A stretch of 44,387 nucleotides of DNA from assembly GCF_009469695.1 (NCBI RefSeq), contig NZ_SSSR01000024.1:1-44387 (forward strand), in the 5' to 3' direction. This DNA is from Propionivibrio limicola. GTDB lineage: Bacteria; Pseudomonadota; Gammaproteobacteria; Burkholderiales; Rhodocyclaceae. Positions 1-44,387 of this stretch are shown piece after piece (within the stretch, counting starts at the first letter, position 1; each line of letters opens with the position of its first letter). The notes beneath the pieces are model-generated. The model worked only from the letters and a program-made list of their open reading frames with translations. It was not told the origin of the DNA and ran no database searches. The translations under genes were made by a program, and so were the position numbers.

Positions 1-48
1 GAAAGGCTGGCATTCATACGCGCAGAATCCTCGCCGCCTCCTCTGATG

Positions 49-81
49 CCTACCGGGAGTCCATCCTTGGACTCGGGTAGG
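49..81. other. Imperfect inverted repeat (hairpin) near window start
   Basis: Arms CCTACC-GG-GAGTCC and GGACTC-G-GGTAGG can pair around a 6-nt loop (12 base pairs with a small internal loop). It is followed on the + strand only by TTTG, so it is not a convincing terminator. The surrounding 1-112 stretch has no ORF that I can support. Confidence 0.45.
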
Positions 82-112
82 TTTGATGCGATTGCCCTGA
101 TATTTTCCCCGT

Positions 113-147
113 TCGGAAAACCTGCCAACGCCACGCGCCGGCAGGCT
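113..147 (-). terminator. Rho-independent terminator of apbC
   Basis: Reading the minus strand just past the apbC stop, CCTGCC and GGCAGG (140-145 and 121-126) form a stem that is followed by TTTTCC. Position and polarity fit the 3' end of apbC. Confidence 0.55.
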
Positions 148-161
148 TGGAAGGGCTGCGA

Positions 162-1253
162 TCAGGTGTTCTGAATGACGATGTTGGGGAACTTCCCGCT
201 CACGTCCTTGGCGCGCTCGGCCACCTTGACGGCAACGCGGCGGGCAATCGCCAGATACAACTCGGCGGCTCGCGAATCCGGCGCGCCAACCACGGTCGGC
301 TTGCCGGTATCGGCCATTTCGCGGATCGCCAGTTCGAGCGGCAGGGCGCCGAGCAGTTCAGTGCCGTAATCCTTGCACATCTGCTCGCCGCCGCCCTGCC
401 CGAAGATGTGCTCTTCGTGGCCGCACTTCGAGCAGATGTGGATGCTCATGTTTTCGATCAGGCCGAGGATCGGAATGCCGACCTTCTCGAACATCTTGAG
501 CCCCTTGCATGCGTCGATCAGCGCGATGTCCTGCGGCGTGGTGACGATCACCGCACCGGTCACCGGCACCTTCTGCGCCAGCGTCAGCTGCGTGTCGCCG
601 GTCCCCGGCGGCATATCGACGATCAGGTAGTCGAGTTCCTTCCAGTTCGTCTGGTTGAGCAGTTGCTCAAGCGCCTGCGTGACCATCGGGCCGCGCCAGA
701 CCATCGGCGAATCGACATCGACCATGAAGCCGATCGACATCGTCTGCACGCCGTACGTCGTGATCGGCTCCATCGACTTGCCGTCGCGCGTATCGGGCTG
801 ACGGCCGGCCAGACCGAGCATTTGCGGCACGGAGGGGCCGTAAATGTCGGCATCGAGCAGGCCGACCGAAGCCCCTTCCCGCGCCAGCGCCAGCGCCAGA
901 TTGACGGCCGTCGTGCTTTTGCCGACGCCGCCCTTGCCGGAAGCGACGGCGATGATGTTCTTGACGCCAGGCAACGGCTTCAGATTGCGCTGTACGGCGT
1001 GCGCCACGATATTGACTGACACGTTGGCTTCCACGCTGCCGACACCGGGCACCGCCTTGACCGCCGACTCCACGGCAAGGCGGATCGGCTCGAGCTGCGT
1101 CTTGGCCGGATAGCCGAGTTCGATATCGAGGGTGACCTTGTCACCGTCCACCTTGATGTTCCTGGCCGACCGCGTCGACACGAAATCCTTTTGCGTGTTG
1201 GGATCAATCAATCCCTGCAGCGCGGCCTGCACCGCCTCAATCGTTACTGCCAT
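162..1253 (-). CDS. apbC: Iron-sulfur cluster carrier ATPase, Mrp/NBP35 family (ApbC)
   Basis: A 363-residue protein that carries or transfers [4Fe-4S] clusters to apo-proteins in the cytoplasm. Residues 1-85 form a MIP18/DUF59 domain. A deviant Walker A GKGGVGKST lies at 106-114, the Mrp segment DADIYGPSVPQMLG follows, and the CSKC cluster-binding pair is at 274-277. The ATG is preceded by AAGGAG at good spacing (minus strand, about 1260-1265). It is divergent from metG, an arrangement common in betaproteobacteria. The family assignment is firm; the client proteins are not visible here. Confidence 0.96.
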   Translation of the reverse strand: MAVTIEAVQAALQGLIDPNTQKDFVSTRSARNIKVDGDKVTLDIELGYPAKTQLEPIRLAVESAVKAVPGVGSVEANVSVNIVAHAVQRNLKPLPGVKNIIAVASGKGGVGKSTTAVNLALALAREGASVGLLDADIYGPSVPQMLGLAGRQPDTRDGKSMEPITTYGVQTMSIGFMVDVDSPMVWRGPMVTQALEQLLNQTNWKELDYLIVDMPPGTGDTQLTLAQKVPVTGAVIVTTPQDIALIDACKGLKMFEKVGIPILGLIENMSIHICSKCGHEEHIFGQGGGEQMCKDYGTELLGALPLELAIREMADTGKPTVVGAPDSRAAELYLAIARRVAVKVAERAKDVSGKFPNIVIQNT

Positions 1254-1326
1254 TGCTGACTCCTTGTTGAAATACCCGAGTAATTTTGTCCAGCTTAACC
1301 GAAAAACGGGAGGTGCTGCACTTTGC

Positions 1327-1332
1327 TAGAAT
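1327..1332 (+). promoter_or_regulatory. Candidate extended -10 of metG
   Basis: TGCTAGAAT resembles an extended -10 (TG-n-TAGAAT). It lies about 70 nt before the metG ATG in the apbC/metG divergent gap. No good -35 is seen. Confidence 0.35.
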
Positions 1333-1402
1333 GCGCATTCTGCCGCAAACGGCTCGCGCCGTTGCCGCGCAACCTCGACAATTTCAGACTGCACACCGTC
1401 CC

Positions 1403-3499
1403 ATGACCCGAAAAATCCTTGTCACGTCCGCCCTGCCCTATGCCAATGGCGCCATCCATCTCGGCCACCTCGTCGAATACGTCCAGACCGATATCTGGGT
1501 GCGTTTCCAGAAGATGCAACCGAAGGACAAGGTCGCCGAATGCTGGTACGTCTGCGCCGACGACACGCACGGCACGCCGATCATGCTGCGCGCCGAAAAG
1601 GACGGCATCACACCCGAGGCGCTGATTGCCCGCGTGCATGGCGAGCACTTTCGCGATTTCTCGGGTTTCCACATCGCGTTCGACAACTACTACAGCACGC
1701 ACTCGCCGGAAACGCAGGAATGCGCCAACACGATTTACGGCCGCCTGCAGAATGGGCAACTGATCGAGAAGCGCACCATCGAGCAATACTATGACCCGGT
1801 CAAGCAGATGTTCCTGCCGGACCGCTTCATCAAGGGCGAATGCCCGAAGTGCCACGCCAAGGATCAATACGGCGACAACTGCGAAGTCTGCGGTGCCGCC
1901 TATGCGCCGACCGACCTGATCGAACCGTTTTCGGCCGTCTCCGGCGCCAAGCCGGAACTGCGTAATTCCGACCATTACTTCTTCAAGCTCTCCGACCCGC
2001 GCTGCGAAGCCTTCCTGCGCCAGTACACCAGCAGCGGCGTGCTGCAGAACGAGGCCGCCAACAAGATGCAGGAATGGCTCGGCGCCCCCGGCGACAACAA
2101 GCTGACCGACTGGGACATTTCGCGCGACGCACCCTATTTCGGCTTCGAGATCCCCGGCGCACCGGGCAAGTATTTCTACGTCTGGCTCGACGCGCCGATC
2201 GGCTACATGGGCTCGTTCAAGAATCTGTGCGCGCAAAAGGGCATCGACTTCGACGAATACTGGAAACCGGACAGCACGACCGAGCTTTACCACTTCATCG
2301 GCAAGGACATTCTCTACTTCCACGCCCTGTTCTGGCCGGCCGAACTGGCGCACGCCGGTTTCCGCACGCCGAAAGGCATCTTCGCGCACGGTTTCCTGAC
2401 CGTCGACGGCTCAAAAATGTCCAAGTCGCGCGGCACCTTCATCACCGCCGAGAGCTACCTGACCACCGGCCTCAACCCGGAATGGCTGCGCTACTACTAC
2501 GCCGCCAAGCTGAACAGCACGATGGAAGACATCGACCTCAACCTCGAAGACTTCGTCGCCCGCGTCAACTCCGACCTCGTCGGCAAATACGTCAACATCG
2601 CCAGCCGCTGCGCCGGCTTCATCGGCAAGAAATTCGACGGCCAGCTGGCCAGCACCGATGCCGCCTGGCTCAAGCCGCTGCGCGATGCCGCTACCAACCT
2701 CGGCGAAGCCTACGAGGCCCGCGAATACAGCCGTGCCCTGCGCGAGATCATGGCGCTGGCCGACGTTGCTAACGTCTTCGTCAACGACAAAAAACCGTGG
2801 GAACTGGCCAAGCAGGAAGGCAAGGAAGCCGAACTGCATGCCGCCTGCTCGGAAGCCATCGAAGCCTTCCGCCTGCTGACGCTGTACCTGAAACCAGTGC
2901 TGCCGACCGTAGCCGCCGCCGTCGAAGCCTTCCTCAACATCGCGCCGCTCTGCTGGACCGACGCCGCCACCGCGTTGCCGGCCGGCCACACGATCAACGC
3001 CTACAGCCACCTGATGACGCGTGTCGATCCGAAGCTGATCACTGCGCTGGTCGAAGCCAATAAAGCTTCGCTCGCGCCTGCCGTCGAAGCCGCACCGCAG
3101 AAGCACGCCGAGAAGCAGGAAAAAGCCGCCGAAGTCGCCAAGGCGGCTGCGGAGGCCGGTCCGCACATCAGCATCGACGACTTCATGAAAGTCGATCTGC
3201 GCATTGCCAGGATCGTCGATGCCGGCCACGTCGAAGGCGCCGAAAAGCTGATCCGCCTCTCGCTCGACATCGGTGAAGAGAAACCTCGACAAGTCTTCGC
3301 CGGCATCAAGTCAGCCTACGACCCGGCCACGCTGATCGGCCGCATGACGGTCATGGTCGCCAACCTCGCGCCGCGCAAGATGAAATTCGGCATGAGCGAA
3401 GGCATGGTGATGGCCGCGTCCGACACCGACGGCAAGACCTCCGGCCTCTACCTTCTCTCGCCCGACTCTGGAGCCCAGCCCGGCATGCGCGTAAAATAA
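1403..3499 (+). CDS. metG: Methionyl-tRNA synthetase
   Basis: A 698-residue class I aminoacyl-tRNA synthetase that charges tRNA-Met. The frame opens further upstream, but ATG 1403 ([16 protein letters not shown]) is the start that matches the family. The HIGH motif is HLGH, the zinc knuckle has cysteines in CPKC and CEVC, and the KMSKS loop is present as [10 protein letters not shown]. An Ala/Lys/Glu-rich linker leads to a C-terminal EMAP-type tRNA-binding domain beginning around [16 protein letters not shown], so this is the long dimeric form. A strong terminator-like hairpin lies 25 nt after the stop, inside the next small gene. Confidence 0.97.
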
Positions 3500-3505
3500 C
3501 GCTCC

Positions 3506-3775
3506 ATGCAGAAACCACAAACACCTCAGCGCCCTCGCTTGACGCTGAGGATTCTTTTTTTTGCCGCCTTCGATATCGCCGGAATGGTCCTTTTCGCCAC
3601 CGGCGCCTTTTGGTTCGCCCAGCGTCAGCCGCTGTTCATTCCAGACTTCCCGTCCAGCCTGTTTGAAGCCGCCACCTCGGCGCTGGCGGGACTCGCGCTG
3701 ATGTTCTGGTCGGCCGCACAAATTCTGCGCGAACTGCTCAAGCAGTCCGGCGCCACCGGACGGGAAGGCGATTAA
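3506..3775 (+). CDS. Small two-helix membrane protein of unknown function
   Basis: An 89-residue ORF starting 6 nt after metG. Two hydrophobic stretches (about 16-38 and 54-72, around ILFFAAFDIAGMVLFATGAF and ATSALAGLALMFWSAAQ) flank a short FIPDFPSS loop, and the tail is basic and polar. I do not recognise the family. No clear Shine-Dalgarno precedes ATG 3506. The first 20 codons contain a complete terminator-like hairpin whose T-run encodes Leu-Phe-Phe of the first helix, so translation may start downstream or be coupled to read-through. The membrane pattern makes a real gene likely, but the start is uncertain. Confidence 0.6.
   Translation: MQKPQTPQRPRLTLRILFFAAFDIAGMVLFATGAFWFAQRQPLFIPDFPSSLFEAATSALAGLALMFWSAAQILRELLKQSGATGREGD
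3524..3562 (+). terminator. Terminator-like hairpin of metG, inside a coding region
   Basis: CCTCAGCG (3524-3531) and CGCTGAGG (3543-3550) form a perfect 8-bp stem, followed by ATTCTTTTTTTT. This is a textbook intrinsic terminator shape. It overlaps codons 7-19 of the small membrane-protein ORF. Confidence 0.75.
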
Positions 3776-3841
3776 GCCGATGCGCGCGCCCTGTCTCCTG
3801 ACACCACGGTTCTCAAGTTACGGTAAGGAGTAGGGCGAAAA

Positions 3842-5848
3842 ATGCGCGAATGGCAGGAAATTCACTGGATTCTTTTGCTCGTCCTCGGCTGGATCGGCCT
3901 GGGCGTGACCGGCCTCTTCGCCGCCCGCTGGTTCACCTTCGTGACACGCGTCCTCTTCCCGCTCGGCGCGGCCAACGGCCTGCTGCTCGCGCTGCTCGCC
4001 CTGACAGGCATGATGACCGGCCCGCAGGAAGCCATCCTGCCGTTCGGCCTGCCCGACCTGCCGTTCCACGTCCGCCTCGACGCGCTATCTGCCTTTTTCC
4101 TGCTCATTCTCGGCGCCGCCACGGCCGGCGTTTCGATCTACGCGTCCGGCTATTTCCGGCGCGAACAGGGCGCCTCGCCCGGCCTGCATTGTCTGCTCTA
4201 TCACGTCTTCCTCGCCGGCATGGCCTTCGTCATGCTCGCCAATGACGCTTATGCCTTCATGGTCGCCTGGGAAACGATGGCGCTCGCCTCGTACTTTCTC
4301 GTCATCTCGGAGCACCGCCATGCCGAAATCCGCCGCGCCGGTTATCTTTTCCTGCTGATCGCCCACGTCGGCTCGGTCGGCATCCTGCTCTCGTTCGGGG
4401 TGATGGCCGGCAGCACCGGCGATTACACCTTCGACGCGATGCGCGCCTTCGACGGCGGTACATTCTGGGCGACCGCCGCCTTCCTGCTCGCCCTGTTCGG
4501 CTTCGGCGCCAAGGCCGGGCTGCTGCCATTGCACGCAGGCCTGCCGGGAGCCGACGTCGCCGCCCCGTCGCCAGTCGCGGCGCTGATGAGCGGGGTCATG
4601 GTCAAGACGGCGATTTACGGCACGCTACGCATCAGCTTCGACCTGCTCGGCACGCGGCTCTGGTGGTGGGGCGTGCTCGTCATCGCGCTCGGCCTGATCA
4701 CCGCCCTGTTCGGCGTCATCTTCGCCGCCGTGCAAAGCGACATGAAGCGGCTGCTCGCTTATTCCTCGATCGAAAACATCGGCCTGATCTACGCCGGCAT
4801 CGGCCTCACGCTCGTTTTCCACGCCTTCGCCATGAGCAACTTCGCGGCACTGGCGCTGACGGCAACGCTCTACCACTGCATCAACCACGCCTTTTTCAAG
4901 ACACTGCTCTTCCTGTGCACCGGCTCGGTCCTGCATGCGACCGGCGAACGCAACCTCGGCAAGCTGGGCGGACTGATCCGCCACATGCCCTGGGTTTCCT
5001 GGCTGGCGCTGATCGGCATCCTCGGCGCCGCCGGCCTGCCGCCGCTCAACGGCTTTGTCTCCGAATGGCTGCTTCTGCAAGGCTTCCTGTTCACGCCCGG
5101 CCTGCCGCACGGTTATCTCAACATGCTGCTGCCGATCGCCGCCGCGACCATCGCGCTGACCGCCGCGCTGGCCGGCTACACGATGGTCAAATTTTTCGGC
5201 GTCACTTTCCTCGGCCAGCCACGCGAAGAACGCCTGTCGCAGGCCCGCGATGTCAGCCGCCTGAAGCGCATCGGCCTGCTTTGGCTGGCCAGCGGCTGCG
5301 TCCTGCTCGGCTTGCTGCCGAACATCGTCATCTCGCTGCTCGAACCGGTCACCAGCCTGCTCGTCAGCCAGGGACGCCAGCTCAACGCGGGCATGGAAAA
5401 CTGGTGGCTGCTCGCCCCGATCAGCGAGGACCGCGCCAGCTACAGCCCGGCCATTTTCTTCGGCGGCATCCTGCTGCTGATCGGCGCGGCCTACCTGTGC
5501 ATCAAACACGCCTTTCCGGCCGCCACGACGCGCGGCCCGGCCTGGGACTGCGGCTTTCCGATGCAGGACGGGCGCATGCAGGACACGGCCGAAGGCTTCA
5601 GCCAGCCGATCCGGCGCATCTTCTCGCCCTTCTTCCGCCGCACGTGCGAACTGCCGTCGCCGTTCGACCGGCAGCCGCATTACCGCAACATCGTCGAAGA
5701 TCCGTTCTGGTACTGGCTCTATCTGCCCATCGCGCGACTCGTCGACCTCGTCTCGCGCTTTGTCGCCTTCCTGCAGCACGGGCGTATCGCCGTGTATCTG
5801 ATGTACAGCTTCATTACGCTGCTCACCCTGCTCGTTTTGACCCGCTGA
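3842..5848 (+). CDS. hyfB: Hydrogenase-4 component B-like proton-pumping subunit
   Basis: A 668-residue polytopic membrane protein of the NuoL/MrpA-like antiporter family, specifically the HyfB/HycC branch of group 4 hydrogenases and relatives. The family core is visible in SDMKRLLAYSSIENIGLIYA, the conserved lysine segment FGAKAGLLPLHAGLPGADVA and GAAGLPPLNGFVSEWLL. The C-terminal third resembles the HyfB-specific extension ending near the membrane. GTAAGGAG lies about 10 nt before the ATG. It is the first gene of a six-gene operon (hyfBCEFGI) and would form part of the ion-translocating arm in the inner membrane. Confidence 0.9.
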   Translation: MREWQEIHWILLLVLGWIGLGVTGLFAARWFTFVTRVLFPLGAANGLLLALLALTGMMTGPQEAILPFGLPDLPFHVRLDALSAFFLLILGAATAGVSIYASGYFRREQGASPGLHCLLYHVFLAGMAFVMLANDAYAFMVAWETMALASYFLVISEHRHAEIRRAGYLFLLIAHVGSVGILLSFGVMAGSTGDYTFDAMRAFDGGTFWATAAFLLALFGFGAKAGLLPLHAGLPGADVAAPSPVAALMSGVMVKTAIYGTLRISFDLLGTRLWWWGVLVIALGLITALFGVIFAAVQSDMKRLLAYSSIENIGLIYAGIGLTLVFHAFAMSNFAALALTATLYHCINHAFFKTLLFLCTGSVLHATGERNLGKLGGLIRHMPWVSWLALIGILGAAGLPPLNGFVSEWLLLQGFLFTPGLPHGYLNMLLPIAAATIALTAALAGYTMVKFFGVTFLGQPREERLSQARDVSRLKRIGLLWLASGCVLLGLLPNIVISLLEPVTSLLVSQGRQLNAGMENWWLLAPISEDRASYSPAIFFGGILLLIGAAYLCIKHAFPAATTRGPAWDCGFPMQDGRMQDTAEGFSQPIRRIFSPFFRRTCELPSPFDRQPHYRNIVEDPFWYWLYLPIARLVDLVSRFVAFLQHGRIAVYLMYSFITLLTLLVLTR

Positions 5849-5860
5849 TCGACTGAACCG

Positions 5861-6814
5861 ATGAACCTCCACGCCCTCTTCGCCCAACTGCTCGAACTTC
5901 TGCTGGCGCTGCTGCTGGCGCCGGTGCTGGTCGGCTGGATCAACCAGTGCCGCGCCTGGCTGCAGAACCGTTCGGCGCCGCCCTTGCTGCAGCCGTGGTA
6001 CACGCTGAACAAGCTGTTCCGCAAGGAAGTGCGGCTCGCAGACAACGCCTCGTCGCTGTTCCGCGCCGCGCCCTACATCGTCTTTTCCTGCATGGCGCTG
6101 GCCGCGGCCGTCGTGCCGACGCTGTCGACCGAACTCATCTTCTCGCCGGCCGCCGACGCAATTGCGCTGGTCGGCCTGTTTTCACTCGCCCGCGTGTTCA
6201 TCGCACTGGCCGGCATGGATGTCGGCACGGCATTCGGCACGATGGGCTCGCGCCGCGAAATGCTGATCGGTTTTCTCGCCGAACCGGCCCTGCTGATGGT
6301 GTTCTTCACCGCCTCGCTGATTTCGCGCTCGACGTCGCTCGCCACCATCGTGCAGACGCTGGCCCACAGCGAGTTCGTCATCTACCCGAGCCTGGCTTTT
6401 GCCGGCATCGCCTTCGTCATGGTGCTGCTCGCCGAGAATGCTCGCGTGCCGGTCGACAACCCGAGCACGCACCTCGAACTGACGATGATCCACGAGGCGA
6501 TGATCCTCGAATATTCGGGCCGTCATCTGGCCCTCTTCGAATGGGCGTCGAGCCTCAAGCTGTTCGCCTATTCGTGCCTCGGCATCGCGCTCTTCTTCCC
6601 GTTCGGCATTCCCGAGTCGTCCGGATTTCTTGCCCTGTTCACGGCCGGCGGGACGATGCTGCTCAAGCTGATTGGCGGCGGCTTCGGCCTCGCCCTGATC
6701 GAAACGCTGAGCGCCAAGATGCGCGTCTTCCGCGCTCCGGAATATCTCGGCACGGCCTTCCTGTTCGCCGTGCTGGCCATGCTCGTGCACCTCTTGCTGG
6801 AGACCGGCGCATGA
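5861..6814 (+). CDS. hyfC: NuoH/HyfC-like membrane anchor subunit
   Basis: A 317-residue membrane protein homologous to complex I NuoH and HycD/HyfC, which connects the hydrophilic redox module to the membrane. The diagnostic stretch RVPVDNPSTHLELTMIHEA, with its loop acidic residues, is intact and is followed by MILEYSGRHLALFEWASS. About eight hydrophobic segments are seen. It starts 12 nt after hyfB and its stop overlaps the hyfE start as ATGA, indicating translational coupling. Confidence 0.9.
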   Translation: MNLHALFAQLLELLLALLLAPVLVGWINQCRAWLQNRSAPPLLQPWYTLNKLFRKEVRLADNASSLFRAAPYIVFSCMALAAAVVPTLSTELIFSPAADAIALVGLFSLARVFIALAGMDVGTAFGTMGSRREMLIGFLAEPALLMVFFTASLISRSTSLATIVQTLAHSEFVIYPSLAFAGIAFVMVLLAENARVPVDNPSTHLELTMIHEAMILEYSGRHLALFEWASSLKLFAYSCLGIALFFPFGIPESSGFLALFTAGGTMLLKLIGGGFGLALIETLSAKMRVFRAPEYLGTAFLFAVLAMLVHLLLETGA

Positions 6815-7491
6815 CCGAAACCGCCATCCTGCCGATCCCGCTGAGCGGCCAGCTGATCAACCTGTGCGCCGCGCTGATGCTGCTGCTCGGCTTCGCCATG
6901 CTGGCGCAACGCCGCATCCTGACGCTGATCAATCTGTTCATGCTGCAAGGCGGCGCGCTATTCGCCTCGACCGTCATCGCCGCGCATTCGACCGGCCAGC
7001 ACCACCTCTACTGGTCGGCGGCGATCACGCTGCTGCTCAAGGTGATCGGGCTGCCGTGGATCCTGCACCGGCTGATCCGGCGACTGTCGGTCAAATGGGA
7101 CGTCGAGACGCTGCTCAACATCCCGACGACAATGCTGATCGGCATCGTGCTCGTCGTCATCTCGTTCAACGTCGCGCAGCCGATCTCGCAGCTCTCCGGC
7201 ACGATCATGCGCGCCACGATCGGCATCGCGCTCGCCTGCACGCTGCTCTCGTTCCTGATGATGATCACGCGCAGCAAGGCCGTGCCGCAGGTGATCGCCT
7301 TCCTGGCCATGGAAAACAGCCTGTTCTTTGCCGCCACCAGCGCCACCTACGGCATGCCGATGGTCGTCGAACTGGGCATCGCGCTCGACGTGCTGGTCGG
7401 CATGGTCATCCTCGGCGTGTTCTTCTTCCAGATCCGCGAGCAATTCGACAGCCTCGACATCCGGCAGATGGAAAAGATCAAGGAGGAATGA
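6811..7491 (+). CDS. hyfE: HyfE-like membrane subunit (NuoK-related)
   Basis: A 226-residue protein with about six or seven hydrophobic helices, the HyfE type of membrane subunit found in group 4 hydrogenases and Ehr complexes. Its second half resembles NuoK, with the segment FLAMENSLFFAATSATYGMP carrying the in-membrane glutamate. The chosen ATG overlaps the hyfC stop (ATGA). The frame is open far upstream, but that part is a shadow of hyfC. The protein presumably sits between HyfC and the antiporter-like subunits. Confidence 0.88.
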   Translation: MTETAILPIPLSGQLINLCAALMLLLGFAMLAQRRILTLINLFMLQGGALFASTVIAAHSTGQHHLYWSAAITLLLKVIGLPWILHRLIRRLSVKWDVETLLNIPTTMLIGIVLVVISFNVAQPISQLSGTIMRATIGIALACTLLSFLMMITRSKAVPQVIAFLAMENSLFFAATSATYGMPMVVELGIALDVLVGMVILGVFFFQIREQFDSLDIRQMEKIKEE

Positions 7492-7496
7492 CCGGC

Positions 7497-8954
7497 ATGA
7501 TCGAATTGGCACTTGTTCTGACGATTCCGCTGGCGACGGCGCTGGTCCTCGCCCTCTGGGGCCACCGCGCCTGTGCTGCGCTGATCAACGCCGGCGGCGG
7601 ACTGCTGACGCTCGTCGCCGCTGGCGCGCTAACCTGCCGCGTCATCAACGAAGGAAACCTGACACTGTTCAGCGACCAGTTCTACGTCGACCCGCTCAAC
7701 GTTTTCCTGATCGCGCTGACGGCGCTGGTCGGCTTCACGACGGCGCTCTTTTCCCAACCCTACATGCGCGTCGAACACGACGAAGGCAAGCTTTCCGGCG
7801 GACGCCTGCGCCTCTACCACAGCATGTTCCAGCTCTTCATGGCGGCCATGCTGGTTGCGCTGTCGACCAACAACCTCGGCATTCTGTGGGTGTCGATGGA
7901 AGCGGCAACGCTGACGACGGTGCTGCTCGTCGCGCTCTACCGCACGCCGGAGAGCCTCGAAGCGGCGTGGAAGTACTTCATCCTGTGCGGCGTCGGCATC
8001 GCCCAGGCGCTGTTCGGCACCATCCTGCTCTACTTCGCCGCCGAACGCGTGCTCGGCCATGCCGGCGGCGCCTTGCTGTGGACGAACCTGAGCGTCGTGC
8101 GGGCCTCGCTCGAACCGACCATCCTGTCGCTCGCCTTCGTTTTCCTGCTCGTCGGCTACGGCACCAAGACCGGCCTCGTGCCGCTGCACAGCTGGCTGCC
8201 CGACGCCCACGCCGAAGGCCCGACGCCGGTTTCCGCCGTGCTCTCCGGCCTGCTGCTCAACGTCGCCCTGTACGCCATCATCCGTTGCAAGGTGCTCGTC
8301 GACGGCGCACTGGGGACGCATTTCGCCGGCAACCTGATGATGGGTTTCGGGCTGCTCACCGTCGTCGTCTCGGCGTTTTACCTGTCGCGGCAGCGCGACA
8401 TCAAGCGCCTGTTCGGCTATTCGTCGATCGAACACATGGGGCTGATCACCTTCGCCTTCGGCATGGGCGGCCCGGTCGCCAGCTTCGCCGGACTGCTGCA
8501 CATGACCGTGCATTCGCTGACCAAGTCGGCGATCTTCTTCGCCGTCGGCCACGCCGCGCAAATGGCCGGCACCAAGGTCATCGAGGACATTCGCGGCCTG
8601 ATCAAGCGCTCGCCGACCATCGGCTGGGGGCTGATGCTCGGCACGCTGGCCATCCTCGGCATGCCGCCGTTCGGCGTATTCACCAGCGAATTCATGATCC
8701 TGACCACCGCGATCAAGCACTACCCTTGGGCCACGCCGCTCCTGCTCGCCGCGCTCGGCGTCGCCTTCGCCGCCATGTTCGGCAAGGTGCAGGAAATGGC
8801 CTTCGGCGAACCGACCGTAAAACCGCTCGCCCACAACCCGGCGCTGCTGCCGGTGTTCATCCACCTCGGGCTGGTGCTGATGCTCGGGCTGTGGATTCCG
8901 CCCTACCTCGCCGACTGGTACCGGCAGGCGGCGCAACTGGTCGGCCAAGGATGA
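7497..8954 (+). CDS. hyfF: HyfF-like antiporter subunit (NuoN/MrpD family)
   Basis: A 485-residue polytopic antiporter-like subunit, the second one in this operon. Recognisable pieces are GYGTKTGLVPLHSWLPDAHA (broken-helix lysine region), DIKRLFGYSSIEHMGLI and LGMPPFGVFTSEFMIL. ATG 7497 is chosen because AAGGAGG at 7480-7486 is 10 nt away. ATG 7488, overlapping the hyfE stop, is in frame but too close to that site. Together with HyfB it gives two putative ion channels in the complex. Confidence 0.9.
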   Translation: MIELALVLTIPLATALVLALWGHRACAALINAGGGLLTLVAAGALTCRVINEGNLTLFSDQFYVDPLNVFLIALTALVGFTTALFSQPYMRVEHDEGKLSGGRLRLYHSMFQLFMAAMLVALSTNNLGILWVSMEAATLTTVLLVALYRTPESLEAAWKYFILCGVGIAQALFGTILLYFAAERVLGHAGGALLWTNLSVVRASLEPTILSLAFVFLLVGYGTKTGLVPLHSWLPDAHAEGPTPVSAVLSGLLLNVALYAIIRCKVLVDGALGTHFAGNLMMGFGLLTVVVSAFYLSRQRDIKRLFGYSSIEHMGLITFAFGMGGPVASFAGLLHMTVHSLTKSAIFFAVGHAAQMAGTKVIEDIRGLIKRSPTIGWGLMLGTLAILGMPPFGVFTSEFMILTTAIKHYPWATPLLLAALGVAFAAMFGKVQEMAFGEPTVKPLAHNPALLPVFIHLGLVLMLGLWIPPYLADWYRQAAQLVGQG

Positions 8955-10540
8955 ACGACATGAGCGAAACCGCGCAATTCTTCGACCTGCCCATCACGTT
9001 CACGCGGCAGCCCGAGCATGTGTTCCCGGCCTGGGAAGCCGAAGCGGACGAAGCCGCACTGGAAGAATTCTGCATCGCCGCCCACCGCGCCGGACGGCGG
9101 CTCGTCGCCCTCTGGGGTTGCGACAAGCGCGATCGCCAGCCGGACGTTCCCGCACGCGGCTTCGCCCTGCACGTTGCGCTCGACCTCGCGGAAGGACTGG
9201 CCTGCTTGACGCTGCCGATGGACGCCTGCGCGCCGCGCTTCCCCGACCTCGCGCCCATTTTCCCGAGCGCCGGACGGCTGCAACGCGCCGTGCGCGACAT
9301 GATCGGCGCCGAACCGGTGTCCAGCGAATACCCCACCGACCTGCGCCCGTGGCTGCGCCACGCCAACTGGCCGGCCGACTACTTCCCGCTCCGCCACGAC
9401 ACTCCCGATGCCAGTTTTCCCGCGCAGAACGAAACGTACGGCTTCGTGCGCGTTGACGGCGACGGCGTGCACGAAGTCGCGGTCGGCCCGATCCACGCCG
9501 GCGTCATCGAGCCGGGGCATTTCCGCTTCTCGGCGATGGGCGAGCGCGTGCTGCGCCTCGAAGAGCGCCTCGGCTGGAAACACAAGGGAATCGAACGGCG
9601 CTTTGTCGGCATGGCGCTGGCCGAAGGCGCCCGCCTCGCCGGCCGCGTCTCCGGCGACACCACCGTCGCCTACGCCTGGGCTTACAGTCAGGCGGCCGAA
9701 GCGATCGCCGGCGTCACGCCGCCGGCCCGCGCGATCTGGCTGCGCGCCCTGCTGCTGGAGCGCGAACGCATCGCCAACCACCTCGGCGACCTCGGCGGCA
9801 TGGCCAACGACGTCGCCTTCAGCTTCGGCCTGATGCAGTTCTCGCGCCTCAAGGAAGACTGGCTGCGCCTCAACGCCCGCCTGTTCGGTCACCGCTACCT
9901 GATGGACCGGATCGTACCGGGCGGCATCGCCATCGACCTCAGCGCATCGGGCGCGGCCGAACTCATCGAGCAGTGCGACACCATCCAGCGTGAAGTGCGC
10001 GCGCTGAAAGCGATCTACGACGAGCACGCCGGATTGCAGGACCGCTTCCTCACCACCGGCCACTTGGCGCCGGAACGCGCCAGACAACTTGGCACCATCG
10101 GCCTCGTTGGGCGCGCCAGCGACCAGCACTGGGATCTGCGCGTCGATCACCCCTGTGCGCCTTACGACGAATTGGAAACGCGCGTCGCCACACACGCAAA
10201 CGGCGACGTGGCGGCCCGAGCGCTGGTGCGCTTCGCCGAGCTCAATGAATCGCTGCATCTGATCCGCAAGATTTTAAGCGGCATGCCGTCCGGCGACATC
10301 CGTTGCGACGTGCGCAGCGCTCCCGAGCGGCGCGGATTCGGCTGGATCGAAGGCTGGCGCGGCGACGTGCTGGTGATGGTGGAGACGGGGCTGGACGGCA
10401 AGATTCGCCGCTGCCATTGCCACGACCCGTCCTGGCACAACTGGATCGCACTTGAACACGCCGCCATCGACAATATCGTTCCCGACTTCCCGGTGATCAA
10501 CAAGTCGTTCAATCTCTCCTACGCAGGACCGGATCTTTAA
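8951..10540 (+). CDS. hyfG: Large-subunit homologue (NuoCD/HyfG-like) lacking all [NiFe] cysteines
   Basis: A 529-residue fusion: residues about 1-170 are a NuoC-like 30-kDa domain (FPDLAPIFPSAGRLQRAVRD) and the rest is a NuoD/[NiFe]-hydrogenase large-subunit domain. The proximal motif expected as RVCGIC is RVSGDT at 232-237, and the following His is Tyr. The distal DPCxxC is DPSWHN at 492-497. All four nickel ligands are therefore absent, so H2 chemistry is not expected. The C-terminus continues to NKSFNLSYAGPDL with no sign of a cleaved tail. ATG 8951 overlaps the hyfF stop; ATG 8960 is in frame and better spaced from AAGG. The domain calls are firm; the substrate is unknown. Confidence 0.9.
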   Translation: MNDMSETAQFFDLPITFTRQPEHVFPAWEAEADEAALEEFCIAAHRAGRRLVALWGCDKRDRQPDVPARGFALHVALDLAEGLACLTLPMDACAPRFPDLAPIFPSAGRLQRAVRDMIGAEPVSSEYPTDLRPWLRHANWPADYFPLRHDTPDASFPAQNETYGFVRVDGDGVHEVAVGPIHAGVIEPGHFRFSAMGERVLRLEERLGWKHKGIERRFVGMALAEGARLAGRVSGDTTVAYAWAYSQAAEAIAGVTPPARAIWLRALLLERERIANHLGDLGGMANDVAFSFGLMQFSRLKEDWLRLNARLFGHRYLMDRIVPGGIAIDLSASGAAELIEQCDTIQREVRALKAIYDEHAGLQDRFLTTGHLAPERARQLGTIGLVGRASDQHWDLRVDHPCAPYDELETRVATHANGDVAARALVRFAELNESLHLIRKILSGMPSGDIRCDVRSAPERRGFGWIEGWRGDVLVMVETGLDGKIRRCHCHDPSWHNWIALEHAAIDNIVPDFPVINKSFNLSYAGPDL

Positions 10541-10549
10541 GGCGCCCAC

Positions 10550-11122
10550 ATGATTCCGATACTCAGGCAGATTTTCCGCACCGGCATCGTCAGCGAACCG
10601 CTGCCGCCCGCCGATGAAGCGCTGCGCGCCGCCACGCAACGGCTCTCGGCCGCGATCACCGAACACCTCGGCCGTGCGCTCGTCATCCGCCACGTCGATG
10701 CCGGCTCCTGCAACGCCTGCGAACTCGAAATCCACGCGCTCGGCAACCCGTACTACAACATCGAGGCGGCCGGCATCAAATTCGCCGCCAGCCCGCGCCA
10801 CGCCGACATGTTGCTCGTCACCGGGCCGGTCGCCAAGAACATGGAAGTTGCGCTCAAGCGCGCCTACGACGCGATGCCGGAACCGAAACTCGTCGTCGCC
10901 GCCGGCGACTGCGGCTGCACCGGCGGCATTTTTGGCGAGAGCTACGCCTGCTGCGGCCGCGTCGCCAACGTCCTGCCCGTCGACGTCAGCATTCCCGGCT
11001 GCCCGCCGACACCGCTGCAACTGATCGAAGGCATCCTGGCCGCGATTTCGCCCGGAACAACGCTGTCGACGTCGCGATCGATAGACCGCTCAACAATGAG
11101 CGCCCCTGGAAGCAACGGTTAA
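10550..11122 (+). CDS. hyfI: NuoB/HyfI-like iron-sulfur small subunit
   Basis: A 190-residue homologue of NuoB and the small subunit of group 4 hydrogenases. Cysteines for an N2-like proximal [4Fe-4S] cluster are present: C54 and C57 in SCNACELE, C121/C123 in GDCGCTGG and C151 in PGCPP. An extra CC pair occurs at 134-135. This subunit therefore still looks redox-competent although its HyfG partner has lost its nickel site. It is the last gene of the operon. No ferredoxin-type (HyfA/HyfH), formate dehydrogenase or hyp maturation gene follows. Confidence 0.9.
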   Translation: MIPILRQIFRTGIVSEPLPPADEALRAATQRLSAAITEHLGRALVIRHVDAGSCNACELEIHALGNPYYNIEAAGIKFAASPRHADMLLVTGPVAKNMEVALKRAYDAMPEPKLVVAAGDCGCTGGIFGESYACCGRVANVLPVDVSIPGCPPTPLQLIEGILAAISPGTTLSTSRSIDRSTMSAPGSNG

Positions 11123-11129
11123 AAGCACT

Positions 11130-11172
11130 TTCGACGCAGAGTTCACAGAGGTACAGAGAACGCAGAGAGAAA
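11130..11172 (+). repeat. Intergenic CGCAGAG 9-nt-period repeat, copy A
   Basis: TTCGACGCAGAG, then ACAGAG, ACAGAG and CGCAGAG units at about 8-9 nt spacing, directly after hyfI. It closely matches the reverse complement of the copy at 37839-37880, including the shared opening TTCGACGCAGAG and the ending AACGCAGAGA. Confidence 0.7.
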
Positions 11173-11180
11173 GGGGTGAG

Positions 11181-11203
11181 CCGCCCGTGGATGAAGCGGG
11201 CGG
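11181..11203. terminator. Hairpin between convergent hyfI and the H1-like gene
   Basis: CCGCCCG (11181-11187) and CGGGCGG (11197-11203) form a perfect 7-bp stem with a 9-nt loop. It lies just past the stop of the minus-strand H1-like gene and after hyfI. No good T-run follows on either strand, so a terminator role is only likely. Confidence 0.4.
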
Positions 11204-11208
11204 GTTGC

Positions 11209-11886
11209 TTACTTCGGCCGCGCGCCGGTCGGGAAAGGCCAGGCGCCCGTTGGATTGAGCGCCGACTTGAGTCCGGGAGTGGCGGCCGTCGACGGCCGGG
11301 CCTTCGCCGGCGCCTCAGCAGCTTCCGTCTTCTTGGTAACGCCTTTGGCGGCCGGCTTTTCGGCCTTGACCTTTTCCGTCTTGGCTGTTTTGGGGGCAGC
11401 AGACTTCTCTGCAGCTTTTTCAGCCGTTTTCTTTTCGGTGGTCTTCGCCTTACTCGCCGCTGATTTTTCAGCACCTGCCTTCGGCGCCGCCTTGGTTACG
11501 CTTTTTTTCGCCGGGACGGCTTTCTTGGGATCGGCGGCAACGGCTTCCTTGCTTGACGTTTTGGGGACGGCGGAGGCCTTCGTCTTGGCGACCGGCGTTG
11601 CCGCGACAGTCGTCTTCGTCGCTGCCGTTTTTTCCACAACGGCTTTCACGGCGGGCGCCTTGGCGACTTTCTTGACGGCAGGCTTTTTCACGGCGGGGGC
11701 CTTGGTCGTGGTTTTCTTTTCGACGGCCGGTGCAGGCTTGGCCGCTTCCGTATCGACCTTGCCCGGCGTCGGCTTTGCTGCCTTGCTGACGGCCGACTTC
11801 GTTGCCGCCGTTTTCGCATCGACCGTCGTCGTCTTTTTGGCGGCGGGTTTAGCCGCGGCTACGGGTTTCTTCGCACTTGTTGCCAT
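11209..11886 (-). CDS. Histone H1-like Ala/Lys/Pro-rich protein
   Basis: A 225-residue, strongly basic, low-complexity protein made of AAKPAAKK, KKPAVKKVAK and similar blocks, like bacterial H1 homologues and AlgP-type proteins that bind DNA and compact the nucleoid. The frame opens upstream to 12228, but ATG 11886 has AAAGGAGG 5 nt before it and begins MATSAKKP. The last 20 residues (around LNPTGAWPFPTG) are not low-complexity and contain the only Trp, suggesting a conserved end tag. Target and role are inferred from composition only. Confidence 0.85.
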   Translation of the reverse strand: MATSAKKPVAAAKPAAKKTTTVDAKTAATKSAVSKAAKPTPGKVDTEAAKPAPAVEKKTTTKAPAVKKPAVKKVAKAPAVKAVVEKTAATKTTVAATPVAKTKASAVPKTSSKEAVAADPKKAVPAKKSVTKAAPKAGAEKSAASKAKTTEKKTAEKAAEKSAAPKTAKTEKVKAEKPAAKGVTKKTEAAEAPAKARPSTAATPGLKSALNPTGAWPFPTGARPK

Positions 11887-12188
11887 GTAACCTCCTTTGC
11901 TGATGTCAAGGGGACTGCTCGCTGCAACGCTGCAAGACCGGCGACCTGCGCGGGCCAATGAAGGAACACGCTTCCGGTGAAGGAAATCCGTAAGAGACTG
12001 GTCGAAGATAACGTCGCCAACCTTCCGCACGGCTGGCCGGTTACGCTGGATTCTAGTGATCGCCAAGTGCTTGATGCAAGAGGAATTTTGCCAATTCCTC
12101 CGGCATTGTCTCGACTTGTCGCAATTCGGCGACGTGGCGCTCCAGCAAAAACCGATCGCATATCGAAAAGAAACAATGGATACGCCGC
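11887..12188. other. Spacer between the uvrD 3' end and the H1-like gene
   Basis: About 300 nt with the H1-like promoter candidate and its long leader. A short + frame from 12056 runs into uvrD on the opposite strand, has no ribosome site and is not accepted as a gene. Confidence 0.4.
12050..12079 (-). promoter_or_regulatory. Candidate sigma-70 promoter of the H1-like gene
   Basis: On the minus strand TTGCAT (12079-12074) and TAGAAT (12055-12050) are 18 nt apart. They would give a leader of about 155 nt before ATG 11886. Confidence 0.4.
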
Positions 12189-14393
12189 TCAAGCCGGCGT
12201 CAGCTTGGCATATTCGAGCGCCAGCCATTTCATGCCGTGCGCGCCGAAATTCACCTGCACGCGCGCATCGCCGCCCCGGCCCTCGGAGGAAACGATGACG
12301 CCCTGCCCGAACTTGGCGTGCTGCACGCTCTGGCCGATGCGGAAGCCGCCGACGCTCTCGCTGCCGGCGCGAGATACGCGCGCTGACGAAGCAGGCGAGG
12401 CCACCGATTTGGCCGGCGCGGCGGCATAGGTCGCCGCATGGCCGACCTTGCGCAACAGCTCCTCCGGCAATTCCTCGAAAAACGCGGACGGCAGGCAGTA
12501 GCGCGTCTGGCCGTGCAGCATGCGCGTTTGCGCGTGCGTCAGGTACAAGCGTTTGCGGGCGCGCGTCACCGCGACATACATGAGCCGCCGCTCTTCTTCG
12601 AGCCCGTCCCGCTCCTGCGTGGAGTTGTCATGCGGGAACAGCCCGTGCTCCAGGCCGGTGATGAACACAACATCGAATTCCAGCCCCTTGGCGGCATGCA
12701 CGGTCATCAGCTGCACCGCCTCCTGCCCCTCGCCGGCCTGATGTTCCCCGGCCTCGAGCGACGCATGCGCGAGGAAAGAGGCCACCGGATTGGTCTGCGC
12801 CGGATCGACAGCCATCCCCGATGCCGCCTCGCCCTCTTCCTGCACGAAGCTGGTCGCCGCGTTGATCAATTCGTCGAGGTTTTCCAGCCGCTCGCGCCCT
12901 TCTTTTTCGGCCAGGTAATGCTGACGCAGGCCGCTCTTTTCGATCAGATGCTCGATGATTTCGGGCAGCGGCAGGTTTTCCGTCTCGGCGCGCAAGGTTT
13001 CGATCAGCCGGATGAAGTTGCCAACCGCCGCGCCAGCCTTGCCGGAAAGGCTGGCGGCGGCGTTGTACAAACTCGAATTGGCGCGGTGCGCCGCTTCCTG
13101 CAAGGCTTCGAGGCTGCGGCTGCCGATGCCGCGCGTCGGGAAATTGACGACGCGCGAAAACGCCGTGTCGTCGTCGGGATTGGCGAGCAGACGCAGATAA
13201 GCCAGCGCGTGCTTCACCTCCTGCCGGTCGAAGAAGCGCAGACCGCCATAGACGCGGTACGGCACGCTCGCCGTGAATAGCTGGTGTTCGAGTACGCGCG
13301 ACTGGGCGTTCGAGCGGTAAAGCAGCGCGATCTGGTTGCGCGGGAAACCGTCGCGCACGAGCTCGCGCACTTCGTCGACGACAAAGCGCGCTTCATCGAG
13401 GTCGGAGAATCCTTCGAACACGCGGATCGGCTCGCCCGCCCCGGCATCGGTCCACAGGTTCTTGCCCAGACGGCCGCGGTTGTTCTTGATCAACGCATTG
13501 GCCGCATCGAGGATGTTGCCGTGCGAACGGTAGTTTTGCTCAAGGCGAATGACATTCTTGACGGCGAACTCGCGCTCCAGATCGCGCATGTTGCCGACCT
13601 CGGCGCCGCGGAAGGCGTAGATCGACTGGTCGTCGTCGCCGACGGCGAAAAGGCAGGCGCCATTGGCCAGCGGCTCGGCGCCGTCGTGGCCGGCCAGCAG
13701 CTTGAGCCAAGCATATTGCAGGCGGTTGGTGTCCTGGAACTCGTCGACGAGGATGTGCCGGAAACGCTCCTGGTAGTGGCGGCGCAACGGCTCGTTGCGC
13801 ACCAGCAGTTCATAGGTGCGCAGCAGCAGTTCGGCAAAGTCGACAACGCCCTCGCGCTGGCATTGCGCGTCGTATTCGGCGTACAGCTCGACGCGCCGGC
13901 GCGTGTAGTCGTCATAGACCTCGGCCTGCGCGGCGCGAATGCCCTGCTCCTTGTGCGCGTTGATGAAATGCGCCAGCTCGCGCGGCGGGAATTTTTCCTC
14001 ATCGACGTTGAGATTCTTCAAGAGGCGCTTGATCGCCGAAAGCTGGTCGGCCGAGTCGAGAATCTGGAACAGCGCCGGCAGACCAGCCTCACGGTGATGC
14101 GCGCGCAACAGGCGGTTGCACAAGCCATGGAAGGTGCCGATCCACATGCCGCGCGTATTGATCGGCAGCATCGCCGAAAGGCGCGCCAGCATCTCCTTCG
14201 CCGCCTTGTTGGTGAAGGTCACGGCCAGAATGCCGTGCGGCCCGACCTGCCCGGTCGAAATCAGCCAGGCGATGCGCGTTGTCAGTACGCGCGTCTTGCC
14301 GCTGCCGGCGCCGGCCAGGATCAGCGCATGCTGCGGCGGCAGGGTGACGGCGGCAAGTTGTTCGGGGTTCAGGTTGGCGAGGAGGTCGGACAT
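12189..14393 (-). CDS. uvrD: UvrD/Rep-type superfamily 1 DNA helicase
   Basis: A 734-residue ATP-dependent 3'-5' helicase, most like UvrD (helicase II) of nucleotide excision and mismatch repair. Walker A GAGSGKT is at 28-34, the Q-motif region LNPEQLAAV is near the N-terminus, motif II VDEFQDTN is at 216-223, and motif III GDDDQSIYAFRGA follows. LMTVHAAKGLEFDVVF and VAVTRARKRLYLTHAQ are motifs V and VI. The C-terminal tail (VQHAKFGQGVIVSSEGRG) is the UvrD/PcrA-type Tudor-like end, which favours UvrD over Rep. Confidence 0.93.
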   Translation of the reverse strand: MSDLLANLNPEQLAAVTLPPQHALILAGAGSGKTRVLTTRIAWLISTGQVGPHGILAVTFTNKAAKEMLARLSAMLPINTRGMWIGTFHGLCNRLLRAHHREAGLPALFQILDSADQLSAIKRLLKNLNVDEEKFPPRELAHFINAHKEQGIRAAQAEVYDDYTRRRVELYAEYDAQCQREGVVDFAELLLRTYELLVRNEPLRRHYQERFRHILVDEFQDTNRLQYAWLKLLAGHDGAEPLANGACLFAVGDDDQSIYAFRGAEVGNMRDLEREFAVKNVIRLEQNYRSHGNILDAANALIKNNRGRLGKNLWTDAGAGEPIRVFEGFSDLDEARFVVDEVRELVRDGFPRNQIALLYRSNAQSRVLEHQLFTASVPYRVYGGLRFFDRQEVKHALAYLRLLANPDDDTAFSRVVNFPTRGIGSRSLEALQEAAHRANSSLYNAAASLSGKAGAAVGNFIRLIETLRAETENLPLPEIIEHLIEKSGLRQHYLAEKEGRERLENLDELINAATSFVQEEGEAASGMAVDPAQTNPVASFLAHASLEAGEHQAGEGQEAVQLMTVHAAKGLEFDVVFITGLEHGLFPHDNSTQERDGLEEERRLMYVAVTRARKRLYLTHAQTRMLHGQTRYCLPSAFFEELPEELLRKVGHAATYAAAPAKSVASPASSARVSRAGSESVGGFRIGQSVQHAKFGQGVIVSSEGRGGDARVQVNFGAHGMKWLALEYAKLTPA

Positions 14394-14426
14394 GGGGAAA
14401 CGGAGTCTCGTGAAAGCAAGCGGCGA

Positions 14427-14786
14427 TTATACCGGCCGCTCGGCACTGACTCCGGCCAGAACGCCAATGCATCCACGCCGTCCGCGCTTGAGCAGCTTTT
14501 TGAGGCGCCTTTCGGCGTCCGTCCGCGATGACGACGCATGTTCGAGAAACGCATTGCACGCCGCCCAACGCCCGTCGGCCTCATAAACGGCCGCCACGGC
14601 ACGGCCACCGTCCACCGTCGTCACCACCGACAAGGGTTCGGACGCATCCCCCTGGCGCCACGATGCGGCCACCAGATCCATCGCCTCGTCCTGCGGCACG
14701 CAGAGACCGATCAGGGCATCGACGGGGGAAACATACGTATCGCGCACAATCGCCGGAAAGTAGCGTTTTGCTGAAACATTTTTCAT
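14427..14786 (-). CDS. Hypothetical protein upstream of uvrD
   Basis: A 119-residue soluble protein starting MKNVSAKRYFPAIVRDTY and ending with a basic KKLLKRGRRG stretch. The frame stays open upstream, but that part mirrors the opposite-strand UbiH-like gene, so ATG 14786 is used. It sits 33 nt before uvrD on the same strand and could be co-transcribed. No motif is recognised. Length, strand and absence of overlap support a gene, but the family is unknown. Confidence 0.55.
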   Translation of the reverse strand: MKNVSAKRYFPAIVRDTYVSPVDALIGLCVPQDEAMDLVAASWRQGDASEPLSVVTTVDGGRAVAAVYEADGRWAACNAFLEHASSSRTDAERRLKKLLKRGRRGCIGVLAGVSAERPV

Positions 14787-14870
14787 GGCCGAATCTTCTA
14801 ACACGCGCTGGCTGCCTTGTAAAACGCTCGACGGGCAAGGCAAAATCGCCCTTTCTCGGAGTAGACGCTG

Positions 14871-16052
14871 ATGCAACGCCTGATGCAGTTTGACCTCGTA
14901 ATCGTTGGCGGCGGCCTCGCCGGCCTCGCCTTGGCCGGCGCCCTGCGCGACACGCGACTGAAGATCGCGCTCGTTGAAGAACACCCGCCGAAGCGCCCCG
15001 CCACAGCGGGAGACTGGGATGCCCGGGTCTATGCGATCACCCCGGCCAACGCCCGCTTTCTCCAGAAAATCGGCGCCTGGAAGCACCTCGACAAGACGCG
15101 CCTCGCACCGATCCATGCCATGCAGGTGCACGGCGACGGCGGCGCCCGTCTCGATTTTTCCGCCTACGAAACCGGCGTCGACGAACTCGGCTGGATCATC
15201 GAGTCCTCGCACATGGCGTGCGAGCTGTGGGAAAACGTCAAGCGGCAGAGCAACCTCACCCTGTTCTGCCCGGCACGGCCGCGCGCCCTCGCCATCTCGG
15301 ACGCCGCCGCCGAACTGACGCTCGACGACGGTCAGAAGCTGAGCGCCGCGCTCCTCGTCGGCGCCGACGGGCGCGACTCGTGGGTACGCGAAACGGCCGG
15401 GCTTTCGGCGCTCAACACGCCTTACGGCGAGATGGGCGTCGTCGCCAATTTCGCCTGCGAGAAACCGCATCGCGGCATCGCCCGCCAGTGGTTCTGCCGC
15501 GACGGCGTTCTCGCCTGGCTGCCCTTGCCGGGCGAGCGTATTTCGATCGTCTGGTCGACGCCGGAAGCGCACGCCACCGAACTGCTCGCGCTGTCGCCCG
15601 AAGCGCTTTGCGAACGCGTCGCAGAGGCCGGCGGACAAGAACTCGGCCGGCTCTCGCCGCTCACCGCGCCAGCCGCCTTCCCGCTGCGCCTGATGCGCGT
15701 CCCGCGCACCGTTGCGCCGCGCCTCGCCCTGATCGGCGACGCCGCGCATGGCATTCATCCGCTGTCGGGGCACGGCATCAATCTCGGCTATCAGGACGCC
15801 GAAACACTGGCCGGATTGCTCGCCGCCACGCCCGACTGGCAAGACATCGGCAGCGAACGCTTGCTGCGCCGCTACCAGCGCGCCCGGCGCGAGGAAACGG
15901 TGCTCATGCAAACCACGACGCACGCCTTGCACGAGCTTTTTCGTGAGACACTGCCCGGCATTCCGGCGCTACGCAACCTCGGGCTGAGCCTGACCAACCG
16001 GCTGCCCATCGCCAAGAACCTGCTCGTGCGCTACGCGCTCGGCGCCCTTTAA
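14871..16052 (+). CDS. UbiH/UbiF-family FAD-dependent hydroxylase
   Basis: A 393-residue flavoprotein monooxygenase that would hydroxylate the aromatic ring during ubiquinone biosynthesis. The N-terminal Rossmann motif GGGLAG (13-18), the internal DARVYAITPAN segment and the FAD-binding GDAAHGIHPLSGHGINLG near residue 290 are diagnostic of the family. Which ring position (UbiH, UbiF or a multifunctional homologue) cannot be read from sequence alone. GGAG precedes the ATG by about 10 nt. It lies directly upstream of dsbC, with a short stem (16066-16079) and T-run between them. Confidence 0.9.
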   Translation: MQRLMQFDLVIVGGGLAGLALAGALRDTRLKIALVEEHPPKRPATAGDWDARVYAITPANARFLQKIGAWKHLDKTRLAPIHAMQVHGDGGARLDFSAYETGVDELGWIIESSHMACELWENVKRQSNLTLFCPARPRALAISDAAAELTLDDGQKLSAALLVGADGRDSWVRETAGLSALNTPYGEMGVVANFACEKPHRGIARQWFCRDGVLAWLPLPGERISIVWSTPEAHATELLALSPEALCERVAEAGGQELGRLSPLTAPAAFPLRLMRVPRTVAPRLALIGDAAHGIHPLSGHGINLGYQDAETLAGLLAATPDWQDIGSERLLRRYQRARREETVLMQTTTHALHELFRETLPGIPALRNLGLSLTNRLPIAKNLLVRYALGAL

Positions 16053-16065
16053 ACCGACCCCTTTT

Positions 16066-16085
16066 GCGCTGCATAGCGCGTTTTT
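16066..16085 (+). terminator. Weak terminator after the UbiH-family gene
   Basis: GCGCT-GCAT-AGCGC is followed by GTTTTT. The stem is only 5 bp, so efficiency is doubtful. Confidence 0.4.
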
Positions 16086-16111
16086 CATCACGTCTGTATC
16101 GGAGAAGCACC

Positions 16112-16825
16112 ATGCTCAAAAAACTTCTGCCGCTCACCCTGGCCGCGCTCATCTGCCAGCCGTCGCTCGCGGATGAAGCCAGCGTCAGGAAAGCGATCGA
16201 AGCCAAGCTCGGCACCAAGGTCAACAGCGTCACCAAGAGCCCCTATCTCGGACTCTACGAAATCTACGCCAACGGCCAGATCATCTACACCGACGAAAAG
16301 CAGACCGCCATCATCGCCGGCACGCTGATCGACGGCAAAACGATGAAGAACGTCACCGCCGAACGCATGCAGAAGCTCTCCGCCATCAAATTCTCGGACT
16401 TGCCGTTCGAGTTCGCCGTCAAGCAGGTGCGCGGCGACGGCAAGCGCGTCATCGCCACCTTCGAAGATCCGAACTGCGGATTCTGCAAGAAGCTGGCCAA
16501 GGACATCGTCAAGCTCGACAACGTCACCATCTACACGTTCCTGATGCCGATCCTCTCACCCGATTCGCTGCAGAAGTCCAATCAGATCTGGTGCTCGTCC
16601 GACAAGGCCAAGGCATGGAACGACTGGATGGTCGACGGCAAAACGCCGTCCGGCAAGGGCGACTGCGACACCAGCGCCATCCAGAAAACCGTCGAACTCG
16701 GCCAGCGTCTGAACATCACCGGCACGCCGACGATCTTCTTCACCGACGGCGAACGCATCCCGGGCGCCGTCCCGGTGGCGCAACTCGAAAAGAAGATGAA
16801 CGAAGCGCAGAGCGCCGGCAAGTAA
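16112..16825 (+). CDS. dsbC: Thiol:disulfide interchange protein DsbC
   Basis: A 237-residue periplasmic disulfide isomerase. Residues 1-20 are a signal peptide ending SLA, followed by the N-terminal dimerisation domain and a thioredoxin fold. The active site is C122-G-F-C125 in EDPNCGFCKK (E. coli DsbC has CGYC), with a cis-proline loop at GTPTIFF. A second cysteine pair, C161 and C185, matches the structural disulfide of DsbC. ATG 16112 is chosen over the upstream frame because GGAGAA is 6 nt before it and the signal peptide then begins correctly. It is convergent with the protease gene. Confidence 0.94.
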   Translation: MLKKLLPLTLAALICQPSLADEASVRKAIEAKLGTKVNSVTKSPYLGLYEIYANGQIIYTDEKQTAIIAGTLIDGKTMKNVTAERMQKLSAIKFSDLPFEFAVKQVRGDGKRVIATFEDPNCGFCKKLAKDIVKLDNVTIYTFLMPILSPDSLQKSNQIWCSSDKAKAWNDWMVDGKTPSGKGDCDTSAIQKTVELGQRLNITGTPTIFFTDGERIPGAVPVAQLEKKMNEAQSAGK

Positions 16826-16842
16826 CGACGAAGGGCGGGCGA

Positions 16843-18036
16843 TCAGCGACGCGACGCAGCCGGCGGTTTCGGCCGTTTGCCGATGCGGATCGAGGTCTCG
16901 ACCAGTTCGGTCTTCCCGGCCTTCTGGCGCCAGAGCCTGAACGGCACCACCTCGCCAGGTTTCTGCGCGGCGATCAGATCGAGCATGACCTGCGGATCCG
17001 TCACCGCTTTTCCGCCCACCGTCAAAAGGACATCGCCCGGTTTGACGCCACCCGCGTCAGCCGGCCCGCCCCGCTGAACACCGGCGACCAGGGCCCCCTC
17101 CACTTCCTTCAGACCGAACGACTCGGCCAGTTCCTCGGTCATTTCCTGCGCCTCGACGCCGATCCAGCCACGCGTCACCGAGCCGGTAGAGATGATCTCC
17201 TCCATCACGTTCCTGGCGGTGGAAACCGGAATGGCAAACCCGATGCCGAGTGAGCCGCCCGAACGCGAATAAATCGCCGTGTTGATGCCGATCAGGTTGC
17301 CGCGGCTATCGACGAGCGCGCCGCCAGAATTGCCCGGATTGATCGCCGCATCGGTCTGAATGAAATTCTCGAAGGTATTCAGGCCAAGGTGCGACCGCCC
17401 GAGCGCGGAAACAATCCCCATCGTCACCGTCTGGCCAACGCCGAACGGGTTGCCAATGGCCAGCACGACGTCGCCGACACCGACATCCTCCATCTGGCCC
17501 AGCGTGATCGCCGGCAGGCTGATTTCCTCGCCATTGGCGCTATCGAGCTTGAGGACGGCGAGATCGGTCTCGGGGTCGCCACCGACCATATGCGCCTTGA
17601 GCGATTTCCCGTCGTTGAGGGCTACCTCGATCTGGTCAGCGCTCTCGACCACATGGAAATTGGTCAGAACATAGCCGCTCTGGCTGACGATCACCCCGGA
17701 GCCGAGGCCGGAGTTAACCTGGCCGCCGCCGTCCTGGCGATCGCCAAAGAAATGCCGGAACAATGGATCTTCGATCAGCGGCACACGCGCGGAGCGCACC
17801 TTTTGCGTCGTGAAGATGTGCACCACGGCCGGCAGCGCCTGGCGCGCCGCATCGCGTAAAGAGCCGGCGGCAACACCCGCCCCAGCCGCCGACGCGGGCA
17901 CCTGCTGAACGGCAACCGTGTTGTTGCCGACCGGCCGGGCCAAATCGAGCCACTCTGGCCGGAGCACTCCAATCACGAAGAAGACGGCAAGACCAACCGT
18001 AACGGTTTGTGCAAAAATCAGCCAGAGTCTGCGCAT
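16843..18036 (-). CDS. Periplasmic Do/DegS-type serine protease with one PDZ domain
   Basis: A 397-residue HtrA-family protease. An N-terminal hydrophobic helix (about 5-25) anchors or exports it. The trypsin-like triad is H128 (VLTNFHVV), D158 (TDLAVLKLD) and S237 (PGNSGGAL). A single C-terminal PDZ (about 285-375, GGVKPGDVLLTVGG) makes it DegS/AlgW-like or DegQ-like in layout, so a role in envelope stress signalling or periplasmic quality control is likely. ATG 18036 (MRRLWLIF) places the membrane helix at the N-terminus; the longer open frame is not needed. It is divergent from the Nif3 gene, 34 nt away. Confidence 0.92.
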   Translation of the reverse strand: MRRLWLIFAQTVTVGLAVFFVIGVLRPEWLDLARPVGNNTVAVQQVPASAAGAGVAAGSLRDAARQALPAVVHIFTTQKVRSARVPLIEDPLFRHFFGDRQDGGGQVNSGLGSGVIVSQSGYVLTNFHVVESADQIEVALNDGKSLKAHMVGGDPETDLAVLKLDSANGEEISLPAITLGQMEDVGVGDVVLAIGNPFGVGQTVTMGIVSALGRSHLGLNTFENFIQTDAAINPGNSGGALVDSRGNLIGINTAIYSRSGGSLGIGFAIPVSTARNVMEEIISTGSVTRGWIGVEAQEMTEELAESFGLKEVEGALVAGVQRGGPADAGGVKPGDVLLTVGGKAVTDPQVMLDLIAAQKPGEVVPFRLWRQKAGKTELVETSIRIGKRPKPPAASRR

Positions 18037-18070
18037 GAAAATTTGGAAACAAAGACAAGGAAGAAAAACG

Positions 18071-18814
18071 ATGAAACGTGATGCACTCGTACGCGCTCTC
18101 GACGAACGGCTTGAGGCAGGACGCTTCAAGGATTATTCCCCAAACGGCCTGCAAGTGGAAGGACGCGCCGAAGTGCGACGCATCGTCGCCGGCGTCACCG
18201 CCAGCCAAGCGTTGGTCGACACGGCGATTGCCCGCGATGCCGACACCCTGCTCGTTCATCACGGCTGGTTCTGGCGCGGCGAAGACGGCCGCGTGACCGG
18301 CTTCCGCAAGGCCCGTCTGCAAGCCCTGCTCAAGCACGACATCAACCTGATCGCTTATCACCTGCCGCTCGATGCGCATCCTGAACTCGGCAACAACGCG
18401 CAGCTTGCCCGCCGGCTTGGCTGGACCGTTGACGGCCGCTTCGGCGATCAGGACATCGGCTACTACGGATCAACAAGTCCGCAATCCCTGGCCGAACTGG
18501 CACGCAACGTCGGCGACCGCCTGCAGCGTCAGCCGCTCGTCATTGGCGATGCCGACACGCCGATCCGCCGCATTGCCTGGTGCTCGGGCGGCGCTCAAGG
18601 CTACTTCGAGCAAGCGCTGGCGCTGGGCGTCGACGCCTATCTTTCCGGCGAGATTTCCGAGCAGACCGTGCATCTGGCACGCGAAACCGGCATGGCCTAC
18701 ATCGCCGCCGGCCACCATGCCACCGAGCGCTACGGCGCGATGGCGCTGGCTGCGGAGATACAGCAACGATTCGGACTGGAATGCGAATTCATCGACATCG
18801 ACAACCCGGCCTGA
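18071..18814 (+). CDS. Nif3-like dinuclear metal-center protein
   Basis: A 247-residue protein of the Nif3/YbgI family, which forms hexameric rings with a two-metal site. Cellular function is still poorly defined; GTP cyclohydrolase-like or metal-related roles have been proposed for relatives. Metal-ligand motifs visible are LLVHHGWFW, LIAYHLPLDAHPELGNN and AAGHHATERYG. ATG 18071 (MKRDALVRALDERL) is the family start; the open frame upstream overlaps the divergent protease gene. Confidence 0.92.
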   Translation: MKRDALVRALDERLEAGRFKDYSPNGLQVEGRAEVRRIVAGVTASQALVDTAIARDADTLLVHHGWFWRGEDGRVTGFRKARLQALLKHDINLIAYHLPLDAHPELGNNAQLARRLGWTVDGRFGDQDIGYYGSTSPQSLAELARNVGDRLQRQPLVIGDADTPIRRIAWCSGGAQGYFEQALALGVDAYLSGEISEQTVHLARETGMAYIAAGHHATERYGAMALAAEIQQRFGLECEFIDIDNPA

Positions 18815-19137
18815 GGGTCAGGCGACGAGAAAAGCGATAACGAATCCCGCGCCGGCACCTGTGGCATCGGCAACTTTTCAATCAGGTTTCTGGGGGGCTC
18901 TGCGGAGAGCAGATCAGGCAGGCAGAACGCCAGCCGAAGAATGCACCGGAGGATGGCACGCGACTTTATATTGATGGGTCCGACCGACGATGGCCTGAAC
19001 CGGCTCCGGCTTTATCCAAGCCAAAGGGAAGCTGCACGACGAAACCGACGGCTCGCCCAAAAGGCGCTCAGGGTTCGCGGTACGGCTATCCGGAAATGAC
19101 TTGCAGTTTTTCATTTCAACTCGCTCAGATGGCGCGA
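18815..19137. other. 323-nt stretch without a supportable gene
   Basis: Short open frames exist on both strands (for example + from about 18957 and - 18914-19141), but none has a ribosome site at proper spacing or a recognisable product. Confidence 0.4.
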
Positions 19138-19278
19138 TCAAAACGCGATCAGGAAGTAGGAAATTACCAACCAGAACAGCACCAGCAAGAACGAAGTGAT
19201 CCGCTCTTCAATATCTGCCATGTCAGAATTGAGCTGAAAGGCAATTGGTGATGGATTGGATACGACAGCAGTCGTCAT
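19138..19278 (-). CDS. Small single-helix membrane protein (46 residues)
   Basis: A 46-residue ORF with an excellent ribosome site: AAAGGAG lies 7 nt before ATG 19278. The first 27 residues are polar (DMADIEERI just before the helix) and the last 19 are a hydrophobic helix, SFLLVLFWLVISYFLIAF. It is an unrecognised small membrane protein. The promoter module upstream (19342-19397) aligns gaplessly with the one in front of the other small gene at 19683-19880, with the same -10 to ATG distance, so the two are probably co-regulated. Confidence 0.7.
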   Translation of the reverse strand: MTTAVVSNPSPIAFQLNSDMADIEERITSFLLVLFWLVISYFLIAF

Positions 19279-19682
19279 GATTTTCTCCTTTCAAAACACA
19301 CCCGAAAAACCTCGGGGAGGCACATCAACTTCACGCTTTTTATCTTACTTACCGTCCGCCCCGATGTCTGTTGCAGGTGTTTTCCTGCTTTGTAACGGAC
19401 TGTAAGAAGACGATGACCAAATCATGGCAGCGCAGTGTTTCAGCATTTTTACGCCACGCGGCGAAGCCGAAAAAAAAGTGCAGGGGAAGGCGGGAACGGG
19501 CGAATGGCAGCTACGGCGAGAGGAATGCCGAAGCCTGAGCAACAAAAGCGATTGAAGCCAGGCCGGCCGGAAAACTCGGTTCATTGAAACCAAGCCAGTC
19601 TCGACATGGACGCACCGCCGATCTGGCACGCCTGCAAAAACCATTTTCCGGCCGGGGGTTGAGGACTCATGAAAGAGTCTTC
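19279..19682. other. 404-nt spacer upstream of the first small membrane gene
   Basis: It holds the promoter module of the 46-residue gene, a GC-rich stretch with no ORF that I can support, and a small hairpin GACTC-ATGAAA-GAGTC (about 19663-19678) near the end of the second small gene. Confidence 0.5.
19342..19397 (-). promoter_or_regulatory. Shared promoter module, copy 1
   Basis: On the minus strand it reads CGTTACAAA, then CTG-n-AACAGAC at fixed distance, then TAAGAT as -10 at positions 51-56 of the module. The same elements occur with identical spacing at 19944-19999. A further TTACA lies 10 nt upstream (19398-19408). The poor -35 suggests activator dependence. Confidence 0.65.
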
Positions 19683-19880
19683 TTAGTGTGCAGCCACAGC
19701 GCCGGCGATCGCATACCGCGTGGCCGCCTCGGATCTGGCTGCCTTGGCGGTATCCGGCACAACAAAGGTAGCTTCGAGGAAGGCGAACACCTTGACAGCG
19801 ACATAGCCGGCAATCATGGCCAGCGCCGCAACAACGAAGGCGGTTTCAAACGCATTTTCAAAAAAATAATAAGCAGGCAT
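19683..19880 (-). CDS. Small membrane protein (65 residues)
   Basis: A 65-residue ORF starting MPAYYFFENAFETAFVV, with AAGGAG 7 nt before the ATG. One long hydrophobic helix spans about residues 10-42 (FVVAALAMIAGYVAVKVF and following), then a soluble, Ala-rich tail. I recognise no family. It shares promoter architecture with the 46-residue membrane gene 400 nt away and has an additional array of 11-nt-spaced direct repeats upstream (20045-20072). Confidence 0.7.
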   Translation of the reverse strand: MPAYYFFENAFETAFVVAALAMIAGYVAVKVFAFLEATFVVPDTAKAARSEAATRYAIAGAVAAH

Positions 19881-19943
19881 GTTTATCTCCTTGTTTAAGC
19901 CAGTTAAAAATCAGAACGGTCTCTTTCTGTTCCGACGGGATTG

Positions 19944-19999
19944 ATGATAGGGGTCATCGCCCGGCACGTCTGTTTCAGCTTGCCCCTTGTTTTGTAACG
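19944..19999 (-). promoter_or_regulatory. Shared promoter module, copy 2
   Basis: The minus strand reads CGTTACAAA, CTG-n-AACAGAC and TATCAT (-10 position) at exactly the spacing seen in copy 1. The -10 lies 64 nt before the ATG in both copies. Confidence 0.65.
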
Positions 20000-20044
20000 T
20001 TTCGTTCGACTGTCATGCCGTTGTGTCATCGTGAATCATTCTTG

Positions 20045-20072
20045 TTACAAAGGCCTTACAAGGAAATTACAA
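20045..20072. promoter_or_regulatory. Three TTACAA direct repeats with 11-nt period
   Basis: TTACAA begins at 20045, 20056 and 20067. One-turn spacing of 6-7 nt repeats is the layout bound by OmpR/PhoB-family regulators, although the core differs from the E. coli Pho box. It lies between the minus-strand 65-residue gene and the + strand MATE gene and could serve either. Confidence 0.5.
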
Positions 20073-20165
20073 GTGCATTTTTGCAGCATCGCAACGCAGA
20101 CAATCCGCCAACGCCGGCCGGAAATGCGCTAGCCTTCGCCGTTTCGCCAGCCCCACTGCTCGTTC

Positions 20166-21500
20166 ATGTTTGCCCGACAATCCCGACTGATCCTCGTCAA
20201 CGCCCTGCCGATGCTCATTGCCCAACTCGCCTCGATGGGCATGATGGTGATCGACACGGTGCTGCTCGGACACTTCGGGACGGAAGACCTGGCCGCTGTC
20301 GCCGTCGGCGGCGGCATCTATATCGCCATCATTCTGGCGCTGGCCGGCGTCGTCCAGGCGGTGTCACCGACCGTGGCCCACCTCAAGGGGGCCGGCCGGG
20401 ACGACGAAATGGCGGGCGCGCTGCACCAGGGATTCTGGCTGGCACTTTTCCTGTCCGTCCCCGGCTTCCTGTGCCTGCTTTATCCAGACCCGCTGCTCGC
20501 CCTGTCCCGCATCGAGCCTGCCGTCGAGACCAAGGCGCGTGCCTACCTCGCCATGCTGGCCTGGGGCGTGCCCGCCTCGCTGCTGTACCGTACCTTTTAC
20601 GCCTTCTGCATCGCTGTCGGGCTGCCGCGCCCGCTGATGGTCATTTCGCTGTGTTGCACGCTGGCGCACGGCCTGCTGGCCGGCGCACTGGTCACCGGCG
20701 CCTGGGGCGGCGCAGGCCTCGGCGCGCTCGGCTGCGGCATCTCGAACGCCCTGATCGGCTGGCTGGCGCTCGGCGCCGGCATCGCCTACATGGTGCGCAG
20801 CCGCCACCTGACCGCCTATCGCCTGCTGCACGGCTGGAAAGCACCGCACCTCGCCGCCCAGAAAGCCCTGCTCAAGCTCGGCCTGCCGATGGGCCTGTCG
20901 AGCTTCGTCGAAATCTCGGCGTTCACCTTGATCGCCCTGTTCGTCGCCCAACTCGGCGCGCCGGTCGTCGCCGGACACCGGGTCGTCGCCAACCTCGCCG
21001 GCATCTGCTACATGCTGCCGCTGTCGCTGGCCGTGGCGACGCTGGCGCAGGTCGGCCTGGCCGCTGGCGCCAGCGACTGGGTACGGGCGCGGGCTTCGGC
21101 GCTGGCCGGCATCACCATTGCCAGCGCACTGTCGTCGGCACTTGGCCTGTTGCTCTGGCTGATCCAGAAGCCGCTCGTCACCGCGTACACCAACGACCCC
21201 GCCGTGCGCGAGGTCTGTCTGTCGCTGATCGTTTATATGGCGGCCTACCAGATTTTCGATGCCGCGCAGACCGTCGCCGCACATGCGTTGCGCGGCTACA
21301 AGATCACCTTCGTGCCGATGCTGGTCCATATCAGCGGCTTCTGGGGCCTCGGCCTCTTCGGCGGCTGGTGGCTGGCCTTCCGGACAGACGCGCCGATGGG
21401 CGCCGCCGGCTTCTGGCTGGCCTCATTGCTCAGCCTCGTCTTTGCCACCGCCCTGCTCGGCGGCCTGCTCTGGCGGGCAATGGGCGAGTTGCGCGACTGA
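20166..21500 (+). CDS. MATE-family multidrug/sodium efflux protein
   Basis: A 444-residue inner-membrane transporter with about twelve hydrophobic helices in two similar halves (first half starting ARQSRLILVNALPMLIAQLA, second half around KALLKLGLPMGLSSFVE). This is the NorM-like multidrug and toxin extrusion family, which exports cationic or metabolic compounds by Na+ or H+ antiport. Substrate is unknown. No strong ribosome site precedes ATG 20166. It is convergent with the M61 peptidase (4-nt gap). Confidence 0.92.
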   Translation: MFARQSRLILVNALPMLIAQLASMGMMVIDTVLLGHFGTEDLAAVAVGGGIYIAIILALAGVVQAVSPTVAHLKGAGRDDEMAGALHQGFWLALFLSVPGFLCLLYPDPLLALSRIEPAVETKARAYLAMLAWGVPASLLYRTFYAFCIAVGLPRPLMVISLCCTLAHGLLAGALVTGAWGGAGLGALGCGISNALIGWLALGAGIAYMVRSRHLTAYRLLHGWKAPHLAAQKALLKLGLPMGLSSFVEISAFTLIALFVAQLGAPVVAGHRVVANLAGICYMLPLSLAVATLAQVGLAAGASDWVRARASALAGITIASALSSALGLLLWLIQKPLVTAYTNDPAVREVCLSLIVYMAAYQIFDAAQTVAAHALRGYKITFVPMLVHISGFWGLGLFGGWWLAFRTDAPMGAAGFWLASLLSLVFATALLGGLLWRAMGELRD

Positions 21501-21504
21501 CCGT

Positions 21505-23289
21505 TCAGTCGCCGAGCCAGCCCTGGCGCAAGGCGTTGGCCGTTTTCCCCGTTTGAAGCTTGGCCGTATCCGCCGCCGGGGGATCGAGGCGAACGGAGAA
21601 TTCCATCAGTTCGTCGCGGCGGAAAGCGTGCGCCGTAATGCAGTCGCCCGCGCGCAAGCGGCTGAGCCGTTTGTCGAACTCGGACGGCTTGATGCGCAGG
21701 CCATCGATGGCAACCAGCACGTCGCCGGCGGCCAGCCCGGCCTGCTGCGCCGGCCCGCCGTCGTAGACGGTCGCCAGCTTGAGCTCGTTGCCGTCGGCGC
21801 TGGTTTTGACGCCGAGTGACGGCGTCTTGGCGTTGTTTGTGGCGCACTCCCAGTCGAGGCGGATGCCGAACGGCGCGAGCAGTTTCTTCAGCGGCAGGTC
21901 GCGCGTGCCGTGGATCGCCTCGGCAAAAAACCGCTTGAGATCGCAGCCCGACAGTTCTTCGGCCACCCGGCGGATGTCGTCGTCGCCAACGCCCAAACCC
22001 GTTTTCCCGAAACGCTCCCAGAGCGTGCGCATCACGTCGTCGAGCGAAATCCGGCCTTCGCTTTCCCGGCGCAGCGTCAGATCGAGCGCCAGCGCGGCCA
22101 GCGCGCCCTTGGCGTAGTAGCTGACGACGACGTTCGGCGTGTTTTCATCCGGCCGGTAGAACTTACTCCAGGCATCGAAGCTCGATTCGGCGAGCGACTG
22201 GCGCAGGCGGCCGGGGGCGCGGTGCACGTTGCTGATCGCCTTAGCGGTCAGTTCGAGCCAGTCTTTTTGCGCGATGACGCCGCTCTTCAGCAGGGCGAGG
22301 TCGTCGTAATACGAGGTGATTCCTTCGAAGGCCCAGAGCTGCGTCGTGTAGTTCTCGCGTTCGAGGTCATAAGGCACGAAAGCGGCCGGCTTGATGCGCT
22401 TGACGTTCCAGGTGTGGAAATACTCGTGGCTGCACAGGCCGAGGAAGGTGCGGTAACTTTCCGGCAGCCCTTCCATGCCCGGATACGGCAGGTCGTTGCG
22501 CGAGCAGAGCAGCGCCGTCGAGGCGCGGTGCTCAAGACCGCCATAGCCATCGCCGACCGCCGTGGCGAGAAAGACGTAGCGCGACATCGGCGCCGGCTCG
22601 CCGAAGAAACGAATCTGCCATTCGCAGACGCGCTTGAGGTCGGCGGTCAGGCACTCGAGATCGCAATCGTGGCGGCCGGTGATCGCAATGTCGTGCGGCA
22701 CGCCGCACGCCTCGAAGGTAGCGAGCGTAAAAGTTCCCATCTCGACCGGATGATCGATGAGATCGTCGTAGCTTTCAGCGCGGTAAGAACCGAAACCGTA
22801 AGGTTTCGCAGCGCCTTCGACGCCGACGGCCGGTTCGAGCGAGGTGGCCACGCGCCAGTCCTTGAATGCCTCGCCGGCCGGCGGCCGGATGTCGACGAGA
22901 CACGGCGATTCCTCCTGCCCGATGACGCGCAGAAAAACACTGGTGCCGTTGAAGAAACCGTGCGTGCGATCGAGATGCGCGCCGCGCACCGAGAGATCCC
23001 AGGCATAGACGAGGCAGGTCACGGTCAGCGGCTGGCCGCGCTTGAGCGGCGCCGCCTGCCAGGTGTGCTTGTCGAGTTTGTCGAGGCGCACCGGCTTGCC
23101 CGCCGACTCGGCGCGGATGGCAACGATGTGGCGGGCGAAATCGCGGATCAGGTAACTGCCCGGAATCCACGCCGGCAAAGCAAAGCGCTGACCATCTGGA
23201 TCGGGATGTTCAACGCGACAGACAACTTCGAAATGATGCGCGGCAGGGTCGGCTGGAGACAGGCGGTAGTGAATCGAATCGGAAGACAT
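21505..23289 (-). CDS. M61 family metallopeptidase with PDZ domain
   Basis: A 594-residue glycyl-aminopeptidase-like protein. An N-terminal beta domain (LPAWIPGSYLIRDFARHI is the family signature) is followed by the catalytic zinc motif HEYFH at 288-292 and the conserved WNVKRIKP, then a C-terminal PDZ (GGPAQQAGLAAGDVLVAIDG). The best start is ATG 23289 (MSSDSIHYRL); the longer open frame reaches into the next gene's leader. No clear signal peptide, so it is probably cytoplasmic. Physiological substrate unknown. Confidence 0.9.
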   Translation of the reverse strand: MSSDSIHYRLSPADPAAHHFEVVCRVEHPDPDGQRFALPAWIPGSYLIRDFARHIVAIRAESAGKPVRLDKLDKHTWQAAPLKRGQPLTVTCLVYAWDLSVRGAHLDRTHGFFNGTSVFLRVIGQEESPCLVDIRPPAGEAFKDWRVATSLEPAVGVEGAAKPYGFGSYRAESYDDLIDHPVEMGTFTLATFEACGVPHDIAITGRHDCDLECLTADLKRVCEWQIRFFGEPAPMSRYVFLATAVGDGYGGLEHRASTALLCSRNDLPYPGMEGLPESYRTFLGLCSHEYFHTWNVKRIKPAAFVPYDLERENYTTQLWAFEGITSYYDDLALLKSGVIAQKDWLELTAKAISNVHRAPGRLRQSLAESSFDAWSKFYRPDENTPNVVVSYYAKGALAALALDLTLRRESEGRISLDDVMRTLWERFGKTGLGVGDDDIRRVAEELSGCDLKRFFAEAIHGTRDLPLKKLLAPFGIRLDWECATNNAKTPSLGVKTSADGNELKLATVYDGGPAQQAGLAAGDVLVAIDGLRIKPSEFDKRLSRLRAGDCITAHAFRRDELMEFSVRLDPPAADTAKLQTGKTANALRQGWLGD

Positions 23290-23363
23290 GGAAGTAAAAC
23301 CGGTTGATCGGCACGCAGTTGGGAGTGCCGAATTATTAACGATAACAAAGCGGCGGCGCTGTA

Positions 23364-23369
23364 TATAAT
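23364..23369 (+). promoter_or_regulatory. Candidate -10 of the chemoreceptor gene
   Basis: Perfect TATAAT 62 nt before ATG 23432, without a convincing -35. Confidence 0.4.
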
Positions 23370-23431
23370 CGTGCGAAAGTTCTGCGGCATACCATCCCCC
23401 TTCCTCACCACCGCCTCCGCTGGAGAAGACA

Positions 23432-25066
23432 ATGAGAAAAAATCTCCCCGTAACGAATACGGAATCCATACTGCCGGACAACGAATTCATCTATTCGCGC
23501 ACCGACCTGAAGGGTCTCATCACCGAGGCCAACGACGCCTTCTGCTTGATCAGCGGCTTTTCGCGGGAAGAGATGCTCGGCCAGCCGCATAACATGGTGC
23601 GTCACCCGGACATGCCGATCGCCGCCTTCGAGGACATGTGGCGCGACCTGAAAGCCGGCCTGCCCTGGCGCGGCATCGTCAAGAACCGGCGCAAGGACGG
23701 CGGCTTCTACTGGGTGGTCGCGAATGTGTCGCCGGTGCGCGAAAACGGGCAGGTCGTCGGCTACCAGTCGGTGCGCAGCCGCCCCGACCGGCAGGAAATC
23801 CTGGCCGCCGAAGCCGCTTACCGGCGCATCAACGACGGCAACAACAAGCTGCTGGTGCGCCACGGGCAGGCCGTGCACAAACGCCCGGCCCTCCTCACGG
23901 CGCTGTTCTCGCTGCGCGGCCAGATGGTATTCATGGGGCTGCTGGTACTGGCGCTCGGCCTGCTCGATCTGGCCGGGCAGGCCTTCTCAGACGAGGTCCT
24001 GACACAAGCGCGCGTCGGATTGATGATCTTCGCCGTCGCCTACGCCCTCTATTTCATCGGCTGGTTCGCGCCCAAGGTCAACCGCGATCTGGAATCGATC
24101 GGCCACTGGATGGACGACGTGCTCTCCTCCGGCAATCTCAAACAACGCCTGGTGACAACGCGCTCCGACCTGCTCGGCGCCATCGCCCGTCGGATGGATG
24201 TGTTCGTCTCGTCGGTGCAGGCCACCGTGCAGGGCATGGCCGACACCGCCAAGCACGTCAGCGAAACGACGCGGGAAGTCGATAGCGGCGTGCGGGTCGC
24301 CATGCAGTCGGCGCAGCGCCAGAGCGAAGCCACCTCGTCGGCCGCCGCCGCGGTCGAGGAAGTCACCGTATCGATCGGCGAAGTCGCCGAGCATGCGCGT
24401 TCGACGCGCGACGTCGCGGCCAGCGCCGGCGAAACCTCGCGCGAAGGCGTCAAGCGCTCGGACGAAGCCTGCCTGACGATCAATTCGCTGGCGCAGACCG
24501 TCAAGCAGTCGGCCGAACAGGTCGAAACACTCGGCCAGCGCTCCGCCGAGATCAGCCAGATTGCCGGCGCGATCAAGGAAATCGCCGACCAGACCAACCT
24601 GCTGGCCCTGAACGCCGCCATCGAAGCCGCCCGCGCCGGCGAACAGGGGCGCGGCTTTGCGGTGGTGGCCGACGAAGTGCGCAAGCTCGCCGAGCGCACG
24701 GGCAAGGCGACCGAAGAAATCAGCAGCATGATCGATCTCATCCAGAAGGAAACGCAGGCCGCCGTCGACGGCATGCGCGCCGGCGCCGCGCAGGTCGAGG
24801 AAGGCGTCACGCTCGTGCATTCGGCGCAGGACGCGCTGCAGCGCATCGACAACGAGATGGGCGACACCATCCAGCGCGTCAATGAAATTTCGCACGCTTC
24901 AAGCGAACAGCAGGAAGCGATGACGCAACTGGCGCAGAACGTCGAGCAGGTCGCCGCGATGACCGAACAGAACGTCGCCGTCGTCAATCAGACGGAATCC
25001 ATGGTCCAGAAGCTCGAAGCAATCGTCGACCGGATGAACAAGTCGGTGAATCAGTTCACGGTCTGA
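23432..25066 (+). CDS. Aer-like PAS chemoreceptor (methyl-accepting chemotaxis protein)
   Basis: A 544-residue receptor. Residues about 10-115 form a PAS domain ([20 protein letters not shown] and [13 protein letters not shown] are typical of the FAD-binding Aer type). Two adjacent hydrophobic helices (about 165-215) anchor it with no periplasmic sensor. The C-terminal half is a long MCP coiled coil whose signalling tip [20 protein letters not shown] is fully conserved and binds CheW/CheA. No CheR-binding pentapeptide is at the C-terminus. It probably senses oxygen or redox state. GGAGAAGACA precedes the ATG. No che genes are adjacent. Confidence 0.93.
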
Positions 25067-25085
25067 CACCACATCTACCCCACCG

Positions 25086-25113
25086 ACGGCGAGTCATCCG
25101 GCTCGCCGTTTTT
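25086..25113 (+). terminator. Terminator of the chemoreceptor gene
   Basis: ACGGCGAG and CTCGCCGT form a perfect 8-bp stem with an 8-nt loop, followed by TTTTTG. Confidence 0.8.
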
Positions 25114-25140
25114 GTTGGCAGGCGGCGCGGCCGGTATAGT
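25112..25140 (+). promoter_or_regulatory. Sigma-70 promoter of pstS
   Basis: TTGTTG (25112-25117) and TATAGT (25135-25140) with an ideal 17-nt spacer, 36 nt before the pstS ATG. The -35 overlaps the T-run of the upstream terminator. No Pho-box-like repeat is seen here. Confidence 0.55.
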
Positions 25141-25175
25141 GCGGCCTTTGCCGTTTTTTGCATGAGGAATCCCCG

Positions 25176-26015
25176 ATGAAATTTGAACTCTCCCGTCTTA
25201 CTGGCCGCCTGCTGGCCGCTGTTGTTTGCTCGACCCTGCTGACCGGTAGCGCTTTGGCCGGCGAACTCGACGTTTTCGCCGGCAAGAAAGGCAAGATCGA
25301 CATCGCCGGCGGCACGGCGCACATCCCGGTGATGAAGGAAGCCGCCAAGCGCGTCATGCAGACCAGCCGGGAAATCCGCATCAGCGTCGCCGCCGGTGGC
25401 TCGGGCGTCGGCGTGCAGAAGGTCGGCGAGGGGCTTGTCGACATCGGCAACACCGGCCGGCCGCTCTCCGACGAGGAAGTCGCCAAGTACGGGCTGAAAT
25501 CGTTTGCCTTCGCCATCGACGGCGTCGCTGCCACCGTCCATCCGAAGAACCCGGTCGGCAACCTCACCGCCGCACAGGTGCAGGACATCTTTGCCGGCAA
25601 GATCGGCAACTGGAAAGCCGTCGGCGGCCGCGACGCGGCCATCCACCTCTACACCCGCGACGAGGCAAGCGGCACGCGCGAAGTGTTCTGGGAAAAACTG
25701 CTCAAGAAGGGCACCATCGCCGCCAACGCCAACGTCGTCGCTTCGAACGGTGCTATGAAGTCGGCGCTGGCCAGCGATCAGGACGCCATCGGCTACGTCT
25801 CGATCGGCCACATCGACGAAACGATCAAGGCGCCGACGCTCGACGGCATCGCGCCGACGCAGGACAACGCCCGCACCGGCAAGTACCCGATCGTGCGCAA
25901 GCTCTACATGAACACCAAGGGCGAACCGCACGGCCTGACCGCCGACTTCATCAAGTACATCCTCGGCCCGGACGGCAAGCAGATCACGGCCGGCGCCGGT
26001 TATTTGCCGCTCTAA
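25176..26015 (+). CDS. pstS: Phosphate ABC transporter substrate-binding protein
   Basis: A 279-residue periplasmic binding protein. The signal peptide is basic then hydrophobic (RLLAAVVCSTLLTGSALA) with cleavage after ALA and no lipobox. Phosphate-binding-type segments are ISVAAGGSGVGVQKV, GNTGRPLSDEE and TRDEASGTREVFW. It is shorter than E. coli PstS and resembles the PstS-like group. ATG 25176, with GAGGAA upstream, is chosen over the frame opening at 25158. It heads pstSCAB. Confidence 0.92.
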   Translation: MKFELSRLTGRLLAAVVCSTLLTGSALAGELDVFAGKKGKIDIAGGTAHIPVMKEAAKRVMQTSREIRISVAAGGSGVGVQKVGEGLVDIGNTGRPLSDEEVAKYGLKSFAFAIDGVAATVHPKNPVGNLTAAQVQDIFAGKIGNWKAVGGRDAAIHLYTRDEASGTREVFWEKLLKKGTIAANANVVASNGAMKSALASDQDAIGYVSIGHIDETIKAPTLDGIAPTQDNARTGKYPIVRKLYMNTKGEPHGLTADFIKYILGPDGKQITAGAGYLPL

Positions 26016-26041
26016 CACAACCCGCTTCCTGATTCGTCGCC

Positions 26042-26055
26042 CCGGCGAAAGCCGG
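26042..26055 (+). repeat. Hairpin between pstS and pstC
   Basis: CCGGC-GAAA-GCCGG is a perfect 5-bp stem with a GNRA-type loop. It could stabilise the pstS mRNA 3' end or lower downstream expression. It resembles the REP-like stem at 40775-40791. Confidence 0.5.
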
Positions 26056-26924
26056 TGTCCCGTTTCACCGCCCGCATCCCTCACTCCATGCCCCGCGGCA
26101 ACATCACGCCCAGCCTGCTGCTTTTCGCCACGCTTGTCTCGGCGCTGTCGGTGCTGGCCATCTTCGGTTTTCTGCTGTGGTTCGCCGCGCCCGTGTTCAC
26201 CGGCGAGACGCTCTCTTCGCTACTCTCGTGGCAATGGCGGCCGCAACAAGGCGAATTCGGCATCCTGCCGATGCTCGCCGGTTCGCTCTGCCTCGCCGGC
26301 TCGGCCATGCTGCTCGCCTATCCGCTCGGCCTTGGCCTGTGCTGTTTCATGCACGGGCTGGGGCCGACATGGGCGGCGCGACCGTTGCTCGGCATCGTCC
26401 GCGGCATGACGAGCGTGCCGACCGTCGTTTACGGGCTGGTATCGGCTTTTCTGCTCATCCCCCTGATCCGCGCCGGCTTCTCCGGCTCCGGTTTTTCCTG
26501 GCTGGCAGCCGGCCTCACCCTGGCCATGCTGATCCTGCCGACCATCGTGCTGATCCTCGACAGCCAGTTCCGGACGATCCACGCGCAAACGCAACTGACG
26601 GCCGCCGCCCTCGGCTTCACGCCGGCCCAACAGGTGCTGCGGCTGACCTTGCCGCTGTCGACGCGCGGCCTGTTGGTCGCCGCCGCGCTCGGCTTCGGCC
26701 GCGCCATCGGCGATACGCTGATCCCGCTGATGCTGGCCGGCAATGCGCCGCTACTGCCGCACTCGCCACTCGACCCGCTGCGCACGCTGACCTCGCACAT
26801 CGCGCTGGTGGTGGCGACCGACAGCCAGAGCGCCGCTTACGGTTCGCTGTTCGCCTGCGGCGTGATCCTGTTCATGGTCTCGCTGCTGGTCAATCTGGCG
26901 CTGCGCCGCCTGCGCCATGAGTAA
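26055..26924 (+). CDS. pstC: Phosphate ABC transporter permease PstC
   Basis: A 289-residue permease with six hydrophobic helices and the binding-protein-dependent transport loop (GFTPAQQVLRLTLPLSTRGL, then GFGRAIGDTLIPLMLAGNAP). The start is uncertain: GTG 26055 sits at the end of the hairpin, and ATG 26088 would shorten the protein by 11 residues; neither has a clear ribosome site. It overlaps pstA by 8 nt and pairs with PstA as the membrane channel for phosphate. Confidence 0.88.
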   Translation: MSRFTARIPHSMPRGNITPSLLLFATLVSALSVLAIFGFLLWFAAPVFTGETLSSLLSWQWRPQQGEFGILPMLAGSLCLAGSAMLLAYPLGLGLCCFMHGLGPTWAARPLLGIVRGMTSVPTVVYGLVSAFLLIPLIRAGFSGSGFSWLAAGLTLAMLILPTIVLILDSQFRTIHAQTQLTAAALGFTPAQQVLRLTLPLSTRGLLVAAALGFGRAIGDTLIPLMLAGNAPLLPHSPLDPLRTLTSHIALVVATDSQSAAYGSLFACGVILFMVSLLVNLALRRLRHE

Positions 26925-27807
26925 ACCAGTGCCCCCCGAAAAACTGGCGCAGGCCGGCGCCTGGCTGGCCGCGCTGGGCGTGCCGGCCATCCTCCTGGCG
27001 CTGCTCGGCTTTCTGCTCTGGCGCGGCGTGCCGGGCCTCTCGCTGGCGCTTTTTTTCGCCGACACGCCGCCGCTCGCCGCGCTGCGCGGTGCCCCCGTCT
27101 TCGACGGCTTGTGGCCGGCCTGTCTCGGCACGCTGGCGCTGGTCGCTCTGGCGACGGCCATCGCCGTGCCGCTCGGCGTGGCCAGCGGCATCTACCTTGC
27201 CGAATACGCGACGGGTCGCGCCAAGGCGCTGCTGGCGTTCGCCATCGACCTGCTCGCCGGCATCCCGTCGATCCTCATGGGCCTGTTCGGTTTCGCGCTG
27301 ATCCTGTTCCTGCGTCGGACGGTCGCCCCGGACGCCAACACCGGCCTGTTGCTTTCGGCGCTGTGCCTCGCCGTGCTCGTGCTGCCGTACGTGATCGGCA
27401 CGACGCGCCTCGCCCTCGAAAACCTGCCGCTGCAACTGCGCCTGACCGGCGCCAGCCTCGGCCTGTCGCCCGGCCGCACCGTCCGCCATCTGCTGCTGCC
27501 GGCGGCGCTGCCGGGCATTTTCAGCGGCGTCATGCTGGCCGTCGGCCGCGCCGCCGAAGATACGGCGGTCATCCTGATGACCGGCGTCGTCGCCAATGCC
27601 GGCGCGCCCGCCTCGCTCACCGGCAAGTACGAGGCGCTGCCCTTCCACATCTACTACCTTGCCGCCGAACACCAGTCGCCGGCCGAACTGACGCAGGCCT
27701 TCGCCGCCGCGCTCGTCCTGCTCGCGCTGACCGGCCTGATGTTCCTCGCCGCGCGCGTCCTGCAAACCCGCCTCGAACGACAATGGACCACCGAACCGAC
27801 GCCCTGA
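26917..27807 (+). CDS. pstA: Phosphate ABC transporter permease PstA
   Basis: A 296-residue permease with six hydrophobic helices. Family motifs are GIYLAEYATG, AGIPSILMGLFGFAL and GASLGLSPGRTVRHLLLPAA (ATPase-contact loop), followed by GRAAEDTAVILMTG. The ATG lies inside the end of pstC and its 3' end overlaps pstB by 25 nt, so translation of pstCAB is coupled. Confidence 0.92.
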   Translation: MSKPVPPEKLAQAGAWLAALGVPAILLALLGFLLWRGVPGLSLALFFADTPPLAALRGAPVFDGLWPACLGTLALVALATAIAVPLGVASGIYLAEYATGRAKALLAFAIDLLAGIPSILMGLFGFALILFLRRTVAPDANTGLLLSALCLAVLVLPYVIGTTRLALENLPLQLRLTGASLGLSPGRTVRHLLLPAALPGIFSGVMLAVGRAAEDTAVILMTGVVANAGAPASLTGKYEALPFHIYYLAAEHQSPAELTQAFAAALVLLALTGLMFLAARVLQTRLERQWTTEPTP

Positions 27808-28562
27808 ACCCCGCGGCCATCCGCATCCGCCACCTGTCGGTGAGCTTTGCCAACCGGCCGGTGCTGCGCGACCTTAGCCTCGACATCCCGGCCGGCGGCC
27901 TGACCTTCCTGCTCGGCCGCTCCGGCTCGGGCAAGACGACGCTGCTGCGCGCCATCAACCGCCTCAACGAATGCCTGCCCGGCTGCGCGACGTGCGGCCA
28001 GATCGAACTGCAACTGGGCGCGACGCGACTCGACGCCTACGCGCCGTCCACGCCGGTCGAAGAACTGCGGCGGCGCGCCGGCATGGTCTTCCAGTCGCCG
28101 AACGTGCTGCCGCTGTCCATCGCCCGCAACCTCTCCCTGCCGCTCGCGGTGACGCTCGGGCTGGGCGCCGCCGAATGCGAAGCGCGCACCGAACAGGCGT
28201 TGCGCGAAGTGCATTTGTGGAATGAGGTAAAGAACCGCCTCGGTGCCCCGGCCGCCACGCTCTCCGGCGGCCAGCAGCAGCGCCTGTGTCTGGCGCGCAC
28301 GCTGGCGCTGCGCCCGGACATCCTGCTCCTCGATGAACCGACGGCCTCGCTCGACTTCAAGGCGGCGCGCCAGATCGAGGAACTGCTCGCCGAGCTCAAG
28401 TTGCGCTATACGCTGCTTGTCGTGTCGCACAGCCTGAGCCAGGCACACCGGCTCGCCGACCAGGTATTCGTCCTGCACGACGGGCAACGCATCGAGGCGC
28501 TGCCGGAGAGCACGTTCCGCGACAAGGAAGCGCTGATGTCGGCGCTCGACGAACTCGTCTGA
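27783..28562 (+). CDS. pstB: Phosphate ABC transporter ATPase PstB
   Basis: A 259-residue ABC ATPase energising phosphate import. Walker A GRSGSGKT is at 45-52, the signature LSGGQQQR at 160-167 and Walker B DEPTASLD at 184-191; the H-loop is in VVSHSLSQAHR. The sequence is somewhat divergent from E. coli PstB (LSLPLAVTLGLGAAE in place of the usual insert), so uptake of another oxyanion cannot be excluded, but the pstSCA context favours phosphate. No phoU or phoBR follows in this window. Confidence 0.9.
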   Translation: MDHRTDALNPAAIRIRHLSVSFANRPVLRDLSLDIPAGGLTFLLGRSGSGKTTLLRAINRLNECLPGCATCGQIELQLGATRLDAYAPSTPVEELRRRAGMVFQSPNVLPLSIARNLSLPLAVTLGLGAAECEARTEQALREVHLWNEVKNRLGAPAATLSGGQQQRLCLARTLALRPDILLLDEPTASLDFKAARQIEELLAELKLRYTLLVVSHSLSQAHRLADQVFVLHDGQRIEALPESTFRDKEALMSALDELV

Positions 28563-28756
28563 GACATGCCCTTCCGGCGCGTTGAACAAATTCGCAGCGG
28601 CGCACTCCAACCCGCTGTCTGATGAGCCGGGAAAGGAAACGTCGGGATGATTATCGACAGCGGGAAGCGCCTCTACGCGCGGTCGTTGCGGGCATTTGTG
28701 CTAGATTGATCCGGCCAGATATTGATTCCGCTTTAACCGTATTTCAGGACCGCGAC

Positions 28757-29314
28757 ATGCCGTTACCGCCCTCCACCATCGACCGCACCCGCCTCCATCA
28801 ACGCCGCATCGCCTTTGAGGGTTTCAAGCGTGCCGACGGCCTATGGGACATCGAAGGGCAACTCGTCGACACCAAGGACAACCCGTTTCCGCTGCATACC
28901 GGCACCCGGCAACCGGGTGAGCCGATTCACGACATTCGCGTGCGCCTCACCATCGACACCAAGATGAACGTGCTCGACATCGTCGCCTGCGCCAAATCGA
29001 CGCCTTTTACCGGCACCTGCGAAGGCATCCTGCCTGACTACCGCAAGGTGGTCGGGCTCAATCTGTTCAAGGGTTTCGTCAAGGCGGTGAAGGAGATATT
29101 CCGCGGCACCAAAGGCTGCACCCACCTGTCTGAACTGCTGATGGCGATGCCGACGGCGGCCTTCCAGACCTTCGCCGGTGAGGTCAAGCATGAAGACCGG
29201 CACGATGGCGATCAGATGCCGGCGCATCTCGACGGTTGCCACGCACTTGGAGTGACTTCGGACGTGGTCCGGCGCTATTACCCGCGCTGGTACCGCGACC
29301 ACCATCGCGGGTAG
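28757..29314 (+). CDS. DUF2889 family protein
   Basis: A 185-residue soluble protein of unknown function. The family feature is the N-terminal segment RRIAFEGFKRADGLWDIEGQ followed by VDTKDNPFP; the C-terminal part carries GCTHLSELLMAMPTAAFQT. ATG 28757 (MPLPPSTIDRTRLHQRR) is preferred to the upstream frame at 28622, which has no support. A TGCTAGATT element about 55 nt upstream may be its -10. Recognition as DUF2889 is from memory of the WDIEG pattern and is moderately sure. Confidence 0.75.
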   Translation: MPLPPSTIDRTRLHQRRIAFEGFKRADGLWDIEGQLVDTKDNPFPLHTGTRQPGEPIHDIRVRLTIDTKMNVLDIVACAKSTPFTGTCEGILPDYRKVVGLNLFKGFVKAVKEIFRGTKGCTHLSELLMAMPTAAFQTFAGEVKHEDRHDGDQMPAHLDGCHALGVTSDVVRRYYPRWYRDHHRG

Positions 29315-29384
29315 GAGGAAGTTCGCACCTGCCCGATTCGTTTGATTCGTTGCACGCAAGCTCAAGACCAACAAGGGGGAGCGC

Positions 29385-30545
29385 ATGAAGATTCACGAAT
29401 ACCAGGGAAAAGAACTGCTCCGGAAGTTCGGGGTACCGGTGCCGCGCGGCATTTTCTGCCCGACCGTCGATGACGCGGTGCAAGCAGCCGAAGCGCTCGG
29501 CGGCAAGGTCTGGGTCGTCAAGGCGCAGATTCACGCCGGCGGGCGCGGCAAGGGCGGCGGCGTGAAAGTGGCTAAGTCGCTCGACGAAGTGCGCCAGTAC
29601 GCCGGCCAGATTCTCGGCATGCAGCTCGTCACCCACCAGACCGGACCGGAAGGGCAGAAGGTGCGCCGCCTGCTGATCGAGGAAGGCGCCGACATCCGGA
29701 AGGAATACTACGTCGCCGCGCTCACCGACCGCGCCACGCAGAAAGTCGTCATGATGGCTTCCAGCGAAGGCGGCATGGACATCGAGGAAGTCGCGCACAA
29801 AACGCCGGAGAAGATCATCAAGGTCTTCGTCGATCCGCTCGTTGGCCTCACTGATGCACAGGCTGGCGAACTCGCCGCCGGCATCGGCATCCCGGCTGAC
29901 TCGCAGGCGCAGGCTGTCGCCGTGTTCAAGAGCCTCTACGCCTGTTACATGGAGACCGACGCCTCGCTGGCCGAAATCAATCCGCTGATCCTTGAGGGCA
30001 ACGGCAACATCAAGGCGCTCGACGCAAAATTCAACTTCGACGCCAACGCGCTGTTCCGCCACCCGGACATCGTCGCCTTCCGCGACATCGACGAGGAAGA
30101 CCCGAACGAGATCGAAGCCTCGAAATACGACCTCTCTTACATCTCGCTCGACGGTAACATCGGCTGTCTGGTGAACGGCGCCGGGCTGGCGATGGCGACG
30201 ATGGATACGATCAAGCTGTTTGGCGGCGAACCGGCCAACTTCCTCGACGTTGGCGGCGGTGCTACCACCGAGAAGGTGACGGCCGCGTTCAAGATCATGC
30301 TTGGCAACAGTAACGTCAAGGGCATCCTCGTCAATATTTTTGGCGGCATCATGAAGTGCGACACGATTGCCAACGGCGTCATCGCCGCCGCCCGCGAAAC
30401 CAAGCTCACCGTGCCGCTCGTCGTGCGCATGAAGGGCACCAACGAGGACATCGGCAAGCAACTGCTCAAGGATTCCGGTCTGCCGATCATTGCCGCCGAC
30501 ACCATGGCCGAAGCGGCCACCAAGATCGTTGCCGCGGTCCAGTAA
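29385..30545 (+). CDS. sucC: Succinyl-CoA synthetase beta subunit
   Basis: A 386-residue ATP-grasp subunit of succinyl-CoA synthetase (succinate thiokinase) of the citric acid cycle. [20 protein letters not shown] opens the protein, the nucleotide-binding [16 protein letters not shown] is near residue 45, and the C-terminal domain has [11 protein letters not shown] and [22 protein letters not shown] precedes the ATG. It is transcribed with sucD, 12 nt downstream. Confidence 0.97.
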
Positions 30546-30557
30546 GGGAGAGTTTTC

Positions 30558-31451
30558 ATGTCGATTCTGATCAACAAGAACACCAAGGTCATCACGCAGG
30601 GCATCACCGGCAAGACCGGCCAGTTCCACACCGAAAAATGCCAGGAATACGCCAACGGCAAGAACTGCTTCGTCGCCGGGGTGAATCCGAAAAAGGCCGG
30701 CGAGAAGGTCTTTGACATCCCGATCTACGCTTCGGTCAAGGACGCCGCCGCCGATACCGGCGCTACCGTTTCCGTCATCTACGTGCCGCCGGCCGGTGCC
30801 GCCGATGCCATCTGGGAAGCCGTTGAAGCCGATCTTGACCTCGTCGTCTGCATCACCGAAGGCATCCCGGTGCGCGACATGCTGATGGTGCGCAACAAGA
30901 TGAAACAGAAGGTCGCCGCCGGCGGCAAGGAAACGCGGCTGCTCGGCCCGAACTGCCCCGGCCTGATTACGCCCGAGGAAATCAAGATCGGCATCATGCC
31001 CGGCCACATCCACCGGAAGGGGCGCATCGGCGTCGTCTCGCGCTCCGGCACGCTGACCTATGAGGCTGTCGCTCAGCTCACCGAAATCGGCCTCGGCCAG
31101 TCGTCGGCGGTCGGCATCGGCGGCGACCCGATCAACGGTCTCAAGCACATCGACATCATGCGGCTGTTCAACGACGACCCGGATACCGACGCCGTCATCA
31201 TGATCGGCGAGATCGGCGGGCCGGACGAAGCCGAAGCCGCCGCCTGGTGCAAGGCCAACATGAAGAAACCGGTCGTCGGCTTCATCGCCGGCGTTACCGC
31301 CCCGGCCGGCAAGCGCATGGGCCATGCCGGTGCGCTGATTTCCGGCGGCGCCGACACCGCCGAAGCCAAACTCGCCATCATGGAAGAGTGCGGCTTCACG
31401 ATCACGCGCAATCCGTCGGAAATGGGACGGTTGCTCAAATCGCTGCTGTAA
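30558..31451 (+). CDS. sucD: Succinyl-CoA synthetase alpha subunit
   Basis: A 297-residue CoA-binding subunit. It begins with the Rossmann CoA domain ([20 protein letters not shown]). The catalytic histidine that is phosphorylated during the reaction lies in [10 protein letters not shown] near residue 255, and [13 protein letters not shown] is conserved. Forms the alpha-beta enzyme with SucC in the cytoplasm. A terminator follows. Confidence 0.97.
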
Positions 31452-31460
31452 GCGTCACCG

Positions 31461-31510
31461 CAGGGCGGGCGTTTTCTTTCCGGATCAGCAAGAAAAAAAC
31501 GTCCGCCCTG
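31461..31510 (+). terminator. Terminator after sucD
   Basis: CAGGGCGGGCGTTTTCTT and AAGAAAAAAACGTCCGCCCTG form a long near-perfect inverted repeat with an 11-nt loop. T and A runs inside the arms let it act in either direction. Confidence 0.7.
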
Positions 31511-31588
31511 CCCGTCATTAAATGCCGCTAAAATCTCCGCTGTTCCGATTCCATATTCCAAACAGCCACCACCGAGCCCGGAGATTTT

Positions 31589-32548
31589 ATGGCCCTGTTC
31601 ATCAATGAAAACGAAGTCCGCCAGCTGCTGACCATGCCGCTGACGCTCGAAGCCGTCGAAGAAGCCCACAAGGAGCTGTCGCTCAACAAGGCGATCGACA
31701 TTCCGCGCCAGCGCACCCGTCTACCGCAAACCGCGCTGCACATCCTGCAAGGCGCGCTGCCCGGCCGCGACGCGATCGGCTACAAGGCCTACACCAGCAA
31801 CCGCTCGGGCGTCCGCTTCCTCGTGCATGTGTTCAGTGCGGCGAGCGGCGTGCTGCGCGTCGTGCTCGAAGCCGACTACCTCGGCATGATGCGCACTGGC
31901 GCCGCCTCCGGCGTCGCCACCAAGTGGCTGGCGCGCCCGGATGCCGAAGTGCTCGGCGTCTTCGGCGCCGGCTGGCAGGCCGAAGGCAACATCGAGGCCG
32001 TCGCCGCCGTGCGCAAGCTGCGCCGCGTCAAGGTCTTCGCCCGCAACAAGGAACGTCTCGACGCCTTCTGCGCCAGGATGACCGACCGTCTCGGCATCGA
32101 CGTCGTGCCCACCGCCTCACCGGAAGAAACCGTCCGCAACAGCGACATCGTGAGCACCATCACCACCGCCACCAATCCGCTGTTCGACGCCGCCTGGCTC
32201 TCGCCCGGCACGCACATCAACGCCGCCGGATCGAACGCGCTCATCCGCCGCGAAGTCGGCGAGGACACGCTGAAAATCTGCAAGCCGATCGTCGTCGACA
32301 CCGTCGAAACCGCGCTCAAGGAAGCCGGCGACCTCTTGCCGCTGCTCGAAAAGGGCCGCCTCAACGAACGCCAGCTCGTCGAACTCGGCGACATCATCCT
32401 CGGCAAGCACCCCGGCCGCACCTCGCCGGAAGACATCACCCTCTTCGAATCGCAAGGCATGGCCATCCAGGACATCGCCGTCGCCGTCCGCCTCGAAGCA
32501 CTGGCGCGCGAACAGGGGCTCGGCGTTCAGCTGCCCTACGGCGGCTAA
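31589..32548 (+). CDS. Ornithine cyclodeaminase / mu-crystallin family protein
   Basis: A 319-residue NAD(P)-dependent enzyme of the OCD/mu-crystallin family, which includes ornithine cyclodeaminase, alanine dehydrogenase and pyrroline-2-carboxylate reductase. The dinucleotide fold is LGVFGAGWQAEGNIEAV, with RTGAASGVATKWLARP before it and GTHINAAGSNA after it. The specific substrate cannot be told. A TAAAAT element (31529-31534) and CGGAGA support its own promoter and ATG 31589. Confidence 0.88.
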   Translation: MALFINENEVRQLLTMPLTLEAVEEAHKELSLNKAIDIPRQRTRLPQTALHILQGALPGRDAIGYKAYTSNRSGVRFLVHVFSAASGVLRVVLEADYLGMMRTGAASGVATKWLARPDAEVLGVFGAGWQAEGNIEAVAAVRKLRRVKVFARNKERLDAFCARMTDRLGIDVVPTASPEETVRNSDIVSTITTATNPLFDAAWLSPGTHINAAGSNALIRREVGEDTLKICKPIVVDTVETALKEAGDLLPLLEKGRLNERQLVELGDIILGKHPGRTSPEDITLFESQGMAIQDIAVAVRLEALAREQGLGVQLPYGG

Positions 32549-32551
32549 GCG

Positions 32552-32569
32552 CGCCCGGCAGTCCGGGCG
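32552..32569 (+). repeat. Short perfect hairpin after the cyclodeaminase gene
   Basis: CGCCCGG-CAGT-CCGGGCG, a 7-bp stem without a T-run. Possible weak terminator or REP-type element. Confidence 0.35.
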
Positions 32570-32609
32570 ATTGTCGTCCATCGACACGCCCCGGCCTGCC
32601 ACACCGCCC

Positions 32610-33509
32610 ATGCCCACCCGCCTGCACCACGCCCTCGACATCGCACTCCACTCGGACACCGGCCGGGTGCGCGAGCACAACGAGGATGCCGTTTTTGCCA
32701 ACCCGGACCTCGGCCTCGTCCTGCTCGCCGATGGCATGGGCGGCTACAACGCGGGCGAAGTGGCCAGCAGCCTGGCCATCATGCATCTGTCCAGCCGCAT
32801 CGGTTTTTCTCTCGCCGGCCGCCCGGCCTGCGCGACGCACCCGCCAAGCGGCCAGCCGTACGCTCACGACTGCCTGCGCGACAGCATCCAGTCCGCCAAC
32901 ATGGCCATCCTGCAAGCCGCTGCCCGCCATCCCGAATGCGCCGGCATGGGCACCACCCTGGCCGCCGCCCTGTTCTTCGACAACCGCGTCATGGTCGCGC
33001 ACATCGGCGATTCGCGCTGCTACCGGCTGCGCGGTGAAGATTTTTCCCTGCTGACGCATGACCATTCGCTCCTGCAGGAGCAACTCGACGAGGGGAAAAT
33101 CACGGCCGCCGAAGCCCGGCTTTCGCCGAACCGGCACGTTCTTACGCGGGCCTTGGGCGCTGAAGCAGACGCCCGGACCGAAATCGCCGAACACGATGTT
33201 CGCCTCGGCGACCTGTTCCTGCTCTGCTCGGACGGTTTGACCGACATGCTGCCCGAACGGCAGATCAAGCGCGTCCTGCAGAACAACGAGGCCGACGACC
33301 TCAACACGGCAGCCTGCCATCTCATCGACATGGCCAACGAGCGCGGCGGCCGCGACAACATCTCGCTGATCCTGGTCAGGATAGCTGCCGACTTCCGGGG
33401 CACCCCCGAACGCCCGACGTCCGCCGGAAGCAGTGACGTTGCCGCCGGGGATGCCGGCGCCGCTGTCGCCACCGGCTGGCTGTCGAAACTCACGACACGT
33501 TTTTCATAA
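32610..33509 (+). CDS. PP2C-type serine/threonine protein phosphatase (Stp/PrpC-like)
   Basis: A 299-residue metal-dependent phosphatase. All metal-ligand motifs are present: GRVREHNEDAVF, LLADGMGGYNAGEV, GTTLAAALFF, HIGDSRCYRLR, LCSDGLTDM and GGRDNISLI. The C-terminal 40 residues are a low-complexity linker. ATG 32610 is used; a TTG at 32571 is also in frame and neither has a strong ribosome site. The FHA protein 13 nt downstream implies a phospho-signalling pair, with the cognate kinase outside this window. Confidence 0.9.
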   Translation: MPTRLHHALDIALHSDTGRVREHNEDAVFANPDLGLVLLADGMGGYNAGEVASSLAIMHLSSRIGFSLAGRPACATHPPSGQPYAHDCLRDSIQSANMAILQAAARHPECAGMGTTLAAALFFDNRVMVAHIGDSRCYRLRGEDFSLLTHDHSLLQEQLDEGKITAAEARLSPNRHVLTRALGAEADARTEIAEHDVRLGDLFLLCSDGLTDMLPERQIKRVLQNNEADDLNTAACHLIDMANERGGRDNISLILVRIAADFRGTPERPTSAGSSDVAAGDAGAAVATGWLSKLTTRFS

Positions 33510-33522
33510 AAGGACGCAGACC

Positions 33523-34149
33523 ATGGCAAAGCTCGTTCTGAGCATGGACGGCCTCGTGCTCAAGGAAATCGCGCTCGACAAGGAGCGCATGACCATCGGC
33601 CGCAAACCGGTGAACGACATCCAGATCGACAACCTCGCGATCAGCGGTGAGCACGCCGTGATCGTGACGATTCTCGACGATTCGTTCCTTGAAGACCTGA
33701 ACAGCACTAACGGCACTCAGGTCAACGGGCAGGCCGTCAAGAAGCGGCAGCTCATGCACGAAGACGTCGTCAGCCTCGGCAAGTACAAGCTCAAATACCT
33801 GATCGACGAACCGACGCCCGACGAAATCCACGGCGCGTCCACCGACTTTACGGATGCCGCGACCACCGCCAAAAACGCACAGCCAGCCGGCGCCTCGATC
33901 CACATCCTCAACGGAAAGAACGCCGGGCGCTCCGTCGAACTGACCAAACCGCAGACGACGCTCGGCAAACCCGGCGTCCAGGTCGGCGTAATTAGCCGCC
34001 TGCCCGGCGGCTACCAGCTCAGCCGCCTGCCCGACCTCCCGCCGCCGCTCCTCAACGACCGCCCGCTCGGCGACCACCCCGCCCCCCTGTCTGACCGCGA
34101 CATCATCGAAATCGCCGGCGTCAGAATGGAATTCACACTGAAACGCTGA
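33523..34149 (+). CDS. FHA-domain protein, possibly with a second degenerate FHA
   Basis: A 208-residue cytoplasmic protein. The N-terminal FHA domain (about 1-95) has the phosphothreonine-binding layout IGRKPVNDIQIDNLAISGEH, then LNSTNGTQVNG. After a short Ala-rich linker, residues about 120-208 (IHILNGKNAGRSVELTKPQT, LNDRPLG, HPAPLSDRDIIEIAGVRMEF) look like a second FHA lacking the SxxH core. AAAAGGA lies upstream of the ATG. It probably reads out the phosphorylation that the upstream phosphatase removes; partners are unknown. Confidence 0.88.
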   Translation: MAKLVLSMDGLVLKEIALDKERMTIGRKPVNDIQIDNLAISGEHAVIVTILDDSFLEDLNSTNGTQVNGQAVKKRQLMHEDVVSLGKYKLKYLIDEPTPDEIHGASTDFTDAATTAKNAQPAGASIHILNGKNAGRSVELTKPQTTLGKPGVQVGVISRLPGGYQLSRLPDLPPPLLNDRPLGDHPAPLSDRDIIEIAGVRMEFTLKR

Positions 34150-34172
34150 CACCGCCCAAGTCAGCGACGATT

Positions 34173-34268
34173 TTCACCACAAAGACACCAAGGGCACAAA
34201 GTTTCACCAAGAAATTCGAGATGTTTTTCTTGGTGCTTCTTGGTGTTCTTGGCGTCTTGGTGGTTCGC
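34173..34268. repeat. Gene-less inverted pair of CACCAAGA 9-nt-period repeats (copy B)
   Basis: Left arm 34175-34213 repeats CACCAAGA-like units; right arm 34227-34265 is its imperfect reverse complement, with about 13 nt between. The transcript would fold into a long hairpin. It fills the fha-rpe gap. Confidence 0.65.
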
Positions 34269-34364
34269 TTTTTGTAGCTGACTACAAGCGTCAACTTCGG
34301 GCAACGCAGGCCGCCACCCTTTCGCGATAAAATGCGCGCCTTTCTCCGCTCGCCAGAACAGCCC

Positions 34365-35054
34365 ATGTACCTCATCGCTCCCAGCATCCTCTCCGCCAAC
34401 TTCACCAAGCTTGGCGAGGAAATCACCAACGTCATCGACTCCGGCGCCGACTGGATTCACTTCGACGTGATGGACAACCATTACGTGCCCAACCTGACCA
34501 TCGGACCGATGATCTGCGAAGCCATCCGCCCGCTGACGCAAGCGCCGATCGACGTGCACCTGATGGTCAAGCCTGTCGACCGCATCATTCCCGATTTCGC
34601 CAAGGCCGGCGCCAACATCATCACCTTCCATCCGGAAGCCTCCGAGCACGTTGACCGCAGCCTGTCGCTGATCCGCGAAAGCGGTTGTCAGGCCGGCCTG
34701 GTGTTCAATCCGGCGACGCCGCTCGAATACATGGATTACGTAATGGATCGGCTCGACGTTGTCCTGCTGATGAGTGTCAACCCCGGCTTCGGTGGCCAGA
34801 AATTCATCCCGTCGACGCTCGCCAAGCTGCGCGCCGCCAAGGCGAAAATCGACGCCTACGAGCAGGAGAGCGGCCGCCGCATCCGTCTGGAAATCGACGG
34901 CGGCGTCAAGGTCGACAACATCGCCGAGATCGCCCGCGCCGGTGCCGATGCCTTCGTCGCCGGCTCCGCCGTTTACGGTGCCGGCAAGGACAGCGATCCG
35001 CACCGCTACGACTCGGTCATCGCCGCCCTGCGCGCCGAACTGGCGAAGGTTTGA
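34365..35054 (+). CDS. rpe: Ribulose-phosphate 3-epimerase
   Basis: A 229-residue TIM-barrel enzyme interconverting ribulose-5-phosphate and xylulose-5-phosphate. The family start [16 protein letters not shown] supports ATG 34365 over the open frame from 34332. Metal and catalytic residues are in [24 protein letters not shown]-type [12 protein letters not shown] and [20 protein letters not shown] -10-like element is at 34327-34333. It is followed 5 nt later by gph, the order usual in betaproteobacteria. Confidence 0.96.
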
Positions 35055-35059
35055 TCACG

Positions 35060-35749
35060 ATGAACGCTACCGCAATCAACGTTCGCGCCGTCCTGCTCGA
35101 CCTCGACGGCACGCTGCTCGACACCGTGCCCGACCTGCACGCCGCATCGAACGCCATGCTGCGCGACCTCGGCCGGCCAGAACTGCCGGTTGATGCCATC
35201 CGCCGCTACGTCGGCCGCGGCATCAACAACCTCGTCAAGCGGCTTCTTTCGAACTCGCTTGAAATCACCGACGAGAACCCGCCGCCGGCCGAAGCGCTCG
35301 ACAGCTTCAAGCGCCACTATGCGCGCGAGAATGGACTCAGCACGCAGCCCTACCCCGGCGTTATCGAAGGGCTGCGGGCGCTCAGGGCAATGGGTTTGCC
35401 GCTCGCCGTCATCACCAACAAGACCGAAGCCTTCACGCTACCGCTGCTCGAAAAAACTGGTCTCGCGCCGTTCTTCGACGCCGTCGTCTGCGCCGACCGC
35501 CTGCCGAAGATCAAGCCCGACCCGATGCCGCTCATCTGGACCTGCGGCCGCTTTGGCGTCTCGCCTGCCGAAGCGCTGTTCATCGGCGATTCGGTCAATG
35601 ACGCGCTCGCCGGCCAAGCCGCCTGCTGCCGCGTCTTCCTCGTGCCCTACGGCTACAACGAGGGCCGCGATGTGCAGGAACTCGCCTGTGATGCTATAGT
35701 CCCGACCATCGAATCCGCTGTAGATCGCATTCGCTACAGCCCGAACTGA
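35060..35749 (+). CDS. gph: Phosphoglycolate phosphatase
   Basis: A 229-residue HAD-family phosphatase that removes phosphate from 2-phosphoglycolate. Motif I LLDLDGTLLDTVPDL, motif II VITNKTEAF, motif III lysine in KIKPDPMP and motif IV FIGDSVNDALAG are intact. It lies between rpe and the trp genes. An extended -10 (TGCTATAGT, 35692-35700) inside its 3' end probably starts the trp transcript. Confidence 0.95.
   Translation: MNATAINVRAVLLDLDGTLLDTVPDLHAASNAMLRDLGRPELPVDAIRRYVGRGINNLVKRLLSNSLEITDENPPPAEALDSFKRHYARENGLSTQPYPGVIEGLRALRAMGLPLAVITNKTEAFTLPLLEKTGLAPFFDAVVCADRLPKIKPDPMPLIWTCGRFGVSPAEALFIGDSVNDALAGQAACCRVFLVPYGYNEGRDVQELACDAIVPTIESAVDRIRYSPN
35692..35700 (+). promoter_or_regulatory. 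Candidate trp promoter (extended -10)
   Basis: TGCTATAGT within the end of gph, 57 nt before the leader-peptide ATG. No clear -35. Confidence 0.45.
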
Positions 35750-35756
35750 TCACTCC

Positions 35757-35834
35757 ATGAACGTACTCCACAACAACCTGCATCTTGAGCCCGCATTCTG
35801 GGCGGAGGCTTGGCCCTGGCGACCCTGTAGCTGA
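35757..35834 (+). CDS. trpL: Tryptophan-rich leader peptide (trpL)
   Basis: A 25-codon ORF that ends 95 nt before trpE. It carries three Trp codons in seven (FWAEAWPW) just before its stop. Position, length and Trp cluster fit an attenuation leader that lets ribosome stalling on scarce Trp-tRNA control trpE. No strong ribosome site is visible before the ATG, which lowers confidence slightly. Coding of a stable protein is not implied. Confidence 0.65.
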
Positions 35835-35878
35835 TCCCAGGCCCGTACCGGCACGACCGTTTTTATCCACGGCGTGCC
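35812..35878 (+). promoter_or_regulatory. Possible attenuator stems between trpL and trpE
   Basis: A weak stem (CCTGG 35815-35819 with CCAGG 35837-35841) overlaps the Trp codons. A stronger one pairs GGCACG-a-CCG (35850-35859) with CGG-CGTGCC (35870-35878). No T-run follows the second stem, so the exact termination mechanism is unclear. Confidence 0.4.
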
Positions 35879-35929
35879 CGCTTCTCGTTGTACAAATCTT
35901 TGTGCAGATCTTGTTTGTGGAGTTTTCTC

Positions 35930-37405
35930 ATGACTGAAGTTCAGTTCAACCAGCTCACCGCTGCCGGCTACAACCGCATCCCCGTCACCCTCCAGACGTT
36001 CGCCGACCTCGACACGCCGCTGTCGATCTACCTCAAGCTCGCCAACGAACCGTACACCTACCTACTCGAATCGGTGCAGGGCGGCGAACGCTTCGGCCGC
36101 TACTCGATCGTCGGCCTGCGCAGCCGCACGCGCCTCGTCGTCCGCGAGCACGAAGTCACGGTCTTCGATGGCGAACGCATCGCCGAACAAGCCGCCGACA
36201 TCAACCCGCTCGATTTCATCGAATCGTTCACGGAACGCTTCCGTGCCGCACCGTCGACCGGCCTGCCGCGCTTCTGCGGCGGCCTCGTCGGCTGCTTCGG
36301 CTACGACACGGTGCGCTACATTGAACAGCGCTTGGAGCGCGGCCGCAAAGCCGCGGACATCGACACGCCGGACATCGTCCTGCTGCTCTCGGAGGAAATC
36401 GTTGTCGTCGACAACCTGTCCGGCAAGCTGACGCTCGTCGTCTATGCCGACCCGACCGAGCCCGGCGCCTACCAGCAGGCACGCGAACGTCTCAAGGCGC
36501 TGCTCGCGCAACTGCGCGAACCGGCCCGTTTGCCGGAAGAAAAACCGGCCGCGTCGCAACCGCCTGTCTCAGTTTTCGGCGAAGAAGAATTCAAGGCCGC
36601 CGTGCGCAAGGCCAAGAGCTACATCACCGAAGGCGACATCATGCAGGTCGTCCTCTCGCAGCGCATGAGCAAACCGTTCGCCGCCAGCCCGCTGGCGCTC
36701 TACCGTTCGTTGCGTTCGCTCAACCCGTCGCCGTACATGTTCTACTTCGACTTCGACGATTTTCACGTCGTCGGCGCTTCGCCGGAAATCCTCGTCCGCC
36801 TCGAAGGCGATACGGTCACGGTGCGCCCGATCGCCGGCACCCGCAAGCGCGGCGCCACCTTCGAGGAAGATCAGGCGCTGGCGACAGAACTGCTGGCCGA
36901 CGAAAAGGAACGTGCCGAGCACGTCCAGCTTCTCGATCTCGGCCGCAACGACGCCGGCCGCGTCGCCCAAGTCGGCACGGTCAAGCTCACCGAAAACATG
37001 ACCATTGAGCGCTACTCGCACGTGATGCACATCGTTTCCAACGTCGAAGGCAAACTGAAGCCCGGCCTCGACGCGCTTGACGTGCTGAAAGCCACTTTCC
37101 CGGCCGGCACCGTCTCCGGCGCCCCGAAAGTGCGGGCGATGGAAATCATCGACGAACTCGAGCCCGTAAAACGCGGCATCTACTCCGGCGCCGTCGGCTA
37201 CCTCGGCTTCAACGGCGACATGGATCTGGCGATCGCCATCCGCACGGCAATTCTCAAAGACGGCCAACTCCACGTCCAGGCCGGCGCCGGCATCGTCGCC
37301 GACTCCGACCCGACCTCCGAATGGCAGGAAACGCAAAACAAAGCCCGAGCCGTCCTCCGCGCCGCCGAGTTGGCCGAACAGGGACTGGATACGCGGCTGG
37401 ATTGA
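35930..37405 (+). CDS. trpE: Anthranilate synthase component I
   Basis: A 491-residue chorismate-using enzyme that makes anthranilate with the TrpG glutaminase. The N-terminal LLES (45-48) is the tryptophan feedback-inhibition site. The catalytic half shows [28 protein letters not shown] and [18 protein letters not shown] 35930 (MTEVQFNQL) has TGGAG upstream. In most relatives trpG follows directly; here a GxxExxY gene with flanking repeats separates them. Confidence 0.96.
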
Positions 37406-37422
37406 ACGATTAACCGCATTCA

Positions 37423-37456
37423 ACGCAGAGATCGCAGAGATACAGAGGGCGCAGAG
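37423..37456 (+). repeat. CGCAGAG 9-nt-period repeat, left of the GxxExxY gene (copy C1)
   Basis: CGCAGAGAT occurs twice in tandem, then ACAGAGGGC and GCAGAG, ending at the ATG. GAGGG within the repeat supplies a ribosome-binding-like sequence 8 nt before the start. Confidence 0.75.
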
Positions 37457-37834
37457 ATGGAAGAAAATGTGCTGTCGGGCAATGTGATCGGAGCGGCGAT
37501 TGAAGTGCATCGTGTATTGGGTCCCGGTCTGCTGGAATCGGCCTATGAATTGGCGCTGGAGCGCGAGTTGGCAATGCAAGGGCTTCGAGTCGAGCGCCAG
37601 AAGCCTGTTCCTCTGGCATATAAGGGGGCCGCGCTTGGCGATGGGTTTCGAATCGACTTGTTGGCCAATGATCGGTTGATCGTCGAAATCAAGGCCGTCG
37701 AACGCATCCAGCCCATCCACGAAGCACAACTGCTTACCTACCTGCGGTTAACCGGTAAATCGATTGGATTGCTGATAAATTTCAACGAAAGAATTTTGAA
37801 GTCAGGGGTCAAGCGAGTAGCGAACGGCTTGTAA
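37457..37834 (+). CDS. GxxExxY family protein (PD-(D/E)XK nuclease-like)
   Basis: A 125-residue protein with the family signature G24-LL-E27-SA-Y30. D67 (FRID) and E77-I-K79 match a PD-(D/E)XK nuclease core, suggesting DNA cleavage or a derived binding role; no function is established to my knowledge. Third positions are less GC-biased than in the surrounding trp genes. It is bounded by repeats in opposite orientation (37423-37456 and 37839-37880), and it interrupts trpE-trpG, so it is most likely an inserted unit. Confidence 0.88.
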   Translation: MEENVLSGNVIGAAIEVHRVLGPGLLESAYELALERELAMQGLRVERQKPVPLAYKGAALGDGFRIDLLANDRLIVEIKAVERIQPIHEAQLLTYLRLTGKSIGLLINFNERILKSGVKRVANGL

Positions 37835-37838
37835 TTGG

Positions 37839-37880
37839 TTTTCTCTGCGTTCTCTGCGTCTCTGCGCCCTCTGCGTCGAA
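37839..37880 (-). repeat. CGCAGAG 9-nt-period repeat, right of the GxxExxY gene (copy C2)
   Basis: The reverse complement reads TTCGACGCAGAG, GCGCAGAG, ACGCAGAG and AACGCAGAGA, inverted relative to C1 and nearly identical to copy A at 11130-11172. Confidence 0.75.
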
Positions 37881-37891
37881 AGAGGTAAAAA

Positions 37892-38464
37892 ATGCTGCTA
37901 ATGATCGACAACTACGACTCCTTCACCTACAACCTCGTCCAGTATTTCGGCGAACTCGGGCAGGAGGTGAAGGTTTTCCGCAACGACGAAATCACGCTCG
38001 ACGAGATCGCCCGCCTCAAGCCCGACTATCTGGTGATTTCCCCCGGCCCCTGCGCACCGTCTCAAGCCGGCGTATCGCTCGCCGCGATCAAGGAATTCGC
38101 CGGCAAAATCCCGCTGCTCGGCGTCTGCCTCGGCCACCAGTCGATCGGCGAGGCCTTCGGCGGCAAGGTCGTGCACGCCAAGCAGCTGATGCACGGCAAG
38201 GTGTCGCCGGTGCATCACGCCAATGTCGGCGTTTTCCGTGGCCTGCCGAATCCGGTCACCTGCACCCGCTACCACTCGCTCGCCGTCGAGCGCGAAACGC
38301 TGCCTGACTGCCTGGAAATCACCGCCTGGACCGACGACGGCGAAATCATGGGCATGCGCCACAAGACGCTGGCCGTCGAAGGCGTGCAGTTCCACCCCGA
38401 ATCGATCCTGACCGAACACGGCCACGACATGCTGAAGAACTTTCTTGAGGAGCACGCCAAATGA
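37892..38464 (+). CDS. trpG: Anthranilate synthase component II (glutamine amidotransferase)
   Basis: A 190-residue class I glutaminase delivering ammonia to TrpE; in many betaproteobacteria it also serves as PabA for folate. Catalytic C79 lies in [16 protein letters not shown], with H168 and E170 in FHPESIL. Oxyanion segment [11 protein letters not shown] is intact. Its stop overlaps the trpD ATG (ATGA), so translation is coupled. Confidence 0.96.
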
Positions 38465-39486
38465 AGCCGCAGGACGCTCTGGCGCGGGTCATCGAACACC
38501 GCGAAATCTTCCACGACGAAATGGTTTCCCTGATGCGCCAGATCATGAGCGGCGAGGTCTCGCCGGTGATGATCGCCGCCATCACCGCCGGTCTGCGGGT
38601 CAAGAAGGAAACGGTCGGCGAAATCGCCGCCGCCGCACAGGTCATGCGTGAAATGTGCACGCGCCTCGACGTTGCCGACAACCGGAACTTCGTCGACATC
38701 GTCGGCACCGGCGGCGACAACGCCCATACCTTCAACATCTCGACGACCTCGATGTTCGTCGCCGCCGCCGCCGGCGCCAAGGTCGCCAAACACGGCGGGC
38801 GCAGCGTTTCGTCGAGTTCCGGCAGCGCCGACGCGCTCGAAGCGCTCGGCGCCAACATCATGCTGACGCCGCCGCAAGTCGCCGAATGTCTGGCCAAAAC
38901 CGGCATCGGCTTCATGTTCGCCCCCAACCACCATTCGGCGATGAAAAACGTCGCCCCGGTCCGCCGCGAACTCGGCGTACGCACTATCTTCAATATCCTC
39001 GGCCCGCTGACCAATCCGGCCGGCGCCCCGAACACGCTGCTCGGCGTCTTCCACGAAGACCTCGTCGGCATCCTCGTGCGCGTCATGGAGCGCCTCGGCG
39101 CCAAACACGTCATGGTCGTCTACGGCAAGGACGGCCTCGACGAAGTCTCGCTCGGCGCGGCCACCATGGTCGGCGAACTCAAGGACGGCAAGATCAGCGA
39201 ATACGAAATTCACCCCGAGGACTTCGGCCTCGCGATGGCCTCCACCCGCCAGCTACGCGTTGCCAACGCGCAGGAATCGCACGCGAAAGTCATTTCGGTA
39301 CTCAACAACGAACCCGGCACAGCACGCGACATCGTCACTCTCAACGCCGGCACGGCGCTCTACGTCGCCAACGTCGCCGACTCGATCGGTCGCGGCATCG
39401 AACTCGCCCGCGAAGCCATCACCAGCGGCGCCGCCCGCGCCAAACTCGACGAATTCGTCCGCTGCACGCAAGGATTTTCCGCATGA
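38461..39486 (+). CDS. trpD: Anthranilate phosphoribosyltransferase
   Basis: A 341-residue enzyme transferring phosphoribose from PRPP to anthranilate. The PRPP-binding loop [14 protein letters not shown] and the anthranilate/PRPP segment [20 protein letters not shown] are intact, with [17 protein letters not shown] further on. Overlaps both neighbours by 4 nt. Confidence 0.97.
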
Positions 39487-40286
39487 GCCAGACCGCCCAA
39501 TCCGACATCCTGAACAAGATTCTCGCCGTCAAGCGCGAGGAAGTCGCCGCCGCCTCGGCCCAAAAGCCACTCGCCGTTGTGCGCGCGGAGGCGGATGCAA
39601 CCACCGCACCGCGCGATTTTGTCGGCGCCATCCGCGCCAAGATCGCCGCCGGCCAACCGGCCGTTATCGCCGAAATCAAGAAGGCCAGCCCGTCCAAAGG
39701 CATCATCCGCCCCGACTTCCGCCCGGCCGAAATCGCCGCCGACTACGAAGCCCACGGCGCGGCCTGTCTTTCCGTACTCACCGACAAACAGTTTTTCCAG
39801 GGCGCGCCCGAATACCTGCAAGCCGCCCGTGCCGCCTGCAACCTGCCTGCCCTGCGCAAGGACTTTCTCGTCGACGCGTATCAGGTCTATGAAGCCCGCG
39901 CCATGGGCGCCGACGCCATCCTGCTCATCGCTGCCGCGCTCGACCTCGGCAAGATGCAGGAACTCGAAGCCATCGCCCACGGACTCGGCATGGGCGTGCT
40001 CGTCGAAGTGCACAACGGCGAAGAACTCGACGCCGCGCTGCAACTCACGACGCCGCTCCTCGGCATCAACAACCGCAACCTGCGCACCTTCGAAGTCAGC
40101 CTGCAAACCACGCTCGCCCTCCTGCCGCGCATCCCGGCCGACCGCATCGTCGTCACCGAAAGCGGCATCCTGTCCACAAGCGACGTCGCGCTGATGCGCC
40201 AACACAACGTCAACGCCTTCCTCGTCGGCGAAGCCTTCATGCGCGCGCCCAGCCCCGGCGAGGAACTGGCCAAGCTGTTCAGATAG
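39483..40286 (+). CDS. trpC: Indole-3-glycerol phosphate synthase
   Basis: A 267-residue TIM-barrel enzyme closing the indole ring. [19 protein letters not shown] contains the catalytic lysine; [32 protein letters not shown] and VTESGI complete the active site. ATG 39483 overlaps the trpD stop. It ends the trp cluster in this window; trpF, trpB and trpA are not present here. Confidence 0.97.
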
Positions 40287-40294
40287 CCCCCATC

Positions 40295-40591
40295 ATGCGC
40301 CTCTCCCCCGCCGAAATCGCCGCCCTGAAAACCGCGCTAAACGGAATCGCCTACCAGAAAGCCTTCCTGTTCGGCTCGCGCACCGACAACACGGCCCGCG
40401 GCGGCGACATCGACATCCTCCTCTACAGCAACGCCCAGCCTTTCGACACCGCCCACCGCGTCGCCAGTCGCTTTGCACAGGAATTTGACGCCAAGCTGGA
40501 TGTACTCGTCGTCGATCCGGACCATCCCACCACGGAACAAAAAGCCTTCATCGCCACCCTCAAACTGGAGCCGCTCGATGACTTCCTCTGA
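40295..40591 (+). CDS. Minimal nucleotidyltransferase (MNT-type)
   Basis: A 98-residue nucleotidyltransferase-fold protein. GS at 27-28 and D38-I-D40 in FLFGSRTDNTARGGDIDIL are the catalytic signature. MNT proteins are commonly the antitoxin of HEPN-MNT pairs, AMPylating or neutralising their HEPN toxin. Here the next gene, overlapping by 14 nt, is not a typical HEPN protein. It starts 9 nt after trpC, so it may ride on trp transcription. Confidence 0.85.
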   Translation: MRLSPAEIAALKTALNGIAYQKAFLFGSRTDNTARGGDIDILLYSNAQPFDTAHRVASRFAQEFDAKLDVLVVDPDHPTTEQKAFIATLKLEPLDDFL

Positions 40592-40772
40592 ATACGACGC
40601 ACTCGTCGCAGCAGCTGCCGAACGCTACGGCAACGCCTGCCGGCTGATTGAAGCCTCGCTCGCCCGCTACCGCCCGTTCGACCTGCAACGCACCTACAGC
40701 GCCATCAGCACCGAATACGGCCCGGATCTGCTCCGCCTGCGCGAACGCATCCGCCAAAGCACGCAGGCCTGA
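40578..40772 (+). CDS. Small helical protein overlapping the MNT gene
   Basis: A 64-residue ORF whose ATG lies within the MNT 3' end. It is charged and probably all-helical (ERYGNACRLIEASLARYRPF and LLRLRERIRQ). It has no RX4-6H catalytic motif of HEPN RNases, so the usual partner assignment fails. The overlapping arrangement suggests a functional pair with the MNT protein. Family unknown. Confidence 0.6.
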   Translation: MTSSEYDALVAAAAERYGNACRLIEASLARYRPFDLQRTYSAISTEYGPDLLRLRERIRQSTQA

Positions 40773-40774
40773 TC

Positions 40775-40836
40775 GCCCGGCAAAGCCGGGCTCCTACCCC
40801 GCCCCTCAACATCGTAGGGGCGCAGCTTCGCTGCGC
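40775..40836. repeat. Two REP-like hairpins
   Basis: GCCCGGC-AAA-GCCGGGC (40775-40791) and GCGCAGC-TTC-GCTGCGC (40820-40836), both perfect 7-bp stems, lie between convergent genes. The second sits in TAGGGGCGCAGC, a common short intergenic palindrome type. Confidence 0.6.
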
Positions 40837-40843
40837 GAAACCA

Positions 40844-41617
40844 CTACCCCACCACCACCGACGATCGAATCGCCTCCGCATCCGGGTGACAATCGACAAG
40901 AAACGCCATCATCTCCGTGCCGTCCTTCGTCAGATAAAAACGCACCATTTTTTCGTTGAACTCCTGCGCCCTGGCGGCGGGTACGCTGATCGCGTCGATG
41001 CCGTTTGACATCAGGATGCCGTTCATCATGAAGCGCGAAGTACGTTTATTGCCATCAAAGAAAAACTGCTGCAAAGCACCGAACAAAAAGAAAGCCAACG
41101 CCCTTTCGAAAGGCGGGCAGTCGGCAAGCGCGGCAATGCCCTCCTGAAAGACACGGTTCAGTTCCGGCGCCCCCGGCAGGGTTCGCAACGGTGTATGCCG
41201 ACCATACGTCCCCAGCCCGACATCGGGCGTGTAATTCGTCTCCTCTCCCTCACCCCGGAACAGCCCCCACTCCAGCGCCTCATTGCGGGCCACGAGGCGG
41301 TGAAGCTCCACAAAAATCGCCTTGGACAATTCAAACCGTCCACTCTTCACCAAAGCCAGAAGCCGTTTGGAACTTTCCGCCAGATTCAGAACCTGCTCCT
41401 GATCGGACACTCTCCGCCCACCAACGGTCACGCCGTCCAACAGCGTCTTCACCTCCGGAAACGTAAACGGATTGCCTTCGAGCACACTGGCATCCCAAAC
41501 AAACTCTGGAAGCATTCGGTGAAAGCGAAAGCAGACGCGTTCGATGGAGTAAACAGGAACAAGGACCGGCAGCGCCGCCCTGTCCCAGTGAAATCCAAGT
41601 GCATCAAATAGAGCCAT
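40844..41617 (-). CDS. Fic-domain protein with substituted catalytic histidine
   Basis: A 257-residue Fic family protein. An N-terminal inhibitory-type helix (ASVLEGNPFTFPEV, residues about 43-56) precedes the Fic core, FERALAFFLFG, then QFFFDGNKRTSRF. The canonical HPFxDGN(G/K)R reads QFFFDGNKR, so the catalytic His is Gln184, while D188, G189, N190, K191 and R192 remain. AMP transfer is therefore doubtful. ATG 41617 is used; an earlier TTG at 41626 is possible. No antitoxin gene is visible next to it. Confidence 0.82.
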   Translation of the reverse strand: MALFDALGFHWDRAALPVLVPVYSIERVCFRFHRMLPEFVWDASVLEGNPFTFPEVKTLLDGVTVGGRRVSDQEQVLNLAESSKRLLALVKSGRFELSKAIFVELHRLVARNEALEWGLFRGEGEETNYTPDVGLGTYGRHTPLRTLPGAPELNRVFQEGIAALADCPPFERALAFFLFGALQQFFFDGNKRTSRFMMNGILMSNGIDAISVPAARAQEFNEKMVRFYLTKDGTEMMAFLVDCHPDAEAIRSSVVVG

Positions 41618-41687
41618 GATAGCCAACCATGTTTTGCGATTTTCGAGGCGACAACACTACGGCAGCACACCAACGAAGGCAACGCGC

Positions 41688-41730
41688 TTTTTCTCTGCGC
41701 CCTCTGTATCTCAGCGCTCTCTGCGTCAAA
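41688..41730 (-). repeat. CGCAGAG 9-nt-period repeat, copy D
   Basis: The reverse complement runs TTTTGACGCAGAG, GCTGAG, ACAGAG and GCGCAGAG in the Fic-porin gap; same family as copies A, C1 and C2. Confidence 0.65.
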
Positions 41731-41864
41731 AGCGGTTCGCACAGAACTGTTGCACCATTGCAACAAACAGCGCCACCAACGCCCCAAAACAATGCATCGA
41801 GGTTGCCCGGCCCCGGATCGTTTGCGATTATCCGCTCAGCTTCTCAACTATGAGAGGTGCAGAT

Positions 41865-41886
41865 TGGCGGTGCGACAGCGCCGCCG
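41865..41886 (+). promoter_or_regulatory. Stem-loop in the porin leader
   Basis: GGCGG(t)GC and GC(g)CCGCC pair around GACA about 25 nt before the porin ATG. It may stabilise the mRNA or modulate translation. The rest of the 41731-41864 gap shows no ORF. Confidence 0.4.
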
Positions 41887-41911
41887 ACCTTAAACCTAGA
41901 GGAGATTCACA

Positions 41912-43027
41912 ATGCAAAAGAAACTCATCGCACTGGCAGTAGCCGGTCTGGTATCTGGCGCTGCCTTCGCGCAATCCAACGTCACCGTTTACGGTGTTGT
42001 TGACCAAGCTTTCGTTTATGGCGCTGGCGACAACGCTGCCGGCGACAGCCAAAGCTTTGCTGGTATTCAAGACGGTGGCCAATGGAGCTCCCGTATCGGC
42101 TTCAAGGGCGAAGAAGCTCTCGGCAACGGTCTGAAGGCTCAGTTCCAGGTTGAATGGGGCAAGAACGCCGACACCGACGCAGGCATTTACGCTCGTCAAT
42201 CGTTCGTTGCCCTGTCCGGCAACTTCGGTACGGTTGGCTTTGGCCGTCAATACTCACCGTCCGGCCTGATCATGGGCGGCAACTCGTCCAACGCCCTCAC
42301 CGGCATCAACGCGATGAACCAGCTTCAGGAAGGCATTGGCAACCTGAACGGTACGATGAAGAGCGCCTCGGGCCCGTCGCGCTGGGATAACTCGATCAAG
42401 TACGTATCGCCGAACTTCTCCGGCTTTACCGCTCAAGCTATCTACAGCTTCGGTGAAACGGCTGCAAACACCACCTACCTGGACAAGGCTGACATCTCCG
42501 ACAACGGCAAGTTCGGTATCGCCGGTAGCTACAAGAACGGCCCGTTCAACATCGACTTGATCTACCAAGCCAAGTATGACGTCGTGACCTACACCGCCAC
42601 CACCTCCTCCAACGCATACGACATGGATGAATGGTATATCGGTGGTGCTTATGACTTCGGCGCAGCCAAGGTTTACGCTAGCTACCAGAACCTCTCGAAC
42701 GACGCCTCGGCTTCCTACGATGCAGACATGTGGTCGATTGGCGTTCGCGCTCCGGTCAGCAAGGTTGGCGCAGTTTATGCTGAATACGCAGAAATCAGCT
42801 ACGATCCGAACACCGGCGCCACTCAGAGCCTGGATGGCTCGTCGCAAGGCTTCAGCGTTGGCTACGATCACGACCTCTCCAAGCGCACCCGTCTCTATGC
42901 CGCAGCAGCCTGGATGGATCACGACGACAACGTCGCAACCGTTGGCCGCTGGGGCAACGCAGGTGGCGTAGCCGCTGCCGGCGAAGACAGCTACAACATC
43001 ATGGTTGGCGTACGTCACGCTTTCTAA
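41912..43027 (+). CDS. Gram-negative porin (betaproteobacterial trimeric type)
   Basis: A 371-residue outer-membrane porin. The signal peptide is residues 1-20, KKLIALAVAGLVSGAAFA, and the mature protein begins QSNVTVYGVVDQAF. Alternating beta strands follow, with the porin pattern WSSRIGFKGEEALGNGLKAQ and FVALSGNFGTVGFGRQ. The C-terminus ends in Phe (MVGVRHAF), needed for outer-membrane insertion. AGAGGAG lies 8 nt before the ATG. Codon use is less GC3-biased than neighbours (many GGT, GTT, CGT), as in highly expressed genes. Confidence 0.95.
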   Translation: MQKKLIALAVAGLVSGAAFAQSNVTVYGVVDQAFVYGAGDNAAGDSQSFAGIQDGGQWSSRIGFKGEEALGNGLKAQFQVEWGKNADTDAGIYARQSFVALSGNFGTVGFGRQYSPSGLIMGGNSSNALTGINAMNQLQEGIGNLNGTMKSASGPSRWDNSIKYVSPNFSGFTAQAIYSFGETAANTTYLDKADISDNGKFGIAGSYKNGPFNIDLIYQAKYDVVTYTATTSSNAYDMDEWYIGGAYDFGAAKVYASYQNLSNDASASYDADMWSIGVRAPVSKVGAVYAEYAEISYDPNTGATQSLDGSSQGFSVGYDHDLSKRTRLYAAAAWMDHDDNVATVGRWGNAGGVAAAGEDSYNIMVGVRHAF

Positions 43028-43052
43028 TCTGACTCACGTCTGATCTAGAATA

Positions 43053-43082
43053 AAAACGGACGCTTCGGCGTCCGTTTTGTTT
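43053..43082 (+). terminator. Porin terminator
   Basis: AAAACGGACGC-TTCG-GCGTCCGTTTT is a perfect 11-bp stem with a UUCG tetraloop and T-rich tail. Confidence 0.9.
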
Positions 43083-43149
43083 TTGCAGCACTTCTGAGAG
43101 GCAAGCGCGCCAACGTCGCGACACGCCAGAAGCCCCTCGCTACAAACGT

Positions 43150-43278
43150 TTAGCTGAGCAACAGAGCATCCCGACGAATCATCTCCGGTTCATCCTGATA
43201 ACCGAGAATGCTCTCAATATCCTGACTCACATGCCGGGCAATGCGGCTCGCGGCACAAAACAGCAACGCCGTGGCGTC
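43150..43278 (-). pseudogene. Possible gene remnant (about 42 codons)
   Basis: An open minus-strand stretch coding ALLFCAASRIARHVSQDIES and on to RRDALLLS before a stop, but a stop codon sits directly upstream and no start is convincing. It looks like the C-terminal scrap of a protein gene. Family not recognised. Confidence 0.3.
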
Positions 43279-43307
43279 TTAATTCACGACGCCACCCACC
43301 GTCCTGT

Positions 43308-44322
43308 TTAGCCGCCTGCTAACCGCTTGCGCAACTCTTTTGTGGAAACGTCATCAATATGCCGAAATGCGGGAGCAATCTTGACCAGCTCGTGGTCGGG
43401 AACTCCAGATTGGTCGAAGTACGCTCGCCACTGACGCACGACTCGCCAGACCTCATCTATCAACAGGCAGGCAGTTTCCAGAGACAGCGTGAATTTGCCG
43501 TGAGCCGCAAGCGCATTGTCGAGCGTAGCCATTCTGCCCTGCGGTCCGACGCCCAGATGCAAAAAAACGCTCGGTCGCATGGCTCGCGCGAGGCAATACG
43601 TCATAAAGAGGACTGAGCCTCCAGCCTGGCAATCTGGGGTCCCAAACGAAACCATGATTGCGGAGATGGTCATCGTCGTTGCTAACGAAGATGTTAAACA
43701 CCATGCGCTTAAACAGTTCTTCATTGTTTTGCCGGATGATGGACGGATGACAGTAACGGCGTACCGCCTCGGCCAAGTCGGCGTAGGACTTTGTACGTGA
43801 CTCCGATTCATCGCACGCCACCAGCGTCAGGCCGCTGACAAAGCCCATCCGGTGTTCGACACGGCCATTACCAGGACCGTCGGCCAGCAGGTCGGCATCG
43901 GGGGCGGGTGCAGTATCCGGGGTTACCCAGTAACGGTCAAAGCGCCGAATGAGCATGATTCGTCGGTGGCCAAGCATCATGGTGCGTACGGGCGGCACGT
44001 TCAACCCGGTCTGACTAGCCAATTGCAATGCGGCGCACTCGATGGCGGGCACATCGAACACATCATGCCGGCTGGCGAATTTGGCCAACCACAGCACCCC
44101 GGCCTCATCCCGTATTGATGCCTTTGGGCGTGCTCCGCCCAGCGCGGTGCCGTCCATGAAAATAGCTTCAAGGTGTGCAGGGATAGGCAGCCCTTCTTCG
44201 ATACGCTCTGCCGCCTCCATGAGGTGAGCCAGAGTGTGCCAGCCGCTGACTCCGATAGCAGGGCTATCTTGAATACTCGTTGTCAACGGCGATTCAAAAC
44301 TGACACACCCCGGACACTTCAT
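43308..44322 (-). pseudogene. HipA-family toxin kinase, 5'-truncated and frameshifted
   Basis: Frame one (to 43453) carries the HipA core: DGTALGGARPKASI, LIRRFDR, the catalytic loop SNDDDHLRNHGFVWD and LSPLYDVLP. At a run of seven A (43561-43567, T7 on the coding strand) the frame breaks; the other frame then continues LHLGVGPQGRMATLDNALA down to FRHIDDVSTKELRKRLAGG, the normal HipA C-terminus. One fewer T would restore the frame. The N-terminal subdomain (about 100 residues in intact HipA) is absent, and no hipB is seen. It could be a sequencing error plus truncation, or true decay. Confidence 0.8.
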
Positions 44323-44324
44323 TT

Positions 44325-44387
44325 GCGCTGATCGCGTTGCCGAGAGGGAGGGGCGAAGGCCCGACCGGAAGGCGGCGCGATCAGCGC
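44325..44387. repeat. Perfect 12-bp inverted repeat at window end
   Basis: GCGCTGATCGCG (44325-44336) and CGCGATCAGCGC (44376-44387) flank 39 nt. It abuts the broken 5' end of hipA. It may be the edge of an insertion sequence or a hairpin; no transposase is in the window. Confidence 0.5.

What the first reader, a model, noticed from the sequence alone, without database searches (positions are those of the whole stretch)
8951..10540. Hydrogenase-like large subunit with every [NiFe] ligand replaced
RVCGIC is RVSGDT (residues 232-237) and DPCxxC is DPSWHN (492-497), while the fused NuoC domain, the rest of the NuoD fold and the partner cluster subunit (C54, C57, C121/C123, C151) are kept. This is the hallmark of energy-converting-hydrogenase-related (Ehr) complexes, known from comparative genomics but without an established electron donor or acceptor. 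The complex should couple an unknown redox reaction to ion pumping.
Basis: partly seen in the sequence, partly recalled or inferred. Interest (0 to 1): 0.7.

Follow-up and report, generated by a model that had tools for sequence, protein, structure and literature searches.

The report
Hydrogenase-like pump without its metal site
The window carries a six-gene membrane complex related to hydrogenases and respiratory complex I that has lost the nickel-iron site, and in some related CO2-fixing bacteria its genes sit beside genes for bicarbonate-type transporters, carbonic anhydrase and RuBisCO, which gives a testable clue to what such complexes do.

Summary
The gene at 8951-10540 is a HyfG/HycE-type large subunit (best PDB match E. 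coli HycE, E 9.6e-59) without any [NiFe] cysteine. RVCGIC is RVSGDT (232-237), as reported. The second motif was misplaced: DPSWHN (492-497) aligns about 30 residues before DPCYSC; the true columns are N521-L522-S523-Y524-A525-G526. The replacement is conserved in relatives, R[VI]SGD[ST] ... NLSYSG. The operon hyfB-C-E-F-G-I keeps one [4Fe-4S] ligand set and pump residues but no HyfA/D/H: an Ehr complex, a known family of unknown function. New here: in the same order, Ehr co-occurs with RuBisCO (76 of 103 against 73 of 296 genomes), and SulP lies within 10 kb in 25 of 96 Ehr genomes, 1.4 expected, often with carbonic anhydrase or cbb genes; 0 of 37 background stretches carry such genes. I propose that Ehr energises inorganic-carbon uptake (0.37). 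Against: the window's locus is not so linked; metG, presumably unrelated, is nearly as frequent a neighbour (21 of 87 loci against SulP 22); 27 of 103 Ehr genomes lack RuBisCO; a tree-corrected test could not decide.

The parts
3842..5848 (+). hyfB: NuoL/MrpA-type antiporter-like subunit, 668 aa
   Evidence: PF00361 E 4.1e-50; E144, K224, K302, H349, E408 invariant in 133 of 133 aligned relatives
5861..6814 (+). hyfC: NuoH-like membrane anchor subunit, 317 aa
   Evidence: PF00146 E 1.8e-35; E141, D199, E206, E217 and a family-specific H204 invariant in 145 of 145
6811..7491 (+). hyfE: small membrane subunit, 226 aa, no Pfam match at E 0.001
   Evidence: position in the operon and tblastn relatives next to hyfC/hyfF
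7488..8954 (+). hyfF: second antiporter-like subunit (ATG 7488 overlaps the hyfE stop; residue numbers in this report count from 7494)
   Evidence: PF00361 E 3.5e-52; E136, K225, K304, H340, E399 invariant in 148 of 148
8951..10540 (+). hyfG: NuoC-NuoD-type large subunit without [NiFe] ligands, 529 aa
   Evidence: AlphaFold2 model mean pLDDT 85.4, best fold match 7z0s_E HycE TM 0.80
9644..9661 (+). site of the RVCGIC ligand motif: RVSGDT (residues 232-237)
   Evidence: alignment to HycE/HyfG/NuoCD; D236 in 158 of 158 relatives
10424..10441 (+). DPSWHN (492-497): family signature HxHDPSWxNW, not a ligand motif
   Evidence: aligns with HycE AATYAN / NuoCD TPSFAH
10511..10528 (+). true site of DPCxxC: NLSYAG (residues 521-526) at the C-terminus
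   Evidence: aligns with DPCYSC; N521 156, Y524 157, G526 154 of 158
10550..11122 (+). hyfI: NuoB-like subunit with one [4Fe-4S] ligand set C54, C57, C121, C151
   Evidence: PF01058 E 2.1e-29; the four Cys 142 of 142
162..1253 (-). context: mrp/apbC (NUBPL-type Fe-S carrier), neighbour, not claimed as a subunit
   Evidence: PF10609 E 1.7e-105
1286..3499 (+). context: metG (methionyl-tRNA synthetase), upstream neighbour
   Evidence: PF09334 E 1.5e-144

Best explanation
The six genes 3842-11122 encode an Ehr complex: a two-antiporter-module membrane arm (HyfB, HyfF, with HyfC and HyfE) under a small cytoplasmic foot (HyfI with one [4Fe-4S] cluster, HyfG with a remodelled pocket). It cannot be a [NiFe] hydrogenase and is probably not a plain quinone reductase, because the pocket has lost both the [NiFe] cysteines and the complex I tyrosine (G235) while keeping an Asp shared with complex I (D287) and having an invariant Asp of its own (D236). 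Shown: composition, loss of ligands, conservation, and in some relatives operon-like linkage to SulP/SLC13-type transporters, carbonic anhydrases and RuBisCO operons. Inferred: the complex exchanges electrons through the cluster with a soluble or quinone partner, and its ion translocation is used, in Calvin-cycle bacteria, to accumulate inorganic carbon, either by energising the neighbouring bicarbonate-type transporter or by driving one-way CO2 hydration with a carbonic anhydrase docked on the membrane arm, as cyanobacterial NDH-1MS (recalled) and the DAB complexes do with other parts.
For: Ehr x RuBisCO in 399 genomes: 76/103 against 73/296, odds ratio 8.6, P 1.6e-18; by genus 38/53 against 24/106, P 4e-9. 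SulP (PF00916) within 10 kb of hyfG in 25 of 96 Ehr genomes searched, 1.4 expected (distances recomputed), in 8 family codes. CsoSCA-like carbonic anhydrase in 20 of 399 genomes; of the 8 that also have Ehr, 6 have it within 10 kb of hyfG. A SulP/SLC13-type transporter or gamma-carbonic anhydrase gene lies on the same strand within 1.5 kb upstream of hyfB in 35 of 168 loci; 0 of 37 background stretches (0.69 Mb) held any of these genes or cbb genes. In clustering of neighbours without a query SulP was the largest cluster, 23 of 87 loci. G014, G243, G347 and G291 have cbb genes within about 7 kb of the operon. The gamma-CA matches Cam-type carbonic anhydrases and aligns over their zinc histidines (ligand identity recalled). 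Methanotroph loci have a different SulP. Pump residues intact.
Against: The window's own operon stands between metG and an H1-like gene; its genome has RuBisCO and SulP on other contigs. 45 of 72 labelled order loci are not linked. metG is beside Ehr in 21 of 87 order loci, never together with SulP, and in none of 37 background stretches: a recurrent neighbour need not be a partner. 12 of the 20 genomes with the CsoSCA-like gene have no Ehr. 27 of 103 Ehr genomes lack form I/II RuBisCO. Linkage and RuBisCO among Ehr genomes (26/27 against 27/45, P 6e-4) gave only 4 independent pairs on the tree, which cannot reach significance. The P values treat related genomes as independent. SulP substrates are unknown; the nearest solved relative of one is a plant sulfate transporter.
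Confidence: 0.37

Rival explanations
1. General redox-driven ion pump: the complex passes electrons from an unidentified soluble donor (for instance a formate dehydrogenase, as proposed for other Ehr) through the HyfI cluster to quinone or another acceptor; proximity to carbon genes only reflects an autotrophy region or a common insertion site.
For: Single [4Fe-4S] ligand set invariant, D287 shared with complex I, fold closest to HycE and NuoCD; FDH-Ehr proposal seen in passages of PMC6349859; 27 of 103 Ehr genomes lack RuBisCO; metG is nearly as frequent a neighbour as SulP.
Against: I recognised no FDH, ferredoxin or flavin gene by eye among the 40-45 largest neighbour clusters printed (these were not all annotated); no HyfH/HyfA in the operon; the quinone-site tyrosine column is Gly; does not explain SulP and carbonic anhydrase directly before hyfB.
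Confidence: 0.34
2. Reverse electron transport for autotrophy: the complex uses the ion gradient to push electrons uphill (quinol to ferredoxin or NAD(P)) for the Calvin cycle of chemolithotrophs.
For: Strong co-occurrence with RuBisCO; intact pump residues.
Against: No NADH- or ferredoxin-binding subunit in the operon; the genome also has a NuoD-type gene (G000:C11); the recurrent partners are transporters and carbonic anhydrases.
Confidence: 0.15
3. The neighbouring SulP is a sulfate carrier and Ehr serves sulfur metabolism in sulfur oxidisers.
For: PF00916 includes sulfate permeases; the best PDB relatives of one linked SulP are plant sulfate transporter 4.1 and prestin; some hosts are named as sulfur oxidisers (Thiobacillus, Sulfuritalea; physiology recalled).
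Against: gamma-CA (9), CsoSCA-like CA (6) and cbb genes (5) occur among the 27 linked order loci; methanotroph and Gallionella-titled loci are linked too.
Confidence: 0.08
4. Sequencing error or decaying hydrogenase gene.
For: None beyond the loss of cysteines.
Against: 183 of the 184 Ehr-like sequences aligned lack at least three ligands (the other is not covered at the second site), with conserved replacement residues over many genera; all six frames are open.
Confidence: 0.01

Closest known systems
Ehr complexes (Marreiros et al. 2013, seen only as a reference; passages in PMC6349859, PMC10284858, PMC12342949, PMC6728331 seen)
   Same: Group-4-hydrogenase/complex I subunits, no [NiFe] ligands, antiporter-like subunits kept
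   Different: This clade has six genes without a ferredoxin-type subunit and, in several lineages, linkage to inorganic-carbon genes, which my searches did not find described
Formate hydrogenlyase / hydrogenase 4 (hyc, hyf of E. coli)
   Same: Gene content and order of hyfB, C, E, F, G, I; HycE is the nearest solved relative
   Different: No HyfA, HyfD, HyfH, HyfJ; ligands lost; large subunits with intact RICGIC/DPCFSC occur in the same order (L249, L250, L253)
Cyanobacterial NDH-1MS (CupA/B, recalled) and DAB/DAC complexes (DAB2: PMC13144422, passages seen)
   Same: NuoL-family membrane subunits tied to CO2 hydration or inorganic-carbon accumulation
   Different: No CupA/B or DabA found among the window proteins scanned; Ehr keeps a NuoB/NuoD foot with cluster ligands; any CO2 role here rests on gene linkage only

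Membership tests
Ehr complex | large subunit homologous to group 4 hydrogenases/NuoD | tested here: met
   phmmer HycE E 9.6e-59, MBH alpha 9.1e-24; Foldseek 7z0s_E TM 0.80
Ehr complex | [NiFe] cysteine ligands absent | tested here: met
   RVSGDT and NLSYAG at the ligand columns; no CxxC in the protein
Ehr complex | NuoB-like subunit with [4Fe-4S] ligands | tested here: met
   C54, C57, C121, C151, 142 of 142
Ehr complex | NuoH-like and antiporter-like membrane subunits with pump residues | tested here: met
[quoted passage not shown]
   FastTree of 191 sequences rooted on one NuoD; branch supports were not examined
[NiFe] hydrogenase group 4 | four Cys ligands of the [NiFe] site | tested here: not met
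Respiratory complex I | quinone-site Tyr of NuoD (recalled) and NADH/NuoI modules | tested here: not met
   G235 at the NuoCD Tyr column; no NuoE/F/G/I-type gene between hyfB and hyfI
NDH-1MS or DAB-type CO2 uptake complex | CupA/B or DabA subunit | tested here: inconclusive
   none among the 28 window proteins scanned with Pfam; the rest of the genome was not searched for them
NDH-1MS or DAB-type CO2 uptake complex | drives inorganic-carbon accumulation | not testable with these tools
   only gene linkage and co-occurrence

The most novel reading that the evidence does not exclude
The six-subunit Ehr complexes of Proteobacteria are a third kind of complex-I-derived inorganic-carbon machine, next to NDH-1MS and DAB: a cluster-bearing ion pump that powers bicarbonate uptake or one-way CO2 hydration together with a SulP/SLC13-type transporter and a gamma- or CsoSCA-like carbonic anhydrase.
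Probability: 0.28. Interest if true: 0.88.

Novelty: new member of a known kind. Interest (0 to 1): 0.58.

Why it matters
Ehr complexes are reported from many lineages, and the passages seen assign them no established function. Here their genes were found, in some lineages, in apparent operons with transporter, carbonic anhydrase and RuBisCO genes, which turns an open question into a simple test: delete the operon in a linked autotroph and grow it at low and high CO2. If right, the inorganic-carbon toolkit of chemolithoautotrophs gains a component; in the 2024 review of that toolkit (PMC10880623) the terms hydrogenase, complex I, NDH and Nuo have 0 occurrences. Names such as 'putative formate hydrogenlyase', used for the Nitrospira Ehr (PMC12342949, passage), would then mislead.

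Tried and rejected
Sequencing error or frameshift: rejected, the site is conserved. Ligands elsewhere: no CxxC in the protein; the DPSWHN placement was replaced by the C-terminal site. Formate dehydrogenase or ferredoxin partner of the main type: none recognised by eye among the largest neighbour clusters printed. Need for [NiFe] maturation: HypD is absent from 43 of 103 Ehr genomes; in the window's genome HypD lies near a separate [NiFe] hydrogenase. Tree-corrected test of linkage against RuBisCO: too few pairs. First AlphaFold2 run was poor (mean pLDDT 67.4), the second better (85.4), but residues 507-517 and 521-529 stay under 50, so no pocket geometry is claimed. A metal site made of D236, H489, H491 and D492 was an idea that I could not test and dropped. 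One Pfam query (L058:2000-4493) gave no family because I cut it out of frame. Literature: searches showed me no paper, by listing or passages, linking Ehr/Hyf to inorganic-carbon genes; listed papers were not all opened, and the library lacks most subscription papers and bioRxiv.

Choices that bear on counts: 'Ehr positive' = 103 of the 110 matching genomes, after I left out seven with only distant matches (G004, G139, G177, G190, G208, G270, G313); two of the 103 (G260, G356) have only a roughly 47%-identical type. SulP was searched in 96 of the 103 (left out: G006, G011, G126, G164, G257, G260, G356); the 25 near cases were picked by eye from the listed coordinates and their distances recomputed. 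RuBisCO form I/II = E at or below 1e-100 (149 of 182 matching genomes). In some searches a linked locus counted whatever its flank, an unlinked one only with enough flank. Query proteins for searches came from loci already seen to be linked, so those counts are not blind; the Pfam search and the clustering did not use them. One search kept the best 80 of 581 loci. Loci L041/L146 and L076/L169 look like the same species fetched twice.
Full report
Check of the observation. The frame 8951-10540 (+) gives 529 residues with PF00329 (30 kDa, E 2.7e-7) and PF00346 (49 kDa, E 4.2e-33) domains. Its nearest solved relative is HycE of E. coli formate hydrogenlyase (7z0s_E, E 9.6e-59), before complex I 49-kDa subunits (best 3.4e-24) and MBH alpha (9.1e-24). 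RVCGIC is RVSGDT (232-237). In the HMMER alignment HDPSWHNW lies opposite RAATYANW of HycE, and SFNLSYA lies opposite SLDPCYS of HycE. The alignment of 158 relatives with E. coli HyfG, HycE and NuoCD (sequences) shows the same: the DPCYSC columns are N521 L522 S523 Y524 A525 G526.

Conservation. In 191 large-subunit sequences the commonest pair of sites is RVSGDS/NLSYSG (64), then RISGDS/NLSYSG (30). Five have intact ligand motifs: HycE and HyfG of E. coli and three copies from the same order (L249, L250, L253, RICGIC/DPCFSC). The first copy in L063 reads RICGVC/ELCYSC; one is the genome's own NuoD (L252). Of the other 184, 175 have none of the four cysteines, seven keep only the first, one (second copy of L062) only the second, and in L058 the second site is not covered. 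D236 and D287 are invariant (158 of 158), as are H182, H277 and D280; N517, K518, S519 and Y524 are kept in 157. The NuoCD Tyr column is Gly (G235) here as in HycE; D287 is Asp in NuoCD and Phe in HycE/HyfG. That these columns are the quinone-binding Tyr and a coupling Asp of complex I is recalled.

The complex. The neighbours in the operon are hyfB, C, E, F and I; Pfam matches all but HyfE. HyfI keeps C54, C57, C121 and C151 in 142 of 142; C123 is not a ligand by conservation. Charged residues aligned with pump residues of NuoL/M/N/H (positions recalled) are invariant: HyfB E144, K224, K302, H349, E408 (133 of 133), HyfF E136, K225, K304, H340, E399 (148 of 148, numbered from nt 7494), HyfC E141, D199, E206, E217 (145 of 145). 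Not all aligned positions are kept: NuoL D178 and D400, NuoM E108 and NuoH E216 columns differ. HyfC H204 is invariant where E. coli HyfC and NuoH have Glu. HyfA, HyfD, HyfH and HyfJ, present in E. coli, are missing. An AlphaFold2 model (70 sequences, mean pLDDT 85.4) matches HycE best (TM 0.80); the C-terminal site is not confidently modelled.

Distribution. In 399 genomes of the same order 110 have a match at E <= 1e-40; I count 103 as this Ehr type. HypD, needed for [NiFe] maturation (recalled), is absent from 43 of the 103. The window's genome has HypD, near a separate [NiFe] hydrogenase on contig 14, and a NuoD-type gene.

Linkage to inorganic carbon. Flanks of relatives showed, in G014 and G243, SulP - hyfBCEFGI - CsoSCA-like carbonic anhydrase - a long sensor-like gene - LysR type - cbbL - cbbS - cbbQ; in G347 SulP - gamma-CA - hyfBCEFGI - spermidine-synthase-like - cbbO - cbbQ - cbbS - cbbL; in G150 SLC13-type - gamma-CA - hyf, with the CsoSCA-like gene at the far end. 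Pfam: PF00916 E 9.8e-114, PF20686 E 2.5e-7, hexapeptide 4e-17, PF00016 2.5e-137, PF08406 4.2e-35, CitMHS 6.6e-28; the names LysR, cbbS, cbbO and sensor are from reading the sequence. PDB: the gamma-CA matches Cam-type carbonic anhydrases and CcmM (E 1.7e-31 to 1.2e-19), the other CA matches carboxysomal CsoSCA weakly (6e-5), the SulP matches plant sulfate transporter 4.1 best (4.2e-97) and other SLC26-family proteins.

Tests. (a) Co-occurrence with form I/II RuBisCO: 76/103 against 73/296, P 1.6e-18; by genus 38/53 against 24/106, P 4e-9. (b) SulP by Pfam profile in 96 of the 103 genomes: in 25 it lies within 10 kb of hyfG; 1.4 expected, tail 2e-25, in eight family codes (f1, f15, f24, f34, f35, f43, f45, f50). 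(c) CsoSCA-like CA, searched with the copy from G014: 20 of 399 genomes; 8 of them carry Ehr and 6 of these have it within 10 kb, 12 have no Ehr. (d) Clustering of neighbours in 87 loci: the SulP cluster is the largest, 23 loci; gamma-CA 9, CsoSCA-like 6, Mrp 14 (several large clusters look like antisense frames and were not resolved). (e) Same-strand transporter or gamma-CA within 1.5 kb upstream of hyfB: 35 of 168 loci; none of these genes in 37 background stretches, 0.69 Mb. (f) Of 72 labelled order loci 27 are linked: SulP 22, gamma-CA 9, CsoSCA-like 6, cbb 5, SLC13 2; of 83 copies in the titled set 12 are linked. On the tree of 191 sequences the linked state needs at least 10 changes for 124 labelled rows (200 shuffles: 26 or more), so it is clustered but arose or was lost repeatedly; methanotroph loci (L103, L104, L109, L112) have another SulP type.

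Results against. The window's locus is not linked: mrp and metG upstream, a histone-H1-like gene and a uvrD-like helicase downstream (uvrD name from reading the sequence). RuBisCO in its genome is on contig 13 and SulP on contigs 4 and 22. metG lies beside Ehr in 21 of 87 order loci and 33 of 168 loci in all, never in a locus with SulP, and in no background stretch; as I know of no function that joins a tRNA synthetase to Ehr, recurrence alone does not prove partnership. What sets the carbon context apart is that several unlike genes of one process recur. 45 of 72 labelled loci are unlinked. 27 of 103 Ehr genomes have no form I/II RuBisCO. Linked loci lie in RuBisCO genomes in 26 of 27 cases against 27 of 45 (P 6e-4), but on the tree only 4 independent pairs exist and the test cannot reach significance. 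All P values treat relatives as independent.

Reading. The account I favour, narrowly, is an Ehr ion pump whose output is used, in autotrophs, for inorganic-carbon acquisition; a general redox pump is almost as likely. The redox partner, the direction of pumping and a physical link to transporter or carbonic anhydrase are inferred. DAB2 couples a NuoL-like subunit to one-way CO2 hydration (PMC13144422, passages). The 2024 toolkit review (PMC10880623, passages) speaks of SulP, SbtA, DAC and NADH-dehydrogenase-associated CA. Other papers, by passages, call Ehr function unknown (PMC12342949, PMC10284858, PMC6728331) or propose FDH-Ehr (PMC6349859). A formate hydrogenlyase gene cluster is described in Sideroxydans (PMC5178258, passages); whether it is Ehr I did not check.

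Verdict. The window's complex is a new member of a known family; the linkage in its relatives is the interesting part and makes an open question testable.

Noticed in passing
L063:2208-3605: A tandem operon in which the first large subunit keeps all four cysteines as RICGVC/ELCYSC, a possible intermediate between hydrogenase and Ehr, before a cysteine-free Ehr operon.
   Followed up: partly
L119 (G132), L062, L132 (G358): Two different Ehr operons in tandem: the main type next to a roughly 45-47% identical type (in L132 the second copy is seen only as hyfB-F).
   Followed up: no
L246:11274-12142 and L251:12436-13156: More distant Ehr-like operons lie beside small genes that look like CrcB fluoride channels and DUF190 proteins (names from reading the sequence, not Pfam-tested).
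   Followed up: no
window 5861-6814: HyfC H204 is invariant (145 of 145) where E. coli HyfC and NuoH have Glu, a family-specific change.
   Followed up: partly
window 11212-12228 (-): Lys/Ala-rich protein resembling histone H1-like HC2 (PF07382 E 2e-5, below its cut-off) directly after hyfI.
   Followed up: no
window 162-3499 and neighbours of relatives: The mrp-metG site is a second recurrent context of the Ehr operon (metG in 21, Mrp in 14 of 87 order loci); metG never coincides with SulP there.
   Followed up: partly
window 43456-44322 (-): HipA C-terminal domain protein (PF07804 E 5.4e-41) at the window's end.
   Followed up: no
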